Below, piece by piece: positions 1 through 64,000 of a stretch of DNA of 64,000 nucleotides (its first letter is position 1; every line of letters starts with the position of its first letter). Made by a program: the position numbers and the translations under genes. The DNA is from Candidatus Thorarchaeota archaeon (GTDB taxonomy: Archaea > Asgardarchaeota > Thorarchaeia > Thorarchaeales > Thorarchaeaceae). The DNA lies in NCBI GenBank assembly GCA_011364985.1, contig RDOC01000005.1, positions 1 to 64,000 of the forward strand. The letters are read 5' to 3'. A model generated the notes under the pieces. That model searched no databases. It saw only the letters and a program-made list of their open reading frames with translations, and was not told the origin of the DNA.

Positions 1-182
1 ATGTACATCGTTGCTTGAAACTGTTGTCTTTTGTCCATGCGGAAGGACCTTGAATTGAGGTCCAGAATCAATAGTTGAGATTCAGCTTTTGGATGAAACT
101 GGACCGCGTCTTATTGGCACCTTGGAAAGCTGATCAATCTCTGACAAGCTGATCCACTTCATTTGCTGTATCTTTCCAGTGG

Positions 183-545
183 TTATTCTATTCCGATTCT
201 AGTAGCGATTTTGACAATGATGAACACAACAAATGCTACTACTACGAAAGTGATGAGGCTGTCTAGAATAGGTCCAGCAGCGAGGACATAGGTGATCTCT
301 CCTCCACCGACACCAGGATACACAATCTGTACCAGAGGCATGATGAAGCTATTAACCAAAGCCTGTACGACTTGACCCACATAGATACCAAGGATAAAAG
401 CCACTGCCAGACCCAGAACCTTGTATTTTGAGATGAAATCAACAAACTCGTTAATCAGACCCTCAGGAGGTGCTGGTTTTGGGGGTGGTGTTAGTAGTCT
501 ACGTATCTCTTTCAGCTCTTCAAGCATCATTTCTTCTGTCGACAT
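183..545 (-). CDS. mscL: Large-conductance mechanosensitive channel, MscL family
   Basis: A 120-residue MscL-type membrane channel, the emergency valve that releases solutes on hypo-osmotic shock. After a cytoplasmic N-terminus with a PPPKPAPP stretch, the first membrane helix (about residues 40-65) has the family pattern of Gly/Ala-spaced residues (GLAVAFILGIYVG) followed by the FIMPLVQ stretch; the second helix lies near residues 92-113. The periplasmic-side loop is short, as in bacterial MscL. The Pro-rich N-terminal extension of about 35 residues is longer than in bacterial homologues, and the usual C-terminal helical bundle is nearly absent. The ATG at 545 is the natural start. The gene is monocistronic and divergent from the broken methyltransferase gene. 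Confidence 0.87.
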   Translation of the reverse strand: MSTEEMMLEELKEIRRLLTPPPKPAPPEGLINEFVDFISKYKVLGLAVAFILGIYVGQVVQALVNSFIMPLVQIVYPGVGGGEITYVLAAGPILDSLITFVVVAFVVFIIVKIATRIGIE

Positions 546-647
546 TATGTCACATCCTTTTTTTTGGGCAAACCAATGTTTGTTCTATGATATCTTTCTT
601 GCTATATGGTATCAGACTCATAAGCCGAATTTGTAATCGGATTTGTA

Positions 648-1304
648 GTGAGTTTCTGGTTCATTCTATCAGTCATTGGATTTCTCTTGGTAATTCCATT
701 CCATTTTCTTTCTGTAGAACACCGTCAGCTGGAGAACAGATATGGAAGAAAGAAAGGAAGATAGATAGGAGAAGTCCTCGGAGTGATCTCGGGTTGGGGA
801 TTCTTCGGTTCTTGGATAGGCATCTGGTTTGCGCCGCAGGAGAGATTCACGATTCCGTTGTTCGAACAGGTTCTGGTTGTGATTCCTATCCTGCAGCTCA
901 CTGCAATCTCTACTCCTATTGTTCATCTCATGCTCTCCTTGCTCTTCCTTCTACCTGGGGTCTGGCTAGGGATAGCTGGCGTACGCAAGACTGACCTCAA
1001 GATGGTGTAAACGCACAGAACCAGTGCAGTGATAACGGACAGAGTATATTCGATTGTGCGGCACCCACAATATCTGGGCGGTGTGTTATCCTATTTTGGT
1101 ATAGTATTCTTGCTCTCGTCAGGATATGCATTGTTGCTCTCTCCTGTGGTAATGCTTGCCAATTACGCGATTTCAAGAAAAGAAGAGATAAAATTGATGA
1201 GGGAGTTTGGCTGGGAATATGAGGATTACAGACAAAGTGTGTCTATATTCGTTCCAAGACTCTTTCATGAATCTAACCCCCCCCCCCAAAAAAAAACAGA
1301 ATGA
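648..1304 (+). pseudogene. Isoprenylcysteine carboxyl methyltransferase-like gene interrupted by two in-frame stops
   Basis: One reading frame encodes a multi-spanning protein of the ICMT/phospholipid methyltransferase type, but it is cut by TAG at 762-764 and TAA at 1008-1010. The frame before the first stop gives a hydrophobic helix and HRQLENRYGRKKGR; between the stops it continues IGEVLGVISGWGFFGSWIG and two further helices; after the second stop it gives the diagnostic family motif YSIVRHPQYLGG and a final helix. Restarts at GTG 783 or near 1029 would each give only part of the domain. Known ICMT-like enzymes methylate C-terminal cysteines or lipids in the membrane using S-adenosylmethionine. 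The 3' end carries a C11A9 homopolymer. Family call is good; status as a dead gene assumes the bases are correct. Confidence 0.75.
1277..1296. repeat. C11A9 homopolymer tract
   Basis: Eleven C followed by nine A at the very 3' end of the broken methyltransferase frame, encoding a Pro-Pro-Pro-Gln-Lys-Lys tail. Such tracts are prone to polymerase slippage and to miscounting in sequencing, so the exact C-terminus and stop position of the upstream frame are uncertain. Confidence 0.9.
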
Positions 1305-1368
1305 TGTTTGGAATCCCTGACAAGGTGTGTCATCGATAATGGTGGAAGATTGTTAATCCTGATGTGAT

Positions 1369-2085
1369 CTAGGTTCCAGCTCTTATAGGAGCACCACAGA
1401 ATGGACAGAAACGATCTGCATTTCTCAGAGCGAAACCGCAGTAGAGACACCCGTGTCCGGTCTTCTCAGAGAGAGGCTCCTTAACTGGAGAAGATATCTT
1501 GGTACCTGTGGAGGAGTCGAACCAGATGCCAGACTCACCGCTTCTTTTCTGGTCGACTATATACTGCCGCACCTCATCTTCAGGCACTCCGGTTCTATCT
1601 GCAATATCCTGAACTGACTCAACATCATCCTGATACAACTGTGTACGAACCCTTGAACTGGTTCTTGACCTACCAGAATAGCTGAACACACATACTAGCA
1701 ATAAGACGAAAAGAGGGATTGTCATCCAGACAACACCTGTAAATAGCCACACAGCAGCGATGATGAGAATGGGCAGAACGAGCCCAAAGTCCGTTCCCTG
1801 CTGCTTCTGTTTCTTCAGGTCATAGATAGGTTTTCTATCAGCTTCAATTGGGTCGGACACGTATCCAGAAGTATAGGTACCAGGTTCTGATGTCCTCCAA
1901 TAGTCAATCTTTTCTTCTCGTTTTCTTATCTGTGTCTCTTCTCTCACATTGCCAAAGAGAACACAAATCAATACGGCAAGGGGGATAACCAGCCATCCAA
2001 CACGTGTTATCAACATGACGATTCCCAGTACGAGGATTGGGATTACAAGGCCCAATTGCTCATCCTGATCTCGGCTCTGCGGCAT
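1369..2085 (-). CDS. Membrane protein with duplicated helix hairpin and C-terminal zinc ribbon
   Basis: A 238-residue protein of unknown function. Residues about 10-45 and 98-135 are two copies of one hydrophobic hairpin: LGLVIPILVLGIVML and FGLVLPILIIAAVWL begin the copies and both continue W(L/M)xIPL. They are separated by a charged loop. After the second hairpin comes a helical segment (DVESVQDIADRTGVPEDEV) resembling a winged-helix or PCI-like module, and the C-terminus has a CxxC-x10-CxxC zinc ribbon (CLYC, CPFC). Similar small ribbons sit at the cytoplasmic end of many archaeal membrane proteins. The ATG at 2085 begins directly before the first hairpin. The downstream neighbour in transcription order is the broken methyltransferase on the other strand, so no operon is evident. 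Confidence 0.7.
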   Translation of the reverse strand: MPQSRDQDEQLGLVIPILVLGIVMLITRVGWLVIPLAVLICVLFGNVREETQIRKREEKIDYWRTSEPGTYTSGYVSDPIEADRKPIYDLKKQKQQGTDFGLVLPILIIAAVWLFTGVVWMTIPLFVLLLVCVFSYSGRSRTSSRVRTQLYQDDVESVQDIADRTGVPEDEVRQYIVDQKRSGESGIWFDSSTGTKISSPVKEPLSEKTGHGCLYCGFALRNADRFCPFCGAPIRAGT

Positions 2086-2155
2086 CTCTTTTTCTCCTGA
2101 GTACTAGATCGTCTACAACGCTTATTGATTTTTTGAGAGACTACTTGGCACATCG

Positions 2156-2724
2156 TCATAGAATCGCAGAAACAATCATAATTGTCACGATTCCACCAAT
2201 AGAGATTGGAATCAGATTCATGTCGAGATTCCTGCTAGTTGTTGTGATGGATGCCGCTCCGGTAGAGCTTGTTATTGCCATTGTTGTCGTAGGTGTCTGT
2301 GCATTCCAGCCGGCCAGCATTGCCACCATCCACCAGAATGCCCAACCCTTTTGTTCGCAACTTGTGAATGTTGTATACCCAGCCTCATCACCATTAAAGT
2401 CAGAATGCTCCATAGGAACGTGATAGATTACAGATCCATCTACATGATCGTATGTACTATAATCGCCGTCACTCCAAGCATCCAAGTCTGCAAAATCAAA
2501 GATGGCCTTGTCTTAGTGAATCTTGACACTGGTCTGTGCTGCATCAATCCACTTATCTGGGACGGAACTCAAATCTATGCATGTGTGGTCAATGACTAGA
2601 CCGCCAGACCTTGCGGCAGGAAGAACTTCATCTTCGATGACCCAGATTGGCTCAAGGGAGCCGAGAGCAAAGGCATAAACAGAATCAGTACCAGGGCTGC
2701 CGAGGCGGTGTCAAGTCGTGGCAT
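2156..2724 (-). pseudogene. Exported membrane-anchored protein gene, frameshifted and with an in-frame stop
   Basis: The ATG at 2724 starts a good signal peptide (LVLILFMPLLSAPLSQSG) that reads to KMKFFLPQGLAV and then meets TAG at 2598-2596. A different frame over the same area resumes with LVIDHTCIDLSSVPDKWIDA, is cut by TAA at 2515-2513, and continues in that same frame through DLDAWSDGDYSTYDHVDG, a Thr-rich linker and a C-terminal membrane helix ending at 2156. The pieces together form a coherent secreted protein: signal peptide, ectodomain with WxxxA and D/G-rich segments, Thr/Ser linker, C-terminal anchor. I do not recognise the ectodomain securely. At least one frameshift (about 2600) and one nonsense codon separate the parts, so decay or sequence error is needed to explain it. 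Confidence 0.65.
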
Positions 2725-2821
2725 ATTCAAATCTCCCGTAAAATGAAGGCTCAGCTCAAGCTAATTATCTTTGTGAAAACACTGTTGGGTTTACCAGAAC
2801 TGCTAATTAGCACAATGTCCT

Positions 2822-3541
2822 TTGATAGAGATAGCCTGCCGAGATGCAAAGATGATGTGGGAGTCCGAGGACTGGTTAACGAATCCTATAGCCTTACTCA
2901 AATGGGCAAATGGCTTGGAAAAGGGACCTGCCTTACTGCTAATCAGACACTCGCAAAGACTAGAACCGAGGGAAGCCGAGAAGATACTGGAGGAACCCCT
3001 CACCTCACTAGGCATCCAGATGGCGGAGGAGTTTGGTAGAAGGCTAGATTGCGATAAAGTAGTATCGATCTGGCACAGTCATCACATGGGGGCACAGCAG
3101 ACTGCAGAGGGCATTGTACGCGGACTTATGGAAAAGGGAAGACTCGTTCATCTCAGAGGCCCCAATCGAACGCTTCTCGGACCGGGATGGGATGCACCGA
3201 AATATATGACGATGTTGAAGGAGATGGGACTTGTGCCCTTCTTTGATTCGTGGGCAAGAGACCGGATACCCATCGAAATCATTGAACCAATTGGAGACTT
3301 CACTCAGAAACTGGTGGTCAGAACAATTGGAAGAATAATGGGTGCCCCTGAAGAGAGTCTACATATACACATCACACATGACCTAGTTGTAATGGCGGCA
3401 AGGAAGGTATTCCTAGACATTGATACAACAGACGAAAACCGTGTATCCTATTTGGGCGGTTTTGGTATTGCACGTTCAAATGATCTCCTTGTCGGATTCC
3501 TAGATTACAATCAGAAGCAAACATGGATCGGTCCAAGCTGA
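2822..3541 (+). CDS. Histidine phosphatase superfamily protein
   Basis: A 239-residue protein with the signature LLIRHSQR near residues 40-47, matching the RHG catalytic motif in which the His is phosphorylated, and a second conserved His in HITHDLVVM near residue 188. Helical segments between (GIQMAEEFGRRL, and HSHHMGAQQTAEGI where family members have the xxRxxxTA element) fit the fold. The substrate cannot be told: members act on sugar phosphates, phosphohistidine, nucleotides or polyphosphates. RHS instead of RHG is a common variant. The frame opens with TTG at 2822; ATG at 2852 is an equally possible start and would remove ten residues outside the conserved domain. It stands alone between a broken gene and a zinc-ribbon gene. 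Confidence 0.75.
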   Translation: MIEIACRDAKMMWESEDWLTNPIALLKWANGLEKGPALLLIRHSQRLEPREAEKILEEPLTSLGIQMAEEFGRRLDCDKVVSIWHSHHMGAQQTAEGIVRGLMEKGRLVHLRGPNRTLLGPGWDAPKYMTMLKEMGLVPFFDSWARDRIPIEIIEPIGDFTQKLVVRTIGRIMGAPEESLHIHITHDLVVMAARKVFLDIDTTDENRVSYLGGFGIARSNDLLVGFLDYNQKQTWIGPS

Positions 3542-3789
3542 ACCTGAAATAATGCACTGAGTGAAACCAGCTATCTTGGACGGAGAAAGCAAAACAGAAC
3601 TACAATGAGAATAAAGACAAGGAAGTGAATACACAAACAAGCTGCAGTAAGAAGAAACGATTCCTAGGCAAGTCATGTTTCTATCGTGCTAAGAAATCGA
3701 ACGCAATCCTTCAAGCAATAGTACAAGTAGATCGATATCAAAAGAAGTATATTGTTAGCTTATAGCTAAAGAGGAAAGAGGCAATTATT

Positions 3790-4152
3790 TTGACGCAATG
3801 GGCAGTAGGGCAGCTCTCCAAGAAAGAACTTGTAGAGCTCAGAAGACTTAGAATTGTGAAAGAGGCACTTGACGAATTCAAGAGAAGAGGGATTGATGCT
3901 GACATCGTTGTGTGTCCTGTCTGCAAGAGTCATAGGGTAATCGACCTGACATCTTATCACGATCTTGGATTTCTTGGTAGCTTCCAACCAGCCTATTACT
4001 GTCTAGACTGTGGTTGGTATGGCAGGATTGCCCCAATGATGACTAACCGTCCAGACGCCAATGATGTTCTGCAAGACATGAAGGAAGCATTCCCATCATA
4101 CAGAGATGAGATCGTAGATGCTTTTGGCGATATTCCTGCTGACGAGCGATAG
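3790..4152 (+). CDS. Small zinc-ribbon protein
   Basis: A 120-residue soluble protein with an N-terminal helix (KKELVELRRLRIVKEALDEF), a four-cysteine zinc ribbon made of CPVC (about residues 42-45) and CLDC (about 74-77), and an acidic C-terminal helical tail. Between the two knuckles lies a hydrophobic strand pair (DLGFLGSFQPAYY). The TTG start is preceded by the purine-rich GAGGAAAGAGG at about 3770-3781, a plausible ribosome binding site. No catalytic motif is visible; nucleic-acid or protein binding is the usual role of such ribbons. An AT-rich stretch with TTATAGC-like elements upstream may hold its promoter. Confidence 0.65.
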   Translation: MTQWAVGQLSKKELVELRRLRIVKEALDEFKRRGIDADIVVCPVCKSHRVIDLTSYHDLGFLGSFQPAYYCLDCGWYGRIAPMMTNRPDANDVLQDMKEAFPSYRDEIVDAFGDIPADER

Positions 4153-4376
4153 TTCGGCACCTATGCTCCATTCTCTTGAGTTCGAAAATCAAGGGATTGG
4201 AACCATCAGCATTTCTTCCTTAACATCATTATCAGCAAATAGTATCTCATCATCTTCTAGGTGTCCTATGCAGTGCTCTCTTTAACTTCGAACTCGACAG
4301 AGAATGCTCGAGTGTTCATCTTGAATACATGTTCCTGGATCAATGAGGAAGATCCTACCAGCAGGTCTAATAAGCA

Positions 4377-5717
4377 TCATTCCAGTTGTTCTTCGTCTTC
4401 TGATAAGGGAGGGTATTCAGAAAACTCATTTACATTCTTGTCGTCTTCACAGATATCACGCAATTCAGCTGCAAAGAGGCCTTCCTTGTGAGTTTCATAA
4501 GCATCGGCCGGAAATTCCTTTGCTCGTTTCAGACCTTCATCAGCGGCAAGCGGTCCAAATACCTGAAGTATCATTGTCGTCAGTACTAGGACATTAAGTA
4601 TCAGAGTTCCATAGTACACTGCTTCTGGGGTCCCAATCGCGATTAGATTCTGCTCCACAACTAAAGACAAGCCAACAGCAACACCTGCTTGCGACATAAG
4701 ACACAATCCTAGGTACTTCCTAGTCAATGGAGGTGTGTTTGTTACCCTCGCACCTGTAAATGCTCCGAAGTATTTCGATAATGTTCGACCTACCACATAT
4801 AAACCGGCGAGGAGAATAACGGTTGTTTCCATAATTACTGAGAAATCAATTGATGCTCCAACTATAACAAAGAAGATCATAACAATTGGAGACATGACGA
4901 CATTCAGAGTATGGCTTACTGGATCCTTTTCTGGATTGACATAGTTGCCAACAACAAAACCGAATACCATACACGCTAGAATAGAGCTTAAACTCAGAAG
5001 AGCCATCATACCAACGAGGAGTATTATCACACCAAGCTCTAGCTCAAGGAGCTGCCGTCGGTCGCTTTCGCGGTTAATGATATGAACCATGGCAAACCCA
5101 AATGCTGCTCCTGCGAGGGATGAGGCAATTATTTCATAGACGGGCATGAGAAGAGCGTTGATAAGAGTGATAGCACCAGGCGAGGAATAGAAAAGAACCG
5201 CGATAGAAATCGAGAAGTTCGCCAATAGAATAGCAATAACATCATCCATCGCCAGGACAAACATTAAAGTGTCTGTCAAGTTACCCTTGCACTTTCGTTC
5301 CCAAATGACCATCACTGTAGATGCCGGGTCAGTAGCACTAGCCAGAGCACCAAAGACCACCGCAATATGGGGTTGATTCAGTACGATATATGCAAAGACG
5401 GTAACAACTGCAAAAGTCAGCATTGATTCGGCAATGAGAATCACAGACATGCGCTTAGTCTGACCACCAAAAACCTCTTTCCGGAGCTCTAACCCAATGT
5501 TGTAGCCGATCAGCCCAAGGGCAAAATCAACAAGTGGGTATAGCGCGACTCTTGTAGCATCACTGACGAAACCAGTAGAACCAAGAAAAAGACCTGCAAG
5601 CATGAATCCAAGTATTTGAGGAACCCCAAGTTTCTTCATTATGGCAGCACCAACAGCTGCAAGGACAAGTGCTGCACCAATGAGAAACAATACTGTCGGA
5701 TCAAACGAAGCTTGCAT
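4377..5717 (-). CDS. Cation:proton antiporter, CPA family
   Basis: A 446-residue integral membrane protein with about twelve helices, typical of Kef/NapA-type monovalent cation/H+ antiporters (NhaP/CPA fold). The unwound-helix region carries ATDPAST (about residues 128-134) and the following helix carries AMDDVIAILLA, matching the paired acidic residues that bind Na+ and H+ in this family. The N-terminal helix and KKLGVPQILGFMLAG motif are also typical of CPA proteins. A short acidic cytoplasmic tail of about 50 residues follows the last helix; there is no TrkA-N or TrkA-C regulatory domain. It exchanges Na+ or K+ for protons across the plasma membrane. Monocistronic, ending 220 bases from its convergent neighbour. 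Confidence 0.83.
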   Translation of the reverse strand: MQASFDPTVLFLIGAALVLAAVGAAIMKKLGVPQILGFMLAGLFLGSTGFVSDATRVALYPLVDFALGLIGYNIGLELRKEVFGGQTKRMSVILIAESMLTFAVVTVFAYIVLNQPHIAVVFGALASATDPASTVMVIWERKCKGNLTDTLMFVLAMDDVIAILLANFSISIAVLFYSSPGAITLINALLMPVYEIIASSLAGAAFGFAMVHIINRESDRRQLLELELGVIILLVGMMALLSLSSILACMVFGFVVGNYVNPEKDPVSHTLNVVMSPIVMIFFVIVGASIDFSVIMETTVILLAGLYVVGRTLSKYFGAFTGARVTNTPPLTRKYLGLCLMSQAGVAVGLSLVVEQNLIAIGTPEAVYYGTLILNVLVLTTMILQVFGPLAADEGLKRAKEFPADAYETHKEGLFAAELRDICEDDKNVNEFSEYPPLSEDEEQLE

Positions 5718-5828
5718 GATGGTATATCACCCTGCATTCTACTAATTTCGGTCAGTAGCAAAGAAACCACGTACCATCCTTTTGTATCTACTGGAATGTA
5801 AGTTATGCAAAGAAGTAATTTTACCATC

Positions 5829-6533
5829 TTATGACGACTGAGTTTCCTTTTTTGCTGAGTGGTAGATACAATGTATTCTTAGGAAACAGCTGACGCATAA
5901 CGGGTTTTGCGATTTGCAGATATTTCTACCATGTTTGACCAGGTTGTGATTCATCGATTTTACACAGCTGCTCGGAATAATATCCATTAGGAGTTTCTGA
6001 GCTTTCTCCCTTGTTATGTTACTTGGTATAAGACCAAGTCGTTTGGTGATCCGCCATACATGAGTATCAACTGGAAGCACAGGCATATCGAAACAGAAGA
6101 GCAATACAATGGATGCAGTCTTAGGACCTACTCCATGAAGAGAAACGAGCCAATCCATGGCATCATTTGGATTCATGTTTGCTAACAGATCAAGCTGCAG
6201 TGCACCCACTCGGTTCATGATTTCTCCAAGCGCTGCCTTAATTCTCTTGGCTTTTACTCTGAAGGGGCCAGAAGAACGAATAATCGGAGCTAATTCGTCT
6301 TCTGGAGCACCAAGAACCTCTTCCCAAGATGAGTAGGCGGATTTGAGTGCTCTAAAGGCACGTTCTGTGTTCACATCAGCCGTGTTTTGAGAGAGAATGG
6401 TAAGAATTAGTTCATCAATTGGATCCATTACCCTCTCGGCCACTACAGAACCGTATTCCTTGACAAGCAAGCAGCAAATCGACTTTGCTTTTTTCCTTAG
6501 CTCTTTCTGTTCTTGACTCAAAGAGATACACAC
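5829..6533 (-). CDS. nth: Endonuclease III, DNA glycosylase/AP lyase
   Basis: A 234-residue HhH-GPD glycosylase of base-excision repair that removes oxidised pyrimidines and cleaves the abasic site. The helix-hairpin-helix reads LHGVGPKTA at residues 132-140, with the lyase lysine at K138; the catalytic aspartate is D156 in PVDTHVWRI. The C-terminal [4Fe-4S] site is complete, with cysteines at 206, 213, 216 and 222 in the C-x6-C-x2-C-x5-C spacing. Length matches the family. The N-terminal segment SQNTADVNTERAF is also typical. The gene is alone, divergent from the flavodoxin gene across about 100 bases that should contain both promoters. Confidence 0.92.
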   Translation of the reverse strand: MCISLSQEQKELRKKAKSICCLLVKEYGSVVAERVMDPIDELILTILSQNTADVNTERAFRALKSAYSSWEEVLGAPEDELAPIIRSSGPFRVKAKRIKAALGEIMNRVGALQLDLLANMNPNDAMDWLVSLHGVGPKTASIVLLFCFDMPVLPVDTHVWRITKRLGLIPSNITREKAQKLLMDIIPSSCVKSMNHNLVKHGRNICKSQNPLCVSCFLRIHCIYHSAKKETQSS

Positions 6534-6636
6534 ACAGGAATAGATGGTGTCATATATGAAGGCATCACTTGAGGAGCCTATTGTATCAATCCCAAAGGCT
6601 TTTGTTTGAAATACGATACTTCCTAAGGGATTCAGA

Positions 6637-7059
6637 ATGAGCGCGGTTGTTGTCTACGAAAGCACAAGAGGAAGAACGAAGGCAATGGCTGAGGCGATAT
6701 GTGAAGGAATAAGGAATGCTGGAGTAGAATGCAGCCTCGTTTCAGCTTCAGACTTCACAGACATAGGCGATGCGTGTGCACTGGCAATTGGCAGTTCAAC
6801 TCGAATGAAGAGAACTCTTCCGAGAACAAGACAAATACTTGATGAATTGAAGGGTGTCGAGAATATGCCAGCAGCAGGATTTGGCTCCTATGGGTGGAGC
6901 GGAGAAGCGCCTGATTTCATATCTCAGCAACTGGAGAAAAAGGGAGCTAAGATGGTCCGAGACCAGCCGCTTCGGGTAAAGGACTTTCCTAGAGAGGACG
7001 ACCTTGAGAAATGCCGGACCTTGGGTAGGACTCTTGCAGAAGAATGCAAGCAGTTGTAG
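6637..7059 (+). CDS. Flavodoxin-like FMN protein
   Basis: A 140-residue single-domain flavodoxin fold. The FMN phosphate loop follows the first strand as VYESTRGRTKAMA (residues 6-18), where the T/S-x-T-G-x-T element of flavodoxins appears as STRGRT. The next conserved loop, ALAIGSSTRMKRTLP (about 48-62), fits the segment around the isoalloxazine ring; GFGSYGWSGEAPD (about 81-93) matches the third loop seen in flavoprotein A-type (FprA C-terminal) flavodoxins. It probably carries electrons to an unknown partner or acts as an NAD(P)H quinone-type reductase. It lies 76 bases ahead of an ABC exporter gene pair, without clear functional link. Confidence 0.82.
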   Translation: MSAVVVYESTRGRTKAMAEAICEGIRNAGVECSLVSASDFTDIGDACALAIGSSTRMKRTLPRTRQILDELKGVENMPAAGFGSYGWSGEAPDFISQQLEKKGAKMVRDQPLRVKDFPREDDLEKCRTLGRTLAEECKQL

Positions 7060-7135
7060 ATGATATGAACACACCAGTGCACTCTGCGCAACTCTTATCA
7101 TTTGGGTTCAAGAGCACCAAGAATGTGTTCTGAAA

Positions 7136-9046
7136 ATGGGATACATAAGTCGGCTAACGCAGTATGCCTTGAAATACAGAGGCCATTTCTTCGGCTTCCT
7201 TACAGCCGCAGGTATTGGCACAGTATTCAATGTCATATCACCATTGGTGTTAGTAGAGATTATTGATTCTGTAATTGTATTGGGCGATTATGGACTCCTT
7301 GTGACCTATACACTGCTTTATTTGGCCTTGACTGCGTTTTATATGATTTTTGACACTACTGGGAGATATGTAGCTGCTTTAATGGCGCAGCATGTGATTT
7401 ACGACCTTCGTAGCGAACTGTATGACTCATTAATGGAAAAGGATTTGGCATTCTATGACCAAAACGAAACGGGACAAATCCTAGCTCGCGTGACAACGGA
7501 TGTTACAACAATGCGCGAGTTTCTCTTCTGGGGGTATCGTGTCATTTTCATTGGCATTGTGACGCTAATAGGAACCTATATCGTCATGTGGACAGTCAGC
7601 CCAGAACTAACTCTCATCATGTTGACACTAGTGCCGTTCATCTTCACTTTTGTAATCGTCTTTGCAAAGAAGGTGAGGCCTGTACTCTATGCTGCAAGAA
7701 GTCAGTATGGCGTTCTCAGTTCTGTTCTTGCCGAGAATGTAGTAGGAATGAGAGTTGTCCAGTCTTTTGCAACAGCAGATAGAGAATACGCAAGAGTGGA
7801 TGAAGAGAACAGAGGTTTCCTGAAGCTTAGAGTCGAAGCGCTTCGTCTTTTGTCATTCTATAGACCTATCTTGCCAACAATATTCGGAATTGCTGTCGGA
7901 GCACTAATCTACTTCGGAGGAACAGGTTATGATGCAGGGGGCTTGTCATTTGGTCAATTCGTTGGCTTTGTGACACTTGTGAGTATGCTTGTATTGCCAG
8001 GGAGATTTCTCAGTTGGGGAGTGGGAATGTATCAGAGAGCATCTGCGTCGGCAGAAAGAGCATTCTACATATTGGATGTTCGGGATGAGCTAATGGATCC
8101 AGCTGAACCAGTTTGTGTTGACGAGATAAAGGGGGCTGTGGATTTTGAAAATGTATACTTCAGCTATCGAGGCAATAACTTCATTCTACAAGGCGTTGAC
8201 TTGCATGTCAAACCCGGTCAAGTAGTGGCTTTGCTTGGAGGGACAGGCTCAGGAAAGACGAGCTTGATTAACCTCATTCCGAGATTCTACGATGTGGATG
8301 ACCAGAGGGCTTTCGTCTATGAGGGAAAAGCGTACAGACTCAATGACAAGAATTGCGTTGAGATTGGAGAAAAGAAACTGATGGTCGTGGATGAAGAACT
8401 AGAAATAGACTGTCAGAAGATAGCCATCAGAAAGCCTGGAAGGGTATTGGTAGATGGCGTGGATGTCAGGTCCTACAGAATTGAAGACATTCGAAGACAC
8501 ATTGGGATTGTTCACCAAGACCCATTCCTTTTCACTGATTCTATTCGTGAAAACATTGCCTTTGCAAGGCCGGAAGCCACACTTGAGGAAGTGCAATCTG
8601 CGGCAGAAGCAGCAATGATTCATGACTTTGTTATGACTCTAGAGAAAGGCTATGATACGGTCATAGGCGAACGGGGAATAACCTTGTCTGGAGGGCAAAA
8701 ACAAAGAGTAGCAATAGCTAGGGCACTTCTCGCAAATCCAAAGATATTGATTCTAGATGACTCTACAAGCTCAGTTGACGCAAAGACGGAGATGATGATT
8801 CAGAAGGCATTAGAGAACCTGATGGCTGGACGAACGACGTTCATTATCACACATCGACTAAGTACGATAAGAAATGCAGACCTTATTGTAATGATGGAAA
8901 AGGGACAAATAGTGGAAATGGGGTCTCACGAATATCTCATCAGCCAAGAGGGCCTATACTCATCCATCTTTCATACCCTTACCGAGATGGAATTAGCGGC
9001 CTCGTATGTCGGCACTAAGACCGAGGGGGGAGATTTCGGAGAATGA
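7136..9046 (+). CDS. ABC exporter half-transporter, degenerate-site subunit with NBD insertion
   Basis: A 636-residue type IV ABC exporter subunit: six membrane helices over about residues 1-310, then a nucleotide-binding domain. Walker A is GGTGSGKT (about 367-374), signature LSGGQKQ, and Walker B ends in ILILDDS, with Asp where the catalytic Glu is expected. Its partner in the next gene has the normal Glu but a degenerate signature, so this subunit supplies the non-hydrolysing site, as known for TM287/288 and BmrCD. Between Walker A and the Q-loop there is an insertion of about 45 residues (about 388-436, bases 8297-8443) containing two cysteines, absent from the partner at the same point. 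The stop overlaps the next ATG by four bases, indicating translational coupling. Confidence 0.9.
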   Translation: MGYISRLTQYALKYRGHFFGFLTAAGIGTVFNVISPLVLVEIIDSVIVLGDYGLLVTYTLLYLALTAFYMIFDTTGRYVAALMAQHVIYDLRSELYDSLMEKDLAFYDQNETGQILARVTTDVTTMREFLFWGYRVIFIGIVTLIGTYIVMWTVSPELTLIMLTLVPFIFTFVIVFAKKVRPVLYAARSQYGVLSSVLAENVVGMRVVQSFATADREYARVDEENRGFLKLRVEALRLLSFYRPILPTIFGIAVGALIYFGGTGYDAGGLSFGQFVGFVTLVSMLVLPGRFLSWGVGMYQRASASAERAFYILDVRDELMDPAEPVCVDEIKGAVDFENVYFSYRGNNFILQGVDLHVKPGQVVALLGGTGSGKTSLINLIPRFYDVDDQRAFVYEGKAYRLNDKNCVEIGEKKLMVVDEELEIDCQKIAIRKPGRVLVDGVDVRSYRIEDIRRHIGIVHQDPFLFTDSIRENIAFARPEATLEEVQSAAEAAMIHDFVMTLEKGYDTVIGERGITLSGGQKQRVAIARALLANPKILILDDSTSSVDAKTEMMIQKALENLMAGRTTFIITHRLSTIRNADLIVMMEKGQIVEMGSHEYLISQEGLYSSIFHTLTEMELAASYVGTKTEGGDFGE

Positions 9047-10851
9047 GTGGACATATGGTTGCTGATGAGGAAGAGAGGACCTATGCCTACTCTGATGGAG
9101 ACCTGTTGAAAAGAATGATAAGATATCTTCTAGCCTACAGGCGAAGATTCGCAGCAGTGTCAGTTCTCGTGGCTCTTAGCATCGGGGTCGATATATGGAT
9201 TCCTTTTGTTCTTCGCCAAGCTATCGACGTTGATTTCGGAAGTGGAAATGCTCAGGCTCTGCTCTTCACCTCTCTGCTCTATATTGTGCTGCAGATTGCA
9301 GCATGGTTGACAACCTTTGCTTACGAATACATTATGGCAACTATGGGTCAGCATGCAATATACACTATGCGACAAGAGTTGTATGATCATCTTCAAGGAA
9401 TGTCGCAGGATTTCTACGATAAATCCTCATCCGGAAGAATAATCTCGCGTCTGATTAATGATGTAGAAAGGATGAGCGAGCTCCTTAGCGAGGGCTTGTT
9501 CAGTTCATTCGCTCAGATTTTCATAGTATTAGCCATAGGAACTGTCATCTTCACCGTTGACATCCAGCTCGCACTCATTACTCTTGGAGTTGTCCCTGTT
9601 CTGTTGGTCACAACAATCTACTTCAGGAGATATCTAAGAGAGGCATACCGGCGAACCCGCAAAACCATTTCAAGTGTCACCTCCAACTTTGCTGAGAGCA
9701 TTTCAGGAGCGAAGGAGACTAAGAGCTTCACAAGAGAGAAGAAAAGCATGGATCGCTTTACCGAAGTGAACAGAAAGGATTACCAGTCCAACGTGGATGC
9801 TGGCAAGGCAAATGCAACCTTCTTCCCCTCAATCCGATTTATCAGCGGATTGGGTGTGTTTCTCATTCTTCTAGTTGGAGGCAGTCGACTAATTCAGGGA
9901 ACAATCACGTTGGGAACGGTTGTTATGTTCATTCAGTTTAGTGATCGATTCTTCCGTCCAATTCTAACGATTGCAAACTTCTACACCTCAGTACAAAGCG
10001 CATTTGCAGGCGCAGAACGAGTCTTCACGGTGCTCGATACCGAGCCAACTGTAAGGGACAAGCCCGACGCAATTCCACTACCGCCCATTAAGGGAAACAT
10101 CACTTTTGACCATGTGCACTTTGGATATCTTGAAGACATACCAGTTCTCAAGGACTTCGAACTTGAGATTCAAGCTGGAGAGACAATTGCACTCGTTGGC
10201 GACACAGGCGCAGGAAAGACCACTGTCATCAACCTACTCAACAGGTTCTATGACGTTTGGAGTGGATCGGTGCGCGTTGATGGATTTGACGTAAGAGATT
10301 TAACACTTGAGTCGCTTCGATCTCGGATAGGAGTCGTGCTTCAGAGCCCCTTCCTCTTCATGGGAACTGTTCGAGACAATATTAGGTATGGAAAACATGA
10401 TGCATCAGAGGAGGAGTTGCTTGATGCAGTTGAAGCCATTGGTGCTAGTAGGGTTCTGAGCAACCTTGAGAATGGCCTTGAGACTGAGGTTGGTGAGCGA
10501 GGAGCGAGACTCTCTGAGGGAGAGCGTCAGCTTGTCAGCTTTGCACGTGCACTCCTTGCAGATCCGAGCATTCTGATTCTTGACGAGGCGACAAGTTCCG
10601 TTGATATCTATACTGAGTATGCTATACAACGAGGAATGAAAAGACTTCTCAAGAATAGAACATCCATAGTGATTGCCCATCGCCTTTCGACCATTGTTAA
10701 TGCAGACCGAATTGTGGTCCTAGAAAATGGGGAAATAGTTGAGGCTGGTAAGCATTCAGAACTAATGGCCCTAAAAGGCAAGTACTATTCACTTTATGAA
10801 TTGCAGATTCATCCTAGAGCAATGAAAGTACCATCCAAAGACAGAGAATAA
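9043..10851 (+). CDS. ABC exporter half-transporter, catalytic-site subunit
   Basis: A 602-residue partner of the preceding gene, with six membrane helices and a nucleotide-binding domain. Walker A is GDTGAGKT, the Q-loop reads VVLQSPFLF, Walker B ILILDEATSSVD has the catalytic Glu, and the switch His is in IVIAHRLST. The signature is LSEGERQ rather than LSGGQ, so this subunit completes only the degenerate site and relies on the first subunit for the active one. Together they form an asymmetric heterodimeric exporter of lipids, drugs or peptides; substrate cannot be inferred. No insertion is present after Walker A. Translation is coupled by the ATGA overlap. Confidence 0.91.
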   Translation: MSGHMVADEEERTYAYSDGDLLKRMIRYLLAYRRRFAAVSVLVALSIGVDIWIPFVLRQAIDVDFGSGNAQALLFTSLLYIVLQIAAWLTTFAYEYIMATMGQHAIYTMRQELYDHLQGMSQDFYDKSSSGRIISRLINDVERMSELLSEGLFSSFAQIFIVLAIGTVIFTVDIQLALITLGVVPVLLVTTIYFRRYLREAYRRTRKTISSVTSNFAESISGAKETKSFTREKKSMDRFTEVNRKDYQSNVDAGKANATFFPSIRFISGLGVFLILLVGGSRLIQGTITLGTVVMFIQFSDRFFRPILTIANFYTSVQSAFAGAERVFTVLDTEPTVRDKPDAIPLPPIKGNITFDHVHFGYLEDIPVLKDFELEIQAGETIALVGDTGAGKTTVINLLNRFYDVWSGSVRVDGFDVRDLTLESLRSRIGVVLQSPFLFMGTVRDNIRYGKHDASEEELLDAVEAIGASRVLSNLENGLETEVGERGARLSEGERQLVSFARALLADPSILILDEATSSVDIYTEYAIQRGMKRLLKNRTSIVIAHRLSTIVNADRIVVLENGEIVEAGKHSELMALKGKYYSLYELQIHPRAMKVPSKDRE

Positions 10852-10914
10852 AGAAGGATGGCAGTCTCCACCGAGGGGCAGAGACCTAGTCAATACACCA
10901 TTCTTAGTAGTGGA

Positions 10915-11682
10915 CTAATCATCCCAGTCAAAGTCATCAACATTGTCATAAGCATACTGAGCATTCTTCACGGACTTAAGGGAAGTCCATGAACCAAGGC
11001 TTGAAAGACCCCTCATTGCCTCACCTACTGCTCGGCCAATAGCTGGACCAATCTCAGCAAGACCTTCAAGTCCTACAATTCCATCCTTGGTGACAGCGAT
11101 ATCCCTTCCATGTTTTCCTCGGATCCTAACACCGGACTTGTCAACTGAAACTATATTATCATCACCTACTGCAAAAACATTCTTGCCATGTATGAAGACC
11201 AGTTCCTTGTCATCCTTGGCCACCAGAATAATTGACTTTTCATCGCTATCTTTGCCTAGGAGGATACTCCCCTTTCCAGTTTCGATACTAGTTCTATGAT
11301 CACCATTGACTTGATCTTGAATCTTGTTCATGGACGCCTTAACGAATGCGTCATTGCTGCCATAACCGAGAGCCCTAGCATCATTTTCGCTAGCTGATTC
11401 GGATTTGTTCTCGAGCCTCGTAACGCCCAGATAGAGCTGAATTCCCTTAAGGCAAGGCTTGACAGATTCGCCAACAGCACCATATTCAGTTTCCGCAATC
11501 GCATCCACTACGAGTTGGGATGGCCCGTCAAAGGCAATTCCAACCCTGTTTCCATCATGCTTGAGGTATACAAAGATGCAACCTCTTTCAAGAGTGAGGA
11601 TTGCTTTCTTATGCGAGATCAATTCGTGTGTATTCCTCAGCATCATCACTGGTCCATCAACTTCAAGTTTCTTCATTACCAT
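10915..11682 (-). CDS. Unknown protein with acidic C-terminal tail, coupled to an HTH regulator
   Basis: A 255-residue soluble protein I do not recognise. Residues 1-95 look like a compact alpha/beta domain (LERGCIFVYLKHDGNRVGIAFDG). After a charged, Ser/Asn-rich linker come short hydrophobic strand repeats with alternating turns (SIILVAKDDKELVFIHGKN; NIVSVDKSGVRIRG; DIAVTKDGIVGL), suggesting a beta-rich domain. Then a Gly/Ala helix and a tail ending NVDDFDWDD. The start ATG lies inside the last codons of the upstream regulator gene (seven-base overlap), so the two are co-translated. The regulator also ends in an acidic, aromatic-containing tail, which suggests both contact one partner or each other. 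No membrane segment or catalytic motif is visible. Confidence 0.6.
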   Translation of the reverse strand: MVMKKLEVDGPVMMLRNTHELISHKKAILTLERGCIFVYLKHDGNRVGIAFDGPSQLVVDAIAETEYGAVGESVKPCLKGIQLYLGVTRLENKSESASENDARALGYGSNDAFVKASMNKIQDQVNGDHRTSIETGKGSILLGKDSDEKSIILVAKDDKELVFIHGKNVFAVGDDNIVSVDKSGVRIRGKHGRDIAVTKDGIVGLEGLAEIGPAIGRAVGEAMRGLSSLGSWTSLKSVKNAQYAYDNVDDFDWDD

Positions 11683-12494
11683 TCATCCTCCTCATCCGAA
11701 AAATCAAGTTCTTCCACATTGATTCCAAAACCATTGGTGTCATCATCAATGTCAACTTCGGACTTAGGAAGGTCTTCCTCCTTGTCCCTTACCACCCGAA
11801 CAATTCTGCTCTCCCCGTTCTCGCCGGACTTAGAACGTTCTCGCTCGACCTGACTTGTGAGCCACTGAGCAAGGCGGTAGGCTAAGCGACCTTCCACGGT
11901 GACATAGTAAGTACCTCGCACTTCACCTTTTATCACATAGCCAGCTTCAAGAAGGGAGTTCAGATGATGTGTGAGTGAACTGCCAGTCTTACCTGTATGG
12001 TTCTCCAATTCATTGAAGGTCTTGCCGCCTTCTCTCAAGAAATCAAGAATACGAAGGCGTTCCTCACTTCCAAGGGGATTTACTATTCGAGCCACTCGTT
12101 CCGGAGATATTGCCTCAACTTCCTTGTCTCGTTTTGTTCTCCGTCGAGCAGTTCTGGGGCTTATGCGAATCTTCTTTCCTAAAGACTTAGAGAATCTTTC
12201 TCCGATTTCACTACCTATATCTTCGATGCCACTTAGTGAGAAACGTATTTGTTCGCCCAAGTCATCCATCATCACATCCAAACTTTCCATGAGAGGATCA
12301 AGGTCAATACTTGCTGTCCGTCTCGCTCTTGGAGATCGCAAAGGTCGAACAGGTTTGGCAGATCTCGATTGCCGCTCATGACTTCTCAGTGTTTTTTTCT
12401 CTTGACGGAGATCTTCGAGCTCCTTTTGAAGGTCAACTCTTATTCTTTGAATCTCCTTGAGCTCTTCCTTGATTTTGTCGATATCTTCTGGCAT
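11676..12494 (-). CDS. ArsR-like winged-helix regulator with N-terminal coiled coil
   Basis: A 272-residue probable DNA-binding protein. Residues 1-45 are a heptad-rich coiled coil (KEELKEIQRIRVDLQKELED), followed by a basic linker rich in Arg, Ser and Pro, a helical segment (about 65-110), a second basic stretch (RTARRRTKRDKE) and then a winged helix at about 130-205: LGSEERLRILDFLREGGK, the recognition helix region SSLTHHLNSLLEAGYV and wing GTYYVTVEG. This arrangement is like ArsR/HTH_20 regulators. The C-terminus is strongly acidic (EELDFSDEEDEW). It begins the transcription unit with the unknown gene 10915-11682. The basic linkers suggest non-specific DNA contact as well. Target genes are unknown; autoregulation is plausible. 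Confidence 0.72.
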   Translation of the reverse strand: MPEDIDKIKEELKEIQRIRVDLQKELEDLRQEKKTLRSHERQSRSAKPVRPLRSPRARRTASIDLDPLMESLDVMMDDLGEQIRFSLSGIEDIGSEIGERFSKSLGKKIRISPRTARRRTKRDKEVEAISPERVARIVNPLGSEERLRILDFLREGGKTFNELENHTGKTGSSLTHHLNSLLEAGYVIKGEVRGTYYVTVEGRLAYRLAQWLTSQVERERSKSGENGESRIVRVVRDKEEDLPKSEVDIDDDTNGFGINVEELDFSDEEDEW

Positions 12495-12655
12495 CTTTGA
12501 TTCATCAACTGTAATAATGTACAGTTTTAGTTAAAAACTATTCGGTCGAAGTACATTCGGATGAGTCTGTTGTAGGTAATCGTCTATCAAAATGTCGAGG
12601 GACTGCAAGAACGGGCGCGAAATAGGTATTTCGTGCAGGTCACGCAGCATAGCCT

Positions 12656-12691
12656 TTTAAGCAACTTAGGCGCATTTAAGCCACCTTTAAG
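12656..12691 (+). repeat. Three TTTAAG repeats upstream of the histone gene
   Basis: TTTAAG occurs at 12656-12661, 12675-12680 and 12686-12691 in an otherwise mixed-composition stretch. The third copy lies at the centre of a small inverted repeat, CACCT-TTAAGG-AGGTG. They are 50-85 bases before the histone ATG, so they could serve as TATA-like elements, as regulator sites, or as leader structure. The role is inference. Confidence 0.4.
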
Positions 12692-12741
12692 GAGGTGTGT
12701 ACTAGACGCGCCATAGGTGCGTTCTAGGCAGCTTTGAAGGG

Positions 12742-12948
12742 ATGTGTGAAGAATTGGCTAAAGCGAAGAAAAGTTACCCAACCTTTTTTGTAAAGTCAGC
12801 AGTGAAGGAGTTTGCCAAGCAGAACGATATGATGGTTGGCTCCGATGCCTATGATGCAATCAACGTGCAGATTGGCAAGATGTTGGAAGCTGCTGCGGTA
12901 AGATGCAAAGAGAACAAGAGGAAAACCTTGAAGGCTTACGATCTGTGA
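12742..12948 (+). CDS. Short archaeal-type histone
   Basis: A 68-residue histone-fold protein that should dimerise and bind or bend DNA. Helix 1 is FFVKSAVKEFAKQ, loop 1 NDMMVG, the long helix 2 runs from SDAYDAINVQIGKMLEAAA to about residue 58, and loop 2 is KRKTLKAYDL, matching the RKT-x-x-x-DL/DI element of archaeal histones. The protein stops right there, so the short third helix of HMfB-type histones is missing. That truncation resembles the short bacterial-type and DUF1931-like histones as I remember them. The N-terminal KAKKS is basic. ATG at 12742 follows GAAGGG. A strong hairpin follows the stop. Monocistronic. Confidence 0.85.
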   Translation: MCEELAKAKKSYPTFFVKSAVKEFAKQNDMMVGSDAYDAINVQIGKMLEAAAVRCKENKRKTLKAYDL

Positions 12949-12969
12949 GCATTCGAGCAGTAGTATCAA

Positions 12970-13012
12970 CTGGGGGGCAGCCCTTGGTTGCCCCACCAGC
13001 TCTCTGATTTTT
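12970..13012 (+). terminator. Hairpin plus T-rich tail after the histone gene
   Basis: GGGGCA (12974-12979) pairs with TGCCCC (12989-12994), extended by CTGG/CCAG around one unpaired base, and is followed by a T-rich run with five consecutive T at about 13008-13012. The position 20 bases past the histone stop fits a terminator or 3' stabilising structure. Confidence 0.55.
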
Positions 13013-13100
13013 CGTTTCGATGCAGTTCTTTTTTCCGAGATATTATGCGCAGAAGAGTAGTATTATAGAGACACAAAAGCATAGTACTTCACTGGTTGTT

Positions 13101-13367
13101 ATGAAGCTTGAACATAACGGTGAGGAGCATCCAGCTGGTTACTATGTATGCGTATTGGCAAGTTTGTTACCAATATGCTTCTTGATTCTCTATCCCCTAA
13201 CGTATACAGGACTAGAAGCTTTGCCTTGGGCATTACTGATGTTAGCCGTTGTGATTCTACCTATTCTTAGCTGTGGGCTGGATTTCAGAGGTAGGCCTCT
13301 CTTTCAGTTTCATTACCATGGGATACCATTCAAAGACGAGATCATGGACCTAGCAGATGATGAATGA
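13101..13367 (+). CDS. Small two-helix membrane protein
   Basis: An 88-residue protein if started at ATG 13101; the open frame extends upstream to 13020 but that part is not protein-like. It has a short polar N-terminus (KLEHNGEEHPAGYY), two hydrophobic helices (about residues 14-35 and 42-62) and a charged C-terminal segment with GIPFKDEIMDLADDE. No family is recognised. The 3' end overlaps the opposite-strand frame 13342-13692. Its size and topology are similar to other small membrane proteins scattered in this window. Confidence 0.5.
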   Translation: MKLEHNGEEHPAGYYVCVLASLLPICFLILYPLTYTGLEALPWALLMLAVVILPILSCGLDFRGRPLFQFHYHGIPFKDEIMDLADDE

Positions 13368-13692
13368 ATCGAAGACTAATGTAAGATCTAATCATTCTCT
13401 TTGTGGACGTAGAACGGAGTGTCAGATGATAGCCGAGTAAGATTGCGTTCTGCAGTAGTCGCTTTCCCAAGTCCAAAGACATATTTCGCTGATTCAGGGT
13501 TGTAATCCAGAAGAGATGCCCTCCAAATATCCATATCCGATAGGGAATGCGATTAGCACTGCCTCTATGACTGCTTTCTATACGCCTGCTATAGAGGTAG
13601 AAAGAGAGGATGACTACGCCAGTTCCAAGAACCAAATAGATTGGCAACATTATTGTTAACAATAGTTCGTCGTTCTCTCTGATATTTTGCAT
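13342..13692 (-). CDS. Possible small membrane protein, weak
   Basis: An open frame of 116 residues whose N-terminal third is plausible: a polar start followed by one hydrophobic helix (LLLTIMLPIYLVLGTGVVIL) and a basic flank. The remainder (from about residue 40) has no clear pattern and overlaps the end of the opposite gene by 26 bases. It may be a real single-pass protein, a gene truncated by a frameshift, or chance. Composition alone does not settle it. Confidence 0.3.
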   Translation of the reverse strand: MQNIRENDELLLTIMLPIYLVLGTGVVILSFYLYSRRIESSHRGSANRIPYRIWIFGGHLFWITTLNQRNMSLDLGKRLLQNAILLGYHLTLRSTSTKRMIRSYISLRFIHHLLGP

Positions 13693-13789
13693 CCGTTGCT
13701 GATGGTTTTCAAGGTCATTCCCTCACGCAAAGGGCTGCACAAGTTTGTTCCTTAAATGGACGGATATATGCGGCTCAAGTAGAAGCATA

Positions 13790-14797
13790 ATGCCATTTTC
13801 TCCACTTCTTCCTTGTCATAGAGCCATCCCATCGCGAAAAAAAGCCTCGGTTCCTTCATATGCCCCGGAAAAGGGCTGGAAGTGGATGCCCACAGAAACT
13901 GGCTCGAAATTAAATCCCCGAGAATTCATCGAAGTTCCATTGAATGTTGACAGCTATAAGGACGTTGAGAAAGTCATCAACCAACTCAAACCCCTTAACG
14001 ACAACCAAATCAGAGAACTGAAGAAACGTCTTGGAAATCTAACTCAAACTGAGGCGTTCATGTATGCACTAGGTTCTCTTGTTTCTGATGGTACTAGCCA
14101 ACAAGCCAATGATTCCACACTTTCTTCATCCAGACTAAATATTGGTTTGGGAAAGAGCTACACATGGAGCGAGAATTATGGAGATGCCACATGCCTAGCT
14201 CTTGGAATGATTGGAATACGTGCTGGACGTATCAGAGGAGAACCTCCAAAGGTTTCATCGAGTTTAATAGAATCATCAGGTAAGCATCGTTGGCAAAGCC
14301 AATACAGCCCACTAATCAATTGGATGAGAAATCATGCACTTGGGCTTAAGCCTAGTGAATTGAAGACCTACGACTCAATAAGAGCTAGTTGGATTCTTGA
14401 AGCTCCGGAATCGTGGAAGATACCATTTCTCCAAGGTGTTTGTGATGGCGACGGTTGTGCATCAGTCGCATCACAATACCTCAGTATAGGAACTTCTGCA
14501 AACACAGAATTCTTTCAGGATTTGCTCGAGTCCATGAATATCAAATCACATGAAGGTGACGGAGCAGTAGCAATTACCTCACATGAGTCAATGAAAAGAG
14601 CTGCTGAAATAGGAATATTCAGGTATGCAACTGGCAGAAAGGAGAATCTTATCAAACTGGATAGCATGATGAGAACATACGACAACTCGAGAGAGCTGAG
14701 ATCAGCTGAGATTGCTATTGTCAAAGAAATGAGAGGACAGGGGAAGTCCTGGGGAAAGATAGCTGAGGAACTCTTCGACCTGTTTGGATATACCTAG
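13790..14797 (+). CDS. Free-standing LAGLIDADG-type protein with C-terminal HTH-like segment
   Basis: A protein of about 335 residues with two LAGLIDADG-like motifs: YALGSLVSDGT early in the domain and FLQGVCDGDGCAS about 130 residues later. This two-motif spacing is that of monomeric homing endonucleases, where the acidic residue closing each motif binds the catalytic metal; both motifs here keep an Asp near the end. There are no intein splice blocks and no host gene around it, so it is neither an intein nor visibly inside a group I or archaeal rRNA intron. The last 30 residues (VKEMRGQGKSWGKIAEELF) look like a helix-turn-helix. It could be a mobile endonuclease or a domesticated DNA-binding protein. 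The start is uncertain: the frame is open back to TTG 13745; ATG 13790 is used here. Confidence 0.68.
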   Translation: MPFSPLLPCHRAIPSRKKASVPSYAPEKGWKWMPTETGSKLNPREFIEVPLNVDSYKDVEKVINQLKPLNDNQIRELKKRLGNLTQTEAFMYALGSLVSDGTSQQANDSTLSSSRLNIGLGKSYTWSENYGDATCLALGMIGIRAGRIRGEPPKVSSSLIESSGKHRWQSQYSPLINWMRNHALGLKPSELKTYDSIRASWILEAPESWKIPFLQGVCDGDGCASVASQYLSIGTSANTEFFQDLLESMNIKSHEGDGAVAITSHESMKRAAEIGIFRYATGRKENLIKLDSMMRTYDNSRELRSAEIAIVKEMRGQGKSWGKIAEELFDLFGYT

Positions 14798-14890
14798 CCA
14801 TACTATACCGTAAAGCGCAGAACAAGGAAACTAGGCATTGAATAAAGGGAAAAGGCCTGCCTGAATTGTCGACCTAGGCAAGCTAGAACT

Positions 14891-16090
14891 CTATCTATCA
14901 GACTGGAGTTTCTTAATCTCCTCTATGATTGCAGGTACAACCTCGAAGATGTCACCAACAATTCCGAAGTCTGCAATCTCAAAGATTGGAGCTTCAGGGT
15001 CTTTATTGATGGCTATGATGATTTCACTGCTGCTCATGCCGCTACAATGTTGAATGGCGCCAGAGATTCCAAGTGCGAAATAAAGACTTGGAGAGATGGT
15101 TCGACCGGATTGACCCACCTGTTGAGTGGGCGGAAGCCATCCGGCATCGACAATAGGCCGAGACCCGCCAACAGCAGCATTGAGTAAATCTGCAAGCTCT
15201 TGTGGAAGAGTAAGATTGGAGGGGTCCTTTATCCCGCGGCCGCTGCAGACGACAATATCTGCCTCCTCAACGGATTTCATTCCTTCAACAACTTCCTTGA
15301 CATGTTCAAGCACTCTAGTCCTGACTTGGTTAGCTCCGATCTTGACCTCAACCTTCTCTATATCGCCGGTGCATGATGTATCACGGTCACTGGGTTTGAA
15401 TACATTCGGCCGGACAGTTGCCATCTGGGGTCGCGTGTACGGGCAGAGAATCTCTGCCATGATGTTGCCTCCAAACGCCGGTCTTGTCTGTACCAGCTGT
15501 CGCTCATCGTCAATGTCGAGACCTGTGCAATCGGCTGTGAGGCCCAAGGCCATTCTAGCAGCAACTCGAGGTGCTAGGTCCCGACCATTGTTTGTTGCTC
15601 CATAGAGGACAATTGATGGCTTCCGCGGAGCTATCAAGGTGACCATGGCAATGGTGTAGGCATCAGTCGTATAGTCGGCGAATATCTTATCGTCTACAAG
15701 TAGAACCCTGTCTGCCCCCTGATGAATCAGAAACTCAGCTAAATGTTCTACTTCATGTCCAATTAAAACTGCAATCACGTTTTCTCCGAGTTTATCGGCA
15801 AGCTCTCGAGCCTTTGTCACCAGCTCGAAGGCAACACCCCTTAGTTTGCCCTCAGCGGTTTCGCACCAGACCCAAACGTCCTTGTATTCAGCAATCTTCT
15901 CCTTGTCAACGGTCTTGCGTTCGATTCCGATTGCGTCCTCGGGACAGATCTCCTCACAGGAACCGCATAGAACACACTTGTCAAGATCGAATTTGACCTT
16001 GTCACCGTCCTTCTCAATGGCTCCAAAATTGCAGACTTTTGGACAAAGCATACAGCCTGTACATTTCTCTTTATCATAGATTAGGCCCAT
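14891..16090 (-). CDS. etfA: Electron transfer flavoprotein alpha subunit with N-terminal 2[4Fe-4S] ferredoxin
   Basis: A 399-residue EtfA fused to a ferredoxin. Residues 10-20 (CTGCMLCPKVC) and 39-49 (CVLCGSCEEIC) give two complete four-cysteine clusters. The central part is the EtfA nucleotide-binding domain, and the C-terminal FAD domain contains the signature VGQSGRTISPSLYFALGISG followed by HCSGM. The fusion is known in EtfAs of anaerobes, where it links the flavin to ferredoxin-type carriers and, in some systems, to electron bifurcation. It is transcribed with etfB, three bases downstream. The likely partners, an acyl-CoA or other dehydrogenase, are not in the window. Confidence 0.93.
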   Translation of the reverse strand: MGLIYDKEKCTGCMLCPKVCNFGAIEKDGDKVKFDLDKCVLCGSCEEICPEDAIGIERKTVDKEKIAEYKDVWVWCETAEGKLRGVAFELVTKARELADKLGENVIAVLIGHEVEHLAEFLIHQGADRVLLVDDKIFADYTTDAYTIAMVTLIAPRKPSIVLYGATNNGRDLAPRVAARMALGLTADCTGLDIDDERQLVQTRPAFGGNIMAEILCPYTRPQMATVRPNVFKPSDRDTSCTGDIEKVEVKIGANQVRTRVLEHVKEVVEGMKSVEEADIVVCSGRGIKDPSNLTLPQELADLLNAAVGGSRPIVDAGWLPPTQQVGQSGRTISPSLYFALGISGAIQHCSGMSSSEIIIAINKDPEAPIFEIADFGIVGDIFEVVPAIIEEIKKLQSDR

Positions 16091-16093
16091 TTC

Positions 16094-16882
16094 TTAGATC
16101 GCCCCTTTCTTTGCAAGGAATTCAACCAGCTGCCTGGCGGCCTCCTTTGCATCAACATCCTGAAGCTTAATGCCTCCGCTCTTCCTCTCAGGAGGAAACA
16201 CTTTTCGAACGGTGGTAGGAGAGCCCTTCAGACCCAAATCGTCTTCAGGTACGCCAAGTGTGGCTGCATCTATCTCTTCAAGTGGCTTCTTCTTCGCCTT
16301 CATTATACCCATAATATTTGGGAGTCTTGGTTCATTGAGGCCTTTCGTTGCAGTAAGAAGCACTGGCATTTTGGCTTTGATGACATCATATCCATCATCA
16401 GTTTCTCGATGAGCAATAACATGCTTTCCGTCTTCGTCAATCTCAAGATGGCGCACATAGCATATCTGGGGAATTCCAAGCAGTTCTGCAATCTCCGGAC
16501 CGACCTGTGCAGTGTCGCCGTCAATTGCTTGTTTGCCGCAGATCACCAAGTCGTATTCCATCTTCTTGATTTGTCGTGCAAGAGTATAGGCTGTTGCCCA
16601 TGTATCAGCGCCTGCGAAAATTCTATCTGTCAGATGTATTGCCCGGTCGCCGCCCATAGCCAAGGCTTTCCAGAGAGCTTCCTTGGCCTGTGGCGGACCC
16701 ATGGTCATAACTACAACTTCGCCTCCATAATGATCCCTAAGCTTGATTGCTTCCTCAACAGCATATTCGTCAAAGGGGTTTAGAATGCTGGGAACACCAT
16801 CACGTATTAGCGTCCCAGTCTCCTCATTGACCTTGACTTCTGCAACCTCAGGAACCTGTTTCACTGGAACTATGATTTTCAT
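16094..16882 (-). CDS. etfB: Electron transfer flavoprotein beta subunit
   Basis: A 262-residue EtfB with a typical start (MKIIVPVKQVPEVAEVKV), the adenine-nucleotide-binding segment VVVMTMGPPQAKEALWKALA, and AIDGDTAQVGPEIAELLG, a family hallmark. In electron-bifurcating EtfAB the beta subunit binds FAD at this site, otherwise AMP; sequence reading alone cannot decide which. It is the first gene of the pair; EtfA begins three bases after its stop. ATG 16882 begins the conserved N-terminus. The upstream region is 130 bases from a small convergent-looking membrane protein on the same strand. Confidence 0.93.
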   Translation of the reverse strand: MKIIVPVKQVPEVAEVKVNEETGTLIRDGVPSILNPFDEYAVEEAIKLRDHYGGEVVVMTMGPPQAKEALWKALAMGGDRAIHLTDRIFAGADTWATAYTLARQIKKMEYDLVICGKQAIDGDTAQVGPEIAELLGIPQICYVRHLEIDEDGKHVIAHRETDDGYDVIKAKMPVLLTATKGLNEPRLPNIMGIMKAKKKPLEEIDAATLGVPEDDLGLKGSPTTVRKVFPPERKSGGIKLQDVDAKEAARQLVEFLAKKGAI

Positions 16883-17011
16883 GTAAGCACCTCAGGTCGT
16901 GGGGATTACGTAGCCGGCTTGTAAACTGAGCTCGTTATAAGGCATACGCACACGGAATAGTTCCTTTGAGTGATAGTGAACACAGGAGAGACACAGTAAA
17001 ATAACGGAGAA

Positions 17012-17140
17012 CTAGCCAAACCCCATAATTGCCAGCAAGATGCTCACAATTGCGATTGCAACGCCAAAAACTGCCTTGGGCATCTGAACCCTTCTCTCTT
17101 CATCCCTAAGTTCAGCAGAGACATCATTCATCTTTCTCAT
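17012..17140 (-). CDS. 42-residue single-pass membrane protein
   Basis: A short frame, ATG at 17140 to TAG at 17012, encoding a charged N-terminus (MRKMNDVSAELRDEERRVQ) followed by one hydrophobic helix of about 19 residues (AVFGVAIAIVSILLAIMGFG) that ends the protein. The clean amphipathic-then-hydrophobic pattern and the location in an otherwise empty 500-base gap favour a real gene. It lies upstream of etfB on the same strand, but 130 bases separate them. No family is recognised. Confidence 0.5.
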   Translation of the reverse strand: MRKMNDVSAELRDEERRVQMPKAVFGVAIAIVSILLAIMGFG

Positions 17141-17432
17141 AGCTCATTGAGTGATAGATTAGCTAACCTAGGAAGCAGCGTTCTGGAATTAGATTATTTC
17201 TCCAAGAACGGGATATTAAGTGTGGATTACGCACGAAATAAAAGGGAACCATGACCTATGCACAATTGTGAACCACTGTACACCGGACTGCAGAAATCTC
17301 TCATGAAAGAATTCAGAATGGTGCTCGCATCAAATCCTGATTTTTCTTCTTCAATGAGACAGCTCTAAGCCCTACGTTATGCTTTTAACTTGGGCTATGC
17401 AATTGGATGTAAGTCCCGAAGAAGGAGAGGAA

Positions 17433-17807
17433 ATGATGCAGCTTGATTGGATCATCTCGTATATTCAGGCAGCAATCGAGTTTGTTTTGATATTCACAGT
17501 TATTTTCATGATAGTAAGCATAATGTCATTGGGTTATGCTTTGAATTATGTCGGTGGAAAGAACACCGGCTTCTTTTCATCATCAATCTCGGCGATACTG
17601 ATGGTCATTCTGGTCGTATTCATTCCATGTTTGGGCTGCATAATTGCTCTGTACCTACTCAAGCTTCGCCACAATATTAGCTGGGGAAAGGCAATCATTG
17701 CTGTACTACTTGCAGGGATCATAGCTATTGCAGCCTATATTGTAGTTGCATTCCTGTTCTTGGGTGGTTTGACAGCGATATCTGCACTAATACCATTCCT
17801 CCCGTAG
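17433..17807 (+). CDS. Small multi-spanning membrane protein
   Basis: About 124 residues from ATG 17433, which is preceded by GGAG at 17424-17427; the frame is open further up but this start has the better ribosome binding site. Three to four hydrophobic helices: about residues 8-32, 48-74 and 82-115, with LKLRHNISWGK as the one clear cytoplasmic-type loop. The pattern is like DUF4870/TM2-type small proteins but I cannot assign a family. It precedes the Cys-containing membrane protein gene by 24 bases on the same strand, so the two may be co-transcribed. Confidence 0.6.
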   Translation: MMQLDWIISYIQAAIEFVLIFTVIFMIVSIMSLGYALNYVGGKNTGFFSSSISAILMVILVVFIPCLGCIIALYLLKLRHNISWGKAIIAVLLAGIIAIAAYIVVAFLFLGGLTAISALIPFLP

Positions 17808-17831
17808 AGTGATTGCACGCCTAAGAGCGTA

Positions 17832-18521
17832 GTGAGGGATAGAATGCACGAGGATAATGAGGAAGACAGAATTCCCTGTGAAGAAATACTCCTCGATGAG
17901 AGAAGAGGGAAGCTGCTCTTCAACAGCGGACATATACTTAGACATCCAATTCTGTTCCTAAGGATTCTGGGCCCCCTCTTGACCGCGCATCATCCATATT
18001 GCACAGAATACGAAGGGCACGTCTTCACGTTCAGACGAAGGCAATGGTGTATTGGCTGCTTCTTTAACACTCTCTCATTCTTCACAGTGCTTGGACTTCT
18101 TGTATTTGGATGGCTTGCTGCTTCCTTTGCCATGAACAGATTCAGCCTCTTTTGGGGAGCAGTTACCTTAGTGACGATTTCCTTTGCCATGAGCAGCCTG
18201 AACCCAACCGACAATAAGTCATTGAAGATTCTTTCCAAGTTGATTCTTGGTTCATCATTTGCATTCATGACCTGGGCAATAATCATTGCAGACGGTTTTG
18301 AGGCGTATATTGAAATTAAAGCTGCAGTAATACTCTCGCTCTATCTGCTCCTAGTATTCGTAATGGCGATTCGAAGAATAACTCAAATCGAAAAGGTCTG
18401 TAAGGGATGCAAGCACAAAATGCGATGGAGTAGATGCCCAGGTTTCAAGATAGTCCTCTGTCCCTTGGTTGAACAGAGCTTTCTCGTGCCTGAGGATTTG
18501 GAAAAGATTCATATTGAATAG
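17832..18521 (+). CDS. Cysteine-containing membrane protein, DUF2085-like
   Basis: A 229-residue protein with an acidic N-terminus, a conserved-looking HHPYC ... RRQWCIGCF segment (about residues 55-80), then four hydrophobic helices and a C-terminal cytoplasmic Cys cluster CKGCKHKMRWSRCPG. The His/Cys segment just before the first helix is reminiscent of DUF2085 proteins, where H-x-x-C and C-x-x-C lie at the membrane face; the match is by pattern only. The C-terminal cysteines could bind zinc. The first codon is GTG near 17832, with ATG 17844 also in frame. Probably follows the preceding membrane protein in one transcript. Confidence 0.55.
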   Translation: MRDRMHEDNEEDRIPCEEILLDERRGKLLFNSGHILRHPILFLRILGPLLTAHHPYCTEYEGHVFTFRRRQWCIGCFFNTLSFFTVLGLLVFGWLAASFAMNRFSLFWGAVTLVTISFAMSSLNPTDNKSLKILSKLILGSSFAFMTWAIIIADGFEAYIEIKAAVILSLYLLLVFVMAIRRITQIEKVCKGCKHKMRWSRCPGFKIVLCPLVEQSFLVPEDLEKIHIE

Positions 18522-18627
18522 AAGATTGAATTGGTTACAGGTACAAATTGCCTCTGCACAATCCTTTTATGAGAGGGCATGTGCTAAACGAATTAGTACC
18601 ATAAAACACCGCTAGAGGTAGTTTTCG

Positions 18628-18966
18628 ATGGGCAAGGAAAAAATACTTGGTGCATTGATATTCATCTTCGCATTGTTGGTGCTTATATACTACACATGGG
18701 CACTGGTTCTACTTGAGAATGGCTTAACCGGCCCTGGACTAGCTGCCTGGGTGGAATCGCTGGTTGGAACTGAGGGACTATGGCATGATATCTTGCTTCC
18801 CGACAGAATGTTCCTAATCATTCTGCCAATCTGGGCAGCTGCTGTGCTAATCATGGTTATTGCAATGTGGATCGGTTGGACCATGCTAACCACTCCAGCT
18901 CCAGAGCCACTTGAAGACTTTGACTTTGATGAGGAAGAAGTTTCAGAGACAAAGCCAGAGGAGTAA
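18628..18966 (+). CDS. Two-helix membrane protein resembling DPM2
   Basis: A 112-residue protein with two membrane helices (about 6-29 and 61-86). The pattern resembles DPM2, the small eukaryotic subunit that stabilises dolichol-phosphate-mannose synthase in the ER: a first helix ending LIYYTWALVLL, a lumenal loop, then ILLPDR just before a second helix beginning with a hydrophobic-x-Pro element (LIILPIW) and ending in WTML, as DPM2 has YYTAWVILL, FLPR, IP and VMLK at the same places. The loop is about 15 residues longer, and the tail (from about 90) is acidic and Pro-rich. AGAGGT at about 18613-18618 is a plausible ribosome site. No DPM1-like transferase is adjacent. The assignment rests on recalled sequence and needs a profile search. 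Confidence 0.5.
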   Translation: MGKEKILGALIFIFALLVLIYYTWALVLLENGLTGPGLAAWVESLVGTEGLWHDILLPDRMFLIILPIWAAAVLIMVIAMWIGWTMLTTPAPEPLEDFDFDEEEVSETKPEE

Positions 18967-19000
18967 AGGGCGAAACACCCAAATTCAAATCAACAGAGCT

Positions 19001-19020
19001 GGGCCCTACGGGCCCTTCTT
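19001..19020 (+). terminator. GGGCCC hairpin with T-rich tail
   Basis: GGGCCC (19001-19006), loop TAC, GGGCCC (19010-19015), then TTCTTCC. It lies 35 bases past the DPM2-like gene and 59 bases before the end of the convergent acyltransferase gene, so it can end transcription of the former. Confidence 0.6.
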
Positions 19021-19078
19021 CCTAACTTTATCACAATAGCCAATTCAAGATGAACTAGATTGCGTTATATCCTGCTCT

Positions 19079-20467
19079 TCAAACAGGAATTGGCTCCTCT
19101 CCAGATTCAAATGCCTTGTAGATGAAGTACATGCAAAGACCTAAGAAGATAATGATGATTGAGATGTTCAGCATCACTCCTGGGCCGGTGTCTTCATTCA
19201 ACACAAAATAGGGTATGTTGTTTTCAGCCCAATTCGTAAGACCAGTAAAGAAACTTGCAATCTCGACCACAACGGTCATCATAAACAGAGATAAACCTGC
19301 CAAGCCAAAATACCGGCCTCTCATCATCCAGGGATGGTCCCACCAAGATCTGGTTTCTGTGGTCGCTCTTCGTTCCAGATGATACCAGCCGAGTCCTCCT
19401 GCAAGGCAGACTGGCAGATTAAGAGAGTAGAACGCCAAATGATGAAGGGGAGTAGGAAAACCAATACTCTGTATATCGAAGAAATGATACCAGATGGAGA
19501 AGTAGAAGATTTGGAAAAGAAGAATATGGTATGATGCCTTCCCTATCATAGCAATATGCCTTGAAACTCTGCCTGTGACATCAGCAGGTAAGTACTTCAT
19601 TGCTAATAGGAAAAATAGAGCAACATATGGATACATCAAGAAAGTGTAGTCACCCCAGATAAGTCGACGAATAGTAGTTGCATCGGCAACAAGAACGCGA
19701 TAGTCGAGAAACTGGTAGGCAAAGGTGTATGCCAGACTAAGAGGGAAAGCAATCCACATGAATAGATTATGTTTGCTTTTGATATCAAAATCACTTGAGA
19801 ACCAGAGACCCAATCCAACAGCAGGCAGATAGAAGAGAATATTGAGTCTGATGGCGCTAACCATAAACGCTACCGTGGAGCTTGTGTAGGTATAGGCGAC
19901 ACCATTCCAAACCTGTGGAGCATTGAAGAATAGAAAGACGCCAAGGAGAAGCTCGCTGATGAAGCAAAGACTCACCGTGAGCTTTGGACGGATAGTATAT
20001 CCCTTGTACACCAAGGGAAAAACAAGAATAGATGTGAAGAGCACCGGGATAAACCAGTCACCCGGTCCTGAGAAAGGCGGTAGTAGAAGAAGGGAATACT
20101 CGCTGAAGTATATAGAATTGAAGTAAAGACCTAGAAGCCACAAAGCCGCATATAGAACAATGAAAGGCGCGACATATCTTATGAACTTCTTTTTGAAATA
20201 GCTCCATGAGTATAGCTCACGCAGGGTCGTGCCTCCACTCCTTCGAAATGATAGCCCCATATTGAATCCCATAACTATCAGAAAGAAGGGAATAGATATT
20301 CGTTCCCATAATGGTCCTCCAATAGCGTGTTTTAGGTCCCAAGTAAGACTATGGTCCAGAACAACCAAAGCGATGGCAAATGCCTTCAGAGCATCAATCG
20401 CGAAGTAGTTGCGACGCTCAGATGAAATATCTTCTTCAGGAGAATGTTCTAGAGAGGGTTTGAGCAT
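19079..20467 (-). CDS. Acyltransferase 3 family membrane protein
   Basis: A 462-residue protein with about eleven to twelve membrane helices. After an acidic N-terminus it has AIDALKAFAIALVVLDHS (about residues 22-39), corresponding to the RGLA-x-x-x-V-x-x-x-H entry motif of acyltransferase-3 enzymes, with the His in LDHS; a second typical segment is SIPFFLIVMGFNMGLSFRR. These enzymes move acyl groups onto sugars, lipids or other extracytoplasmic substrates. Family members are usually 350-450 residues, so the length is slightly high. It lies 48 bases downstream of glmM on the same strand, consistent with a role in surface glycan modification, but the link is only positional. Confidence 0.75.
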   Translation of the reverse strand: MLKPSLEHSPEEDISSERRNYFAIDALKAFAIALVVLDHSLTWDLKHAIGGPLWERISIPFFLIVMGFNMGLSFRRSGGTTLRELYSWSYFKKKFIRYVAPFIVLYAALWLLGLYFNSIYFSEYSLLLLPPFSGPGDWFIPVLFTSILVFPLVYKGYTIRPKLTVSLCFISELLLGVFLFFNAPQVWNGVAYTYTSSTVAFMVSAIRLNILFYLPAVGLGLWFSSDFDIKSKHNLFMWIAFPLSLAYTFAYQFLDYRVLVADATTIRRLIWGDYTFLMYPYVALFFLLAMKYLPADVTGRVSRHIAMIGKASYHILLFQIFYFSIWYHFFDIQSIGFPTPLHHLAFYSLNLPVCLAGGLGWYHLERRATTETRSWWDHPWMMRGRYFGLAGLSLFMMTVVVEIASFFTGLTNWAENNIPYFVLNEDTGPGVMLNISIIIIFLGLCMYFIYKAFESGEEPIPV

Positions 20468-20515
20468 GGGATATCTAGAACATTCCTCATAAAATAAACA
20501 TCCGAACAGAGCAAA

Positions 20516-21874
20516 CTATGCCAAGTCAATGGCTTGGTGGATGAAATCCGCACCCAGCTTGACAAGACGCTTAGCCTCTGCCTGTGTCTTGCCTTCTGCA
20601 AAGCATCTCCAGAGGGGTTCTGTTCCAGAGGGTCTCATTAAGACCCAACCTTCATCAAATACTAGCTTTACGCCATCCAGAGTAATACGGTTCTGATCCT
20701 CTGTAAGCTGTAGTAGTATATCGAGAATCTTGCTCTTCTTCTCAGACGGAACTTGGACCTTTGTTTTGTTACTGAAGTAGGTCGGAAGCTCGGCAACAAG
20801 TTGGGAAAGAGTCTTTCGCTCAACAGCCATTACTTCAACAATTTGTGCTGCTGTCATTGGCCCATCACGCACGGATTGATGCGGAGGATAGAACACGCCT
20901 CCGTTTTCCTCGCCACCGAGATCTGCTCTCAGCTCCTCCAGTTTGTGAGAAACAACGACACTACCAACAACGGTCCACTCAATCTTTGCGCCCGCATCTT
21001 TCGCGACATCTTCAATAAGACGCCCGCTACTAATGGGTGTTACGAGAGTAGAGTTTAGCCTTCTCCGTAACACACGAGAAGCAATAATGGCGAAAGACTG
21101 GTCGCCCCAGAGCACTGCACCATTCTCGTCCACAAATGTTGCGCGATCAGCATCTCCGTCATGGGCAATTCCAATATCTGCATTTACTGCCTTGACTGTT
21201 TCACTTAGCTCGGAAAGGTTCTGTGCAGTTGGCTCTGGAGGCCGTCCCGGAAATGCACCGTCCAGCTGAGAATTAAGGGAAATGACCTTGCAACCAAGGT
21301 CACGCATTAGTTCAGGTGTGGCCAAAGCGCCAACGCTGTTGGCACTGTCTACAACAACTACTAGCTGAGCCTTGTGGATTTCGCCTTCATTCACATGCCG
21401 TTTGATTCCGGCAATATACTCCCGGAGGGCTGTTTCATATCTCTGGTTCTTGCCCACCTTATCCCATGTGCAAATCTTGAATTCTCTGTTGAAGTAGCAG
21501 CCTTCAATCTGCAGTTCGACTTGGCGTGAAACCTCGATTCCATTGGCACCCATGACCTTGATACCATTGAACTCTCCGGGATTGTGGGAAGCAGTGATCA
21601 TGATTCCTGCGGCAGCATTGAGTCGAGGGACCATGAACTGCAGTGTAGGAGTGGGGGCCGGTCCGATATCAATCGTATGGCATCCAGTAGACAGTATTCC
21701 AGATACAGCAGCGTTTAGGAACATCATTCCACCCCTTCGCGAGTCACGCGAAACAACAACTCGACCAGGTCCAAGGATTGTACATGCAGCCCGTGAGATA
21801 TTTAGAACCATCTCTACGGATAGGTCTTTATTGATAGTCCCGCGTACTCCATTTGTACCGAAGAGGTGTCCCAT
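20516..21874 (-). CDS. glmM: Phosphoglucosamine mutase / phosphohexomutase
   Basis: A 452-residue alpha-D-phosphohexomutase. The phosphoserine loop is TASHNP at 94-99 (Ser96), the Mg2+ site DGDADR at 239-244, the sugar-binding loop GEENGGVFYPPH near 315, and the phosphate-binding RPSGTEPLWR near 418. The N-terminus FGTNGVRG is the GlmM/archaeal PMM form. It interconverts hexosamine-6-P and -1-P (or mannose/glucose forms), feeding UDP-GlcNAc or GDP-mannose for glycan and lipid-linked sugar synthesis. Archaeal members are often bifunctional, so the exact sugar is open. It starts a two-gene unit with the acyltransferase and is divergent from the TPR gene. Confidence 0.9.
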   Translation of the reverse strand: MGHLFGTNGVRGTINKDLSVEMVLNISRAACTILGPGRVVVSRDSRRGGMMFLNAAVSGILSTGCHTIDIGPAPTPTLQFMVPRLNAAAGIMITASHNPGEFNGIKVMGANGIEVSRQVELQIEGCYFNREFKICTWDKVGKNQRYETALREYIAGIKRHVNEGEIHKAQLVVVVDSANSVGALATPELMRDLGCKVISLNSQLDGAFPGRPPEPTAQNLSELSETVKAVNADIGIAHDGDADRATFVDENGAVLWGDQSFAIIASRVLRRRLNSTLVTPISSGRLIEDVAKDAGAKIEWTVVGSVVVSHKLEELRADLGGEENGGVFYPPHQSVRDGPMTAAQIVEVMAVERKTLSQLVAELPTYFSNKTKVQVPSEKKSKILDILLQLTEDQNRITLDGVKLVFDEGWVLMRPSGTEPLWRCFAEGKTQAEAKRLVKLGADFIHQAIDLA

Positions 21875-21936
21875 TGATCTTCACTCGCTGCGCGTGTGAT
21901 AGATATCGACTTAAGAGTATTGACTACCAGATTGGA

Positions 21937-22521
21937 ATGGGTGTAGATATGCCGATCTTCGGGCAGAAAGACAAGGAATACCAGACAATTGCCAAGATGC
22001 TGGCAGAGGGATATAATCAGGATGCAATCACCCGTCTTCGCAAGTTTCGAGAAGAAAACCACAAGCACACCAACGCGATGGTAACTCTTGCTGTTGCTCT
22101 AATACAAGCACAAAAACAACCTAAGATAGACGCTCCAGAAACAATCGAAGCGTTGGCACTGCTGGACAAGGCTACTGAGATGAAACCAAAGGATCCAGTC
22201 CCACGATTCAACAAGGGAGTATGTCTTCGAAGCTTAGGAATGCTAGAGGAAGCCCTTGAATGCTTCCAGTCTGCCCTGGCCCTCCAAGAACGTTTTTCCC
22301 CTGCAATTCTACATATGGCTGAAATAAACTATGAGCTGGAAAGATGGGAGAACGCAGTGATGCTAGCGCGTCTTGCCTTAATTCGAGACCCTGCTCTCGA
22401 AGCGTCCCTGAATTGGGTGCCAACAGCAATGAGAAAGGCAGGATATCTTGACGAAGATGGAAATGTCGGCGACGTTCCTTGGAAGGACGAAAAGATAGTA
22501 GACTGGCGAAACTGGGTCTAG
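21937..22521 (+). CDS. Tetratricopeptide repeat protein
   Basis: About 194 residues of helical repeats. At least three TPR-like units are visible, with typical positions in DPVPRFNKGVCLRSLGMLEEALECFQSAL (quoted in part: RFNKGVCLRSLGMLEEALEC) and ILHMAEINYELERWENAVML. The C-terminus ends in an acidic/Trp segment (DEKIVDWRNWV). TPR proteins are scaffolds for protein contacts; no partner can be named. The frame is open upstream to 21853, but that would overlap the start of the divergent glmM gene and encode non-helical residues, so ATG 21937 is preferred. Confidence 0.72.
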   Translation: MGVDMPIFGQKDKEYQTIAKMLAEGYNQDAITRLRKFREENHKHTNAMVTLAVALIQAQKQPKIDAPETIEALALLDKATEMKPKDPVPRFNKGVCLRSLGMLEEALECFQSALALQERFSPAILHMAEINYELERWENAVMLARLALIRDPALEASLNWVPTAMRKAGYLDEDGNVGDVPWKDEKIVDWRNWV

Positions 22522-22598
22522 AAACGTGTAACACACTTCACAAGGTTTAAATGACATCTACCTCGACACAACATAGCTTAGTGTGGTCATTGGCCACG

Positions 22599-22605
22599 TT
22601 ATATA
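22599..22605 (+). promoter_or_regulatory. TATA-like box for the uS19 gene
   Basis: TTATATA lies 18-24 bases before ATG 22623. Archaeal TATA boxes usually sit about 25 bases before the transcription start, so the message would begin at or just inside this ATG. That implies a leaderless transcript, or use of the in-frame ATG at 22644. Confidence 0.5.
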
Positions 22606-22622
22606 CCATCTCAGGTGATTAC

Positions 22623-23033
22623 ATGTCCTCAAAGAGCGAACCCATGTATCGCGGCTACAAGCTCTCTGATTTGGTCCAGATGAACATGGATACACTGATT
22701 GAGCTGCTTCCCTCACGTAGGAGAAGGACTCTCAGGCGAGGCCTTCCACAGCGTCAGAAGAAACTCCTCATGAAACTCAGAGCGGCTCGCAAGGCCAAGA
22801 AGAAGGGAAAAGACATCATTGTCAAGACACATTGCCGCGACATGGTCATTCTTCCGGAGATGGTCGACCTCACGATCGGAGTCCACAATGGCAAGGAGTT
22901 TGTCAAGGTTAAGATACTGCCGCAGATGATTGGGGAAGTATTGGGATCGCTCTCGATACCGACTCGACAAGTCAAGCATGGCAGCCCTGGTATAGGCGCG
23001 ACAAAAAGCAGCGCTTACGTGCCTCTAAAATAG
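22623..23033 (+). CDS. rpsS: 30S ribosomal protein uS19
   Basis: A 136-residue archaeal/eukaryotic-type S19 (S15e). The N-terminal YRGYKLSDL, the RRRRTLRRG segment, KTHCRDMVILPEMVDLTIGV and the C-terminal conserved HGSPGIGATKSSAYVPLK, which contacts 16S rRNA and the decoding-region head, are all present. The reading frame is open to 22551; ATG 22623 fits the nearby TATA box. In most archaea rpsS lies in the L3-L4-L23-L2-S19-L22-S3 cluster; here no ribosomal gene flanks it. Confidence 0.94.
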   Translation: MSSKSEPMYRGYKLSDLVQMNMDTLIELLPSRRRRTLRRGLPQRQKKLLMKLRAARKAKKKGKDIIVKTHCRDMVILPEMVDLTIGVHNGKEFVKVKILPQMIGEVLGSLSIPTRQVKHGSPGIGATKSSAYVPLK

Positions 23034-23220
23034 TTTTAGGGATACCTAATCACTCCCTATTTGAAAATAAGGATTATCAAACATTTTTCTTATTACATTC
23101 AAGAATTACTGACTTCGGCAAGAGAGACTAATGTCTTCCAAAAAAGAGATTCTGAAGGTCTATGACACCATCAAAATCCAACGAGTGAACCGTCTCAACG
23201 ACCTCGTTTCACTGTTTCAT

Positions 23221-23732
23221 TCAGTCCTCATCACTGAACTTGATGGTCATCTTCTTGAGAAGAGAGTCCTGCTCACTCATCGTCCCTCTCTGTGACTTGA
23301 GTTTCCCCAGATTCTCCTGCCGCTAATCAGCAAGTCTTTCAAGATAGGCATAGATGCAATGGGCAATGCCGTGTTTCTCTGTCGTTCGATACCGAAATGC
23401 CTCCATTTCAGCAGATTTTTCCACAACTTCTTCATGCCACTTCTTGCACTTCTCAGTCTTTTCATATTGCCATAGAAGACCGTAACACCAAACACCTAGC
23501 CCATTCTTCCAATGAGTCATGAAGTCTTAAGCTGTGTCCTATGCACAAAGGAACTCGTCTGCCTCATTGAAGCCCTATTCTCTTAGCATCTGAATGGCCA
23601 GTTCTCTTGACAACACTCCCATGTATTTGGGATTATCTGCATCTCAGTTGGCACTTCATCATCAAAAGGCCACATTACTATGCTCTCCAAATCGCAGTAT
23701 CTGCATTTGTAAGTCCTGCGTGCTAGGTTCAT
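23221..23732 (-). pseudogene. Decayed zinc-ribbon protein gene with a frameshift and four or more stops
   Basis: Starting at ATG 23732 the minus strand reads MNLARRTYKCRYCDLESIVM and then MWPFDDEVPTEM; after a frame change near 23640 it continues PKYMGVLSRELAIQMLRE, then TAG, GFNEADEFLCA, TAG, two residues, TAA, then a long intact stretch beginning DFMTHWKNGLGVWCYGLLW and ending CIYAYLERLAD, then TAG and about 33 more codons to TGA at 23221. The intact stretch is clearly protein-like, with WHEEVVEKSAEMEAFRYRT in its middle. The CxxC at the N-terminus suggests one half of a zinc site. Function unknown. The many lesions make true decay more likely than sequencing error here. Confidence 0.7.
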
Positions 23733-23777
23733 TAAAGTGAAATAGTGGTGGCAAACCAATCCAGATCGGCGATGTAA

Positions 23778-25385
23778 ATGAACAGCGATGAGAAGCTCGA
23801 TGACCTAGTCAAGAAATCGATCGACGAGTTCCTTAGCAGGAATCCAGCATTTGCTACGCAGCTAGGTGCACACGAATATGATGACAAACTTGACGACATG
23901 AGTCCTGAATTCCTTGAGGAAATGATACAACTACTAAAGGACACGCAGGAAGAGCTTGATAAGATAGAGAAATCGGGACACTCAGAAATCGGCTTGATTG
24001 ATCGTGAGGTGTTCAGATCAAGCATTGATCTATTTCTCTTCCAACTGGAGGAGATGGTCGACCAAGAGAAGAATCCGGATTTTGGTGGCTTTGTTGGCGG
24101 CGCCCTCTTTCCGTTATTCATGCGGGATTTTGCACCGATAGAAGAACGAATGCGGTGTATTGCATCTAGGCTTGAACAGGTGCCAAGAGCATTTGAGCAA
24201 TTCAAATCGTTAGTTACTCATCCTGTCAAGCTCTGGACCCAGTTAGCTATTCAGTCGGTACAAGGTATTCCAGGTCTTATACAACTAATAATCTCAGTGT
24301 CTGAAGCTCAGGTCAGTAAAGAGCTCCATGAGCGTTTGAAGAAGGCAGGAGCAGTAGCTACAAAGACTTTGGAAGAAACAAAGGTGTGGCTTGAGGAATT
24401 ATTGCTCACTGCACATGATGAATGGGCTCTAGGTCCGGAGAGATTCGAGCAATTGCTTCAGCTGCGAAAGATACCTCTCAAATCCAGTGAGATTCTCGAA
24501 CTTGGTGAGAGCTATCTTCGGAAATTCAAACAAGAGCTTGCGGAGCTGACGGAGATAATATCTCCCGGTTCGTCTACTGAACAGATCCGTGAGCAATTAC
24601 AGGATAACCACCCAAGTACCTTTGATGAGGTCCTTGAAACCTATAGACAGTGGGTTGCGAAAGCTCAACGGTGGGTCATTGACAACGATTTTGCCACTGT
24701 CTTGGACGGAGAATTACGAGTGGTAGAAACTCCGGGTTATCTCAAGCCGCTTATCCCTACGGCAGCTCTGATTCTTCCCAGTATATTTGATGAAACCAAG
24801 TTTGGGGAGTATATCGTCACCAATTTGGATGATGAAGAGAATTTGAGAAGACACTACATGGCTGGTATCCCACGGACATGTGTCCATGAAGCGTACCCAG
24901 GACATTTTCTTCAAAACATTGGCAAAGCGAATGCGCCATTATCTCGCCTGCTGCATTCTGAACTCACATTGGTGGAGGGATGGGCATTCTACTGCGAACA
25001 AGCAACAATAGATCTGGGATTCAATGATACTTCTGAGGCCCGTTTCTCACAGACCTTGGCCTTAATATGGAGGGCAGCTCGCATTATCATAGACATCAAA
25101 CTCTCGCGTGGAGAGATGACATTTGACGAAGCGGTCCAAATGCTAATGGCTGAAGCTGGTATGGATGAGAACCGTGCAAAAGCCGAAGTTTCGAGATATA
25201 CCATGACCCCCGGATATCCACTCTCATATCTACTTGGTAGACACCTAATAATGGAGGCGCGAAGAAACCTGGAGGAGGAGTTTGGTCCTGAGTTTAATCT
25301 CAAGCTCTTCCATGATACAATCATTAATGCTGGTTCTATACCGGTTTCCTTCATTCCTCAACTCTACAGGGCGTCGATTAAGTAG
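23778..25385 (+). CDS. DUF885 family predicted zinc metallopeptidase
   Basis: A 535-residue largely helical protein. The diagnostic HEAYPGHFLQ lies at about residues 369-378 and the second metal-site element EGWAFYCEQ at about 399-407; together they give the HExxxGH...E zinc site that defines DUF885. The downstream segment SRYTMTPGYPLSYLLGR is also conserved in the family. No signal peptide is seen, so it acts in the cytoplasm, presumably as a carboxypeptidase or oligopeptidase in peptide turnover. ATG 23778 begins a charged helix (NSDEKLDDLVKKSIDEF) typical of the family N-terminus. Followed after 73 bases by a GNAT gene on the same strand. Confidence 0.87.
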   Translation: MNSDEKLDDLVKKSIDEFLSRNPAFATQLGAHEYDDKLDDMSPEFLEEMIQLLKDTQEELDKIEKSGHSEIGLIDREVFRSSIDLFLFQLEEMVDQEKNPDFGGFVGGALFPLFMRDFAPIEERMRCIASRLEQVPRAFEQFKSLVTHPVKLWTQLAIQSVQGIPGLIQLIISVSEAQVSKELHERLKKAGAVATKTLEETKVWLEELLLTAHDEWALGPERFEQLLQLRKIPLKSSEILELGESYLRKFKQELAELTEIISPGSSTEQIREQLQDNHPSTFDEVLETYRQWVAKAQRWVIDNDFATVLDGELRVVETPGYLKPLIPTAALILPSIFDETKFGEYIVTNLDDEENLRRHYMAGIPRTCVHEAYPGHFLQNIGKANAPLSRLLHSELTLVEGWAFYCEQATIDLGFNDTSEARFSQTLALIWRAARIIIDIKLSRGEMTFDEAVQMLMAEAGMDENRAKAEVSRYTMTPGYPLSYLLGRHLIMEARRNLEEEFGPEFNLKLFHDTIINAGSIPVSFIPQLYRASIK

Positions 25386-25458
25386 TTACCCATGAACACC
25401 TGTGGGAACCTTATTTACCAGTACGTAATTAGCAAGGCTACTAGCGGTTGAATGCTGA

Positions 25459-26421
25459 ATGAAAGTAGAAGAAATCCGATTCGAAGAAGCGGATCGACAA
25501 AGAATAGCTAAGTTGATACTTCATGCAAGGCAAGCAGCTGGATATTGGGATTCCAGCATGGAAATCAGTCGTGTTGAGGAAATTCTCTCACGTGACTTTG
25601 AGGGATTGAATGTCAAGCTGATTTCGATAGAAGAGGACGGTCAAATTAAAGGGTCGATTCTGTTGAAAGTGAATGACGATAACACGGCGGAAATCAATCC
25701 TTGGTTCCTTGGTGGTTTACCCATTGTTTCACCCAGCGCCAAGAATGGGAACGAACTTGCGTCTACATTATTGACCAAGGCGCTTCAATCGGCTATGCGT
25801 ATTGGTGTGACCAGAGTTGAGGCCCTCTTTCCTCATGATGTGCATTCCGAGCAAATCAAGACCATGTTCAAAGCTCACGATATGGAGCTGATTGAAGAGA
25901 TAGAACATCTCCGTAGCCCTCTTACCGAACTTGTAGTTTCTACACCGGATATTCCAATCGAAGGCAATGTTGTTAGACTATCCGATATTGATAGGGCGCA
26001 GCTTTTCGATTGCTGGTACAAAACCTTCACCACCGGCGAAGATCGCAGCATCCTTAGTCGTAATGAGAAGGAGAGAAGAGTATTCTTTGAGGAAGGATTC
26101 GACCTCACAAAGGAGTGGGTGGATAAGGCCTCCTTAGCCATTATTGCTGAAAAAACTCTCATTGCCTTTGCTCTGATCAGATCTACTCATGGAAGAGAGA
26201 ATGCGCATCTTTGGCAATTTGGAGTTCATCCTGAACACCGCCGCAAAGGACTAGCGAAAGGCCTTCTGAAGAGGATTTTCGAGAAGCTGATTGAGCTTGG
26301 ATTCACAACACTTAGTCTGAACGTTGATGTCAGCAATTTTCCGGCATATCACTTGTACAAAAGTCTTGGACTCAAGAGAGAATGGGGACTTGTGTGTTAT
26401 GCATGGAAGGAAAGGGAGTAG
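25459..26421 (+). CDS. GNAT acetyltransferase, tandem-domain
   Basis: A 320-residue protein with two GNAT folds. The C-terminal domain is complete: the acetyl-CoA loop FGVHPEHRRKGLAKGLLKR (motif A, Q/RxxGxG/A here as RRKGLAKG) at about 254-272, then the strand/helix TLSLNVDVSNFPAYHLYKSLG of motif B. The N-terminal half has GNAT-like strand order (GSILLKVNDDNTAEINPWF) but a degenerate CoA loop (NGNELASTLLTKAL), so it is probably a structural or substrate-binding domain. Substrate unknown. It may be co-transcribed with the upstream peptidase gene. Confidence 0.82.
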   Translation: MKVEEIRFEEADRQRIAKLILHARQAAGYWDSSMEISRVEEILSRDFEGLNVKLISIEEDGQIKGSILLKVNDDNTAEINPWFLGGLPIVSPSAKNGNELASTLLTKALQSAMRIGVTRVEALFPHDVHSEQIKTMFKAHDMELIEEIEHLRSPLTELVVSTPDIPIEGNVVRLSDIDRAQLFDCWYKTFTTGEDRSILSRNEKERRVFFEEGFDLTKEWVDKASLAIIAEKTLIAFALIRSTHGRENAHLWQFGVHPEHRRKGLAKGLLKRIFEKLIELGFTTLSLNVDVSNFPAYHLYKSLGLKREWGLVCYAWKERE

Positions 26422-26451
26422 TCAGGCAGAAACAGGAAATATCGTTGAGTG

Positions 26452-26949
26452 CTACTTCGACACACTGTTCGGAATAAGAGGCCGATTGATTGGAGAGAAC
26501 AGAGGAGATACATCCTCTTCATCGTTGGCATCTACGGGGCACTTTTTGGCGGTTGGTATGACTCGGGAAGTTTCCATCCACATACGCATTTTGTCAACTT
26601 GACTTCGGAGCTGAATGATGCTATCAGCATGGCCCAAGGATAGCGCACCAGAGTTGATGTGCAACCCTTTTGCGTGAGCAGTATAGAAGAACACCTTGAA
26701 CCCTTTTGCATGCATCTTTTGCGCTTTCTCCCCCACACTCAGGACCAAATCAAGGTCGTCCTCGGTTTCGAGAGTCATATAGAAGGCAGGATGAAGCGGA
26801 TGTTCAGTGTCAGTAAATTTCACAACTCTGGTTCCAGGGAGAAAGTGTTTGTTAACGCAGGATGTACATCGCCACTCATTTCCTTCGGAGAACTCATTGT
26901 ATACTGCATGAACGTTCCTTGTTGATCCGCAAGCGCCACATCTCATCAC
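26452..26949 (-). CDS. Zinc-ribbon protein of unknown function
   Basis: A 165-residue protein with an N-terminal four-Cys ribbon (CGAC at about 4-7, CTSC at about 28-31) followed by an alpha/beta part: a strand AFYMTLETEDDLDLVLSVGE, a helix, the strand-like VFFYTAHAKGLHINS, and a helix rich in charged residues. The C-terminal 30 residues look disordered. The two start candidates are the adjacent ATG codons at 26949 and 26946. It ends 31 bases from the convergent GNAT gene. No catalytic residues are evident. Confidence 0.6.
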   Translation of the reverse strand: MMRCGACGSTRNVHAVYNEFSEGNEWRCTSCVNKHFLPGTRVVKFTDTEHPLHPAFYMTLETEDDLDLVLSVGEKAQKMHAKGFKVFFYTAHAKGLHINSGALSLGHADSIIQLRSQVDKMRMWMETSRVIPTAKKCPVDANDEEDVSPLFSPINRPLIPNSVSK

Positions 26950-27142
26950 ATATAGTCACCCTCACAAGAGGAGTACCTCTATTTCACAGGGAAATCAGAT
27001 AGCTACAAAGAACTTGAGATGTTATGTTCTTCTCGTGATACACACAATAAGCCACCAATTCACTAGCTCATTCAAGAATGGAAAGGAGCGGCAGCCCGAT
27101 AATGGATGCTGTGCGGATTTAGTTCGCGTTTTCCACCAATAG

Positions 27143-27421
27143 CTAAAGAACCTTCATCCTCGTTCCGATTGCCGTACGATTGACGTAGAAGTCTATCTGC
27201 ATTTCTTTCATCCGTACTGGGTCCACAGCGTAAAGTGATTGGCGCATATCAAGCAGATTGGGAATCTTTAAGCAGAGCTTCTTTTCCGTAAGCCTTCGCA
27301 AGGCAGTCGATACCGTCCTTGACGGGAGGCCCATTTGCTCGCGAATCTCCAACGGTGTCATTGGTCCCTTTGCTGCCAGCTCTTGGAGTACAACCAATGC
27401 TGTTGGAGTCAATTCAGCCAT
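27143..27421 (-). CDS. MarR/HTH-type transcriptional regulator
   Basis: A 92-residue winged-helix protein starting at ATG 27421. The helix-turn-helix is MTPLEIREQMGLPSRTVSTA (about residues 21-40), with the recognition helix SRTVSTALRRLTEKK, then a wing (CLKIPNLLDMRQSLYAVDP). It resembles MarR-like or HTH_24 proteins that bind as dimers. It is divergent from the Lrp-like regulator; the shared 260-base region contains seven CGGCAA/TTGCCG elements, which are natural candidates for the binding sites of one of the two. The frame is open far upstream (to 27922), but that part runs antisense through the divergent gene and is not protein-like. Confidence 0.72.
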   Translation of the reverse strand: MAELTPTALVVLQELAAKGPMTPLEIREQMGLPSRTVSTALRRLTEKKLCLKIPNLLDMRQSLYAVDPVRMKEMQIDFYVNRTAIGTRMKVL

Positions 27422-27470
27422 CCTGCCAAGCTCCTTGATGCTTCTGTGTTTAATTATTCCTCCGTTCCAT

Positions 27471-27552
27471 CGGCAAATTATCGGCACTAATATTGCCGCA
27501 ACATTGCCATACATATGCGGCAAATCACTTAAGTTTATTTTGCCGTCGGCAA
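27471..27552. promoter_or_regulatory. Array of CGGCAA/TTGCCG elements between two divergent regulators
   Basis: Seven copies of a six-base element in either orientation: CGGCAA 27471, CGGCAc 27482, TTGCCG 27493, TTGCCa 27504, CGGCAA 27518, TTGCCG 27540 and CGGCAA 27547. The first four are spaced exactly 11 bases apart, one helical turn, and the last two form the perfect palindrome TTGCCG-T-CGGCAA. Such phasing on one DNA face is characteristic of cooperative operator arrays. AT-rich DNA between the copies (ACTTAAGTTTATTT) could contain the TATA boxes. Confidence 0.7.
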
Positions 27553-27681
27553 TCGAGAGGCATATGTGCAGGACTTCATGGAAGAGATGCAATAGAACAT
27601 CAATAACAAGGAAGTGAGAGTCTGAAGAAACGATCCACACTTGATAAGACTGCCCGACGCATACTCGCTGCGATTGACAGG

Positions 27682-28713
27682 ATGGGGGGAAGTGCATCAG
27701 CACAAGAGATAGGTGACGCTCTGAGTATTCCGGCCAGAACAGTAAGATACAGACTCTCAGTGATGATGGAAAGAGGAATGCTATTACCATCGTACTACCA
27801 GACGAGAGAGAGAAGAGTTGGACTCGGTGAGAAGATTCTGGTAGTTCAAGAGGAACCCGAAAAAGGTGATGATCTGCAGAGGTGCATAAGCAAGATACCA
27901 ATATTCTACTGGTACATTCCAACCTACGGAAAGCATGATGGATACTTGATTCATTCTGTATACGACGTGAGAGAACCTGAGAAGCTGACGAAAATTGTCG
28001 ATAAGCTGAAGAATACAGGTCTCATCCAAGATTACTATTCTTTTGATATTCTTGACACTGATTCAAAGAGAATAGACTTCTCTGAGTATGGGCCTCGTGG
28101 TAAATGGCTCTGGGATGCAGAGCTCTGGAAGAAGGAGATAGAAAAGGGCTTTCCTGAGGGAGTAAGAACGCCACATAACATGAGCTTGGAGGACGAGATC
28201 ATCGAATGCGATGCAAATGATATCAGAATTCTGAAGGAACTCAAACTCGGAGTGGAGACCTCTATGACAGCACTTGCATCAACAACGGGTATTCCAGTTT
28301 CCAGTGTCAGAGAAAAGGTACAGCGTCTGAGGAAGAAAGGTATCGTAAAAGGATATCGTCGTGCCTACGGTTTTGCTGAAGATGCGATATGGTTCTCGTG
28401 TTTCATTAAGATTCGAGAAAACATTCCTGGGGTATTGAACATGTTCTACGCACTACCGCACCCAGGTGTCATCATGATGGAGAGTGAAACCAGCTATTGC
28501 GTAAGCTTTGGATTCACAGCCTCAGAGCTCAGCGCGTTTTTAGAGGGATTCAGGCTGTTGACAAGCAATCTGGAACACTATGCCTTTCAGTTTCATTTGC
28601 CTGATATTATCGAGTCGACATATGCCAATGTCTTTGATTTCTTCAATGAAGAAAAGAACCGATGGGACATTCCTATTGATAAGTGTATGAGAATAATAGA
28701 CCAGTATTCGTAG
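27682..28713 (+). CDS. Regulator with two helix-turn-helix domains, Lrp/AsnC-like
   Basis: At least 343 residues with two HTH modules around alpha/beta domains: ASAQEIGDALSIPARTVRYR at the N-terminus and, at about 180-215, ILKELKLGVETSMTALASTT with recognition helix VSSVREKVQRLRKKG. The pattern is that of double Lrp-like regulators that sense a small molecule. The first HTH clearly begins before ATG 27682: the in-frame upstream codons read STLDKTARRILAAIDRMGG, the expected first helix, back to TAA at 27604, yet this stretch has no ATG, GTG or TTG. CTG at 27622, preceded by AGGAAGTGAG, is the only obvious candidate, or a frame error lies here. Divergent from the MarR-like gene. Confidence 0.7.
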   Translation: MGGSASAQEIGDALSIPARTVRYRLSVMMERGMLLPSYYQTRERRVGLGEKILVVQEEPEKGDDLQRCISKIPIFYWYIPTYGKHDGYLIHSVYDVREPEKLTKIVDKLKNTGLIQDYYSFDILDTDSKRIDFSEYGPRGKWLWDAELWKKEIEKGFPEGVRTPHNMSLEDEIIECDANDIRILKELKLGVETSMTALASTTGIPVSSVREKVQRLRKKGIVKGYRRAYGFAEDAIWFSCFIKIRENIPGVLNMFYALPHPGVIMMESETSYCVSFGFTASELSAFLEGFRLLTSNLEHYAFQFHLPDIIESTYANVFDFFNEEKNRWDIPIDKCMRIIDQYS

Positions 28714-28717
28714 TACA

Positions 28718-29881
28718 ATGTCGAGGAATGTTAGCATGCCTGTGAAGCCAAATTATGATGATAGCATTGTCAATCTTATGAGTTCAATCGCAGGGGCGCT
28801 TGGAGTTGAGAGTCCGTACGCACCACTGGACATGGGATTCTCTGATTTTGATGAAATAAGCAACATAGTACTTCTGATTGTAGATGGCGTAGGTTTCAAT
28901 TATCTGCAAAATCGGGGAAAGAAAACCCTGTTCCACAAATCACTCAGACGGCCAATAACATCAGTATTCCCGCCATCAACTGGCTCTGCAATTACTTCGT
29001 TCATGACTGGTTTGGCACCGCAGCAACACGCAGTGACTGGATGGTTCGTTTATCTGAAAGAGTATGGAATAATGTCTAGAATCCTGCCTTTCTCAACATG
29101 CATTGACTGGAATGTAATTGAAGCTTCGATTTCTGATGTAGTGAATACCCGTCCAATATTCGATAAGATAGATCGCAATCACATCATCCTTACACCCCAC
29201 AATATCAGCAATTCAAAATTCACCATCAATTTGAGGGGAGACGCACGTATCATAGGATACAATGAACTAGCCGACCTTTTTCAAAAAGCACAAAACACAG
29301 TGTCGAATAGCCTAGAGGGCTGTTTCTTGTATGCATACTGGGGGGTTTACGATAGTGTTAGCCACACACTTGGATCTAATAGTCAGGAGGCACAGCAACA
29401 ACTATGGGAGTTTGATGATGCACTTAAGCAATTCAGCGAGAAAATGGAAGGAACTGATACTATGATTGTCGTTACAAGTGACCATGGATTTCAAGATGTT
29501 TCTGAAGACAATATTGTTCACGCAGCCAACCATTCGGACTTAATGGATTGCCTCATCCTGCCATTCGGCGGAGATACGCGAGCAGCCTACTGCTATGTAC
29601 GCCCTTCGATGACTGATGCCTTTGAGAAGTATGTTTCGAACAAGCTGAGTCACGTCTGCCAGATTCGCTCCAGCACGGCAATGATTAGAGAAGGGTGGTT
29701 TGGGAACTTTGAACCAAATCCAAGACTTCAGGAGAGGGTTGGTGACTACATCCTGCTCGCGAAGAATGGATATTGCTTCATGAATTCCTTTCCGGGTCAG
29801 GAAGGAGCAGCTTTTCCTGGGCATCATGGTGGCGTATCAAAGGACGAAATGCTTGTGCCGTTGAGCACGATCTACTGTTAG
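28718..29881 (+). CDS. Type I phosphodiesterase/nucleotide pyrophosphatase-like protein
   Basis: A 387-residue member of the alkaline phosphatase superfamily. The first metal ligand is in IVLLIVDGVGFNYL (about 50-63); the nucleophile loop is PPSTGSAITSFMTGLAPQQH (about 87-106), with Thr or Ser of STGSA as nucleophile; the second metal cluster is VVTSDHGFQDV (about 248-258); and a late His is in PGHHGGVS near the C-terminus. Enzymes of this type hydrolyse phosphodiesters, nucleotide sugars or GPI-like/phospholipid headgroups. There is no signal peptide. It begins 4 bases after the Lrp-like regulator gene, so the two form one transcript and the regulator may control it. Confidence 0.82.
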   Translation: MSRNVSMPVKPNYDDSIVNLMSSIAGALGVESPYAPLDMGFSDFDEISNIVLLIVDGVGFNYLQNRGKKTLFHKSLRRPITSVFPPSTGSAITSFMTGLAPQQHAVTGWFVYLKEYGIMSRILPFSTCIDWNVIEASISDVVNTRPIFDKIDRNHIILTPHNISNSKFTINLRGDARIIGYNELADLFQKAQNTVSNSLEGCFLYAYWGVYDSVSHTLGSNSQEAQQQLWEFDDALKQFSEKMEGTDTMIVVTSDHGFQDVSEDNIVHAANHSDLMDCLILPFGGDTRAAYCYVRPSMTDAFEKYVSNKLSHVCQIRSSTAMIREGWFGNFEPNPRLQERVGDYILLAKNGYCFMNSFPGQEGAAFPGHHGGVSKDEMLVPLSTIYC

Positions 29882-30080
29882 CAGCTAATCCAAGTAACAT
29901 CGATAATATCTGACCTCACAACAGGGACCATTAATATAGAATGTTCATGATTGACCCAATTGCCACGTGTAAGGCCTTTGAATTACACTATTATGCGATG
30001 GAGAAGGGGAGGGGTTCATCATGTCTGGAGTACTGCTTTTTCTGTTGTGATGAATTCAAGGAGCAGTTTCCCCTTTGATC

Positions 30081-30764
30081 TTACCCTCCGAATAGTAGTC
30101 TTGCAATCAATCCGAAGAGAGCGATGTAGAAATTCCCACTTGGTGGAGCAATGAAGTCAAGTGAAAGATGGAAATATGGACGAAGAACCCAAGCCAATTG
30201 TGTTCCAACAAAGGCCAGTACACCTGTGCCTATCACCATTGCAGGAATCCATTTCTTATTCTCGCCATGAAGTCGGTTGAAGCCTTGCAGAAGGTATGCA
30301 ACGGCCGTAAATCCAGAAATTGTGAAGAAGAACACGTTCAGAAGAACTGTGAAAGCATAAGACGAAAAAGTTCGTTCAGGCGTAGTGAACATGAAGAAGA
30401 GAGTTACTGGAAGAAAGGAAATCAGCAAGGTCGCCATAGCAGTGATTGATACTGCAAAGAGTGCCGCCATTTGTCGGAAGCTGAGCTCGCCACCCAGGAT
30501 TCCGTTCAATACAAAAAAAGTCGGCAAAGAAACATAAACTGCGACAAGCAATAGTAAAGGGATTTTTATGGCATCATAGAAGATCTGGATTCCTCCTGCA
30601 TAAGTACCCATTACCATACCGTAAAGCAGTCCAAAAAGCACAGTAGCCAAGGTGGACGTAATCAGATGTTCCGTAATATTGCTTTTATCCTTGATATCTT
30701 GGTATACGCTCTCCCTGGCTTGAATATAGCGAGCGATTGTCTCAAAGAAGACCTCTCGATTCAT
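30081..30764 (-). CDS. Yip1-like six-helix membrane protein
   Basis: About 227 residues from ATG 30764, which follows AAGAGGAGATGG, a good ribosome site; the open frame continues upstream to 30875 but that part is not plausible. After an amphipathic N-terminus (NREVFFETIARYIQARESVY) come six hydrophobic helices, the third loop being FFVLNGILGGELSFRQMAAL. The helix order and the Gly/Gln motif in the centre resemble Yip1-domain proteins and related prokaryotic families. Transport or membrane organisation roles are possible but unproven. A ruined small membrane-protein gene lies upstream on the same strand. Confidence 0.6.
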   Translation of the reverse strand: MNREVFFETIARYIQARESVYQDIKDKSNITEHLITSTLATVLFGLLYGMVMGTYAGGIQIFYDAIKIPLLLLVAVYVSLPTFFVLNGILGGELSFRQMAALFAVSITAMATLLISFLPVTLFFMFTTPERTFSSYAFTVLLNVFFFTISGFTAVAYLLQGFNRLHGENKKWIPAMVIGTGVLAFVGTQLAWVLRPYFHLSLDFIAPPSGNFYIALFGLIARLLFGG

Positions 30765-30931
30765 TATTCCATCTCCTCTTATGAAAGTAGCAGCAAAGAA
30801 ACTGTATGCACAAAAGAAGGCATAGTAATTTCGATTAAAGAAGAGATGTACTATTTGAGCATCTTTATGAAGCACTGAAGAAACGAGATAGAAGTTCGTA
30901 ATTCATACCTTTGAAGCAATCTAACCAATCA

Positions 30932-31356
30932 CTATTGCCTATTTCTTATGGTCGGCAGCTGTTCAGCAAACAGAAACCCAAAAAGAAGGTCTATTGCCAC
31001 AATAAGAAGAACTCAAACAGAGCAGTCGCCAGCAATTGTGCGAAGAACATCAACGGAAAAGACTACCACCTTCCAGAAGACAGCCATTTGAATCAGTCCA
31101 TGTTTCTTGTGTACATTCAGGCTAACAAAGTAGAAACCCAATCCTAGCGAGAAGATGAAAGCCAAGAAGATATCGAACCAGAGTAGTGATATAGGTGTCT
31201 GTAGTCCAAAGAAAGAAAACGCATTTGGGATAGCAAATGAAAGTATCCCAAAGATAATCGCAAGGCTGCAATTTCAGAACGCACCAACCAAGAAGAGTAG
31301 TCTGTGGTATCGAACCGTTCCGTGATTACCGACCCAGACATACAGGAGTTCAGCAC
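30932..31356 (-). pseudogene. Decayed small multi-spanning membrane protein gene
   Basis: The minus strand contains a hydrophobic protein pattern split by lesions. A stretch of about 70 codons reads LAIIFGILSFAIPNAFSFFG, then ISLLWFDIFLAFIFSLGLGF and VVVFSVDVLRTIAGDCSV, flanked by TGA on both sides in frame; beyond the second TGA it continues VLLIVAIDLLFGFLFAEQLP to a TAG at 30932. The likely N-terminus (TTDYSSWLVRSEIAALRL) is in a different frame. Together this gives a four-helix protein resembling the small DoxX/DUF4345-like families in shape. Two stops and at least one frameshift argue for a dead gene. It is immediately upstream of the Yip1-like gene on the same strand. Confidence 0.6.
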
Positions 31357-31463
31357 TCTTATGATTTCACTTACGCGGGTGGCTCCAGTCTGTCTATTCG
31401 GTGGCGTGAAGAGAAACTGTCAAGATGAAAGAGTTCTAGTCTTTTCAGGACTGTGAGAGTAAT

Positions 31464-32357
31464 TCAGAGTAGCATTTGCATAGCCTTTGCTGTGCCCATG
31501 TTTCTAAGAGTGATTTCTAGGCCGGGGTCAAGAACAAGGGCACGATTATAACATTCCATCGCACGTTTTACCTCTCCCTTCTCTCTCAGCACAACTCCAA
31601 GATTGTTCCAACCCCGCGGGTCCTCAGGTGTTGAGATTGTGTAGGTTTCTAGATAGGGAACAGCATCAATCCATCGCTCAACGAACCAAAGTGAAGTTCC
31701 ATACCGGAATATGATTTCTGGTTGGTTCTCGTCGTAGTCTAGGCTCGATCTGTAGAAATCACAAGCTCGCTCATAGTTACCAGCTTCATAGCAGAGGCTG
31801 CCAACCATATTTAATGCGATGAGGGAACCCGGATGTAGTTCAATGGCCATATTCAGACTGATGCAAGCGGCGTTGTAGCGAGAAGTCTTTGCCTGACATA
31901 TGCCTCGTAGCTCCCATGCTTCATAGATATCATCATCAATATCAAGAACTCTTGAGGTGATCTTCAATACCGCCTTGCACTTACCTAGGTGGCTCGCGGC
32001 CTTAGCAAATGTAAGCAATGCCTCGAGATCCTCTCCTCCAACGTTTGAGTACTTTTGCAGAGTATCAAATGCCTCGTCATACAGCCCCATCGAGAATTCT
32101 AGCATTCCTAGATGAAGAAGCGGTTCAATCCATTGTGGCTTGAGATTAGCAGCCTTGATGAAGCTTCTTCTTGCCTTCTCAAGATCCCAAGCCTGCTGAT
32201 ATACCAATCCAAGGAGGTTCCATGCTTCAGCGAAAGCACTGTCTTCTTCAACAGCAGCAACTAGCGCTTCCTCTGCCGCACTCAGTTCTCCGAATTGTCT
32301 GTACCTTTCTCCCTTGCGATAGAGTATCATTGCTTCTTTACTGGCAGAAGGACTCAT
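31464..32357 (-). CDS. Tetratricopeptide repeat protein
   Basis: A 297-residue protein made of seven or eight TPR units, for example AFAEAWNLLGLVYQQAWDLE, EAWELRGICQAKTSRYNAAC, and RGWNNLGVVLREKGEVKRAM. The repeats cover nearly the whole length, with no other domain, signal peptide or membrane helix, so it is a cytosolic scaffold or adaptor. Asgard genomes are rich in such proteins. Both flanks contain decayed or empty DNA, so context does not indicate a partner. ATG 32357 (MSPSASKEAM) begins just before the first helix. Confidence 0.82.
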   Translation of the reverse strand: MSPSASKEAMILYRKGERYRQFGELSAAEEALVAAVEEDSAFAEAWNLLGLVYQQAWDLEKARRSFIKAANLKPQWIEPLLHLGMLEFSMGLYDEAFDTLQKYSNVGGEDLEALLTFAKAASHLGKCKAVLKITSRVLDIDDDIYEAWELRGICQAKTSRYNAACISLNMAIELHPGSLIALNMVGSLCYEAGNYERACDFYRSSLDYDENQPEIIFRYGTSLWFVERWIDAVPYLETYTISTPEDPRGWNNLGVVLREKGEVKRAMECYNRALVLDPGLEITLRNMGTAKAMQMLL

Positions 32358-32497
32358 TCGTTGAGAACCCCGGTTCGTTTCACTATTGACAAGGACGTGC
32401 GTAAATCAAGAAGTAGCATTGAAGGTTTTTGAATGATTATCCGATGAAGGCCAAAGGCGAGTATCCCTTGTCAAGTAGAGAAAGAGAAGAGGCAGAC

Positions 32498-32513
32498 GCC
32501 TTCTGAGGAAGGC
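32498..32513. other. Perfect short hairpin in a gene-poor region
   Basis: GCCTTC (32498-32503), loop TGAG, GAAGGC (32508-32513). It lies between the TPR gene start and a degraded region. No T tract follows on either strand, so it is not a convincing terminator; it might be an RNA structure or chance. Confidence 0.3.
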
Positions 32514-32557
32514 GCCTAGTTACTGTTAGAACGGGTGATACCCAGCCAATTCTGAAT

Positions 32558-32986
32558 CTAGACAATATACCACCGTCTATTGTATTCAAGCTCTGAGTCA
32601 TCGATACCCCTCTCTGATTTTTGCTCTTCCTTCTTCTTCGAAGGAGGGGGATCTATGACGTTGGCTTTGGAACTCACGCTCTTATTGGATTCAGGATGTT
32701 CCTGTTCTGCTTTCGATGAGTTTAGGGTTATGATCTCCACCTCTATGGATTTCATGCTTGCTTCAGCAAGATTCGCATTACTGGACGATGACTCTCAAAG
32801 GCCTTGACACTGCTTAATCGTCCATAGCTCATGGAATCAGACGTTTGCCTTTCTATTAGCACATTCATGTTCAGTAGAAGGTGCAGTGAACAAGCATTGG
32901 TCAGCAAATGCCTGATTCGGTTTCAGGTTGGTCCTACGCATCACATTGTGCAGATTCTCGAAACATTGTGAGACCTCCTGAAACAT
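32558..32986 (-). pseudogene. Possible degraded coding region
   Basis: Three protein-like pieces follow each other on the minus strand in different frames: from ATG 32986, MFQEVSQCFENLHNVMRRTN and further residues to TGA; then a piece containing SYGRLSSVKAFESHRPVMRI; then a hydrophilic 65-residue frame (32755-32558) with KKKEEQKSERGIDDSELEYN. The order and the absence of any opposing gene suggest one small gene broken by two frameshifts, but no family is recognised and chance open frames cannot be excluded. The last piece alone could be a real small protein. Confidence 0.3.
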
Positions 32987-33320
32987 ACTGCTTCTTGTAG
33001 TATTCACTAGAAGTCAAATAGCTCAATCAAGATACAACCAAAGGCTGGTCTATATATCGTTTTCCAACAGAGTAATGCTACTCGCATTCCAAGTGTAGTT
33101 GTAGAGAGAGACCTTTGGCGACGCAGTCACTAAAGCGTAAAGACATCATCGTATTGGAGATTCAGGATTAAAAAGCCAGCGTTATCTATGAGAGCATCTG
33201 TGGGAATACAGAGACCGGTAAGGAACAGAAGAAACGAATGTTTCCCCTCATCTTGTCTGGTATGGTACTAATTCACAGGAGAAATGATCAACATTGTACA
33301 ATGCGTCAAGAGAAGATTCA
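32987..33320. other. Intergenic stretch without recognised features
   Basis: About 330 bases with no supported coding frame on either strand, no hairpin of note and no repeat. An AT-rich segment (CTATATATCG at about 33050-33059) could be a TATA-like box on either strand. Confidence 0.5.
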
Positions 33321-33518
33321 ATGATTAAGAAAGAGAGCATCCTTGTGATTGTAATATGCCTAGTGTTTCTTCTTACAGATTTTGTACTTGCGGGATTACA
33401 TTCATATTTGGACGATTCCCAGCCGCCTGAGCAATTGCAATCATTGTTAGTATTCTTGGAGGATGAGGGCTGCTTCCTCATAGATTCGGCTTCTGATCCA
33501 TGCATCTGTCTTGCGTAG
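33321..33518 (+). CDS. Small exported protein, 65 residues
   Basis: ATG 33321 begins a basic residue pair and a hydrophobic segment (ILVIVICLVFLLTDFVLAG) typical of a signal peptide or membrane anchor, followed by about 38 residues containing DDSQPPEQLQ and four cysteines in CFLIDSASDPCICLA at the end. The frame is open from 33294 but ATG 33321 fits the signal sequence. The Cys pairs suggest a disulfide or metal site outside the cell. Isolated gene, unknown family, moderate chance of being spurious. Confidence 0.42.
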   Translation: MIKKESILVIVICLVFLLTDFVLAGLHSYLDDSQPPEQLQSLLVFLEDEGCFLIDSASDPCICLA

Positions 33519-33581
33519 CTGGAAAAAACCGATTCAAAGAAAGCTATTGGAGGACGGTCTGTCCTTAACCTCTCATGTGTA

Positions 33582-34769
33582 CTAGGCAATTTCAAGCCAA
33601 TCCTCTGATCTGGACAAGACTCTGCAGTCCCTTTCGGTAATGGCATATGTATCTTCAATTCCAAGAACTTCATGCCCAGGGAGAATCAGTTTTGGTTCAG
33701 ACGCCAAGATATTGCCTTCTTCAAGAGGTGGACCCCTAGAATAGAAGATAGGCAACTCATCAAGCTCAAGTCCCACACCATGTCCGATGAATGCAACTTT
33801 GTCTGTCTGGTATCCCATGAACTGGTCATTCACATCCAATTCCTTACTAAGCTCGATTACTTCAGTATATAGACTCCCGAGGCTAACGCCAGGCCGCATT
33901 CTATTGGTGATGAACTCCTTTATTTCTTGAAGTATCGTGAGTTTTCTTCTTGCATCCTTTTCGAATTTGCCGCAGACCAGCGTTCTAGTGGTATCAGAGA
34001 TATACCCATTGATGTTTCCACAACTATCAACCAAGAAGGGTCGATTGCGACCAAGTTTCCGTCGAGTTGGACCAAAGGGATGTTTGAGAGAGAGCCCTTG
34101 ACCAGATATAGGAGTGAAGAATGTGTTGAGAGAAGACGAGCTACTCGATACAACATATGAGTATATCAGCATTGATGAATTGAAAGCACGTGTCGTGATA
34201 TATCCTGCATGACCATGCTCCACAAGCCATGAATCCAGATGCATCGATAGCTCGATTTCTGTCATGTCGGGCGTCACAATTTCGCAACAGTGGACAAGAG
34301 ACTCATCAACCAAATCTGCCGCTTTCTCTATGAGGGTAATTTCGAATTCTGATTTCCTTGATCTGATTGTCCTGAAGATCGAACTGCCGTCTACAAGATC
34401 AATGCCCTTAACTCGGGATTTGAGAAAGGTCATGAGGGAGTAAGGAATGATGTCTGATTCCATTGCTATACGCGAGCCCTTCGAGATGCCAAGAGTCTCA
34501 AAGAGCTTGGATTGTCTGCCCATTGGTCGGACATCTGATATTCCTGAGTATGCGCTGACAAGATTTTCATTGCGTTCGGCAAGCCTCATGGCTTCACCAT
34601 CAGCAGGAACATAGACTGCGCCCGGGATTCCAATACCTGAGTAGTAGTACAGCTCTGTGGTGGAGAGAAGGATTGCGCCATCCAGATTTGCCTCTCTGAG
34701 GCTAACTTCAAGTCTCTGAATTCTACTGGAAATCTCATCCTTTGGAACCTTAAGATACACGTATTCCAT
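33582..34769 (-). CDS. M24 family metallopeptidase, Xaa-Pro dipeptidase-like
   Basis: About 395 residues with the two-domain creatinase/prolidase build. The C-terminal pita-bread domain keeps all five metal ligands: Asp in LVDSCGN, Asp in ISDTTRTL, His in GHGVGLELDE, Glu in ASEPKLIL and Glu in GIEDTYAI. The N-terminal half (LREANLDGAILLSTTELYYY) is the non-catalytic creatinase N domain. It should cleave dipeptides with Pro at the second position or remove an N-terminal residue before Pro. ATG 34769 is chosen over the upstream TTG at 34793. A Ser-rich insertion (YVVSSSSSSLNTFF) sits in the catalytic domain, which is unusual. Divergent from the thioredoxin-like gene. Confidence 0.87.
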   Translation of the reverse strand: MEYVYLKVPKDEISSRIQRLEVSLREANLDGAILLSTTELYYYSGIGIPGAVYVPADGEAMRLAERNENLVSAYSGISDVRPMGRQSKLFETLGISKGSRIAMESDIIPYSLMTFLKSRVKGIDLVDGSSIFRTIRSRKSEFEITLIEKAADLVDESLVHCCEIVTPDMTEIELSMHLDSWLVEHGHAGYITTRAFNSSMLIYSYVVSSSSSSLNTFFTPISGQGLSLKHPFGPTRRKLGRNRPFLVDSCGNINGYISDTTRTLVCGKFEKDARRKLTILQEIKEFITNRMRPGVSLGSLYTEVIELSKELDVNDQFMGYQTDKVAFIGHGVGLELDELPIFYSRGPPLEEGNILASEPKLILPGHEVLGIEDTYAITERDCRVLSRSEDWLEIA

Positions 34770-34888
34770 GCATATATTGCGATATATGCTCAATATGACT
34801 CCTGCGAATTGACGAAATTCCCGCGGATATACCTACCAGAATAAGTAATAATAGGAACTAAGCATGAATATTTGGAGGCGGATGTTAG

Positions 34889-35227
34889 ATGACGAAGGTC
34901 GTAGAAATGTCAAATGGACTTGGCAAAACCCCATGCGGCAGATGCAGCTGCATAATCGTCTATACTGGAGATTATTGCCTTTTCTGCGACGCAGCAAAAG
35001 AGATGCTTGGCGAAGCAATAGCGCACTATGGAGTATCAGATGCTGCAATTTGCCAAGTCGACGTTGACTCAGAAGACGGTTGCGGCTGTAATGACGGAAT
35101 CACAAGACTTCCGACAATCAGAATATGCAACGTCAAACTTGAGGGATTGCCTGATGAGAAGGAAATCACCGATGCGGTCCTAAGGGCACTTATGATGGAT
35201 TGCTTCTGCGAGGACCCAAGGTATTAG
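34889..35227 (+). CDS. Cysteine-rich thioredoxin/glutaredoxin-like protein
   Basis: A 112-residue thioredoxin-fold candidate. The active-site pair is CLFC at residues 30-33 after the strand IIVYTGDY, and the cis-proline loop is RLPTIRI (Pro75), in the correct order for the fold. There are eight further cysteines, including CGRC at 16-19 region, CGC near 65-67 and MDCFC at the C-terminus, so metal binding or multiple disulfides are possible. GGAGG at 34874-34878 precedes the ATG by ten bases. It may serve thiol-disulfide exchange for nearby envelope proteins, but there is no direct link. Confidence 0.68.
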   Translation: MTKVVEMSNGLGKTPCGRCSCIIVYTGDYCLFCDAAKEMLGEAIAHYGVSDAAICQVDVDSEDGCGCNDGITRLPTIRICNVKLEGLPDEKEITDAVLRALMMDCFCEDPRY

Positions 35228-35233
35228 AGATGA

Positions 35234-35740
35234 CTATCTTTTGTTTATGCCAGCCAGTCTTTTCAGAGGATTCTTGGCATGATTCATGACTGTCCTCTCT
35301 TGACCTTCAGTCTCTATGGCGCATGGTCGAACTGACCGGACTTTATTGATGACTGTCTGACCGTCTCTTTCTCCATAGATATAGATCTCAGCAAGTGCCA
35401 ACATTGTTCCTGTTCGTCCACAGCCTCCCAGACAATGAACCAAAATGGTCTTTCTCTTCTTCAGGGCACGATCGACAGCACGGATGAACTCGATTACGTT
35501 CTCATCAGAGGGAGAACTAAAATCGGGAATAGGGATGGTGACATGTTCTATTTCGAGTTCTGAGAAATCGGGAAGTTCAGAAATCAATTCCAAGGAGATA
35601 ACGAAATCAATTCCAGCTTCTTCGAGTTCCTCAAGGTCCTCTGCCGAGCTAGGTAAGGCGGAACCAAAGAGCTCGCCGCGCTTGAATTCAAAGAGATCTA
35701 CTGTAATTGCCAACCACCTCGCCCATCTGCCAAAAAGCAC
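35234..35740 (-). CDS. Dual-specificity protein phosphatase
   Basis: A 168-residue cysteine-dependent phosphatase. The P-loop is HCLGGCGRTG, with catalytic Cys103 and Arg109; the general acid is Asp73 in IPIPDFSSP, on the usual WPD-equivalent loop 30 residues earlier. Archaeal enzymes of this group dephosphorylate Tyr/Ser/Thr or phosphoinositide-like substrates. The start is GTG 35740, close to the conserved WLAITVDLF strand. It is 56 bases downstream of the nuclease-like gene on the same strand, probably in one transcript. Confidence 0.83.
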   Translation of the reverse strand: MLFGRWARWLAITVDLFEFKRGELFGSALPSSAEDLEELEEAGIDFVISLELISELPDFSELEIEHVTIPIPDFSSPSDENVIEFIRAVDRALKKRKTILVHCLGGCGRTGTMLALAEIYIYGERDGQTVINKVRSVRPCAIETEGQERTVMNHAKNPLKRLAGINKR

Positions 35741-35796
35741 TCAGAATGGATATGAGTGGAGAATCGCAATGTACGGATAAGCATTATGGCATGGTT

Positions 35797-36252
35797 CTAC
35801 AACTCCACGCGAATGGTTTCCCACCGCACTCGGCCAGTTTCAACAGCTTCCTTTATCATTCGCTCCGTCCGATTGAGCCTTGCATCACCAGTCTTGATAT
35901 CAGCCAATACAACCGTTATCGGAGCCTCTGATTGTTCATCTTTGGCAGAGGTATACCCGTCGAAAATGAGATAGTCAATGGGAGAACCAATGAATCGTGC
36001 ATCAGCAGGATTGAACTTAAACATATCAGGAAACATCGGAACCATATGTTCGGCAATCTTTCCCTTCAGTACATAGCGGCTTCGTTGTGCTGCATCCTTT
36101 CTAATATCGCCTTCCTGCTCAGCCCACATTCTGCGAAACTCAGCTTCCACCATTGAGATACGATGTTTTACACGCCAGTTCATTGCAAAATACACGAATA
36201 GTGCAATGAGCAGACCAATAGAGAGGCCAAGGGCCAATTCTTCAAAAGCCAT
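35797..36252 (-). CDS. Membrane-anchored Holliday-junction-resolvase-like nuclease (COG4741-type)
   Basis: A 151-residue protein with an N-terminal membrane helix (ALGLSIGLLIALFVYFAM), a charged coiled segment and a restriction-endonuclease-like domain: GKIAEHMVPMFPDMFKF, RFIGSPIDYLIFDG (acidic residue of the PD motif region), and VVLADIKTGDARLN, where the D-x-K element corresponds to the (E/D)xK catalytic strand. This matches proteins annotated as predicted secreted endonuclease related to archaeal Holliday junction resolvase. The helix would anchor it to the membrane; the DNA substrate is unknown. It heads a two-gene unit with the phosphatase. Confidence 0.78.
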   Translation of the reverse strand: MAFEELALGLSIGLLIALFVYFAMNWRVKHRISMVEAEFRRMWAEQEGDIRKDAAQRSRYVLKGKIAEHMVPMFPDMFKFNPADARFIGSPIDYLIFDGYTSAKDEQSEAPITVVLADIKTGDARLNRTERMIKEAVETGRVRWETIRVEL

Positions 36253-36469
36253 ACACTTCTTAGCTGAATCTGCAATATATGCTCAGGTAATTGCAGAGTA
36301 TTGTCTAGGTATAGCAAAAACATCAAGCTGAATGTGAGTTCTATATTGAAGATCCGCTATGGCCACAGATGATGCGGCTTCTTCTATTTGCAGTTCTAGG
36401 GAAAGAATATTAGTGCGCCCTGCACAAATGATTTCCAGCTGAGAAGACACTCGGGATGGTTTGGATAGA

Positions 36470-36871
36470 ATGAAGGCTCAGACCAAACTAATCTGCATTG
36501 GGGTAGTCTTTATGATTTTGCTATCTGGAATCATCATTATGGCAGTGTTTGACGATGTTGATGGTCCTCTCATTTATCAAATTGATGTACTTCCCATCTC
36601 CCCACAACCAGGAGACTACATTAGCGTCATAATATATTGTATTGACCCTTCTGGAGTCTCCGGAGCAAGACTCTCATGGATGATCAATGGTGCAGAGTGG
36701 AAGAGCACGGATATGAATTTCTTCGCGTGCTTATGCATAGCAGGTGGCAGATGGGTGGCCAATTTCGGCCCAATGGGAGAAGGAGATCAAGCGCAGTTCT
36801 TTGTGACAGCCACTGATAATTCTCCATATCAGAACGAGGCTGATAGTCAGGTCTTCTCGGTAGAAATCTAG
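36470..36871 (+). CDS. Exported protein with Ig-like ectodomain
   Basis: About 133 residues: a signal anchor (LICIGVVFMILLSGIIIMAV) followed by a beta-rich ectodomain of about 100 residues. The element VLPISPQPGDYISVIIYCID, SGVSGARLSW, and the later GDQAQFFVTATDNSP are typical of bacterial and archaeal Ig-like/FN3-like surface modules. TTG 36461 is an alternative start. It lies 19 bases before the DUF4418 gene and is probably the first gene of the envelope operon. Confidence 0.65.
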   Translation: MKAQTKLICIGVVFMILLSGIIIMAVFDDVDGPLIYQIDVLPISPQPGDYISVIIYCIDPSGVSGARLSWMINGAEWKSTDMNFFACLCIAGGRWVANFGPMGEGDQAQFFVTATDNSPYQNEADSQVFSVEI

Positions 36872-36890
36872 AGTAGATGAGTGAAAGAGA

Positions 36891-37082
36891 ATGAAACTTG
36901 AACTAATACTTAACCTCCTCATACTAATCCTTGGCATCATTGTCGCTATTGCACCTCATACATTCGCTCCCGTCTGTGTTACTGAGATGCGATGTTGGTT
37001 TACACGGGATATGGAAACAATCCTTGGTGTCGCCATCGCCATTCTTGGTTTTGTTGGAGCATACCGTAGCCTTGGGCAATGA
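36891..37082 (+). CDS. DUF4418 family small membrane protein
   Basis: A 63-residue protein with a first helix (LILNLLILILGIIVAIAP), then TFAPVCVTEMRCWFTRDME, and a second helix. The arrangement of two helices joined by a loop with Pro-Val-Cys and Cys-Trp is the DUF4418 pattern, in which the loop Cys pair (C29, C35) is conserved. DUF4418 genes, as I recall, often accompany MacB-type ABC transporters, as here. Function unknown; the Cys and the exposed loop suggest metal or thiol chemistry. Confidence 0.72.
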   Translation: MKLELILNLLILILGIIVAIAPHTFAPVCVTEMRCWFTRDMETILGVAIAILGFVGAYRSLGQ

Positions 37083-37106
37083 TATAGAAGAAATGGTGAA
37101 TCCAAC

Positions 37107-37586
37107 ATGAATTCGGAGCAGCGTCGACTGATTGAGATGGTTCTTGTCATCATCGGCTGCTTTACAATCTATACGTATACTACTGCCCTTCCCGTTAATC
37201 ACACATGTGAATGGACAGGCCTAATAATCCAGGACCGAATCGGGCATGAAGTAAGCTTCATTTACCATAACGGGAGCATAGAATACTATTGCTGTGTTAA
37301 TGTATCACTTCTTGCATTTGAGAGGCTAATGGGAACCGATTCAATTACTGAGCTCGCGAATATTCAGGTTCGATGTCCAATGTGCGGAATGCTGATGGAT
37401 TGGGATGACGAGATGATAGTCTGGGTCTATTCAACAGAGTATCTCAATCCAACAACCAAGGAGCCGACTATCGTTCCATTATGTGAAAACTATCACGAAA
37501 CAGAGATGTGTGAAGGACACTTCCTTGCAGAATACGGTGGTAGCATAATTGACAATCCCTTTGTATGGCATGGGGGTCTAGGATGA
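37107..37586 (+). CDS. NosL-like membrane-anchored Cys protein
   Basis: A 159-residue protein with an N-terminal anchor (EMVLVIIGCFTIYTYTTALP) and an ectodomain containing adjacent cysteines C62-C63 in YYCCVNVSLLAFERL and CPMCGMLMDW at 90-99. NosL-type copper chaperones carry a CxxCGM motif followed by a strand and a later conserved segment; the resemblance is in this motif and in its position next to an ABC transporter, as in nos gene clusters. The C-terminus is rich in His/Glu/Cys (ENYHETEMCEGHF), which could be a metal site. Copper is inference by analogy. Confidence 0.55.
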   Translation: MNSEQRRLIEMVLVIIGCFTIYTYTTALPVNHTCEWTGLIIQDRIGHEVSFIYHNGSIEYYCCVNVSLLAFERLMGTDSITELANIQVRCPMCGMLMDWDDEMIVWVYSTEYLNPTTKEPTIVPLCENYHETEMCEGHFLAEYGGSIIDNPFVWHGGLG

Positions 37587-37587
37587 T

Positions 37588-38001
37588 TTGGCAAAAAAGA
37601 TCCATTTGATTCTAGTTGCACTGGCAGTCTCATTGAGCTTCAACGCTGCGTTCATCGCCTTTCAAAACTCGGTGACCCATACCCCTTCATCATGGTCATT
37701 TTCAGATTTGGGACCTGCCTTGATGCAGGATTCGTATAGCAATCGTGCACCTGCGCTTGAATCTCCATTTGGAATGATTGGAGATATTCCGGGAGGGTAC
37801 CCACTATATGTGGGTTGCCCTCTTCAGTCAAACCCACCAGAGACTCTGTCGCCATGGATCCCTTCATGTGACTTTGGAGCATGGAATTTATTGACTGAAA
37901 ACATCGAAATGCTTCTAACAGCACTGCTCATTTCGCTTATTCCGCTTCTGGTAATTCTCGTACTTGGGAGGAAAAGCTTTGGGTCTGCAAAAACACAGTA
38001 A
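37588..38001 (+). CDS. Exported two-helix protein of the ABC locus
   Basis: A 137-residue protein starting at TTG 37588, one base after the previous stop. It has a signal anchor (IHLILVALAVSLSFNAAFIA), an ectodomain with YVGCPLQSNPP and WIPSCDFGAW (two cysteines about 19 residues apart) and a C-terminal helix (LLTALLISLIPLLVILVLG). Its 3' end overlaps the permease gene start by 23 bases, so it belongs to the same operon and may form part of the complex. Family unknown. Confidence 0.62.
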   Translation: MAKKIHLILVALAVSLSFNAAFIAFQNSVTHTPSSWSFSDLGPALMQDSYSNRAPALESPFGMIGDIPGGYPLYVGCPLQSNPPETLSPWIPSCDFGAWNLLTENIEMLLTALLISLIPLLVILVLGRKSFGSAKTQ

Positions 38002-39187
38002 CTTGGCTAGCTATGCAATTGGGAACATTCTCAAGTATCGCACACGGAGTACCGCGATGATTGTAGCCCTTATCTTCTCCACATTTCTTCTCGGATCAGC
38101 AGAGTTTCTTAGAGAAGGCGTAATGATGGATATTGCCGCTTCGGTTGATGAAGGTCCAGATATTGTCGTTCAGCGGCTTGTTGGTGGCAGACAAGTGGAA
38201 GTTCACAGTTCATGGAGAGAGAACCTGAGTTCAATAACAGGCGTTAGAATTGCCACACCACGAGCATGGGGCTACTTCGATATTGGAACTGGTAACCTCC
38301 TAACGATAATGGGAATCAATGCGACAGATTATGGGAATATTGTAGGTGCGACTGGCACAGAAATCCTACCAGGCGGAAGATTTCTCGAACAAACTGACAG
38401 ATACAGAATTGTTGTGGGACAAGGTATTATTGACCTGATGAGCACCGCCAGAGTGTCAATCTCTGCTGGCTCGATCTTGTCGATTATAGCCCAAAATGGC
38501 TCACTCATCGAGTTTGAGGTTGTAGGAATCTTTGATACAGATGCCAAGATCTACAGCTATGATATGATAGTAACCGACTTGAAGAGCGCACAAGAAGTGC
38601 TTGGATTGGAAGATGAAGCCTACACTGACTTCGCAATCTGGACTGATTATGGTGCCAACCTCAATGACGTAGCCTTTCGTATCGATACGCAGATGCCGGA
38701 AACCAGAGTATTGACACGAGATGCTATGGACGACATAATGATGAAGACTTACGGTGGCCGCGCTGGGATTATCGCTTTGATTTGGGTGGTTGTTCTGATG
38801 ACTGTGGTGCTATTGACATTTACAGTTTCTAGTGCAGGCTCCGACGAGGCTCGTAGAGAAGTAGGCCTCCTGAAAGCACTGGGATTCGACACCGTGGATG
38901 TTTTGGAGATTCGAATGATTGAAAGCCTGATACTTAGTCTTCTCGGAGCCAGCTTCGGAATGTCCTTTGCCATCATCTTTGATTTTTATCTAGGAGCGCC
39001 TATTCTTTCAGGCTATATGCTAGGCTGGAGTATCTTACTGCTAAATGCAGGCTTGCCCCTGGCAATTTCAGGACCCACCATCTTCATTCTCTATGCGGTG
39101 GCGATTGTACCTATCTTGGTAGGAACCGTTGTACCGGCTTGGAGAAATGCGATCACTGAACCGGACATCGTTTTGCGAGGCGTATGA
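37979..39187 (+). CDS. ABC transporter permease, FtsX/MacB type
   Basis: About 402 residues with one N-terminal helix, a large extracytoplasmic MacB-like core domain (about 45-260) and three C-terminal helices, the FtsX-domain topology. The segment KALGFDTVDVLEIRMIESLI before the third helix is the coupling-helix region typical of LolC/MacB proteins. The frame is open from 37964, but GGGAGG at 37966-37971 lies seven bases before TTG 37979, which is the better start. These transporters work by mechanotransmission across the membrane rather than classical import. Paired with the next gene by an ATGA overlap. Confidence 0.85.
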   Translation: MGLQKHSNLASYAIGNILKYRTRSTAMIVALIFSTFLLGSAEFLREGVMMDIAASVDEGPDIVVQRLVGGRQVEVHSSWRENLSSITGVRIATPRAWGYFDIGTGNLLTIMGINATDYGNIVGATGTEILPGGRFLEQTDRYRIVVGQGIIDLMSTARVSISAGSILSIIAQNGSLIEFEVVGIFDTDAKIYSYDMIVTDLKSAQEVLGLEDEAYTDFAIWTDYGANLNDVAFRIDTQMPETRVLTRDAMDDIMMKTYGGRAGIIALIWVVVLMTVVLLTFTVSSAGSDEARREVGLLKALGFDTVDVLEIRMIESLILSLLGASFGMSFAIIFDFYLGAPILSGYMLGWSILLLNAGLPLAISGPTIFILYAVAIVPILVGTVVPAWRNAITEPDIVLRGV

Positions 39188-39876
39188 GCATGGGGTGTGC
39201 AATAAGAACAGAAGGGTTATGGAAAAGCTACGGTATTGGGGGGCCGAGGCAAGTCGATGCTGTAAAAGAAGCCAGCGTTGAGATTGAAAGTGGAAAAGTA
39301 ACCGCCTTTGGTGGCCCATCAGGATCTGGGAAAACAACTATGTTGAGTATGATAGGATTGCTCACAAAGCCAACCAGAGGGCAGCTCTTTCATGAGCATG
39401 AGGAGCTATCAACTGTATCTGAAGTGTATAGGACAAAGATTCGAAGGGAACGCATTGGTTTTGTATTCCAAGCGCAGTACCTGATACCCCAGCTGACAGC
39501 CGTTGAGAATGTCGTCCTACCTAGTATGTGTACTGATACCTCTCCGCGGGATGCAGAAGCCCTCGCACGAAAAAGACTCATTGAGCTTGGAATGGAACAC
39601 AGACTTGATTTTCGGGTTGCAGAATTGAGCGGTGGTGAAGCTCAACGGGTCAGTATTGCCAGATCGATGATGAACTCGCCAGAAATTCTGATTGCAGATG
39701 AACCAAGCTCATCCATAGATGAAGCACTTACGAAGGATCTCCTTTCGCAGCTTCGCAAGATGGTGAAAGAGGAGAAACTCACGATAATTGTGGCATCGCA
39801 TGACCCCGTAGTACTAAACTGGGCCGACAAGGTCTACCAAATGCGTTCGGGGAAAATACTGGAAGAAACTGGATAG
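39184..39876 (+). CDS. ABC transporter ATPase, LolD/MacB type
   Basis: A 230-residue nucleotide-binding subunit. Walker A is GPSGSGKTT, signature LSGGEAQRVSIAR, Walker B ILIADEPSSSID, and the switch His lies in IIVASHDP. The sequence and length are those of LolD/MacB/FtsE ATPases that power FtsX-type permeases. It is the last gene of the operon that starts near 36461. An A-loop Tyr is probably the one in WKSYGIG. Confidence 0.92.
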   Translation: MSMGCAIRTEGLWKSYGIGGPRQVDAVKEASVEIESGKVTAFGGPSGSGKTTMLSMIGLLTKPTRGQLFHEHEELSTVSEVYRTKIRRERIGFVFQAQYLIPQLTAVENVVLPSMCTDTSPRDAEALARKRLIELGMEHRLDFRVAELSGGEAQRVSIARSMMNSPEILIADEPSSSIDEALTKDLLSQLRKMVKEEKLTIIVASHDPVVLNWADKVYQMRSGKILEETG

Positions 39877-39955
39877 TGAAGAAGCCTACATGGACGGAAA
39901 CGCTAATAGTATCAGTTCTGATCTGTTTTCATAGCTCTATACCAAAGGAGAACGC

Positions 39956-41506
39956 TTGAGAATGGCTCGCACAGAGAACATGTGTTCTGCGATATTAGCC
40001 CTGTTAGTCATACTGAGCATGTGTGGCCTAGCCAATAATGGGAGCATGTTCCAGAATCCGGTGCAAGTCGAGTCTGATTCTACTGCATATCAAGAAAACG
40101 TATTGCCAATTAGATACTTCTCAGAGAATATCCTTCTTTCAACTAACGATATGGTTTACCCACACCACGTTGAAGTCACCATGGCCATAGCAGAGAATGA
40201 CATTATGTTTGTAGGATGGAAGAACTCCGAAACTCACAATGGTGAGGGAACTCGAGTGAGTTTTGTCAAGTCAACAGATTTCGGCACGACATGGAGTTGG
40301 CCCTATGACATGCCGATGTTTGGAGACCTGAGTTCCACCAGACAATCAGACCCATGGATGGCGTGGCATGCCGGAGCACTGTATTATGCTTACCTGGAGT
40401 TTTCGGAGGAAGACTTCACACAGATAACTGTGGCGAAGAGCACAGATTATGGAAACTCCTGGTCTCCAGTCAAAGCCTCGTTTGGCAGAGGATTTGCAGA
40501 TAAGGAAACCATGATGGTAGCAGACGATGGAACAATATATGTAGCATATGATGATGTGGAAGAAGACGGTGTGACTGTAGAGCTGTCGAAGTCTACTGAT
40601 GGAGGAAAACTCTTCAGAGGCGCAGGAACAATAGGGGAGAAATCAGACGGCCATGTTGGTCCGTATTTGGCGTTGAGCTCGTCTGGCGATGTATACTGTG
40701 CATGGTCATGGTTCGATGAATTCGGAGGAAACATATTTCTAGACAGGAGCCTCAATGATGGAGAAACCTTTGGCGAGGAGAGATTCGTCAACCAAGATGG
40801 TAATTTCTCTGCTTGGACCACCGCAGATGGAAACCCTGCAAAGGTGACATTACCAGTAATTCGTTTCGACCAGAACGATCGGCTCTATGTCCTATGGGCA
40901 GATATGTACGAAGGTGTTCATGATACGTTCGATGTCTTCCTGAGGTATTCGGATGATTATGGACGGACTTGGAGTCCCCGGTTGCGAATAAACAAGCTTA
41001 CAGAAGGCAATCAGTGGAATCCAGAGTTTGCAATCGATTCAACTGGAAGACTTCACATTGTATACTATGAGGATAGACTGATTGGTGGCTATAGGTCCTT
41101 TTACAAGGCTGTCAGCTTCACGGGACCATCGCGAGACGTACCCGAGTTTGGTGAAGAGATGCCCATCGCATCAGCTGGGACCGACTTGTCATTTACTAGA
41201 CCTGGGGAATATTTCTGCATAAAACTTGACAGCAATGATATTCCTCATGTGGTCTGGACTGACGGCCGAAAAGGAGCTCTGGACATTTACTATGCGCATG
41301 GTGTACCTAACTACCCAGATCATACTGAAACAAACTCGACCAAAACAACGACTTCTACACAAACGTCTGTAACCACAACAGCGACAACAGATGGAGAGGA
41401 GCTGTTGATTGTGCGAATGGCAAGATTGGTGGCAATAATCGGCGGAGCGGCTGCAATAGTTGGAGCCGTAATAGTCTGGTGGAATCGAAGAACCGGTTTT
41501 GGATGA
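39956..41506 (+). CDS. Asp-box (BNR) exoprotein with C-terminal membrane anchor
   Basis: A 516-residue surface protein: signal peptide (SAILALLVILSMCGLANNG), a beta-propeller-like region with about five Asp-box repeats (KSTDFGTTWSW, KSTDYGNSWSP, KSTDGGKLFRG, RSLNDGETFGE, YSDDYGRTWSP), a Thr-rich stalk and a single C-terminal helix. Asp boxes occur in sialidases, glycosidases and structural propellers; the catalytic Arg triad of sialidases cannot be verified by eye. TTG 39956 is spaced five bases from GGAG at 39947-39950 and fits better than ATG 39962. It follows the ABC operon after 79 bases on the same strand. Confidence 0.75.
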   Translation: MRMARTENMCSAILALLVILSMCGLANNGSMFQNPVQVESDSTAYQENVLPIRYFSENILLSTNDMVYPHHVEVTMAIAENDIMFVGWKNSETHNGEGTRVSFVKSTDFGTTWSWPYDMPMFGDLSSTRQSDPWMAWHAGALYYAYLEFSEEDFTQITVAKSTDYGNSWSPVKASFGRGFADKETMMVADDGTIYVAYDDVEEDGVTVELSKSTDGGKLFRGAGTIGEKSDGHVGPYLALSSSGDVYCAWSWFDEFGGNIFLDRSLNDGETFGEERFVNQDGNFSAWTTADGNPAKVTLPVIRFDQNDRLYVLWADMYEGVHDTFDVFLRYSDDYGRTWSPRLRINKLTEGNQWNPEFAIDSTGRLHIVYYEDRLIGGYRSFYKAVSFTGPSRDVPEFGEEMPIASAGTDLSFTRPGEYFCIKLDSNDIPHVVWTDGRKGALDIYYAHGVPNYPDHTETNSTKTTTSTQTSVTTTATTDGEELLIVRMARLVAIIGGAAAIVGAVIVWWNRRTGFG

Positions 41507-42487
41507 TTATAGCACTAACAACAGATGCGAAACCATCGAAACCATGCTGAATAGAAGTGCCACTGATGACAACTTTCGCAACAGATTAACTATGCTAGTG
41601 ATGCTTTGTTTGGAAGGGTTCTTTCTCATCCAGAGAGATTCCAGAAGAACTCGCCAACCGGTACTTGCCACCCCGACCCAGAAGAGGCCGGCAAATAATG
41701 CTGTGTCGGGAAACTCCTGGAAGAGACAGTAAGGACAATGATGACTTGTGAGTCCAAGAATAAGCGGAGCATATGTATCGTGAAGAGCAACCAGATACAA
41801 TACTGAAACAGCAGCAGCTAAGAAAATGACAACTTCTCTAAAAGATCGGAATCTCACTTCGATCCACTGGATAAAGATAAGAAGAAGAGTCAGTATTATG
41901 GTAGCTTCCATTATAATCCAACCAACCTCCGGACCAAGAATTGCTGATGGAGAGAAAGGGGGATCAACGTCATAGACACTCGAACAACAAGGTGCATAGA
42001 CTGGTCTGATAGAAGCCACCAAGAAGAGATCCATTGTGCTGTCCAAGAGGATCAAGGGTACAAGTAGAATCAGGAAGGTGCGCACAAGATCACGCATAAA
42101 GACTAGATTTGGGTTACGACGATTTGCAACTTCTAGAACGAGCCAGCTGCCATATGCGAAAGGGAGTAAGAGCTTTAAAACTAGAGCAATTGTGGACCAA
42201 GGATTTCCAACGTTAATAACACCATAGGAACACATTGCCCCTGGACAGTAGGGAACCAGCGACTGCAGCATCCAGAAAAACACTGGAACATTGAGTAGAC
42301 GAGCAGCAAGTACGATTATTCCAATCATACCTAGAAGATAGTAACGTTGTTCGGCAGCTAGCTGCTGTTCGTTGTTCCCGGTTGTTTTTTCCAGAATCTC
42401 TGATGACACATAGCCACCATATAGCGCAAGTGCTAATGACAATACACCAATGACAAGAACCACCACTGTTGTAACAGTAACAATCAT
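41507..42487 (-). CDS. Multi-spanning membrane protein with conserved-type Cys pairs, VKOR-like in motif
   Basis: A 326-residue protein with about nine membrane helices. Cysteines cluster at three points: VPYCPGAMCSYG (C81, C86), APCCSSV (C167-C168) and HHCPYCLFQ (C251, C254). A CxxC at the membrane face together with a second extracytoplasmic Cys pair is the arrangement of disulfide-relay proteins such as VKOR, although the overall sequence does not convincingly match VKOR. It is convergent with the Asp-box gene, ending one base away, and close to the NosL-like/DUF4418 genes, so a shared thiol or metal function is plausible. A TTG or ATG near 42487 begins the first helix. Confidence 0.6.
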   Translation of the reverse strand: MIVTVTTVVVLVIGVLSLALALYGGYVSSEILEKTTGNNEQQLAAEQRYYLLGMIGIIVLAARLLNVPVFFWMLQSLVPYCPGAMCSYGVINVGNPWSTIALVLKLLLPFAYGSWLVLEVANRRNPNLVFMRDLVRTFLILLVPLILLDSTMDLFLVASIRPVYAPCCSSVYDVDPPFSPSAILGPEVGWIIMEATIILTLLLIFIQWIEVRFRSFREVVIFLAAAVSVLYLVALHDTYAPLILGLTSHHCPYCLFQEFPDTALFAGLFWVGVASTGWRVLLESLWMRKNPSKQSITSIVNLLRKLSSVALLFSMVSMVSHLLLVL

Positions 42488-42621
42488 TGGATATCACACT
42501 TGAGGACATTTTGGATTCCAAACCAGCACTAAAGCGTTCCGAAAACCATACCATTCAGTTATGGGTATTGCTTAGGTGTACTAGAGAAAAGATTGAAACT
42601 AACTCCTCATGATCGAGAGCA

Positions 42622-42955
42622 TCTTTGAGCTACCCTGGTACTTCCGCGGAGGCAGGAATATCGCTAAGACAGAGTCCAGTTATTGTTATCAAGAATACAC
42701 AACTGCATTAGTCTCATAAACAGAAGCAATTGCTGGCATCTGTCGCAGAAAGAGATGAGATTCTCTTTCAAAGAGCGGTCTATGACAATTACATGGCAGA
42801 CGGAATGCAAATGGCAGCACGGGGCCACACGGGTTCAGCTATTGGGTTTCCTTGTAGATATTCGCATAGTAGCTTAGACAATAATGCTAGAGGATGTAGC
42901 AAATGCCATCAGATTGCTTCTTGAGTTCTTGGCTGTTTCAAGGGAATTGCATTAG
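42622..42955 (+). pseudogene. Remnant of a peptidase M42 (glutamyl aminopeptidase) gene
   Basis: Only the C-terminal third of an M42 peptidase remains. One frame reads SYPGTSAEAGISLRQSPVIV, a TAG, then SVAERDEILFQRAVYDNYMADG, AARGHTGSAIGFPCRYSHSS; a frame change near 42880 then gives MLEDVANAIRLLLEFLAVSR to TAG at 42953. The order (GP-V-I strand, helix, TDG-like segment, IG-P-RYxHS, L-D/E-DV-NA-LL-F helix) is the M42 C-terminal signature. In intact enzymes the HS histidine binds one of the two metals. There is no N-terminal part upstream, one in-frame stop and one frameshift, so the gene is dead. Confidence 0.72.
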
Positions 42956-43341
42956 TCACAAGATTCTAGTGGTATCACGCGAACTCGCATATGGTCTCTG
43001 CTGACCACCTTTACATCTACTCCGGTCGGTATTTCACCTTCATCACATCTAGCATCCCAAATCTCAGCTCCAACCTTAATCTTCCCCGAACGCTGTGTTA
43101 CGGGTTCTATGACCTTCCCCATCATTCCTTCGAGGTTGTAGAGCATGTAGCTGCCATCTTGGAGGGATGGGTACACCAAGTAGTACTTCACTGCGACAAA
43201 AATAGCAGCCCCAATAATCAGGGCAATAGTAGCATAGACGACAAGATCGGGTATGAAATAGTATACAAGGACAATTGCTATTGGGACTAGAATAAGTTCA
43301 TCTATCGTTATCACTATGAATTTGACTTTTGCTGATACCAT
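42952..43341 (-). CDS. NfeD-like membrane protein
   Basis: A 129-residue protein with two membrane helices (about 9-30 and 36-57) followed by an OB-fold of about 65 residues: LEGMMGKVIEPVTQRSGKIK, GAEIWDARCDEGEIPTG and DVKVVSRDHMRVRVIPLE. This is the short NfeD pattern; NfeD proteins typically pair with stomatin/flotillin-like SPFH proteins in membrane microdomains. No SPFH gene is nearby. The 3' end abuts the M42 remnant by four bases. Confidence 0.8.
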   Translation of the reverse strand: MVSAKVKFIVITIDELILVPIAIVLVYYFIPDLVVYATIALIIGAAIFVAVKYYLVYPSLQDGSYMLYNLEGMMGKVIEPVTQRSGKIKVGAEIWDARCDEGEIPTGVDVKVVSRDHMRVRVIPLESCD

Positions 43342-43692
43342 TGCTCTCAGGTTTACATTGATTCCTTAGCAGAAAAGGGTTTGTGAAAAGGGCAACGAAA
43401 TGCCGTAGTGAGTCTTACCGCATCATTGAATAGTCGTGTCGATTGTATCTGACATTCAGCCACTCTTTTGAAGATCGAAATGATCCAAGTCATGGCCAGC
43501 GCTGCACTGCTGTCTGCTTTACTTACGTTCCTATACCAGCAAGAGAGCATTTGAATACAACGAGTTCTTTATGAGAATCCTTGTTGGTGCATATGCCGCA
43601 CCAGCTTTCATTGCAAGCTACTTTAGAAGAGCAGAAGATAACAGGAAGGAGATATCATCTGTAGAGTCGGCAGTCTAGTTCAAGAGAAACAA

Positions 43693-43712
43693 AGAGGGGA
43701 AAGAACCCCTCT
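43693..43712 (-). terminator. Hairpin after the MFS gene
   Basis: AGAGGGG (43693-43699) and CCCCTCT (43706-43712) form a seven-base stem with a six-base loop. On the minus strand it is followed by TTTGTTTCTCTTG, a T-rich stretch, and it lies seven bases past the stop of the MFS gene. Good candidate for its terminator. Confidence 0.6.
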
Positions 43713-43719
43713 CGTATCT

Positions 43720-45075
43720 CTAAGAGGCCCCTATCGCTTGGTCTCCAACCTCGCCGGTTCTAATCGCCAGAGTAAGTATCAGGGCCACAACAAAGAAGGC
43801 GATGGAAACAGGATACATCAGAGTTATGCTTGTTATATCAAAAATCACGCCGGTCGCAAAGGGTCCAAAGATTGCAGCACTCATGCTTGCAAAGTAGTAC
43901 AAACCGGTTCCTGCACCGAGCCGTTTTTGTCCAAGCAACTGCCAAACTATGACTATGCTGTTCACATTCACCATTGCCCAACCAACTCCAGCGACTACAA
44001 GAATACCCAGAATAGTGTAATAGTCGCTCACAACCCAAAGAGCCACTAGAGCAGCAAGCATTATGACTAGGCCACCAAGAATTGTTTTCTTTCTTCCAAT
44101 TCTGCCTGCAATGAATCCTGCTGGAACTGCAAATATAACAAAGGCCAACGCAATGCCATTGAGAAGGAAGGAAGCATCTGCTGTTGCGAAACCTAGGACT
44201 TCTTTCCCATACTTTGTGAACCAAGTTTCTATGGCGTTATAGCCAAGGAACCAGAAGAAGATAGCACCAAGGATAGCTATGGCAGATTTATCATCTGAGA
44301 AGGACACCTGCCGCATAGCTTCGAGTATTCCAATTTCCTCTTGCTCTTCTTCTTCTTCTCGTTTAGGAGAATCTGTTTCCTTTATGACTAGGAAAAGCAC
44401 AATTACTGCAATAATCATGATTAGAGAAGTGGTTACAAAGGCCAGTACTGGTCCGATTTGCCAAATTTGAACATGAAATATACTGGCCAAGTTCGTGTCT
44501 CGAATCTTGTATATTTGGGATGCAACAGCATAAGCATAGATGGCTCCGATACCGCCCATGAGATTGATAACCCCATTGGCTTTTGACCGGTGCTCTGAAG
44601 GCACTAGGTCGGGCATGAGAGCTACTACTGGCGCACGATAGAAGGCCATAGCCACATTGAATACGGTAATCATTCCAAACATAACCCAGAACATAGAAGC
44701 TGCCCAACCGTACGCAATTAGCGAGAAGTAAATTGCAGCAATTGGTGTTCCAATCAGAATATAGGGCATTCTTCTACCCCATCTCGTGCGTGTCTTGTCT
44801 GAACGGGCACCTATGTATGGTTGGAGAAACAAGGCAAGAATATTATCCAACACCATTATCGCACCGATAATGGTGTTCTCAAAATCGCCTGAGATGAAAG
44901 CCGGGAGGAAGTCTGCAGGGAGGTAGCTGTTGTAAACGCTCCAGCTTACACCTGTAGTGAAAAAGCCAAGGCCAATAGCAAGAACATAGAGCCACCGCAT
45001 CTTTGGTGCCTCATTTGCATTGGTTTCACCGACTTCATCGTCTGCAACGGATTCATTTTCATCCTCGTATGTCAA
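43720..45075 (-). CDS. MFS transporter, GPH/MFS_2-like
   Basis: A 451-residue twelve-helix transporter. The loop between helices 2 and 3 reads ARSDKTRTRWGRRMPYIL, the motif A variant found in the glycoside-pentoside-hexuronide and sucrose-transporter-like branches; a central cytoplasmic loop with acidic KREEEEEQEEIG separates the two six-helix halves, and GRIGRKKT marks the equivalent loop in the second half. It most likely imports a sugar or glycoside with protons or sodium. No catabolic gene is adjacent. The N-terminal 25 residues are acidic and probably disordered. Confidence 0.83.
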   Translation of the reverse strand: MTYEDENESVADDEVGETNANEAPKMRWLYVLAIGLGFFTTGVSWSVYNSYLPADFLPAFISGDFENTIIGAIMVLDNILALFLQPYIGARSDKTRTRWGRRMPYILIGTPIAAIYFSLIAYGWAASMFWVMFGMITVFNVAMAFYRAPVVALMPDLVPSEHRSKANGVINLMGGIGAIYAYAVASQIYKIRDTNLASIFHVQIWQIGPVLAFVTTSLIMIIAVIVLFLVIKETDSPKREEEEEQEEIGILEAMRQVSFSDDKSAIAILGAIFFWFLGYNAIETWFTKYGKEVLGFATADASFLLNGIALAFVIFAVPAGFIAGRIGRKKTILGGLVIMLAALVALWVVSDYYTILGILVVAGVGWAMVNVNSIVIVWQLLGQKRLGAGTGLYYFASMSAAIFGPFATGVIFDITSITLMYPVSIAFFVVALILTLAIRTGEVGDQAIGAS

Positions 45076-45261
45076 CTTGTACCGCTCCTTCCGAAAGAAA
45101 GCTGATTAACAAGCGCTTTCAGGAAATCTTGAGTGCACAATCGGATATATGAATGATGGCAAGGAAACCAATAGGAAGATCTTAGAAACGGGGAAGGTTC
45201 TTCTCGTAGTGTTTCGAGAGCAGTCCAGAATCAGTTCATCATTTCCAGTTCACGAGGATGT

Positions 45262-46113
45262 ATGACACAGATGAGAATTCGAAATATGAATACAAACGAC
45301 CTTGGCTTTGCTATAAGCCTAACAGAACAGGAGAAATGGGGTAGTATTAGAGAGGATTTTCAGGAACTCCTGCTTTTCGACCCAAATGGATCCTTTATTG
45401 CAGAAATGAATGGCGAACCAATCGGAATGGTATGCGCAATTTCCTATGGGTCCTTTGGATTCATTGGAAACCTGATAGTCCGATCAGAATATCGAAAGAG
45501 CGGCTATGGAACAACTCTGATGAGTCATGCCATCGCGTATCTCAAAGGGAAAGGAACAGATACTGTAATGCTTGATGCAGTACAGAAAGCAGTACCTTTA
45601 TACAAGAAGCTAGGTTTCAAAGAGATGTGCAACTCACTTAGGTACGAGGGACGCGTTGAGCCAGAGACTTCCAGCAATTCTCGGGATATGGAAGACAAGG
45701 ATATGATGCACATTCTAGGGATTGACAGGAAGCACTTCGGAGCCAATAGATTTCTTTTCCTTGGGAGCAGTTTGTCCAGGGACCCAGATTTGGCCCGTGT
45801 TATTGAAGTGGGAGGCAGAATAGTTGGTTACATAATGGGAAGTAAGCGGCATGGGTTTGTTAGGCTGGCACCATGGATAATCTCGGAGTGCCCTGAGCTT
45901 GCCAATGAGATGCTACGCGATTTTGCAGTACGTGTAGAAGGAAAGCAGATCAAGCTAGGAGTTCTCGAATCTAATACTCATGCTGTAAAAGTCATGAAGG
46001 CCCACGCGTTCTATCAGAAGAGCTATTCTGTTCGAATGGTCCTTGGCGCTTTGCCGAGAGATATGCAACCGTCAAACGCAGTATATGCAATAGGGTCCGC
46101 TATGCGTGGATGA
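45262..46113 (+). CDS. GNAT acetyltransferase, tandem-domain
   Basis: A 283-residue protein. The N-terminal GNAT domain is complete: GNLIVRSEYRKSGYGTTLM (about 73-91) with the R-x-x-G-x-G acetyl-CoA loop, then AVPLYKKLGFKEM of motif B. The C-terminal half has the fold of the partner domain often called GNAT_2/acetyltransf_18, with conserved LGVLESNTHAVKVMKAHAF. This architecture is common for archaeal and bacterial stress or small-molecule acetyltransferases. GAGG precedes the ATG. Its last 14 bases overlap the convergent ABC-2 permease gene. Confidence 0.83.
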   Translation: MTQMRIRNMNTNDLGFAISLTEQEKWGSIREDFQELLLFDPNGSFIAEMNGEPIGMVCAISYGSFGFIGNLIVRSEYRKSGYGTTLMSHAIAYLKGKGTDTVMLDAVQKAVPLYKKLGFKEMCNSLRYEGRVEPETSSNSRDMEDKDMMHILGIDRKHFGANRFLFLGSSLSRDPDLARVIEVGGRIVGYIMGSKRHGFVRLAPWIISECPELANEMLRDFAVRVEGKQIKLGVLESNTHAVKVMKAHAFYQKSYSVRMVLGALPRDMQPSNAVYAIGSAMRG

Positions 46114-47284
46114 CCATTTTCTTTCGTCGTGACCTCATTCTCTCAATCCTAGCCCCTAAGTTAACCTCACTAATACGATTCGCCACAAATGGTGACGCAG
46201 CTATTAGGGCAACAGCAAGGAGCCAGACTACGGAGATATCGATTGTTGCATGGCTATAGGTTCCCTGAACAAACATCTCAATCATAGTGCGATATGCATT
46301 GGAGAAGGGCACATACTCGTTGAGAACTGTGAAGCCCATTCCGGTCAAAGATAGTGGTGCGATCCCACCTCCAGTGATCCAGTAAAAGAGAGCAACCAGT
46401 GCGCAAAGTGGAACAACATACACCGAGTTTCTTGCCATCGACCCTAATATTGTTCCCACGCCTGCAGTAAAGATAGCCAATGGTAGCGTCATCGCAAGGA
46501 ACGTGAGTATGTCACCTCTAGGTAGAACACCATATAATCCCCATCCCAGAAACAACACCGCTGGAATGGAAATGTAGCTTAGAACTGCTCCACTCAACAT
46601 TTTTCCAGCATAGATCGCATATGGAGACCGATTGGAGAGTGTGAGTTCCTCGATTGTGCTCTGTTCATACTCTTGTGCTGTCGCTGATGCTGCAAGGAAC
46701 ATTCCTCCAAAAGATATGCCGTATACCATAACTGTCCATGCCATATACGCCAACCTTGGAGGAGTATACTCATTCAACAGTTCTACATTGAAATCGACTT
46801 TCGCATCCTCAGTGAGATAGGTCTGATAGAAGATGTCAAGCTTCCTGATGACAGGCATACGTAGGTTCTTTGTCATGTCCTCGTGGGCATTGTTAACCAT
46901 AATGTGGATACTAGTTGATTGGTTATTTTGAAGAGCTTCTTCAAATCCTTCAGGGATCGTAATCACAAGCAGAATCTCACCAGTTTCAAATAGGCGGTTC
47001 GCAGTATCGCTATCCAGCTCAACTAGCCTCAAGCTGGGAGGAATTGGATCATGCGTTCCCAGAATCTCAATCAATCCATTTGTGTAGAATTCGGGATTCT
47101 GTTCCTCAACCACAAGAGCAGTATCAACACCCGGTCCGGCATATACTCCGCCCATTAGCAGCACGAAAGCGGAGTAGTATAGTAGAGGAAAGAGTATGAC
47201 AAATCCCAGCCGCTCCTTGTTTCTGAGCCAAGTCTTGATCTCTTTCACAAATGATGCACGAAGTACTCTGGACCGATCACTCAT
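46100..47284 (-). CDS. ABC-2 type exporter permease, second subunit
   Basis: A 394-residue permease with an N-terminal helix (LGFVILFPLLYYSAFVLLMG), a large extracytoplasmic domain (about 45-180) and five C-terminal helices, the layout of ABC2_membrane_3/YhhJ-type proteins. The cytoplasmic segment SATAQEYEQSTIEELTLSN between helices is the conserved coupling region that contacts the ATPase. It overlaps the previous gene by four bases and is the third gene of the exporter operon. Substrate is unknown; such exporters move drugs, lipids or surface polymers. Confidence 0.84.
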   Translation of the reverse strand: MSDRSRVLRASFVKEIKTWLRNKERLGFVILFPLLYYSAFVLLMGGVYAGPGVDTALVVEEQNPEFYTNGLIEILGTHDPIPPSLRLVELDSDTANRLFETGEILLVITIPEGFEEALQNNQSTSIHIMVNNAHEDMTKNLRMPVIRKLDIFYQTYLTEDAKVDFNVELLNEYTPPRLAYMAWTVMVYGISFGGMFLAASATAQEYEQSTIEELTLSNRSPYAIYAGKMLSGAVLSYISIPAVLFLGWGLYGVLPRGDILTFLAMTLPLAIFTAGVGTILGSMARNSVYVVPLCALVALFYWITGGGIAPLSLTGMGFTVLNEYVPFSNAYRTMIEMFVQGTYSHATIDISVVWLLAVALIAASPFVANRISEVNLGARIERMRSRRKKMVIHA

Positions 47285-48414
47285 GAACGCTCAACCTCCT
47301 GTGCCATTAGCTTCGTGGAAAGAAGTGTGAACACTATCCACATTGTCAGTAGAGCAACCATGCCAAATAGAAGCCCAGACATAGTATCATAGAAGAACAC
47401 ACGAGCCCACATGCTTATAGAATGAGTCGTTGGAAGCATCATCACCAGAGCTCTGAGCTCTCTTGGCATCAAACCAATTGGGGCAAGGCCACCTCCAGCA
47501 AGAAAACAAACAACGCTGAATAGAACCGAGAAAAGGATTGCAGTTTCCCTCTTTTTAGACCGAAGACCAATAATATCGCCTATAGGTACAAGGACCAAGA
47601 TAGAGAGCAAGAGGATTAGTCCAAGTATTACCGGATTGCCAGCAGGAAGTGTTCCGGTGCCAAGCAGGATAACTGGCACAGTAATCAAGAGCACAAAAAG
47701 AGAGCGGGGAATTGCAGCAATCGTGTGGGCAACCACTATGGCAATTCTACTCGTTGGCGAGTTCAATGTATCATAAACTGCCTTTGTTTCAAAATCAGAT
47801 GCGGTAGCAAGGGCTTGCCCAGTGACAGAGCAGACAATGACAGATAGAACTACTGCTACTGCATACATATAGGCGAGGTTTGACGGAGTTACGTCTAGAT
47901 TCAGAGTTTCATTGAGAGCAACCCGTGCATCAGATTGATCGTATTCTGGATAGATTGCACCCTGATTATAGAGAAGAACTGCAGCCTCAATTCTATGCAC
48001 ATAATTCTTGACAACATCATCATTCAGATTGACTATGTAGATGACAACTACCGCTTTAATGCCCGCAGTTATGTTTACTCCAAACCCTTCAGGGATTAGA
48101 ACATATGCAATAAGTTCGCCGCTTTGAAATAAGTCCATTGCAGTCGCAGAATCATACCGGCTCATTTTGAACCAAGTATGATTCGTAGTAGAAACCATAT
48201 TCTCTAGGATGAGGGCCATATCTTCTGCTTGTGTTGATGAGTCTTCGACAACAAGTCCACAGACAAAGGATTCACCTCCTCCAACTTGAGCCCACATGAT
48301 TGCATAGACCAATGCGAGCACAAATGGAACTATCAGGCTGGGGGCAACGAATCTTGGGTCTCTTTTTGCTTGCTTCAGGTCCTTCCTTACTATGGCGGCA
48401 ATCTCCCTTAGCAA
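47281..48414 (-). CDS. ABC-2 type exporter permease, first subunit
   Basis: A 377-residue paralogue of the next permease, with the same topology: N-terminal helix (LIVPFVLALVYAIMWAQVGG), extracytoplasmic domain and five C-terminal helices. The coupling segment ASDFETKAVYDTLNSPTSRI corresponds to SATAQEYEQST in the partner. Two different permeases with one ATPase indicates an asymmetric heterodimeric membrane part. It starts two bases after the ATPase stop and ends with a four-base overlap to the second permease. Confidence 0.85.
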   Translation of the reverse strand: MLREIAAIVRKDLKQAKRDPRFVAPSLIVPFVLALVYAIMWAQVGGGESFVCGLVVEDSSTQAEDMALILENMVSTTNHTWFKMSRYDSATAMDLFQSGELIAYVLIPEGFGVNITAGIKAVVVIYIVNLNDDVVKNYVHRIEAAVLLYNQGAIYPEYDQSDARVALNETLNLDVTPSNLAYMYAVAVVLSVIVCSVTGQALATASDFETKAVYDTLNSPTSRIAIVVAHTIAAIPRSLFVLLITVPVILLGTGTLPAGNPVILGLILLLSILVLVPIGDIIGLRSKKRETAILFSVLFSVVCFLAGGGLAPIGLMPRELRALVMMLPTTHSISMWARVFFYDTMSGLLFGMVALLTMWIVFTLLSTKLMAQEVERS

Positions 48415-48416
48415 CT

Positions 48417-49379
48417 CTAATCCCTCAACTTTGATCCTGTTATCGTCAGAAACACATCACCCAGAGAGGGCTCTCTCAGGGAGGCCTGCTTAACCCTCAG
48501 GTTGCGCTTTGTGAGTCGTTCGATTACTATTGGAAGATCAGAATGACCTGACTGACTCCGAATCCATGCCGTTCGGGGGCCTCCATCAAGAGGCGCACTT
48601 ACTTTCTCAACCTCCAGTTTTAGCTCCCCAGCGAGCCACTCGGCACCAAGAGCAGAGTCCATGTTCTCGACTAGGACCTCAATGAGATACTCACCCACAT
48701 ATTCGCGCTTCAGGTCGTTTGGTGTGCCTTCAGCCACCAGTTTCCCATTATCAATTATTATTACTCGATCGGCTAATGCTTCGCTCTCATCCATGTAATT
48801 TGTACAAAAAAGAACGGTACGCCCTTCATCCCGCATCTTCCGGACCTGATTCCAAATCAGATTTCGGCTTTGAACATCGACACCAAGAGACATCTCGTCA
48901 AGAATGACAAGCTTGGAGTCATGTAAAATCGACCGGACTAGAGCAAGACGACGCTTCATACCTCCGGAATAGGTCTTCACCAAGTCATCTTTACGATTGG
49001 TAAGTCCAGCGATCTCAAGCATTGATGCAACACGTGAATCAACTTCGGTTTCAGGCACTCCATATAGGTGTGCATGGTATACCAGAGATTCTTGTGCGGT
49101 GAGGTCTTGATATAATGCGGTTTCCTGTGGCATGAAGCCAATCAACTGACGAATCTTGGAGAGGTTCTTTGATACTTCGTAACTATGAATCTTGACACTT
49201 CCAGAACTGGGCTTGAGAATTCCTGTAATCAGTTTGACAGTTGTTGATTTTCCTGCACCATTGGGACCAAGGAGGCCAACTATTTCACCCTGCTCAACTG
49301 AGAATGAGAGGTCATCCAAGGCTTTTCTTTGCTCACCATAGATATGGGTAAGGTTTGAAATTTCTATCATCGAAGGCAA
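48417..49379 (-). CDS. ABC-2 type exporter ATPase
   Basis: A 320-residue ATPase of the DrrA/CcmA type: Walker A GPNGAGKST, Q-loop IGFMPQETAL, signature YSGGMKRRLALVR, Walker B LVILDEMSLGVD (Met-Ser where PTxGLD is usual), and the switch region TNYMDESEALAD, in which Asn-Tyr replaces the usual Thr/Ser-His. The missing switch His is unusual and may slow hydrolysis. A C-terminal regulatory domain of about 90 residues follows. First gene of the exporter operon, divergent from the two regulator genes at 49489. Confidence 0.88.
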   Translation of the reverse strand: MPSMIEISNLTHIYGEQRKALDDLSFSVEQGEIVGLLGPNGAGKSTTVKLITGILKPSSGSVKIHSYEVSKNLSKIRQLIGFMPQETALYQDLTAQESLVYHAHLYGVPETEVDSRVASMLEIAGLTNRKDDLVKTYSGGMKRRLALVRSILHDSKLVILDEMSLGVDVQSRNLIWNQVRKMRDEGRTVLFCTNYMDESEALADRVIIIDNGKLVAEGTPNDLKREYVGEYLIEVLVENMDSALGAEWLAGELKLEVEKVSAPLDGGPRTAWIRSQSGHSDLPIVIERLTKRNLRVKQASLREPSLGDVFLTITGSKLRD

Positions 49380-49488
49380 CTAACCACCAACATATCCTTC
49401 AGCAATCGAGAATATGAAATTCGTGTCACTCCAGAGGTAACAACGAGAGATTCATATCCAGAGAGGGTCATCTCAATGAGGAAGGATA

Positions 49489-49794
49489 TTGACACTGGAA
49501 TATATTTTGCAGCCACGAGTTTTGGTTGTTTTGAAAGAATTAAACTGGGGAGACCGATTTGAGAGTGATCTCCAACAGAAGATTTCTGAGATATCAGGTG
49601 GACCTGAGAGTCTGGCCGATATTAGGAATGAGCTATTGAAGAACGGACTGATTTTACAATTGAAGGGAGGACAAGGCAGCCCGTATCTGTCACTGACCTA
49701 TAAGGGCCAGCTCATAGTCGATCGGCTCCTTGAAACAGAAGAGATGCTCGCTTCAGAGGATGTTGACCAGTCTGGAGCGTTACCCCAAGAGTGA
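49489..49794 (+). CDS. Small winged-helix-like protein
   Basis: A 101-residue protein that looks like a winged-helix DNA-binding domain: helix PRVLVVLKELNW, helix FESDLQQKISEI, recognition helix ESLADIRNELLKNGL and a wing ILQLKGGQGSPYLSLTYKG. The C-terminus is acidic. The start is TTG with GAGGAAGG eight bases upstream. It sits between the divergent ABC-2 operon and the TrmB-like gene (39 bases later, same strand), so it may regulate the exporter. Confidence 0.62.
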   Translation: MTLEYILQPRVLVVLKELNWGDRFESDLQQKISEISGGPESLADIRNELLKNGLILQLKGGQGSPYLSLTYKGQLIVDRLLETEEMLASEDVDQSGALPQE

Positions 49795-49833
49795 CAAGGT
49801 CTTGAAAAGGATGCAAAGCTATCTCTAGTTGGT

Positions 49834-50673
49834 ATGGCAATGTCAGATGATGAAATCGTTTCGCAAATGATGAGTCTTGGATTGCACCTAAACGAAGCAA
49901 AAGCATACAAGGCTCTTGTTACCATCGGACAGAGTACAGCTCGAGATGTTGCTTCCAGTTCTGGGATTCCTAGGAGCAAGGTGTATGACGTACTGTACTC
50001 ACTTGAGAACAAGGGACTTGTTCGAAGAATCCTTGGAAGCGAACCAACAGAATTTAGACCATATCCTCCGAAAGAGGCGATTCCCCTTCTTCTTGAGAAA
50101 ATCCAGCAGTCAGGTAAGCTTGTACAGAGAACGTTGGAGAGCTTGGAGAACGAGAGAGGCATTGAGGGTAGAGAGTTAGTGTACACAATAGAGGGGAATG
50201 ATCAGATTAGAATTGAAGTTCGAAGCTTAATCAACAATGCAAAGAAACAGGTGTTTATTTCGACTCTGAACCCTGCCATACTCAGTCTTGCAAGGCCAGC
50301 CTTAGCAAATGCAAAGAAGCAGGGTATAGAAATCAGTCTTGTCACATCACGCAACTTCATCGAAGAATGGCCCGAGTTCAAGCACTATGTAAACATGACA
50401 GATCTGGCAGACGTAAGCCCGCCTGGGATTATGGAGCAGATGAGTGCAGTTCTACAGGACGATTCAGTTATCGATGCAGGATGGAATCCAACACAGATGG
50501 GAATTGTTATTGCGGATAACACAGAGAGTATCGCATTCTTTGGCAGCCATAGAAACCAATCCAAGCCATGGGCATTGACCGTTCGCGTTCCGATGATTGT
50601 TATCTTGCAAAAACATGTGATATCAGCCGTCCTCGCCCAGATAGTACGATTTCTTGAAGGAAGCGCCAAATGA
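49834..50673 (+). CDS. TrmB family transcriptional regulator
   Basis: A 279-residue regulator. The N-terminal winged helix is complete: LGLHLNEAKAYKALVTIGQS, ARDVASSSGIPRSKVYDVLY and LENKGLVRRI (about residues 14-66), the TrmB hallmark. After a coiled helix (LLEKIQQSGKLVQRTLESLE), the C-terminal domain (about 115-279) is the phospholipase-D-like effector fold seen in TrmB-like proteins, here without HKD catalytic motifs. TrmB proteins usually sense sugars and control transport genes. With the small winged-helix gene it faces the ABC-2 operon. Confidence 0.85.
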   Translation: MAMSDDEIVSQMMSLGLHLNEAKAYKALVTIGQSTARDVASSSGIPRSKVYDVLYSLENKGLVRRILGSEPTEFRPYPPKEAIPLLLEKIQQSGKLVQRTLESLENERGIEGRELVYTIEGNDQIRIEVRSLINNAKKQVFISTLNPAILSLARPALANAKKQGIEISLVTSRNFIEEWPEFKHYVNMTDLADVSPPGIMEQMSAVLQDDSVIDAGWNPTQMGIVIADNTESIAFFGSHRNQSKPWALTVRVPMIVILQKHVISAVLAQIVRFLEGSAK

Positions 50674-50772
50674 GCAGTTATAGGATAACTTATCCTAGTA
50701 CCTGCTGAGAGTAAGTTCATATTTGAAAGAGGCCATTCTTTCTTGCTGCTCCTGATTGGAGGAAAAAGAGGA

Positions 50773-51585
50773 TTGAAGAAACCGCTTCTCAAGGTTCTTA
50801 GGTGTCCAAAATGCCAGAGGAGCCTATTCATATCTGAGAATAATGCGAATCTAAATGAAATTCACGAAACGACCTTAGCGTGCGAGAAGGGTCACATTTG
50901 GAAGGTAGAGGATGGAATTCCTTCTCTTGTGTTTCCGTCCGTTAGTTCCAAGGATGCAAAATGGATTGCCCAATATGAAGAAATGGCCGAGAGCTACGAT
51001 GATCTTGTCAAGCAGTACGATGATTGGCTTGGCATAGATATGATGAAAGAACGAGAGAGAATTGTTCGTTTCGTTCCGATAGAGGCACCTGTAAAGATAC
51101 TGGATGTAAGCATTGGAACTGCAGCCACCTTTATTGCTTTGTACAATGCATTCCAAGGAAAACAGATGGAACGTTTCAATCTTCATGGGCTCGATCTCTC
51201 TCTTGGCATGCTCAAGGTGGCGAAACAGAAGATAGAGAAAAGAAGCTTGGACATCAGTCTCGTTCACGGGAACGTATTCAATATTCCATACAAGAACAAC
51301 TCGTTCAACATCGTCTATCATAGTGGGGGTATCAATACATTCTCAGATATTGGCCTAGCATTGAACGAGATGCTCAGAGTTGTACGGTCCGGTGGAATTG
51401 TTGTAGTTGTTGATGAGGGGTTGTCTCCAGACATGCGTGAAAGCGAGAAAGGGAAGGAGATTATAAGGACCAATAGTTTATTTGCAGCAAGGCCACCCAT
51501 CGCATACTTGCCTGAGAAGGTAAAGGATGTTGAAATGAACTATATCATGAATGGGACGTTCTATGAGGTTGTATTCAGAAAATAG
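50773..51585 (+). CDS. Class I methyltransferase with N-terminal Trm112-like zinc domain
   Basis: About 270 residues from TTG 50773, which is preceded by GGAGG; the longer frame from 50743 is less likely. Residues 5-55 resemble Trm112/Trm112-like knuckles: CPKC (about 11-14), then ACEKGH and WKVEDGIPSLVF, the phrase that commonly ends this domain. The Rossmann-type methyltransferase core follows: motif I as VKILDVSIGTAAT (the usual GxGxG is altered to SIGTAA), motif II/III and NSFNIVYHSGGINTF as motif IV. Substrate unknown. Quinone/ubiquinone-like methyltransferases share this shape. Confidence 0.78.
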   Translation: MKKPLLKVLRCPKCQRSLFISENNANLNEIHETTLACEKGHIWKVEDGIPSLVFPSVSSKDAKWIAQYEEMAESYDDLVKQYDDWLGIDMMKERERIVRFVPIEAPVKILDVSIGTAATFIALYNAFQGKQMERFNLHGLDLSLGMLKVAKQKIEKRSLDISLVHGNVFNIPYKNNSFNIVYHSGGINTFSDIGLALNEMLRVVRSGGIVVVVDEGLSPDMRESEKGKEIIRTNSLFAARPPIAYLPEKVKDVEMNYIMNGTFYEVVFRK

Positions 51586-52106
51586 ATGAGTCTGTTAATA
51601 GAAAATAGTCTGTGCTCATGTGGCTTCCCACAAGAGCACTTGTTCGCATGTGGCACAACGATGATCGGCTTTCTCGTTGCGACTGGGATGATGAGTAGTT
51701 CGAATGAATTCCTTTTGGTCATTCATAGCGGACTATACCTCTTTGTAAAGATATGAATGTGCAAGCGCCTTGGTCGAAACATGCTGCTTGACACGTCGAT
51801 CATATTCTTTCTTAACTGGAAACATCGAGCTTACCTCCTGTATGCAAGCGCGTACCCAATAGCATCGGTCGAAACAACCTTTGCCATTTTCGAATTCCTT
51901 GTTCCACTTCTGAATAGGGCATTCTTCTCAATTGCCATTTTTACTTACCTCGTGATGCGTATGAGTAGTAGAGTGCCTCATTCCAGTGATAGTTCGAAGT
52001 TGATGCATATTGGAGTTCTTCACTTCGATTACTTGTTTCTTGGACCAATCTTGCTCACCAATCCTTGTGTGAACCAGTTGAGTTCGCATGTTTCCATACA
52101 AAGTCT
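51586..52106. other. Gene-poor stretch, 520 bases
   Basis: No convincing gene is present. A hydrophobic open frame (51757-52116, plus strand, with LLYASAYPIASVETTFAIFE and FFSIAIFTYLVM) and a shorter one before it (MIGFLVATGMMSSSNEF from about 51665) are in different frames and could be the ruins of a membrane-protein gene, but no family is recognised. Confidence 0.4.
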
Positions 52107-52154
52107 ACATATATAAAGGTTTGTAAACCAAACCATTTGTAACTAAAACCATTT
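52107..52154 (+). promoter_or_regulatory. Promoter with inverted repeat and direct repeats upstream of an HTH gene
   Basis: TATA-like ACATATATAAAG at 52107-52118 is immediately followed by the inverted repeat GGTTT-GT-AAACC (52118-52129) and two copies of AACCATTT (52131-52138 and 52147-52154, 16 bases apart). The elements share the AAACC half-site and sit where a repressor would block transcription start. The HTH gene at 52210 is the obvious target, suggesting autoregulation. Confidence 0.55.
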
Positions 52155-52209
52155 TAATACGTACTTTTTTTGTCTTACATGGTTCCTACGATAAACCTTT
52201 TAAAATGGA

Positions 52210-52992
52210 TTGCGCATAAAATACAAAGAACAAAGAACGAATTGGGATGATAGATTGACGAAATATGAAGTGACTGACGCCCTTGAGGGAATTGAACTCA
52301 CGGAAGAGGGCAAACAGGAAATGCGCGACATCGTGTTCATTCACGATAAAGAACGTGGGGAAATCATAGACGACCAAGTAAGACATTTCATCATCCAAAT
52401 CCTGAAGCGCGGAATTGACGATATGCTGACGACTGAAACCAAGGACCCAAGTACAGGGGGAACTATTAGGATTCAGAGAGAAATAAAGCGATATGCAATG
52501 TCGGTTGTGGAGATTGTCAGAATGGCAAAGAGGTATAACGACATTGACAATGTGACCAAAAATCAAGTTTATCACCACCTGCCAAAACTCATTGAAGCGG
52601 GCTTTGTAGTCAAATATGGAACCGTTGTAACTGGAAAAAGAACAACGGATTACTACCGAAGAACGGCAAAGGGCTTTGTTCTTGCTACGAGCCAATCGAC
52701 TATGAATGAAGCGTTAATGAAGAGGAAAGCAGAAAGTCATGTCGAGAAGTTCTCAATCTTTGATATTACTCTTTCAGAGGCCCAGAAGAAGGAACTAGTG
52801 GGCCTGCTGTTTGAAGCAGCCAAGATAGAGAAGAAAGGCGTATCGGAAATCGCCAAGCTCGTGAAGGGGGACGTCGCCGATAAGGAGATACTATCGATGT
52901 ACGAGGATTTGGTTATGCTATATGCCCTTGGTGATGAGAACTGGTTACAAATTCATAGAAGGATACGGGAAATTCTCCTTCCAAACAAATAA
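52210..52992 (+). CDS. Winged-helix transcriptional regulator
   Basis: A 260-residue protein. The DNA-binding part is around residues 95-165: NDIDNVTKNQVYHHLPKLIE with the recognition helix QVYHHLPKLIEAGFVVKYG and a wing with GTVVTGKRTTDYYRRTAKG, an ArsR/HTH_20-like arrangement. The N-terminal 90 residues are helical and charged; the C-terminal 75 residues form another helical bundle (LSEAQKKELVGLLFEAAKIE), perhaps for dimerisation. Starts at TTG 52210 directly after AT-rich DNA with the inverted repeats. Monocistronic. Confidence 0.72.
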   Translation: MRIKYKEQRTNWDDRLTKYEVTDALEGIELTEEGKQEMRDIVFIHDKERGEIIDDQVRHFIIQILKRGIDDMLTTETKDPSTGGTIRIQREIKRYAMSVVEIVRMAKRYNDIDNVTKNQVYHHLPKLIEAGFVVKYGTVVTGKRTTDYYRRTAKGFVLATSQSTMNEALMKRKAESHVEKFSIFDITLSEAQKKELVGLLFEAAKIEKKGVSEIAKLVKGDVADKEILSMYEDLVMLYALGDENWLQIHRRIREILLPNK

Positions 52993-53024
52993 CCATTAGT
53001 CGATATCATCGAAATGGGAAAAAT

Positions 53025-53261
53025 TCAACAGGTCGCACATACATTCGTCTGAGTCTCACCTACACCCTCAATCGCCTTGAGTTTTTCCACAACGTAGATA
53101 CTCATGTCATCGTTAGACTTGAATTCTGCCTTGACAATGATGTCAAAAGCGCCGAATATTATGAATGCTTCTTTCGTTTCGTCAAGTGCGATGATTTTGT
53201 CCAGAACATGCCGATTGGACATCCCTTCTATCTTGATCATGATATAAGCTGTGATTGTCAT
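53025..53261 (-). CDS. Stand-alone Lrp/AsnC ligand-binding (RAM) domain
   Basis: A 78-residue protein from ATG 53261 that consists only of the RAM domain: first strand TAYIMIKIEG, the helix NRHVLDKIIALDETKEAF, the strand-turn IIFGAFDIIVKAEFKSNDD, and the second helix and strand. This is the effector-binding half of Lrp regulators without a DNA-binding part. Such proteins form decamers that bind amino acids and can modulate full-length Lrp proteins. The frame is open to 53306 but that adds 15 residues not typical of the domain. It precedes the profilin pair, reading in the same direction. Confidence 0.8.
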   Translation of the reverse strand: MTITAYIMIKIEGMSNRHVLDKIIALDETKEAFIIFGAFDIIVKAEFKSNDDMSIYVVEKLKAIEGVGETQTNVCATC

Positions 53262-53364
53262 TGGATTGACCTCGCAGGTGTTTCTTTTGGACGATACGAT
53301 CTGCACTTATCCTTTACTAATTGGCTGCGCAGTAGTGATGAATCTGTGAGTGCTATTGAATGTG

Positions 53365-53742
53365 CTAAAGCCGCCTCATTAGTTGAATTGCAGTCTTCGC
53401 CAAATCAACAATGGTGAGCTCTGGTACGGAGTCAGGAGTGGCCCAAGCAATTGCCCAAGTGTCATCTTCTACAAGAGCCATTAGGAGATGACCTTGGTCC
53501 TTGTCCGCAGTTGCTATGTACGATTCGTCATCGGCAGCTACCAATCTGTAGGTCACACCACCTACCGAAATAGAGGAGGCTCCTGACGATGATGCAGTGG
53601 CTAAGGATTCTGTGGCATCGACAAGGTTATTCCAGTTTCTGGTAACCCAAATGATCTCACCGTTCTTCATAATCGCGAAAGCCTGAATCTTCGGATTATG
53701 GGAATACAGAAGTTTCCACTCATTATCGATAGTCATGTCCAT
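53365..53742 (-). CDS. Profilin-like protein, second of a tandem pair
   Basis: A 125-residue profilin-fold candidate. Residues 20-38 (QAFAIMKNGEIIWVTRNWN) match the beta strands around the first Trp-containing turn of profilins (AAIIGxDGxVWAQS). The later GGVTYRLVAA (61-70) and DQGHLLMALVEDDTWAIAW (82-100) correspond to GGTKYMVI and the GSGGI..TG..L..G strand pair. It differs from its neighbour by sequence but keeps the same order. Profilins bind actin monomers and affect polymerisation; Asgard profilins do the same with eukaryotic actin. A roadblock-type fold is the main alternative. Lies 105 bases downstream of the first copy. Confidence 0.7.
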   Translation of the reverse strand: MDMTIDNEWKLLYSHNPKIQAFAIMKNGEIIWVTRNWNNLVDATESLATASSSGASSISVGGVTYRLVAADDESYIATADKDQGHLLMALVEDDTWAIAWATPDSVPELTIVDLAKTAIQLMRRL

Positions 53743-53847
53743 TTTGATTTCACCAGAATGCAGCTATATTCTTGGACACCTAGAACTCACAAGATGGGTC
53801 GGACGGATTGCATTGGCCAGATAGACAGCCCATCTCAGACTGCCTTC

Positions 53848-54228
53848 TTAGATTTTGCCTTTCAGTGATTTTGCAGCACGATCAACATCGACATAGATTC
53901 CGTCTGGAGCAGCTTCTGCCGCAGCCCAAGCAACAACGAACTTGTCGCCCTCGATTTTGGCTAAAACCAAAATGCCGCTTCCTTGAACATTTCTGGCTAC
54001 GAGACTATCGGGAGTTGTCCGAATTGTGCTGTATTTCACCTGATTCTGCATGACACTTGCAGCACCACTGCCAACTGCCTTGCCAAGCTGAGCTGCATCG
54101 GCTGTGAGGTCCCAGTTGTTTGACTGCCAAAGGACCTGGCCGGAGGTAGTGATTACTCCAAAGGCTTGAACCATGTTTCCGCTGTCATTGTAGGCTTGTG
54201 TGTATGCATCCATAACTGGATCTGACAA
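53848..54228 (-). CDS. Profilin-like protein, first of a tandem pair
   Basis: A 126-residue protein with all the profilin landmarks in order: VQAFGVITTSGQVLWQSNNW (residues 20-39), then NQVKYSTIRTTPDSLVARNV (62-81) where profilins have the KYMVI...VIRGKK strands, QGSGILVLAKIEGDKFVVAW (82-101) for the KGSGG element, and a C-terminal helix (DVDRAAKSLKGKI). N-terminal helix residues DPVMDAYTQAYNDS replace the W-x-x-Y pair that binds poly-proline in eukaryotes; this is expected for Asgard profilins. It shares the family with the next gene, so the pair arose by tandem duplication. No actin gene is in the window. Confidence 0.78.
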   Translation of the reverse strand: MSDPVMDAYTQAYNDSGNMVQAFGVITTSGQVLWQSNNWDLTADAAQLGKAVGSGAASVMQNQVKYSTIRTTPDSLVARNVQGSGILVLAKIEGDKFVVAWAAAEAAPDGIYVDVDRAAKSLKGKI

Positions 54229-54402
54229 TATTATTCACCCCATGTTATACACGGTTTCTGGAAAGAAAGAAACAGTGTTACCATAAAAAGGAATTCTTGA
54301 TAGCCTTCTAAAAGTATCTTAGTCGGCAGTTGCCTAACATATTTTGAGAAATCTCATCATACTGGGGTCACACTCATATGTTCCGAACACATATTGGGAA
54401 TC

Positions 54403-54705
54403 ATGAGCCACGGACCGATCTGGGAGAACAACGATGGGGTCATCATAAAGATACTGGTTAGGCCGCGCTCGAAAGAGCGAGCTGTCATTTCTGAGCTCAC
54501 TGACGAGTATTTGGCCATCAATATCAGAGCTCCAGCAAGAGAAGGAAAGGCAAATATCGAACTCCTGAAACAATTGGCGAAACTCCTTCACGTGTCAACA
54601 GCCAACATAGAGATAATATCAGGTCATAAATCCCGAGAGAAGACCATCAAAGTAATCGGGATTCAGAAAGAACAAGTTGTCAAGCTGGTCACAAACGATA
54701 AATAA
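54403..54705 (+). CDS. DUF167/YggU family protein
   Basis: A 100-residue UPF0235 protein. The conserved elements are VIIKILVRPRSKERAV (N-terminal strand), APAREGKANIELLKQLAKLL, and ISGHKSREKTIKVIG, which together define the family. The function remains unknown in all organisms; the fold is a small alpha/beta domain. ATG 54403 is used; TTG 54394 is an alternative. Divergent from the profilins and 97 bases before the OPT gene. Confidence 0.85.
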   Translation: MSHGPIWENNDGVIIKILVRPRSKERAVISELTDEYLAINIRAPAREGKANIELLKQLAKLLHVSTANIEIISGHKSREKTIKVIGIQKEQVVKLVTNDK

Positions 54706-54802
54706 TCGCAAGCCTGAGATTTCCTTCACAGGAGTTCCCCTGTATTGCATCGTATCTGCTTCATGCAACAGATGTATGCTCGCTTAGCTAGGAGGATAAC
54801 TA

Positions 54803-57025
54803 GTGGACCAGACCCCAAGAACAACGAAAGCACTTCTCTTGGGCATCTTTGGAGCTGGCGCCTTCTATGCTGCACTTGTAGCTTTTCAGGGGAAATGGGA
54901 CGATCCAAGTGTACTTATTGCAATTCTTGTTGAGTGTGGATTGCTCTATGGATCATTGTATAGAAAAGCACCCGAAATCCCTGAAATTCTCACATTCTTA
55001 TTGGCAGCCCTGCTCCTGCCAATCTTCTCAGCTCTTCTCGGAATCCTCACTGAGATCACGATAATGGCGTCAGCTGGACTGATCATCTATCCTGCTGTTA
55101 TGAGCAGGCCAAGATTCCCCTTAACCAAGAGAGCGGTGACTTCTGGAATTATCATTGGTGTAATCATGACTTTCTTGGGGATCTATCTCGCGCTAAAAAT
55201 CGGTGTGGTCTATTTCATCGGAGCTGAGCTACTTGGTGCCTTGCTTCTTGGTGCATATGGCAGATATACTCCAGAGGAGAATACAATTGTTGTTTCCATA
55301 GCAAACAGCTCAGCATACATCTCTGTGGGCGTCCTAGTCGCCTTTCCTGCAATTGCAATCTTCACTCCACCCAGTTACGCAGACGCAGTAATCACATATC
55401 CCTTCATAGTCATCGTCACAGGCCTTAGCGCACTCTTTGGGTTGATTCTCTTGTTTCCATTCAGAGAGCAATTTGAAAAAGATCCATGGCCCCAAGTTGT
55501 TCCTCAAGCTAACTGCATTGTATCCCTCGCTGCAGATCCCAACTCAAAGGAGAATGTAGTTGGAGGAATGGTGACAAGTGCGTCTTGGATGGGGACCACA
55601 CGGTTCTTAGAGAGCATCACAGCCTCAAATCTGTCTTCACTCCCCCAAGCATTGGCACCTATTATCCCTGCAGCAGGAAATGTGCCAAATTGGATTGGAG
55701 TGACGAATTCCCCATTGCTTGCAGGAGTCGGATACTTCGTTGGATGGAAAAGGACACTCACGATAGCCCTCGGCACTCTAGTGACGGTGCTAATCTGGGT
55801 GCTTGTAGAAGGTGCAACACCAATCGAGTACGGGGAACACCTGCATCGTCCCGAGATAATCTACTTGGTTCTAGGAGTCTTCGTGGCAGTCATTCTCAAT
55901 GATATAGTTTCTAGTAGGGCAAAGGACCTGACACCCGAGGAATTTGAGAAGCAGGCAAGAAACCACAAGAATACTCTGAATGGGAAGAGCCAAGAGATGC
56001 ATCTAATCGATAAGCCGCATAAGGCAGAAGAGATTCAGGAGCTACTCCGAGTAAGAACGGAACTCTTCAGCATAGAAGCTCTGATGGAAGAGATCCGATG
56101 GATGGTAAAAGATCCTAGAGGTTACATGAGAAGCAAGAGAGGGAGATTGCCACCTTGGGTCGCTTTCACGTCACTAGCTCTCTTCGTAGTTGTGGGCATA
56201 GTTGTCTTCTCAGCTCTCAGACCTTTTCTGAACATCAGTATTCCGTGGCTATTATTCTTGATTGGAGCACCATTAGCAATGGTCTCGGCCTATTTCACCG
56301 CCAGAGCTATCAGCGAAACGGGTATGCTCGCCGGGTATATCTCAGATATCATTGCCATCCCTGCCATTCTGTTGTTCCGAACGACATTCCAATCGATAAC
56401 GACATTCATGGCGATGCTTGGGGGTCTTCAAGATGCTGCAATAGCCCTGTTAGTGCATCTAAAGCTGGGCAGAATCACTGGAGTGAAGGCGAGAAGCATT
56501 GTGAAGGCAGTTGCAATTGGAATGGCGCTAGGAACGTCGATTGGCTCCATGATAACCTATCTCTTGTACCGAACTTATGGTTTCGGCGGAGCTGAATTCC
56601 CTGCCCCTGTTTCACAGCTGTTCGGTTTTCTGGTCACTAGTATCACACATATTGGCAATTTCCAACTACCAGGAGCGGACCAGCTGCCCGGTATGCCCAT
56701 CTACCTCGCATTTGCATATCTCATGACTTTCGCTATAATTGGATATATTGCTGGAAGAGAACTCAATCGAAGAGGGTTTAGCGCAATTAGCTTGGCTGTG
56801 GGCTTGCTGATACCGCCAACTACATCAGTCACATTGCTAATTGGTGGAGCCTTGCACTACTGGGTCGACAGAAAGAAGAGGGCAGAGGCTCTTAACTCCG
56901 AAGCGATTGCAGCTTGCGAGAAGTCTGTGGAGAAGACGAGCCAAGTCCTGAGTGGAGTTGTAGCTGGAGAGGCTATTGTCACCGTGTTTGTTGTTGTATT
57001 GGCTGCCTTCGCAATGATTATCTAG
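54803..57025 (+). CDS. OPT family oligopeptide transporter
   Basis: A 740-residue protein with about sixteen membrane helices, starting at GTG 54803 with AGGAGG just upstream. Family features are the helix pair with WPQVVPQANCIVSLAA, GNVPNWIGVTNSPLLAGVGYF, a large cytoplasmic loop (about 370-440), and the C-terminal SGVVAGEAIVTVFVV helix, which is typical of OPT transporters. They import peptides or metal-siderophore complexes with protons. The long loop has coiled-coil features (EEIQELLRVRTELFSIEALM). Its stop overlaps the convergent DHH gene by four bases. Confidence 0.83.
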   Translation: MDQTPRTTKALLLGIFGAGAFYAALVAFQGKWDDPSVLIAILVECGLLYGSLYRKAPEIPEILTFLLAALLLPIFSALLGILTEITIMASAGLIIYPAVMSRPRFPLTKRAVTSGIIIGVIMTFLGIYLALKIGVVYFIGAELLGALLLGAYGRYTPEENTIVVSIANSSAYISVGVLVAFPAIAIFTPPSYADAVITYPFIVIVTGLSALFGLILLFPFREQFEKDPWPQVVPQANCIVSLAADPNSKENVVGGMVTSASWMGTTRFLESITASNLSSLPQALAPIIPAAGNVPNWIGVTNSPLLAGVGYFVGWKRTLTIALGTLVTVLIWVLVEGATPIEYGEHLHRPEIIYLVLGVFVAVILNDIVSSRAKDLTPEEFEKQARNHKNTLNGKSQEMHLIDKPHKAEEIQELLRVRTELFSIEALMEEIRWMVKDPRGYMRSKRGRLPPWVAFTSLALFVVVGIVVFSALRPFLNISIPWLLFLIGAPLAMVSAYFTARAISETGMLAGYISDIIAIPAILLFRTTFQSITTFMAMLGGLQDAAIALLVHLKLGRITGVKARSIVKAVAIGMALGTSIGSMITYLLYRTYGFGGAEFPAPVSQLFGFLVTSITHIGNFQLPGADQLPGMPIYLAFAYLMTFAIIGYIAGRELNRRGFSAISLAVGLLIPPTTSVTLLIGGALHYWVDRKKRAEALNSEAIAACEKSVEKTSQVLSGVVAGEAIVTVFVVVLAAFAMII

Positions 57026-57990
57026 GCTCCCTGGTCAAGATACTCAGCAAGGCTCTGAAGAAATCGGGGAAAGTCATTCTTGCTCATCGATGCTCCCGCT
57101 GCGGCAGGATGACCACCACCCTGACCTCCGTCGATGGAAGGAAGTATTGCGTTCATGGCCTTGTTAAGATCGATGTTGCATTGACGCCTGCGGATACTGC
57201 AGTCCATATCGTCCCCTGAAGACCGTGCGCTGATACCAATCATCGAGTTTGTCAAATAGGCTGCGAACTTTGCGCTTTTCCCACGATAGCCATTGACAGG
57301 CATATCGAGGACGTAGCCAATTAGGTTCATTTTCCTAGCATTCTTCTGGACATATCGGAACACCTCATGCTCAATTCGGGTTGCCTTCAGTGCCAAATCC
57401 ACTATATCATTCATTGAGCTTGGCTCAATTCCCATTGTCAACTGGCGAACTAGGTCCTTCGACTCTCTTCGATAATCAATCTCCTGAAGGGCCTGAACAA
57501 GAATCCCAGCTTCAAGGTACAGAGTCCTTTTGTCATAATCGTCGAAGTGCTTCTTGCAGAAGGGAGTATCATCGCAGTAGTCACCTATGGCGCCATAAAG
57601 GGCTAAACGGAGAGCATGCTCTGGGAGCTCTTCGGCAAACTTTCTGAATACAAGCTCAGCTGCGCAGGGTCCGACTTCATGGAATAGGTCAACTCGATCG
57701 GACAGTTTCTTCTTTTGTCTTGCTGTCAAGGGATGATGGTCAGTCCAGTGGATTCTTGTTGAATCAGAGAATTTATCAAGAGCCCTTAGAATATCATCGA
57801 ATCGCTTGCTATTTATTGCTATGTCACTGATATGAACCACATCGGATTGGTCCTTTGCCACACGGTACAGGTCTTGATGAATCTGAGAAGGTTTTGTGAA
57901 GTAAAGATCAGCTCTAGGAAATGCGAGAAGTGCGATGGCACCTGAAGTTATTCCATCAAGGTCTCCATGAGTTAGTACTACATTCACCAT
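57022..57990 (-). CDS. DHH family phosphoesterase
   Basis: A 322-residue two-domain DHH/DHHA1 protein. Catalytic motifs: motif I THGDLDG (D10, D12), motif II HISDIAI (D56), the eponymous TDHHPL at 83-88, motif IV around GAIGDYCDD, and the C-terminal DHHA1 glycine loop GGGHPAAAG near 293-301. The Mn2+-dependent family includes nanoRNases/pAp phosphatases and archaeal RecJ-like enzymes; the compact length favours a NrnA-type oligonucleotide or pAp phosphatase. ATG 57990 begins the first strand. Convergent with the OPT gene. Confidence 0.85.
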   Translation of the reverse strand: MVNVVLTHGDLDGITSGAIALLAFPRADLYFTKPSQIHQDLYRVAKDQSDVVHISDIAINSKRFDDILRALDKFSDSTRIHWTDHHPLTARQKKKLSDRVDLFHEVGPCAAELVFRKFAEELPEHALRLALYGAIGDYCDDTPFCKKHFDDYDKRTLYLEAGILVQALQEIDYRRESKDLVRQLTMGIEPSSMNDIVDLALKATRIEHEVFRYVQKNARKMNLIGYVLDMPVNGYRGKSAKFAAYLTNSMIGISARSSGDDMDCSIRRRQCNIDLNKAMNAILPSIDGGQGGGHPAAAGASMSKNDFPRFLQSLAEYLDQGA

Positions 57991-58015
57991 TTCAAAACCA
58001 TCCTAGTATGCGACT

Positions 58016-59407
58016 TTATCGGTAGGTTTCTTCAAGAGCTTTATCCCATTCATCCTTTTCTTCGCCATGTTCTCGCCGTTTTTGAGCCTCCTTGCGAGCC
58101 TTCTCACGTGCCCTGCGCTTCTCTTTGGCTTCCTTCTTGAGTTGTTCAATTCTTCTTTTATGTCGCTTTTGCTCCTCTTCTTCTTCTTTGGAGAGTTTGG
58201 GTTCTTCCACGACTTCTCGCTTAGAGAACCAAGTAATCACCATAGCTGCAAAGGGGAATAATAGAGCAATAGGAACGAGAAGGAGAAGCGTCATCTCGGG
58301 TTGAAGAATCTCAACACTATTCTGGATTCCAATTGGCAGATTCAGTATAGTTGTAAGGACTGATGGACTGATGAGCAGGAATGATACAGCGACCACACTT
58401 AGAAATCTAATTGCAGACCCCATTATCGTTGAACCAATGATGTATCCAGAAGAGGGAGAAGCAGCCTTTGCAGTTAGCTCATCCCTTGCCCTCGAATCTG
58501 AGGTAAGAATGTCATCAACGTAGTTCTGTAATCTCCGAACGTCTGATATGGCATCTAAGTTTTCAAGCGCATCTTTACTTCCAACAACTTTCCGTTCAAT
58601 AGCTTCTCGGAGGAAGGAGAAAGCTGTGGCTCCTGAAGACCTGCTCATGGCTGTCAAACTCACTTTGTCACCGCGCTCAATAGCATCAACCTTGCGCGTG
58701 GCTTGTCTGAGCGCCAGTAGCTGCTTTCGCAAGGTTTCTTCTCGCTCTTCGACTGGCTTGCCCACCGAGTGGCTGTAAATCATCTGGTAGCTGGTTTCAA
58801 GATAGGCAAAGGAAATCAATGCAAGTATCTGCACTGGATGGAAGAGAAACACCAGGAAGTCAGCAGGGAATACTTCAAAATTGGGGATGAGATGTCCACG
58901 GAAAGCTGCCAAGATCAAAATGAGCTGCATCGACACGAATGCACCACTAGCGTACTTGTGTTCCATTCTGAACAGGCTTTGAAGAAACAGGGCAATACTG
59001 ACTCCTGCACATAAGAAATAGAGAAAGAGGAAAGCGTTGTCCCATAGACTAAGAAGAATTCTTTCGAGATCGCCTTGAAATTGAGCCATCACCTGGTTGA
59101 TGTTTGTAAGTGGACCTCTCACACCATAGGGCTGCATATACCACATTCTGAGAACAAGCGTATTGTACAAACCAGTGACCAGGGTCCCAGGGTTTGCTCC
59201 TGTGAATACAATAACAAGGGCGGATAGGAGAACTATTGAAGCAAAGAAGAATATCAATGAAAGAAGGCGGAATACTGTGACCACAAACTCGTATGGAGCA
59301 GCCCAATGCCAGACGTCATTTACGTCCATTGCACTGTAAACGAGGAATGCCATTGCGGCAAAGGTGACAATGGAGGCGAATCTGAGAATCCAAGTCACGA
59401 TCCTCAA
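58016..59407 (-). CDS. Large membrane protein of the MoxR locus, with charged C-terminal tail
   Basis: A 463-residue protein of no recognised family. It has five or six helices in the first 210 residues, a charged cytoplasmic domain at about 215-315 (LRKQLLALRQATRKVDAIER and other helices), two further helices and a C-terminal tail of about 65 residues made almost entirely of Lys, Arg and Glu (EEEEEQKRHKRRIEQLKKEA), a single long charged helix. The tail should stand out into the cytoplasm and could contact the MoxR or DUF58 proteins. It is the last gene of the operon, overlapping the DUF58 gene by four bases. Confidence 0.55.
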   Translation of the reverse strand: MRIVTWILRFASIVTFAAMAFLVYSAMDVNDVWHWAAPYEFVVTVFRLLSLIFFFASIVLLSALVIVFTGANPGTLVTGLYNTLVLRMWYMQPYGVRGPLTNINQVMAQFQGDLERILLSLWDNAFLFLYFLCAGVSIALFLQSLFRMEHKYASGAFVSMQLILILAAFRGHLIPNFEVFPADFLVFLFHPVQILALISFAYLETSYQMIYSHSVGKPVEEREETLRKQLLALRQATRKVDAIERGDKVSLTAMSRSSGATAFSFLREAIERKVVGSKDALENLDAISDVRRLQNYVDDILTSDSRARDELTAKAASPSSGYIIGSTIMGSAIRFLSVVAVSFLLISPSVLTTILNLPIGIQNSVEILQPEMTLLLLVPIALLFPFAAMVITWFSKREVVEEPKLSKEEEEEQKRHKRRIEQLKKEAKEKRRAREKARKEAQKRREHGEEKDEWDKALEETYR

Positions 59408-60726
59408 AACATTGCCACTCCCCTTTGTTTTGCTTCCTCGTAGGTCTTTATGATTGTTGGAAGAAAGTCCTCAGGCCCAACATTGACAACAGAGATGTTG
59501 AATTTGGCCAAAGCCCGCGAGATCTTCCTTCTTCTCTCCCATAGCTCTTCAGATACTGCTTCCGAAAGCACTTTTTCTACAGGACCAAATTGTCCGACAG
59601 GTGCCTCAAACCATGGGCCAAACGGACTAATGACTTGCGCACGGTGTCCATTTGCCACAATCGTTTTCATGGCGTTTAGCAATGGAGCAGGACTTTCCTC
59701 CATATCTGTGAAGAATATGAAGAGAGATCGCTTTCGAGTCTGTTCCACCACGTAGGAAACCGCTGACTCATAGTCGCCCCATCCCGAAGGACTGGCCATT
59801 GCCAACGACTCCAGAACGTTATACATGTGATTAGGAGATGTAGCTGGGGGCACATAGGAGTGAACAATCTCGCTGAAGACACAAGTTCCAACCAGATCCT
59901 TCCTCTCAAGTCCAAGATGTGTCAGGAGCACAGCCGCTCGGATGGCATATTCCAGCTTTGTGTTCTCAGGATATCCATTACCCATACTCCCGCTTGTATC
60001 AACCATGCAGACGACTTGAATGTTCTTCTCCTGTTCGAATTGTCTTACAACAAGGTCCCCACGTTTTGCACTTGTCTTCCAGTCTATCAGCCTGAACGGG
60101 TCACCAGGCACATACTCACGAAATCCTGCAAAATCCGTACCCATTCCAACAATCTTGGTACGATGCGCACCAAACATCAGTCCAAGTTGTCGCTGCTTTC
60201 CAAGGGCCTCCATTCGACGTACATCTTTCCAAGTCGGATATACCAGAATTTCCGTTTCAGCTTCCAGAGTTCGCTTATAATAGTGTAGCCCTAGTCGATC
60301 ACGCATGACCACGTCTGTAGGTCCAAGATTGTACCGCCCGCGCATTCGTGCCTGTAAAATATAAGAAAAAGTGATGCTGCTTCCGGGCTCGATCCGACTA
60401 GCAATGAAATTCTCTCCGATTGCCAGTATCCAAGTTTCAGGATACTGGTCCCAGATCTCGATGAAATCGAAGTGCCTTCGTGACGTGTTATGAACAGTAA
60501 CACGCACACGTACGAAATCTCCGGAGAAGACCTTGACTTTGTCAATCTCTCTGTCAATCTGTATTCCTGCGATATTAGCTGTGAGTGCGAAAAGAGGCAG
60601 TGTTACAACTAGGCCTATGATTAGATAAACGCCAAGGGTTGTGAGGTAGAAATTCGCCCACACAAAGCCACTTGTTACTAGAAGTACTCCGGAGAATACT
60701 ACCGCAAAGCCTCTTTGAGTAATCAC
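59404..60726 (-). CDS. DUF58 family protein with vWA-like domain
   Basis: A 440-residue protein with two membrane helices at the N-terminus, an extracytoplasmic-like beta domain (about 60-165), and the DUF58 signature REYVPGDPFRLIDWKTSAKR at 203-222. A MIDAS-type metal motif DTSGS lies at 243-247 as in von Willebrand A domains, followed by helices. DUF58 proteins work with MoxR ATPases as an assembly or activation complex. It overlaps the membrane gene (58016-59407) and is preceded by MoxR 38 bases upstream. Confidence 0.88.
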   Translation of the reverse strand: MITQRGFAVVFSGVLLVTSGFVWANFYLTTLGVYLIIGLVVTLPLFALTANIAGIQIDREIDKVKVFSGDFVRVRVTVHNTSRRHFDFIEIWDQYPETWILAIGENFIASRIEPGSSITFSYILQARMRGRYNLGPTDVVMRDRLGLHYYKRTLEAETEILVYPTWKDVRRMEALGKQRQLGLMFGAHRTKIVGMGTDFAGFREYVPGDPFRLIDWKTSAKRGDLVVRQFEQEKNIQVVCMVDTSGSMGNGYPENTKLEYAIRAAVLLTHLGLERKDLVGTCVFSEIVHSYVPPATSPNHMYNVLESLAMASPSGWGDYESAVSYVVEQTRKRSLFIFFTDMEESPAPLLNAMKTIVANGHRAQVISPFGPWFEAPVGQFGPVEKVLSEAVSEELWERRRKISRALAKFNISVVNVGPEDFLPTIIKTYEEAKQRGVAMF

Positions 60727-60764
60727 ATCACATCTTCTCCGTGATAATCACAGGTCAGGAGCAT

Positions 60765-61751
60765 TTATCGTGGAATATCCACTTCGCCCAGAATTCGGGA
60801 CACAACACGCTCAACAGTCAATCCTTCCAGCTCTGCCTCTGGCTTCAGAATCAGCCTGTGATTGAGAGTTTGAACGGTCAGTCTCCGGACATCCTCAGGA
60901 ATGACATAGTCACGACCATGCATTGCCGCCCTTGTCTTTGATGCATTCATTAGCACTAGTGAAGCTCTTGGCGATCCGCCCAAGAGTACCTGGGGGTCGT
61001 TTCGTGTTCTGATGATTATATCACGAATGTAGTTTATGATATCCTCCTCAAGGAACACTGTTCGGCAGGCATTCTGCATTCTCACAATTGTTGCCGGGTC
61101 AGCCAGTACACGCAGGTCCATGACTTCGCCAACATGTTTCCTACGAATGACCTCAGCCTCTTCATTGGTTGTTGGGTAATCAAGAATCAACCTAAACATG
61201 AATCGGTCAAGTTGCGCCTCAGGAAGCGGATAGGTACCTTCCTGTTCCACAGGATTTTGCGTGGCGATTATCAGGAATGGCTTGGGCAGTTTCCGGGTTA
61301 CTCCTTCAATGGACACTTGGCGTTCTTCCATGACCTCAAGAAGTGCGCTTTGCGATTTCGGAGGACATCGGTTAATTTCGTCGGCCAAGACCAAGTTTGA
61401 GAAGACTGGTCCTTTTCTGAACCAGAATTCCCCTGTCCGTTGGTTGAAGACATTGCTTCCGAGCAAATCTGCAGGAAGTGTGTCAACAGTAAGCTGAATG
61501 CGTTTGAATGCGCAACCAAGAATGGATGCAAAGGTCCGTGCCATATAGGTCTTTGCCAGTCCTGGAACGCCTTCCAAAACAACATGACCATCAGACAGGA
61601 AAGCAATCAGCACATCACGCATTATCTCCGTTTGCCCTACAACACGACGAGCACACTCATGAAGTATCTCCTGGCTGGAGGCCTTTACCTCATCAATGGT
61701 CATCGTCGGTAGACCGGCAACTTCAGTTTCTGTCTGTTCTTCTGTTGTCAA
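60765..61751 (-). CDS. MoxR-type AAA+ ATPase
   Basis: A 328-residue ATPase: Walker A GVPGLAKT (61-68), Walker B VLADEINR (121-128), sensor I in FLIIATQNPVEQEGTYPLPE and the arginine/sensor II region near ASKTRAAMHGRDYV. The MoxR/RavA subfamily activates substrate-binding vWA proteins, and DUF58 is its usual partner, here the next gene. The C-terminal helical lid is complete. It is one of four or five genes that read in the same direction from the window end. Confidence 0.93.
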   Translation of the reverse strand: MTTEEQTETEVAGLPTMTIDEVKASSQEILHECARRVVGQTEIMRDVLIAFLSDGHVVLEGVPGLAKTYMARTFASILGCAFKRIQLTVDTLPADLLGSNVFNQRTGEFWFRKGPVFSNLVLADEINRCPPKSQSALLEVMEERQVSIEGVTRKLPKPFLIIATQNPVEQEGTYPLPEAQLDRFMFRLILDYPTTNEEAEVIRRKHVGEVMDLRVLADPATIVRMQNACRTVFLEEDIINYIRDIIIRTRNDPQVLLGGSPRASLVLMNASKTRAAMHGRDYVIPEDVRRLTVQTLNHRLILKPEAELEGLTVERVVSRILGEVDIPR

Positions 61752-61764
61752 TTTTATTTCTACC

Positions 61765-63153
61765 TCACTTTGACTTTGTATCGATTAGTAATGATTGAAT
61801 ATTACGCATGAAAAAGAAGAGATCCATCATCTCATTCTCCTTAACTTTCATCCTTGGGTTTGAGGATATCTCTTCTATTCTCCTGATGGCCCGAAAGAAC
61901 TCCTCTTGCTTCATCTTTGAGTCCTTATATTGTATGAGCTCCCAGAGCTTTTGGATGCTAAACTCCGTCCATCGGTTTTTCCGAGTAAGGTCTCTTCTTA
62001 GTCGTCTGTAAAGCATCTTGACAACCCGACCATAGTTACCCTCTTTTCTGTAATAGACCATCCGTTCGCTGAAGTAGGTCTGACCACGTCGCAGGAATAC
62101 TTCTGACACACTCTTTACCTCAGGCTTCTTAGGGTCAGGAAGATACTTGCGAATACCCAACACTGTGCTTAGAGGATAGAGAGGGGCTAGCAAAGGAATG
62201 GCTGACAGCCATAATGCTCTCCCAAGATAAAGACCAAAGATGAACTCTGGGGAGTTCCATGGAACAGCAAGGAGATTCTCGCTAAATGCGATTGTGTAGT
62301 TTCTCTGACCCTGGGATAACCAGTTGATAATGTTTGAACCGAATCTTTGGTTGTCAGGAAAGCGATCCCACATGTCATTGGTGAATACACTGGGATCGCT
62401 TAGAGCTACTAATCTACCGCCGCCTGGGATGAATGTGGAGAAATCAATTGCTCCAACAACTGGTAGTACACCCGCCATTGTATCGTTTTTGGGCCAAGGA
62501 TATTTGTCAGTAACATTGACTTCAACCCATGCTCGATTAGTTGTCCATGCTATTCCAAGATTTCCGAGGAGAGAATATGGGTTGAGTGTCGATGCCCAAT
62601 TCAGATGGAGTTCGCTAATCCCTTGAGTTATAGGATGAGGCACAAAGCTTTTGATTACTGGAAGCCGTGGGTCCTTGTCATAAGAATCTATATCCAGAAG
62701 AACTCCTTCGGTGAAGGTTAGTAAACCGGTGAAGTTCGTTCCAGTAATTGGTGAGGAAATATCTCTGAAGAGAAAATCATTGAATAAGCCCAAGGAATCG
62801 TTGGCAGTCCCAAAATCATCAGCTATGAGCACACCGCCGCCTGTTGATAGATGCTGGAATATCACAAGTACCATGTCCGTAGAGAAGTCTATGACCGGAC
62901 CAGCAATGACTAGCACTGCAGACCCTTGGTATCTGCCAAGGACACTCATGGAGGACTGGATGGACTTAACATCATAACCGGACTCATTGATGGCCGTGCT
63001 AAACTCGCTGTATCCGTTCCATCCTTCATTGTATATACTGAAATCATGTGTATACACCTCCGTAATTCCTACAACAGTGGTGCCAGCAAGGAGACCTATC
63101 GGAGCCCAGCTTAGAATAAATAGAATCACTTGAACTGTTTCTTTCCAGCCCAT
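61765..63153 (-). CDS. DUF4350-like membrane protein
   Basis: A 462-residue protein with an N-terminal helix (VQVILFILSWAPIGLLAGTT), an extracytoplasmic Rossmann-like domain (about 35-280: VLVIAGPVIDFSTDMVLVIF, STGGGVLIADDFG, PGGGRLVALSDPSVFTNDM), a second helix and a cytoplasmic helical tail of about 140 residues. The SGGG-V-L-I-x-D and G-x-x-V-x-L-x-D-P elements are typical of DUF4350 proteins that accompany MoxR and DUF58. ATG 63153. The gap to MoxR is 13 bases. Confidence 0.78.
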   Translation of the reverse strand: MGWKETVQVILFILSWAPIGLLAGTTVVGITEVYTHDFSIYNEGWNGYSEFSTAINESGYDVKSIQSSMSVLGRYQGSAVLVIAGPVIDFSTDMVLVIFQHLSTGGGVLIADDFGTANDSLGLFNDFLFRDISSPITGTNFTGLLTFTEGVLLDIDSYDKDPRLPVIKSFVPHPITQGISELHLNWASTLNPYSLLGNLGIAWTTNRAWVEVNVTDKYPWPKNDTMAGVLPVVGAIDFSTFIPGGGRLVALSDPSVFTNDMWDRFPDNQRFGSNIINWLSQGQRNYTIAFSENLLAVPWNSPEFIFGLYLGRALWLSAIPLLAPLYPLSTVLGIRKYLPDPKKPEVKSVSEVFLRRGQTYFSERMVYYRKEGNYGRVVKMLYRRLRRDLTRKNRWTEFSIQKLWELIQYKDSKMKQEEFFRAIRRIEEISSNPRMKVKENEMMDLFFFMRNIQSLLIDTKSK

Positions 63154-63167
63154 TAGTCACACCTTTC

Positions 63168-63554
63168 TTACGCCGACAGCGTTTTACCTTCTATTCTTGG
63201 ATACAAATCACTGAAAGTCTTGATGACCACTTCATAGCGTTCCCGTGATATCACGTGGTTGGAGAAACGAGCCTCCAAATAGATGTCAACAAACTCGTCT
63301 ACGATTACGCTATCAAGAAGCAATGATTTCGAAACACGATCCAAGAATTCGTGCGCAGTTTCAGAGTGCATCCTTTCAGTTCCTGTCTTCCGACCGCACA
63401 TCTGTTCAAAAGTGCGATAGGCAAGCGTTATCGCTGCATCATATTTGCCAGCATCAGCCAGCTTCTTGATGTTCCTAAGCTTTGAAGGAATGTCCACACT
63501 CTCCTCTCTCGGCGTCCGAGAGAATCTGCCTCTGAGGGAGTCCATTAAGCCCAT
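63168..63554 (-). CDS. DUF4129-like helical protein, copy 1
   Basis: A 128-residue protein with a basic N-terminus and a helical domain: LRNIKKLADAGKYDAAITLA, YRTFEQMCGRK, SETAHEFLDRVSKSLLLDSV, and VDIYLEARFSNHVISRERYE. This matches the C-terminal domain of DUF4129 proteins in MoxR/DUF58 loci (helix pair, ETAxEF, and EAR-F-S). The next gene upstream has the same domain with about 50 percent visual identity in parts, so the two are tandem duplicates. This copy has no membrane helix. Confidence 0.72.
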   Translation of the reverse strand: MGLMDSLRGRFSRTPREESVDIPSKLRNIKKLADAGKYDAAITLAYRTFEQMCGRKTGTERMHSETAHEFLDRVSKSLLLDSVIVDEFVDIYLEARFSNHVISRERYEVVIKTFSDLYPRIEGKTLSA

Positions 63555-63565
63555 ATCATCACCTT

Positions 63566-64000
63566 CTATTCTGTAATTACAACAACCGCCTCGATTCGTG
63601 GATAGAGGTCGGTAAGAACACGCATCGTGTTTTCGTAGCGCGAACGCGAAACCTCATGGTCCGAGAAGCGCGCCTCTTCGTAGGCTTCAAGCAACTCGCT
63701 AACAGAAGCAAGGTCCAGCGGGATTTGCTCCAACGTACGAGTCACAAAATCCCGAGCTGTCTCAGAAAGACGGCGCTCGGAGCCTATCTTAGTGCCGCAT
63801 AACGCCTCAAAGGTATGGTACGCGAGATTTATCGCGGCACTGAATTTGCCAGCATCTGCGAGTTTCTTGATGTTACGCAGGCGCTGCGATATACTCCCAT
63901 CTTCAAGACTTGACTTACCCCTTCCATATCCTTTCATGAAGTAAATGTAGATAAAAATGACAACTATCGCAGCACCAAGAAGTGCGAAAGGAACGAGGAA
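63566..64000 (-). CDS. DUF4129-like protein, copy 2 with membrane helix, cut by the window end
   Basis: The frame is open from 63566 past base 64000. The visible part begins FLVPFALLGAAIVVIFIYIY, a hydrophobic helix, then MKGYGRGKSSLED, then the same domain as copy 1: LRNIKKLADAGKFSAAINLA, SETARDFVTRTLEQI, and EAYEEARFSDHEVSRSRYE. It therefore looks like the membrane-anchored form of the helical domain, and ATG 63937 is probably internal rather than the true start. The complete DUF4129 protein may have a transglutaminase-like part outside the window. Eleven bases separate it from copy 1. Confidence 0.75.
   Translation of the reverse strand, partial: FLVPFALLGAAIVVIFIYIYFMKGYGRGKSSLEDGSISQRLRNIKKLADAGKFSAAINLAYHTFEALCGTKIGSERRLSETARDFVTRTLEQIPLDLASVSELLEAYEEARFSDHEVSRSRYENTMRVLTDLYPRIEAVVVITE

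Follow-up and report, generated by a model that had tools for sequence, protein, structure and literature searches.

A small gene in a 64,000-nucleotide stretch of Thorarchaeota DNA (this whole stretch is called the window here) encodes a two-helix protein whose core appears to share common ancestry with two eukaryotic proteins, DPM2 and PIG-P, jointly rather than with DPM2 alone, a conclusion that is well supported by the sequence comparisons. The reading that we favor, at a probability of roughly 0.55, is that this hairpin is an ancient membrane subunit of lipid-sugar glycosyltransferases, itself non-catalytic and kin to the ancestor of DPM2 and PIG-P. In eukaryotes, these two proteins link two large lipid-sugar pathways of the ER, those of dolichol-phosphate-mannose and of GPI anchors, and the widespread archaeal relative would be the pre-eukaryotic form of the DPM2/PIG-P part. 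The role of the hairpin thereby becomes testable in culturable archaea that have no ER and no detected GPI pathway or DPM3.

The gene is a full frame with an ATG start and a TAA stop, and its product has MGKEK at the N-terminus, followed by two hydrophobic helices and an acidic tail. Its features, together with the neighboring gene discussed below, are as follows.

18628-18966, + strand: ORF of the two-helix DPM2/PIG-P family, 112 aa (ORF list, homologues, Pfam matches to DPM2 and PIG-P)
18634-18723, + strand: helix 1 by prediction (residues 3-32); it opens with the [D/E]K..G signature and contains Y21-Y22-T23 (AlphaFold2, conservation)
18688-18696, + strand: YYT motif, residues 21-23, aligned with Tyr23-Tyr24-Thr25 of human DPM2 (joint alignment)
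18796-18807, + strand: LPDR segment, residues 57-60, directly before helix 2 (sequence, alignments)
18805-18891, + strand: helix 2 by prediction (residues 60-88); it holds Pro67 and AMWIGWTM, the conserved core (AlphaFold2, conserved columns)
18889-18918, + strand: tail after helix 2, TTPAPEPLED, a signature of this family that PIG-P has in part (human STSPLDSIHT) (alignment)
20516-21874, - strand: archaeal GlmM (phosphoglucosamine mutase), second gene downstream and a recurrent neighbor (TIGR03990 at 535 bits, cut-off 439; conserved linkage)

The ORF is confirmed as a genuine gene of a conserved archaeal family. Homologous loci in other archaea number 37, at 43-88% identity with one at 36%, and nearly all have a full frame; 34 of the 37 lie on contigs with Asgard names, the closest being those of Thorarchaeota (82-60% identity). 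The AlphaFold2 model has long helices at residues 3-32 and 60-88, with high confidence within the helices (block-mean pLDDT of 84-95 for residues 1-30). Thus, in size and predicted topology, the protein matches the DPM2 layout of ~80-110 aa, two TM segments, and little else. A Foldseek search with this model gave a single meaningless match (E=7), and no DPM2 or PIG-P chain was found when the PDB was searched with the sequence of the window protein, its alignment, or human DPM2.

The original prediction had rested on a set of DPM2-like motifs, and each of them can be found: YYT spans residues 21-23, LPDR residues 57-60, and TML residues 85-87, and Pro67 lies near the beginning of helix 2. The Arg of LPDR and the first Tyr of the YY pair, however, are not conserved. 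In the alignments, most near relatives have PDP, and across the family, 29 of 36 archaeal rows keep the second Tyr and 5 keep the first. Gly8, Pro67, and Met86 are widely conserved, and the positions common to most archaeal members, human DPM2, and human PIG-P include Gly8, Tyr22, Pro67, Met86, and Thr89.

When the window protein is compared with Pfam by hmmscan, DPM2 (PF07297) is indeed the first match (E=7.5e-5), but its 23.4 bits lie under the curated cut-off of 27.3. PIG-P (PF08510) comes second, with E=0.0027 and 18.0 bits against a curated cut-off of 39.3. Two hydrophobic helices and a short loop might resemble one another without common descent, and an older Pfam PIG-P model has given convincing yet false matches to two-TM proteins (PMC2912341); both this precedent and the sub-cut-off DPM2 score of the window protein by itself speak for a chance likeness. 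Given the published false matches, a control with unrelated two-TM proteins was needed. Among 42 such archaeal proteins, none has a DPM2 or PIG-P match at E<=0.0059 (best 25 of 29 families), and the pattern that could have undone the original prediction, the same likeness in unrelated two-helix proteins, is thus absent from this set.

The family as a whole gives a stronger signal. At E<=1, Pfam DPM2 matches 30 of 31 near relatives and PIG-P matches 17 of the 31. Members in 23 of 227 Asgard genomes exceed the DPM2 cut-off, compared with 0 of 14 control genomes, and the best family member reaches 44.8 bits (L091). PIG-P is matched at E<=0.001 in 55 of the 227 Asgard genomes and in none of the controls; its cut-off of 39.3 bits is passed in 0 of the 227, the best score seen in the family being 38.2 bits. 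Among the distant members where DPM2 tops at 44.8 bits, PIG-P reaches 37.1 bits. The comparison also holds in reverse. An HMM built from about 60 archaeal members, with eukaryotes excluded, recognizes human PIG-P at 36.3 bits and human DPM2 at 33.6 bits (Pfam recognizes the two human sequences used at 149 and 108 bits). Not one of 40,000 shuffles of these human proteins that retained their hydrophobic layout attains the real scores. With a narrower HMM, made mainly from Thor relatives, DPM2 is still separated (0 of 20,000 shuffles score as high), PIG-P less clearly (11 of 20,000). Chance likeness is therefore very unlikely: hydrophobicity-keeping shuffles fall short, unrelated two-TM proteins do not match, the DPM2 cut-off is passed in 23 Asgard genomes, and G8, Y22, P67, M86, and T89 coincide in human DPM2 and PIG-P. 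That an archaeon has a true homologue of DPM2 is thus borne out by profile matches in both directions.

A specific DPM2 orthologue is not supported, since the family is about equally close to PIG-P, its tail is more like that of PIG-P, and the tree places neither human protein. The window protein resembles DPM2 in its size, its two-helix layout, the opening [D/E]-x(3)-G, a YYT within the first helix, a Pro early in the second, and an M-L end, and members of the family score as high as 44.8 bits. It differs from DPM2 in its longer loop, in an extra conserved acidic tail (TTPxPxPxE), in its score of 23.4 bits where 27.3 would be required, and in coming from a genome without a detected DPM3. With PIG-P, the family shares the two-helix layout, M-x-x-T after helix 2, the opening of helix 2 in several Asgard members, YWA(L/V)A(I/L)P, and a tail nearer to that of PIG-P than to that of DPM2. 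However, the archaeal family lacks the longer C-terminal part of PIG-P, it passes the PIG-P cut-off in 0 of 227 genomes, and in 12 Asgard genomes neither PIG-A nor PIG-H is matched above its cut-off. A tree inferred by maximum likelihood from 36 archaeal sequences and the two human ones has very long branches and places neither DPM2 nor PIG-P; consequently, no claim is made about the closest archaeal lineage.

The family profile finds a member in 184 of 227 Asgard genomes, among them 40 of the 45 high-quality ones, nearly always in single copy, and in 307 of 398 Thermoproteota genomes (the profile search covered these two groups). The Thermoproteota members carry the same core, for example GAWIGWTMATTPPPKPIEE, and score up to 35.2 bits for PIG-P and 28.8 bits for DPM2. 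The family is thus common in Thermoproteota and not Asgard-specific, and its presence across Asgards and many Thermoproteota implies that this part of the ER machinery predates eukaryotes, as has in part been published in 2025-26. One study lists DPM2 and PIGP as the outcome of a duplication before LECA, with an archaeal origin and a date of 2.88-2.06 Ga (PMC12872463, Nature 2025), and an Asgard origin has been claimed for the GPI-GnT complex (PMC12872458, Nature 2026); a proteoarchaeal origin of Dpm1 had been suggested in 2016 (PMC4973528). The core claim about origin is therefore not new. The present analysis adds the precise family, its extension into Thermoproteota, the signature, and the evidence from partners and neighbors; no account of the Thermoproteota-wide distribution, the family signature, or the gene context was found in the open-access papers that were searched.

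Some Asgards carry unusual forms of the hairpin. In genome G179, a 181-aa protein (L304:568-1113, + strand) joins two DPM2-like hairpins in tandem (39.9 bits for DPM2), an arrangement that recalls the pair of TM hairpins in the type III P. furiosus enzyme discussed below. Second paralogues are found in the f8 Asgards (L305:4438-5487, L306:4191-6089, L308:6085-11116), and these have higher scores for PIG-P than for DPM2. An assignment of the f8 pair as DPM2 plus PIG-P is not supported by the scores: the second copies favor PIG-P, but so do some canonical copies. A split into DPM2-like and PIG-P-like copies may already have begun in some Asgards with two paralogues.

How such a hairpin could work is suggested by known systems. 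The type III dolichol-phosphate-mannose synthase of P. furiosus has two fused TM hairpins, described as DPM2-like (PMC5526996), and there, as proposed here, two-helix units serve a GT2 catalytic domain (PDB 5MLZ); in that enzyme, however, the hairpins are fused to the catalytic protein, whereas the hairpin of the present family is a separate gene. Human DPM2 has two helices, of which helix 1 is required for association with DPM1, according to a statement in PMC10154465 that cites Maeda 1998. Phe21 and Tyr23 of this helix are required for DPM1 binding (PMC10154465). The loss of DPM2 lowers activity about tenfold, and the human protein is also associated with GPI-GnT (PMC7728079). By analogy, the archaeal protein would fit a role as a membrane hairpin, encoded by a gene of its own, that serves glycosyltransferases acting at the membrane. 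In this model, its helices would bind the membrane side of a glycosyltransferase that faces the cytosol, hold and stabilize the enzyme at the membrane, and aid in the presentation of polyprenyl-phosphate or another lipid acceptor. Like DPM2 in eukaryotes, the family probably has more than one client among the lipid-sugar transferases. The orientation of the hairpin in the membrane, its physical partner, its stabilizing role, and the acceptor are all presumptive elements of this model.

The suggestion that the hairpin supports a lipid-sugar glycosyltransferase comes from gene context. Sugar-nucleotide enzymes (GlmM, phosphoglucose/phosphomannose isomerase, GlmS-type SIS proteins, and sugar-1-phosphate nucleotidyltransferases) account for 18 of the 277 genes within two genes on each side of the hairpin, compared with 8 of 1624 background genes taken from more distant genes and random Asgard stretches. 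The corresponding Fisher p=3e-10 is far too optimistic, because related loci were counted and the categories picked once some neighbors had been seen. In a rough grouping into about 28 lineages, eight show the enrichment versus a 2% chance each. These neighbors recur in separate branches of both phyla, Asgard and Thermoproteota, and the identity of GlmM is firm across loci (NCBIfam TIGR03990, 535-567 bits). Several observations count against the subunit reading. The window protein itself falls short of the DPM2 cut-off in Pfam. In the examined loci, the two genes on either side of the hairpin include no GT2, the searches for PIG-A and PIG-H revealed no specific partner in 12 Asgard genomes, DPM3 has no match in the source genome, the hairpin is kept in genomes with few or no GT2 proteins (G192, G186), and the commonest neighbor in Thermoproteota is AdoHcyase (S-adenosylhomocysteine hydrolase; 22 of 38 loci), which has no obvious tie to glycosylation.

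The source genome of the window (1.70 Mb, 74% complete) contains two GT2 proteins without clear TM helices. The closer of these has 35% identity over 236 aa to human DPM1 and matches the P. furiosus synthase at E=3.5e-40. Both lie within a glycan gene island that includes apparent further glycosyltransferases, a flippase-type polysaccharide-biosynthesis protein, and a nucleotidyltransferase. Thus, of the two partners that the original prediction called for, a TM-less DPM1-like protein is present in the same genome, and a DPM3 homologue was not detected there. The DPM1-like GT2 (G000:C11:319658-320329, - strand) is a likely client of the hairpin in this genome. It is also the basis for a narrower proposal, in which the hairpin would act exclusively as a DPM2, joining this GT2 in a type II dolichol-phosphate-mannose synthase as its second subunit. 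DPM1-like matches at E<=1e-25 are found in 111 of 227 Asgard genomes, and YYT aligns with the Tyr23 of human DPM2 that DPM1 binding requires (PMC10154465). Tyr23 corresponds to Tyr21 of the window protein, the first Tyr of the pair, and Phe21 to Leu19. However, this first Tyr is not conserved family-wide, although the next one is. Furthermore, the hairpin and GT2 genes are not neighbors, the source genome has no detected DPM3, and by our own tally about 14 of 40 high-quality hairpin-bearing Asgard genomes have no DPM1-like match at E<=1e-25; in G192, which is 93% complete and has the hairpin, there is no GT2 at E<=1e-6. The presence of the hairpin in good genomes without a DPM1-like GT2 indicates that a DPM1-type enzyme is not its sole or obligate partner, and an exclusive DPM2 function is considered unlikely. 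A GPI-GnT-like complex was also looked for, and the Pfam models for PIG-A and PIG-H gave nothing over the cut-off in 12 Asgard genomes, although distant forms are possible; the methods of PMC12872458 differ from this Pfam search and are probably more sensitive.

Another proposal accepts homology to DPM2 and PIG-P but gives the hairpin another job, for instance as a membrane partner to a lipid acyltransferase, to a DUF1616 protein, or to a methylation-linked enzyme. The second paralogues of the f8 Asgards (L305, L306, L308) adjoin or lie near a PlsC-type acyltransferase (PF01553). In one Thermoproteota locus (L294:7367-8305, + strand), a DUF1616 domain (PF07760) lies upstream of the hairpin in the same frame, which may reflect a gene fusion, and in one Asgard lineage (L098, L099), a DUF1616 gene is two genes away. 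The AdoHcyase gene sits immediately upstream of that for the hairpin, in the same orientation and with 57-81 bp between them, in the 22 Thermoproteota loci (among L259-L298). Each such link, however, is confined to one or two branches, whereas the sugar-nucleotide neighbors recur in both phyla, and a function of this kind seems improbable.

Other genes near the hairpin were also noted. An apparent prenyl-diphosphate synthase gene, like DUF1616, is found near it in single lineages. In the window, an apparent gene for ribosomal protein uS19 (22551-23033, + strand) lies ~4 kb from the hairpin gene, and in many Asgard loci the cluster of this gene lies no more than 5 kb away from the hairpin.

Follow-up and report, generated by a model that had tools for sequence, protein, structure and literature searches.

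The Candidatus Thorarchaeota DNA analysed here, a stretch of 64,000 nucleotides referred to below as the window, carries two adjacent minus-strand genes that had been predicted from the sequence to be tandem profilins with specialised roles. Profilins are proteins that control actin filaments, and the Asgard archaea in which these genes occur are close archaeal relatives of eukaryotes. The profilins of this group are central to the argument that a regulated actin cytoskeleton existed before eukaryotes. The locus raises the question of whether both genes are profilins and, if so, when the second copy arose and what it might do. The genome to which the window belongs, as contig 18, measures 1.7 Mb and has an estimated completeness of 74%.

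Family identity of the two genes

Both open reading frames were found exactly where the original prediction had placed them. The upstream gene, profilin A (53848-54228, minus strand), encodes 126 aa from a TTG start codon and is orthologous to the Thorarchaeota profilin of known structure (7PBH / TFG12995.1). The downstream gene, profilin B (53365-53742, minus strand), encodes 125 aa from an ATG start codon and is a tandem paralog specific to Thorarchaeota, with an apparently altered actin face. The two proteins are 27% identical over their full length. Two of the sequence elements on which the prediction had been based were present in both proteins, namely the V-K/T-Y strand (VKY in A, VTY in B) and the GSG/QG element (GSG in A, QG in B). 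The third, a GxVxW turn, was present in A (GQVLW) and did not hold for B, which reads GEIIW.

In a sequence search against all PDB chains, the best match of profilin B was 7pbh_A (E 6e-17), which was also matched by profilin A (E 4.6e-56). A matched the Odin, Heimdall and Loki profilins in addition, and the matches of B were the same profilin set minus Heimdall; 5zza, 5zzb and 5yed were matched by both proteins. The Pfam Profilin model gave 16-17 bits for A and B against a cut-off of 25, which is a detection limit and not a biological criterion. As the model also gave only 18.9 bits, again below this cut-off, for a close ortholog of thorProfilin (7PBH), the low scores reflect a limit of that model.

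AlphaFold (AF2) models of A and B were built from class-wide alignments, with pLDDT values of 95 and 91, respectively, and both contained the seven-strand sheet and the N- and C-terminal helices. In a structure search with the B model, the Odin and Loki profilins (5zza/5zzb/5yed) ranked first (E 1e-10, TM 0.85-0.91), followed by other Asgard and eukaryotic profilins, with roadblock proteins lower. For the A model, 7PBH came first and the ranking was otherwise as for B. The lower-ranking roadblock matches are the one point in favour of reading A and B as roadblock/LC7-type regulators of small GTPases, a family with a related fold. This identity is extremely improbable and was rejected, as neither protein matched roadblock/LC7 in Pfam or among PDB-chain sequences up to E 10, and the roadblock structures (E about 1e-4, TM about 0.66 with the B model) were far behind the profilins. 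Chance resemblance was also ruled out, as both proteins match solved profilins and the pair recurs across the class. On the evidence of sequence matches and predicted structures, A and B are both profilins. The family call thus stood: the best sequence matches were Asgard profilins only, no stronger roadblock/LC7 match emerged, and the profilin sheet was seen in both models.

Among the known profilins, the Odin and Loki proteins (5ZZA, 5ZZB, 5YED, 5YEE) share the fold with both copies (TM 0.80-0.91) but are only 20-26% identical to A and B. They are relatives of the single-copy ancestor, and actin-bound complexes have been solved for them. The profilin from Heimdall (heimProfilin, 6YRR), from another Asgard lineage, has the profilin fold but is more distant from A and B in sequence and fold. 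The eukaryotic profilins also share the fold, with about 8-21% identity to A and B in structural alignments.

Conservation of the pair in Thorarchaeota

Profilin A was present in 44 of the 47 genomes of the class, at 64-89% identity relative to the window copy. B was also present in 43 of these 44 genomes; in the one exception (G041), a contig end lies just 11 nt from the A gene. B lies directly downstream of A in 42 genomes, the adjacent pair was found in 13 genera, and the spacing between the two genes was 54-105 nt across the class wherever the start codon was clear. In most of the named Thorarchaeota contigs the same order of genes is kept, with an OPT transporter, a DUF167 gene, the divergent A-B pair and then an HTH gene.

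Some loci depart from this picture or add to it. In one genome (G032), A and B are on separate contigs (L083 after position 10375, and L058) whose broken ends carry transposon-like genes, with a MerR-like reading frame after A and a TnpB zinc-finger end before B; the spacer looks to have been split by an IS607/IS605-type insertion. Genome G033, from the same genus as the window, has two A-B pairs (C153:3633-4468 and C177:944-1769), the second of which resembles that of another genus and may be contamination. Two contigs with Lokiarchaeota in their titles (L082 and L090) carry A-B pairs of the Thorarchaeota type, and these labels look outdated or wrong. In the window, a gene for a stand-alone Lrp/AsnC ligand-binding domain (53025-53306) directly follows B, and is kept in 16 of 37 named loci.

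No second adjacent profilin was found at 27 profilin loci of other Asgard families. In 6 of these 27 loci (L132, L134, L135, L140, L161 and L166), the profilin gene is divergent to the same DUF167 gene as in Thorarchaeota. The DUF167 gene of the window is at 54394-54705, and this divergent arrangement, which Thorarchaeota have in common with three or more other Asgard families, is an old gene neighbourhood.

In a maximum-likelihood tree, the A clade (support 100/99) and the B clade (100/96) were sister groups (99/90 for A+B), which places one duplication before the Thorarchaeota class. A recent local duplication was ruled out, as A and B form reciprocal clades that span all sampled genera. The most economical account is that a single tandem duplication took place in the Thorarchaeota stem and that A kept the ancestral promoter side.

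About 20 Thorarchaeota genomes also encode, away from this locus, a third profilin-like family (L149-L160) that is very divergent. It forms one clade (100/100), has a weak match to 7PBH (E 1e-4) and matches no Pfam family. A search of the window's genome (estimated 74% complete) did not find this family, and only A was found.

Transcription of the locus

In all 38 A genes examined, a TATA-like element begins 59-68 nt before the conserved start codon, where 1.5 would be expected by shuffling, with a pattern that was chosen after inspection of the sequences. In the window this element reads TTTTAT (54283-54288, minus strand), lies 60 nt upstream of A and is likely the promoter of an A-B unit. 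A Shine-Dalgarno-like motif was present 11-15 nt upstream of the start in 38 of 38 A genes (GGGTGA at 54235-54240, minus strand, in the window) and before the B gene in 31 of 35 genomes (GGTGA at 53750-53754, minus strand, in the window sequence). No TATA-like element was found in the promoter zone before the B genes of 35 genomes, and the 105-nt spacer of the window (53743-53847, minus strand) likewise lacks one in this zone. The presence of this box before A and its absence before B suggest that the two genes are probably co-transcribed as one transcription unit.

A GGGGA...TCCCC hairpin was observed in the A-B spacer of many relatives (mean z -1.4, 35 sequences). The folding of the window spacer at 53743-53847 was no better than that of shuffled sequences, and the hairpin was not clearly present in it. 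As the spacers also align poorly, a conserved RNA element is not claimed.

Start codon of the published thorProfilin

The ortholog of copy A has been characterised as thorProfilin (7PBH / TFG12995.1; Survery et al. 2021, PMC8410842; Inturi et al. 2022). It is reported to slow the elongation of rabbit actin and to bind polyproline weakly, at 200-500 uM (PMC8410842). The published protein is that of isolate TEKIR_14, and corresponds exactly to the A protein of locus L093 except for C2A; L093:9944-10375 is homologous to positions 53848-54282 of the window. When the L093 reading frame is taken from an upstream ATG it gives the 7PBH chain, with 18 residues (MCGYNLGTEWISLRSKLE) preceding the conserved MSDPVM. 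Survery et al. (PMC8410842) and the title of the 7PBH entry treat these residues as an N-terminal extension, and Survery et al. argue that it is not an artefact.

The 18 extra residues are unsupported by the other A genes, as 28 of 38 A genes have in-frame stop codons within the preceding 54 nt and therefore cannot encode them. The two nearest relatives of L093 (L092 and L096) are among these 28. In L093 itself, the TATA-like box is at -65 and the upstream ATG follows it by a few nucleotides, at -54; the Shine-Dalgarno-like motif precedes the conserved start, downstream of that ATG. In archaea, the transcription start normally lies about 25 nt downstream of the TATA box. From the position of the TATA-like box and of the Shine-Dalgarno-like motif, and from the upstream stops in other A genes, it is very probable that the extension results from a mis-called start codon. 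If so, the "extended N-terminus" of thorProfilin and the regulatory role proposed for it may be a gene-calling error, and such an error would alter the reading of the published binding data.

Divergence of the two copies

In 557 of 558 genome pairs, profilin B had diverged further than profilin A, with a median ratio of 2.1. For unsaturated pairs, dN/dS was 0-0.10 for A and mostly 0.06-0.15 for B, with one very close pair at 0.29. These low values indicate that both copies are under purifying selection.

Other Asgard profilins share 39 conserved sites. Of these, 9 were kept by both copies and 11 by neither, while 11 were kept mainly by A (including K64, S66, L75, N79, G82 and Y111) and 8 mainly by B (including L12, T35, G62, T78 and H85). 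The complementary retention of ancestral residues could be taken, together with the constant order of the two genes and their short spacing in almost every genome, to mean that A and B act as a heterodimer or in a fixed ratio, with for example one copy binding actin and the other polyproline. We regard this as improbable, since profilins are mostly monomers and operon pairing alone is no proof of contact.

The actin-binding residues tabulated for human profilin include K69, S71, I73 and R74 (PMC1964790). Human profilin 1 could not be aligned directly to the Asgard set by profile, and the mapping used here therefore consists of one published lysine equivalence, that of Odin profilin K58 with human K69 (Survery et al., PMC8410842), and its ungapped extension. 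The lysine of the VKYS strand of A (K64) aligns with Odin K58, and the extension sets K-Y-S-T-I-R of A against human K69-C-S71-V-I73-R74. By this mapping, A matches the K-x-S-x-x-R strand of human profilin 1 (K69, S71, R74) and B lacks it. B also lacks the K-Y-S motif conserved in most Odin and Loki profilins.

Among the A orthologs, position 64 was K or R in 100%, S66 was kept in 95% and R69 in 94%, while in the B orthologs position 64 was a mixture of T, K and E, position 66 was mostly K or R, and position 69 was variable; the corresponding human residues K69, S71 and R74 do not define the family, and other members vary here. The arginine equivalent to human R74 is absent from other Asgard profilins too. 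The contacts with actin may be somewhat different in Asgard profilins.

One tryptophan, Trp33 in A and Trp32 in B, was invariant and aligns with Trp53 of the polyproline site of heimProfilin (6YRR). In most other Asgard profilins this site is occupied by tyrosine.

Proposed roles of A and B

Taken together, these results make it quite likely that the locus encodes co-transcribed profilin paralogs derived from a single duplication before the Thorarchaeota radiation, in which A would be a canonical actin-monomer-binding profilin and B would have kept the profilin fold and the tryptophan of the polyproline site, with a remodelling of the strand-4/5/6 face by which profilins contact actin and PIP2. 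The suggestion in the original prediction that these may be specialised copies is supported by their retention throughout the class, their separate clades and their different conserved residues. The same genome encodes an actin-family protein (G000:C11:432205-433308; E 3e-133 to Pfam Actin). Actin-monomer binding has been reported for an A ortholog (PMC8410842) and, by analogy, A would bind and buffer actin monomers.

An alternative is that B is a functional duplicate retained for dosage, which binds actin as A does and whose sequence has changed by neutral drift that the fold tolerates. As a whole, the Asgard profilins diverge strongly, yet several are reported to act on rabbit actin (PMC9433394, PMC8410842), and B retains Y65, G84 and H85 of the ancestral sheet. 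We nevertheless think this explanation unlikely, because the replacements in B at pan-Asgard sites are consistent (S66 to K/R, N79 to A, G82 to N/D, Y111 to an aliphatic residue), and because W9, N16 and L109, which are invariant in B and specific to it, point to a different constraint and not to drift.

For a remodelled B, two roles can be considered. B might bind actin weakly or differently and tune A, by competing for polyproline-bearing or membrane partners or by bringing them, and this role is proposed tentatively. It is also conceivable, though more doubtful, that B lacks the standard actin contact and is a separate regulator, for example an adaptor for polyproline or membranes, or a protein that binds a different member of the actin family. 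The retained tryptophan suggests that B may still read polyproline.

Implications

Copy A is known biology. As far as could be checked in the open literature, the class-wide paralog B, its putatively altered actin face and the proposed correction of the start site are new. A search of the open literature found no report of a second profilin in Thorarchaeota. The text available from the thorProfilin reports contains no discussion of copy B from that locus, and multiple duplications are mentioned for the profilin tree of Survery et al. (PMC8410842). If B has lost the actin contact, a division of labour between two profilins would have arisen in Thorarchaeota independently of eukaryotes. A fixed pair whose members appear to have had opposite fates at the actin-binding face would represent a natural experiment on the role of profilin in these cells.
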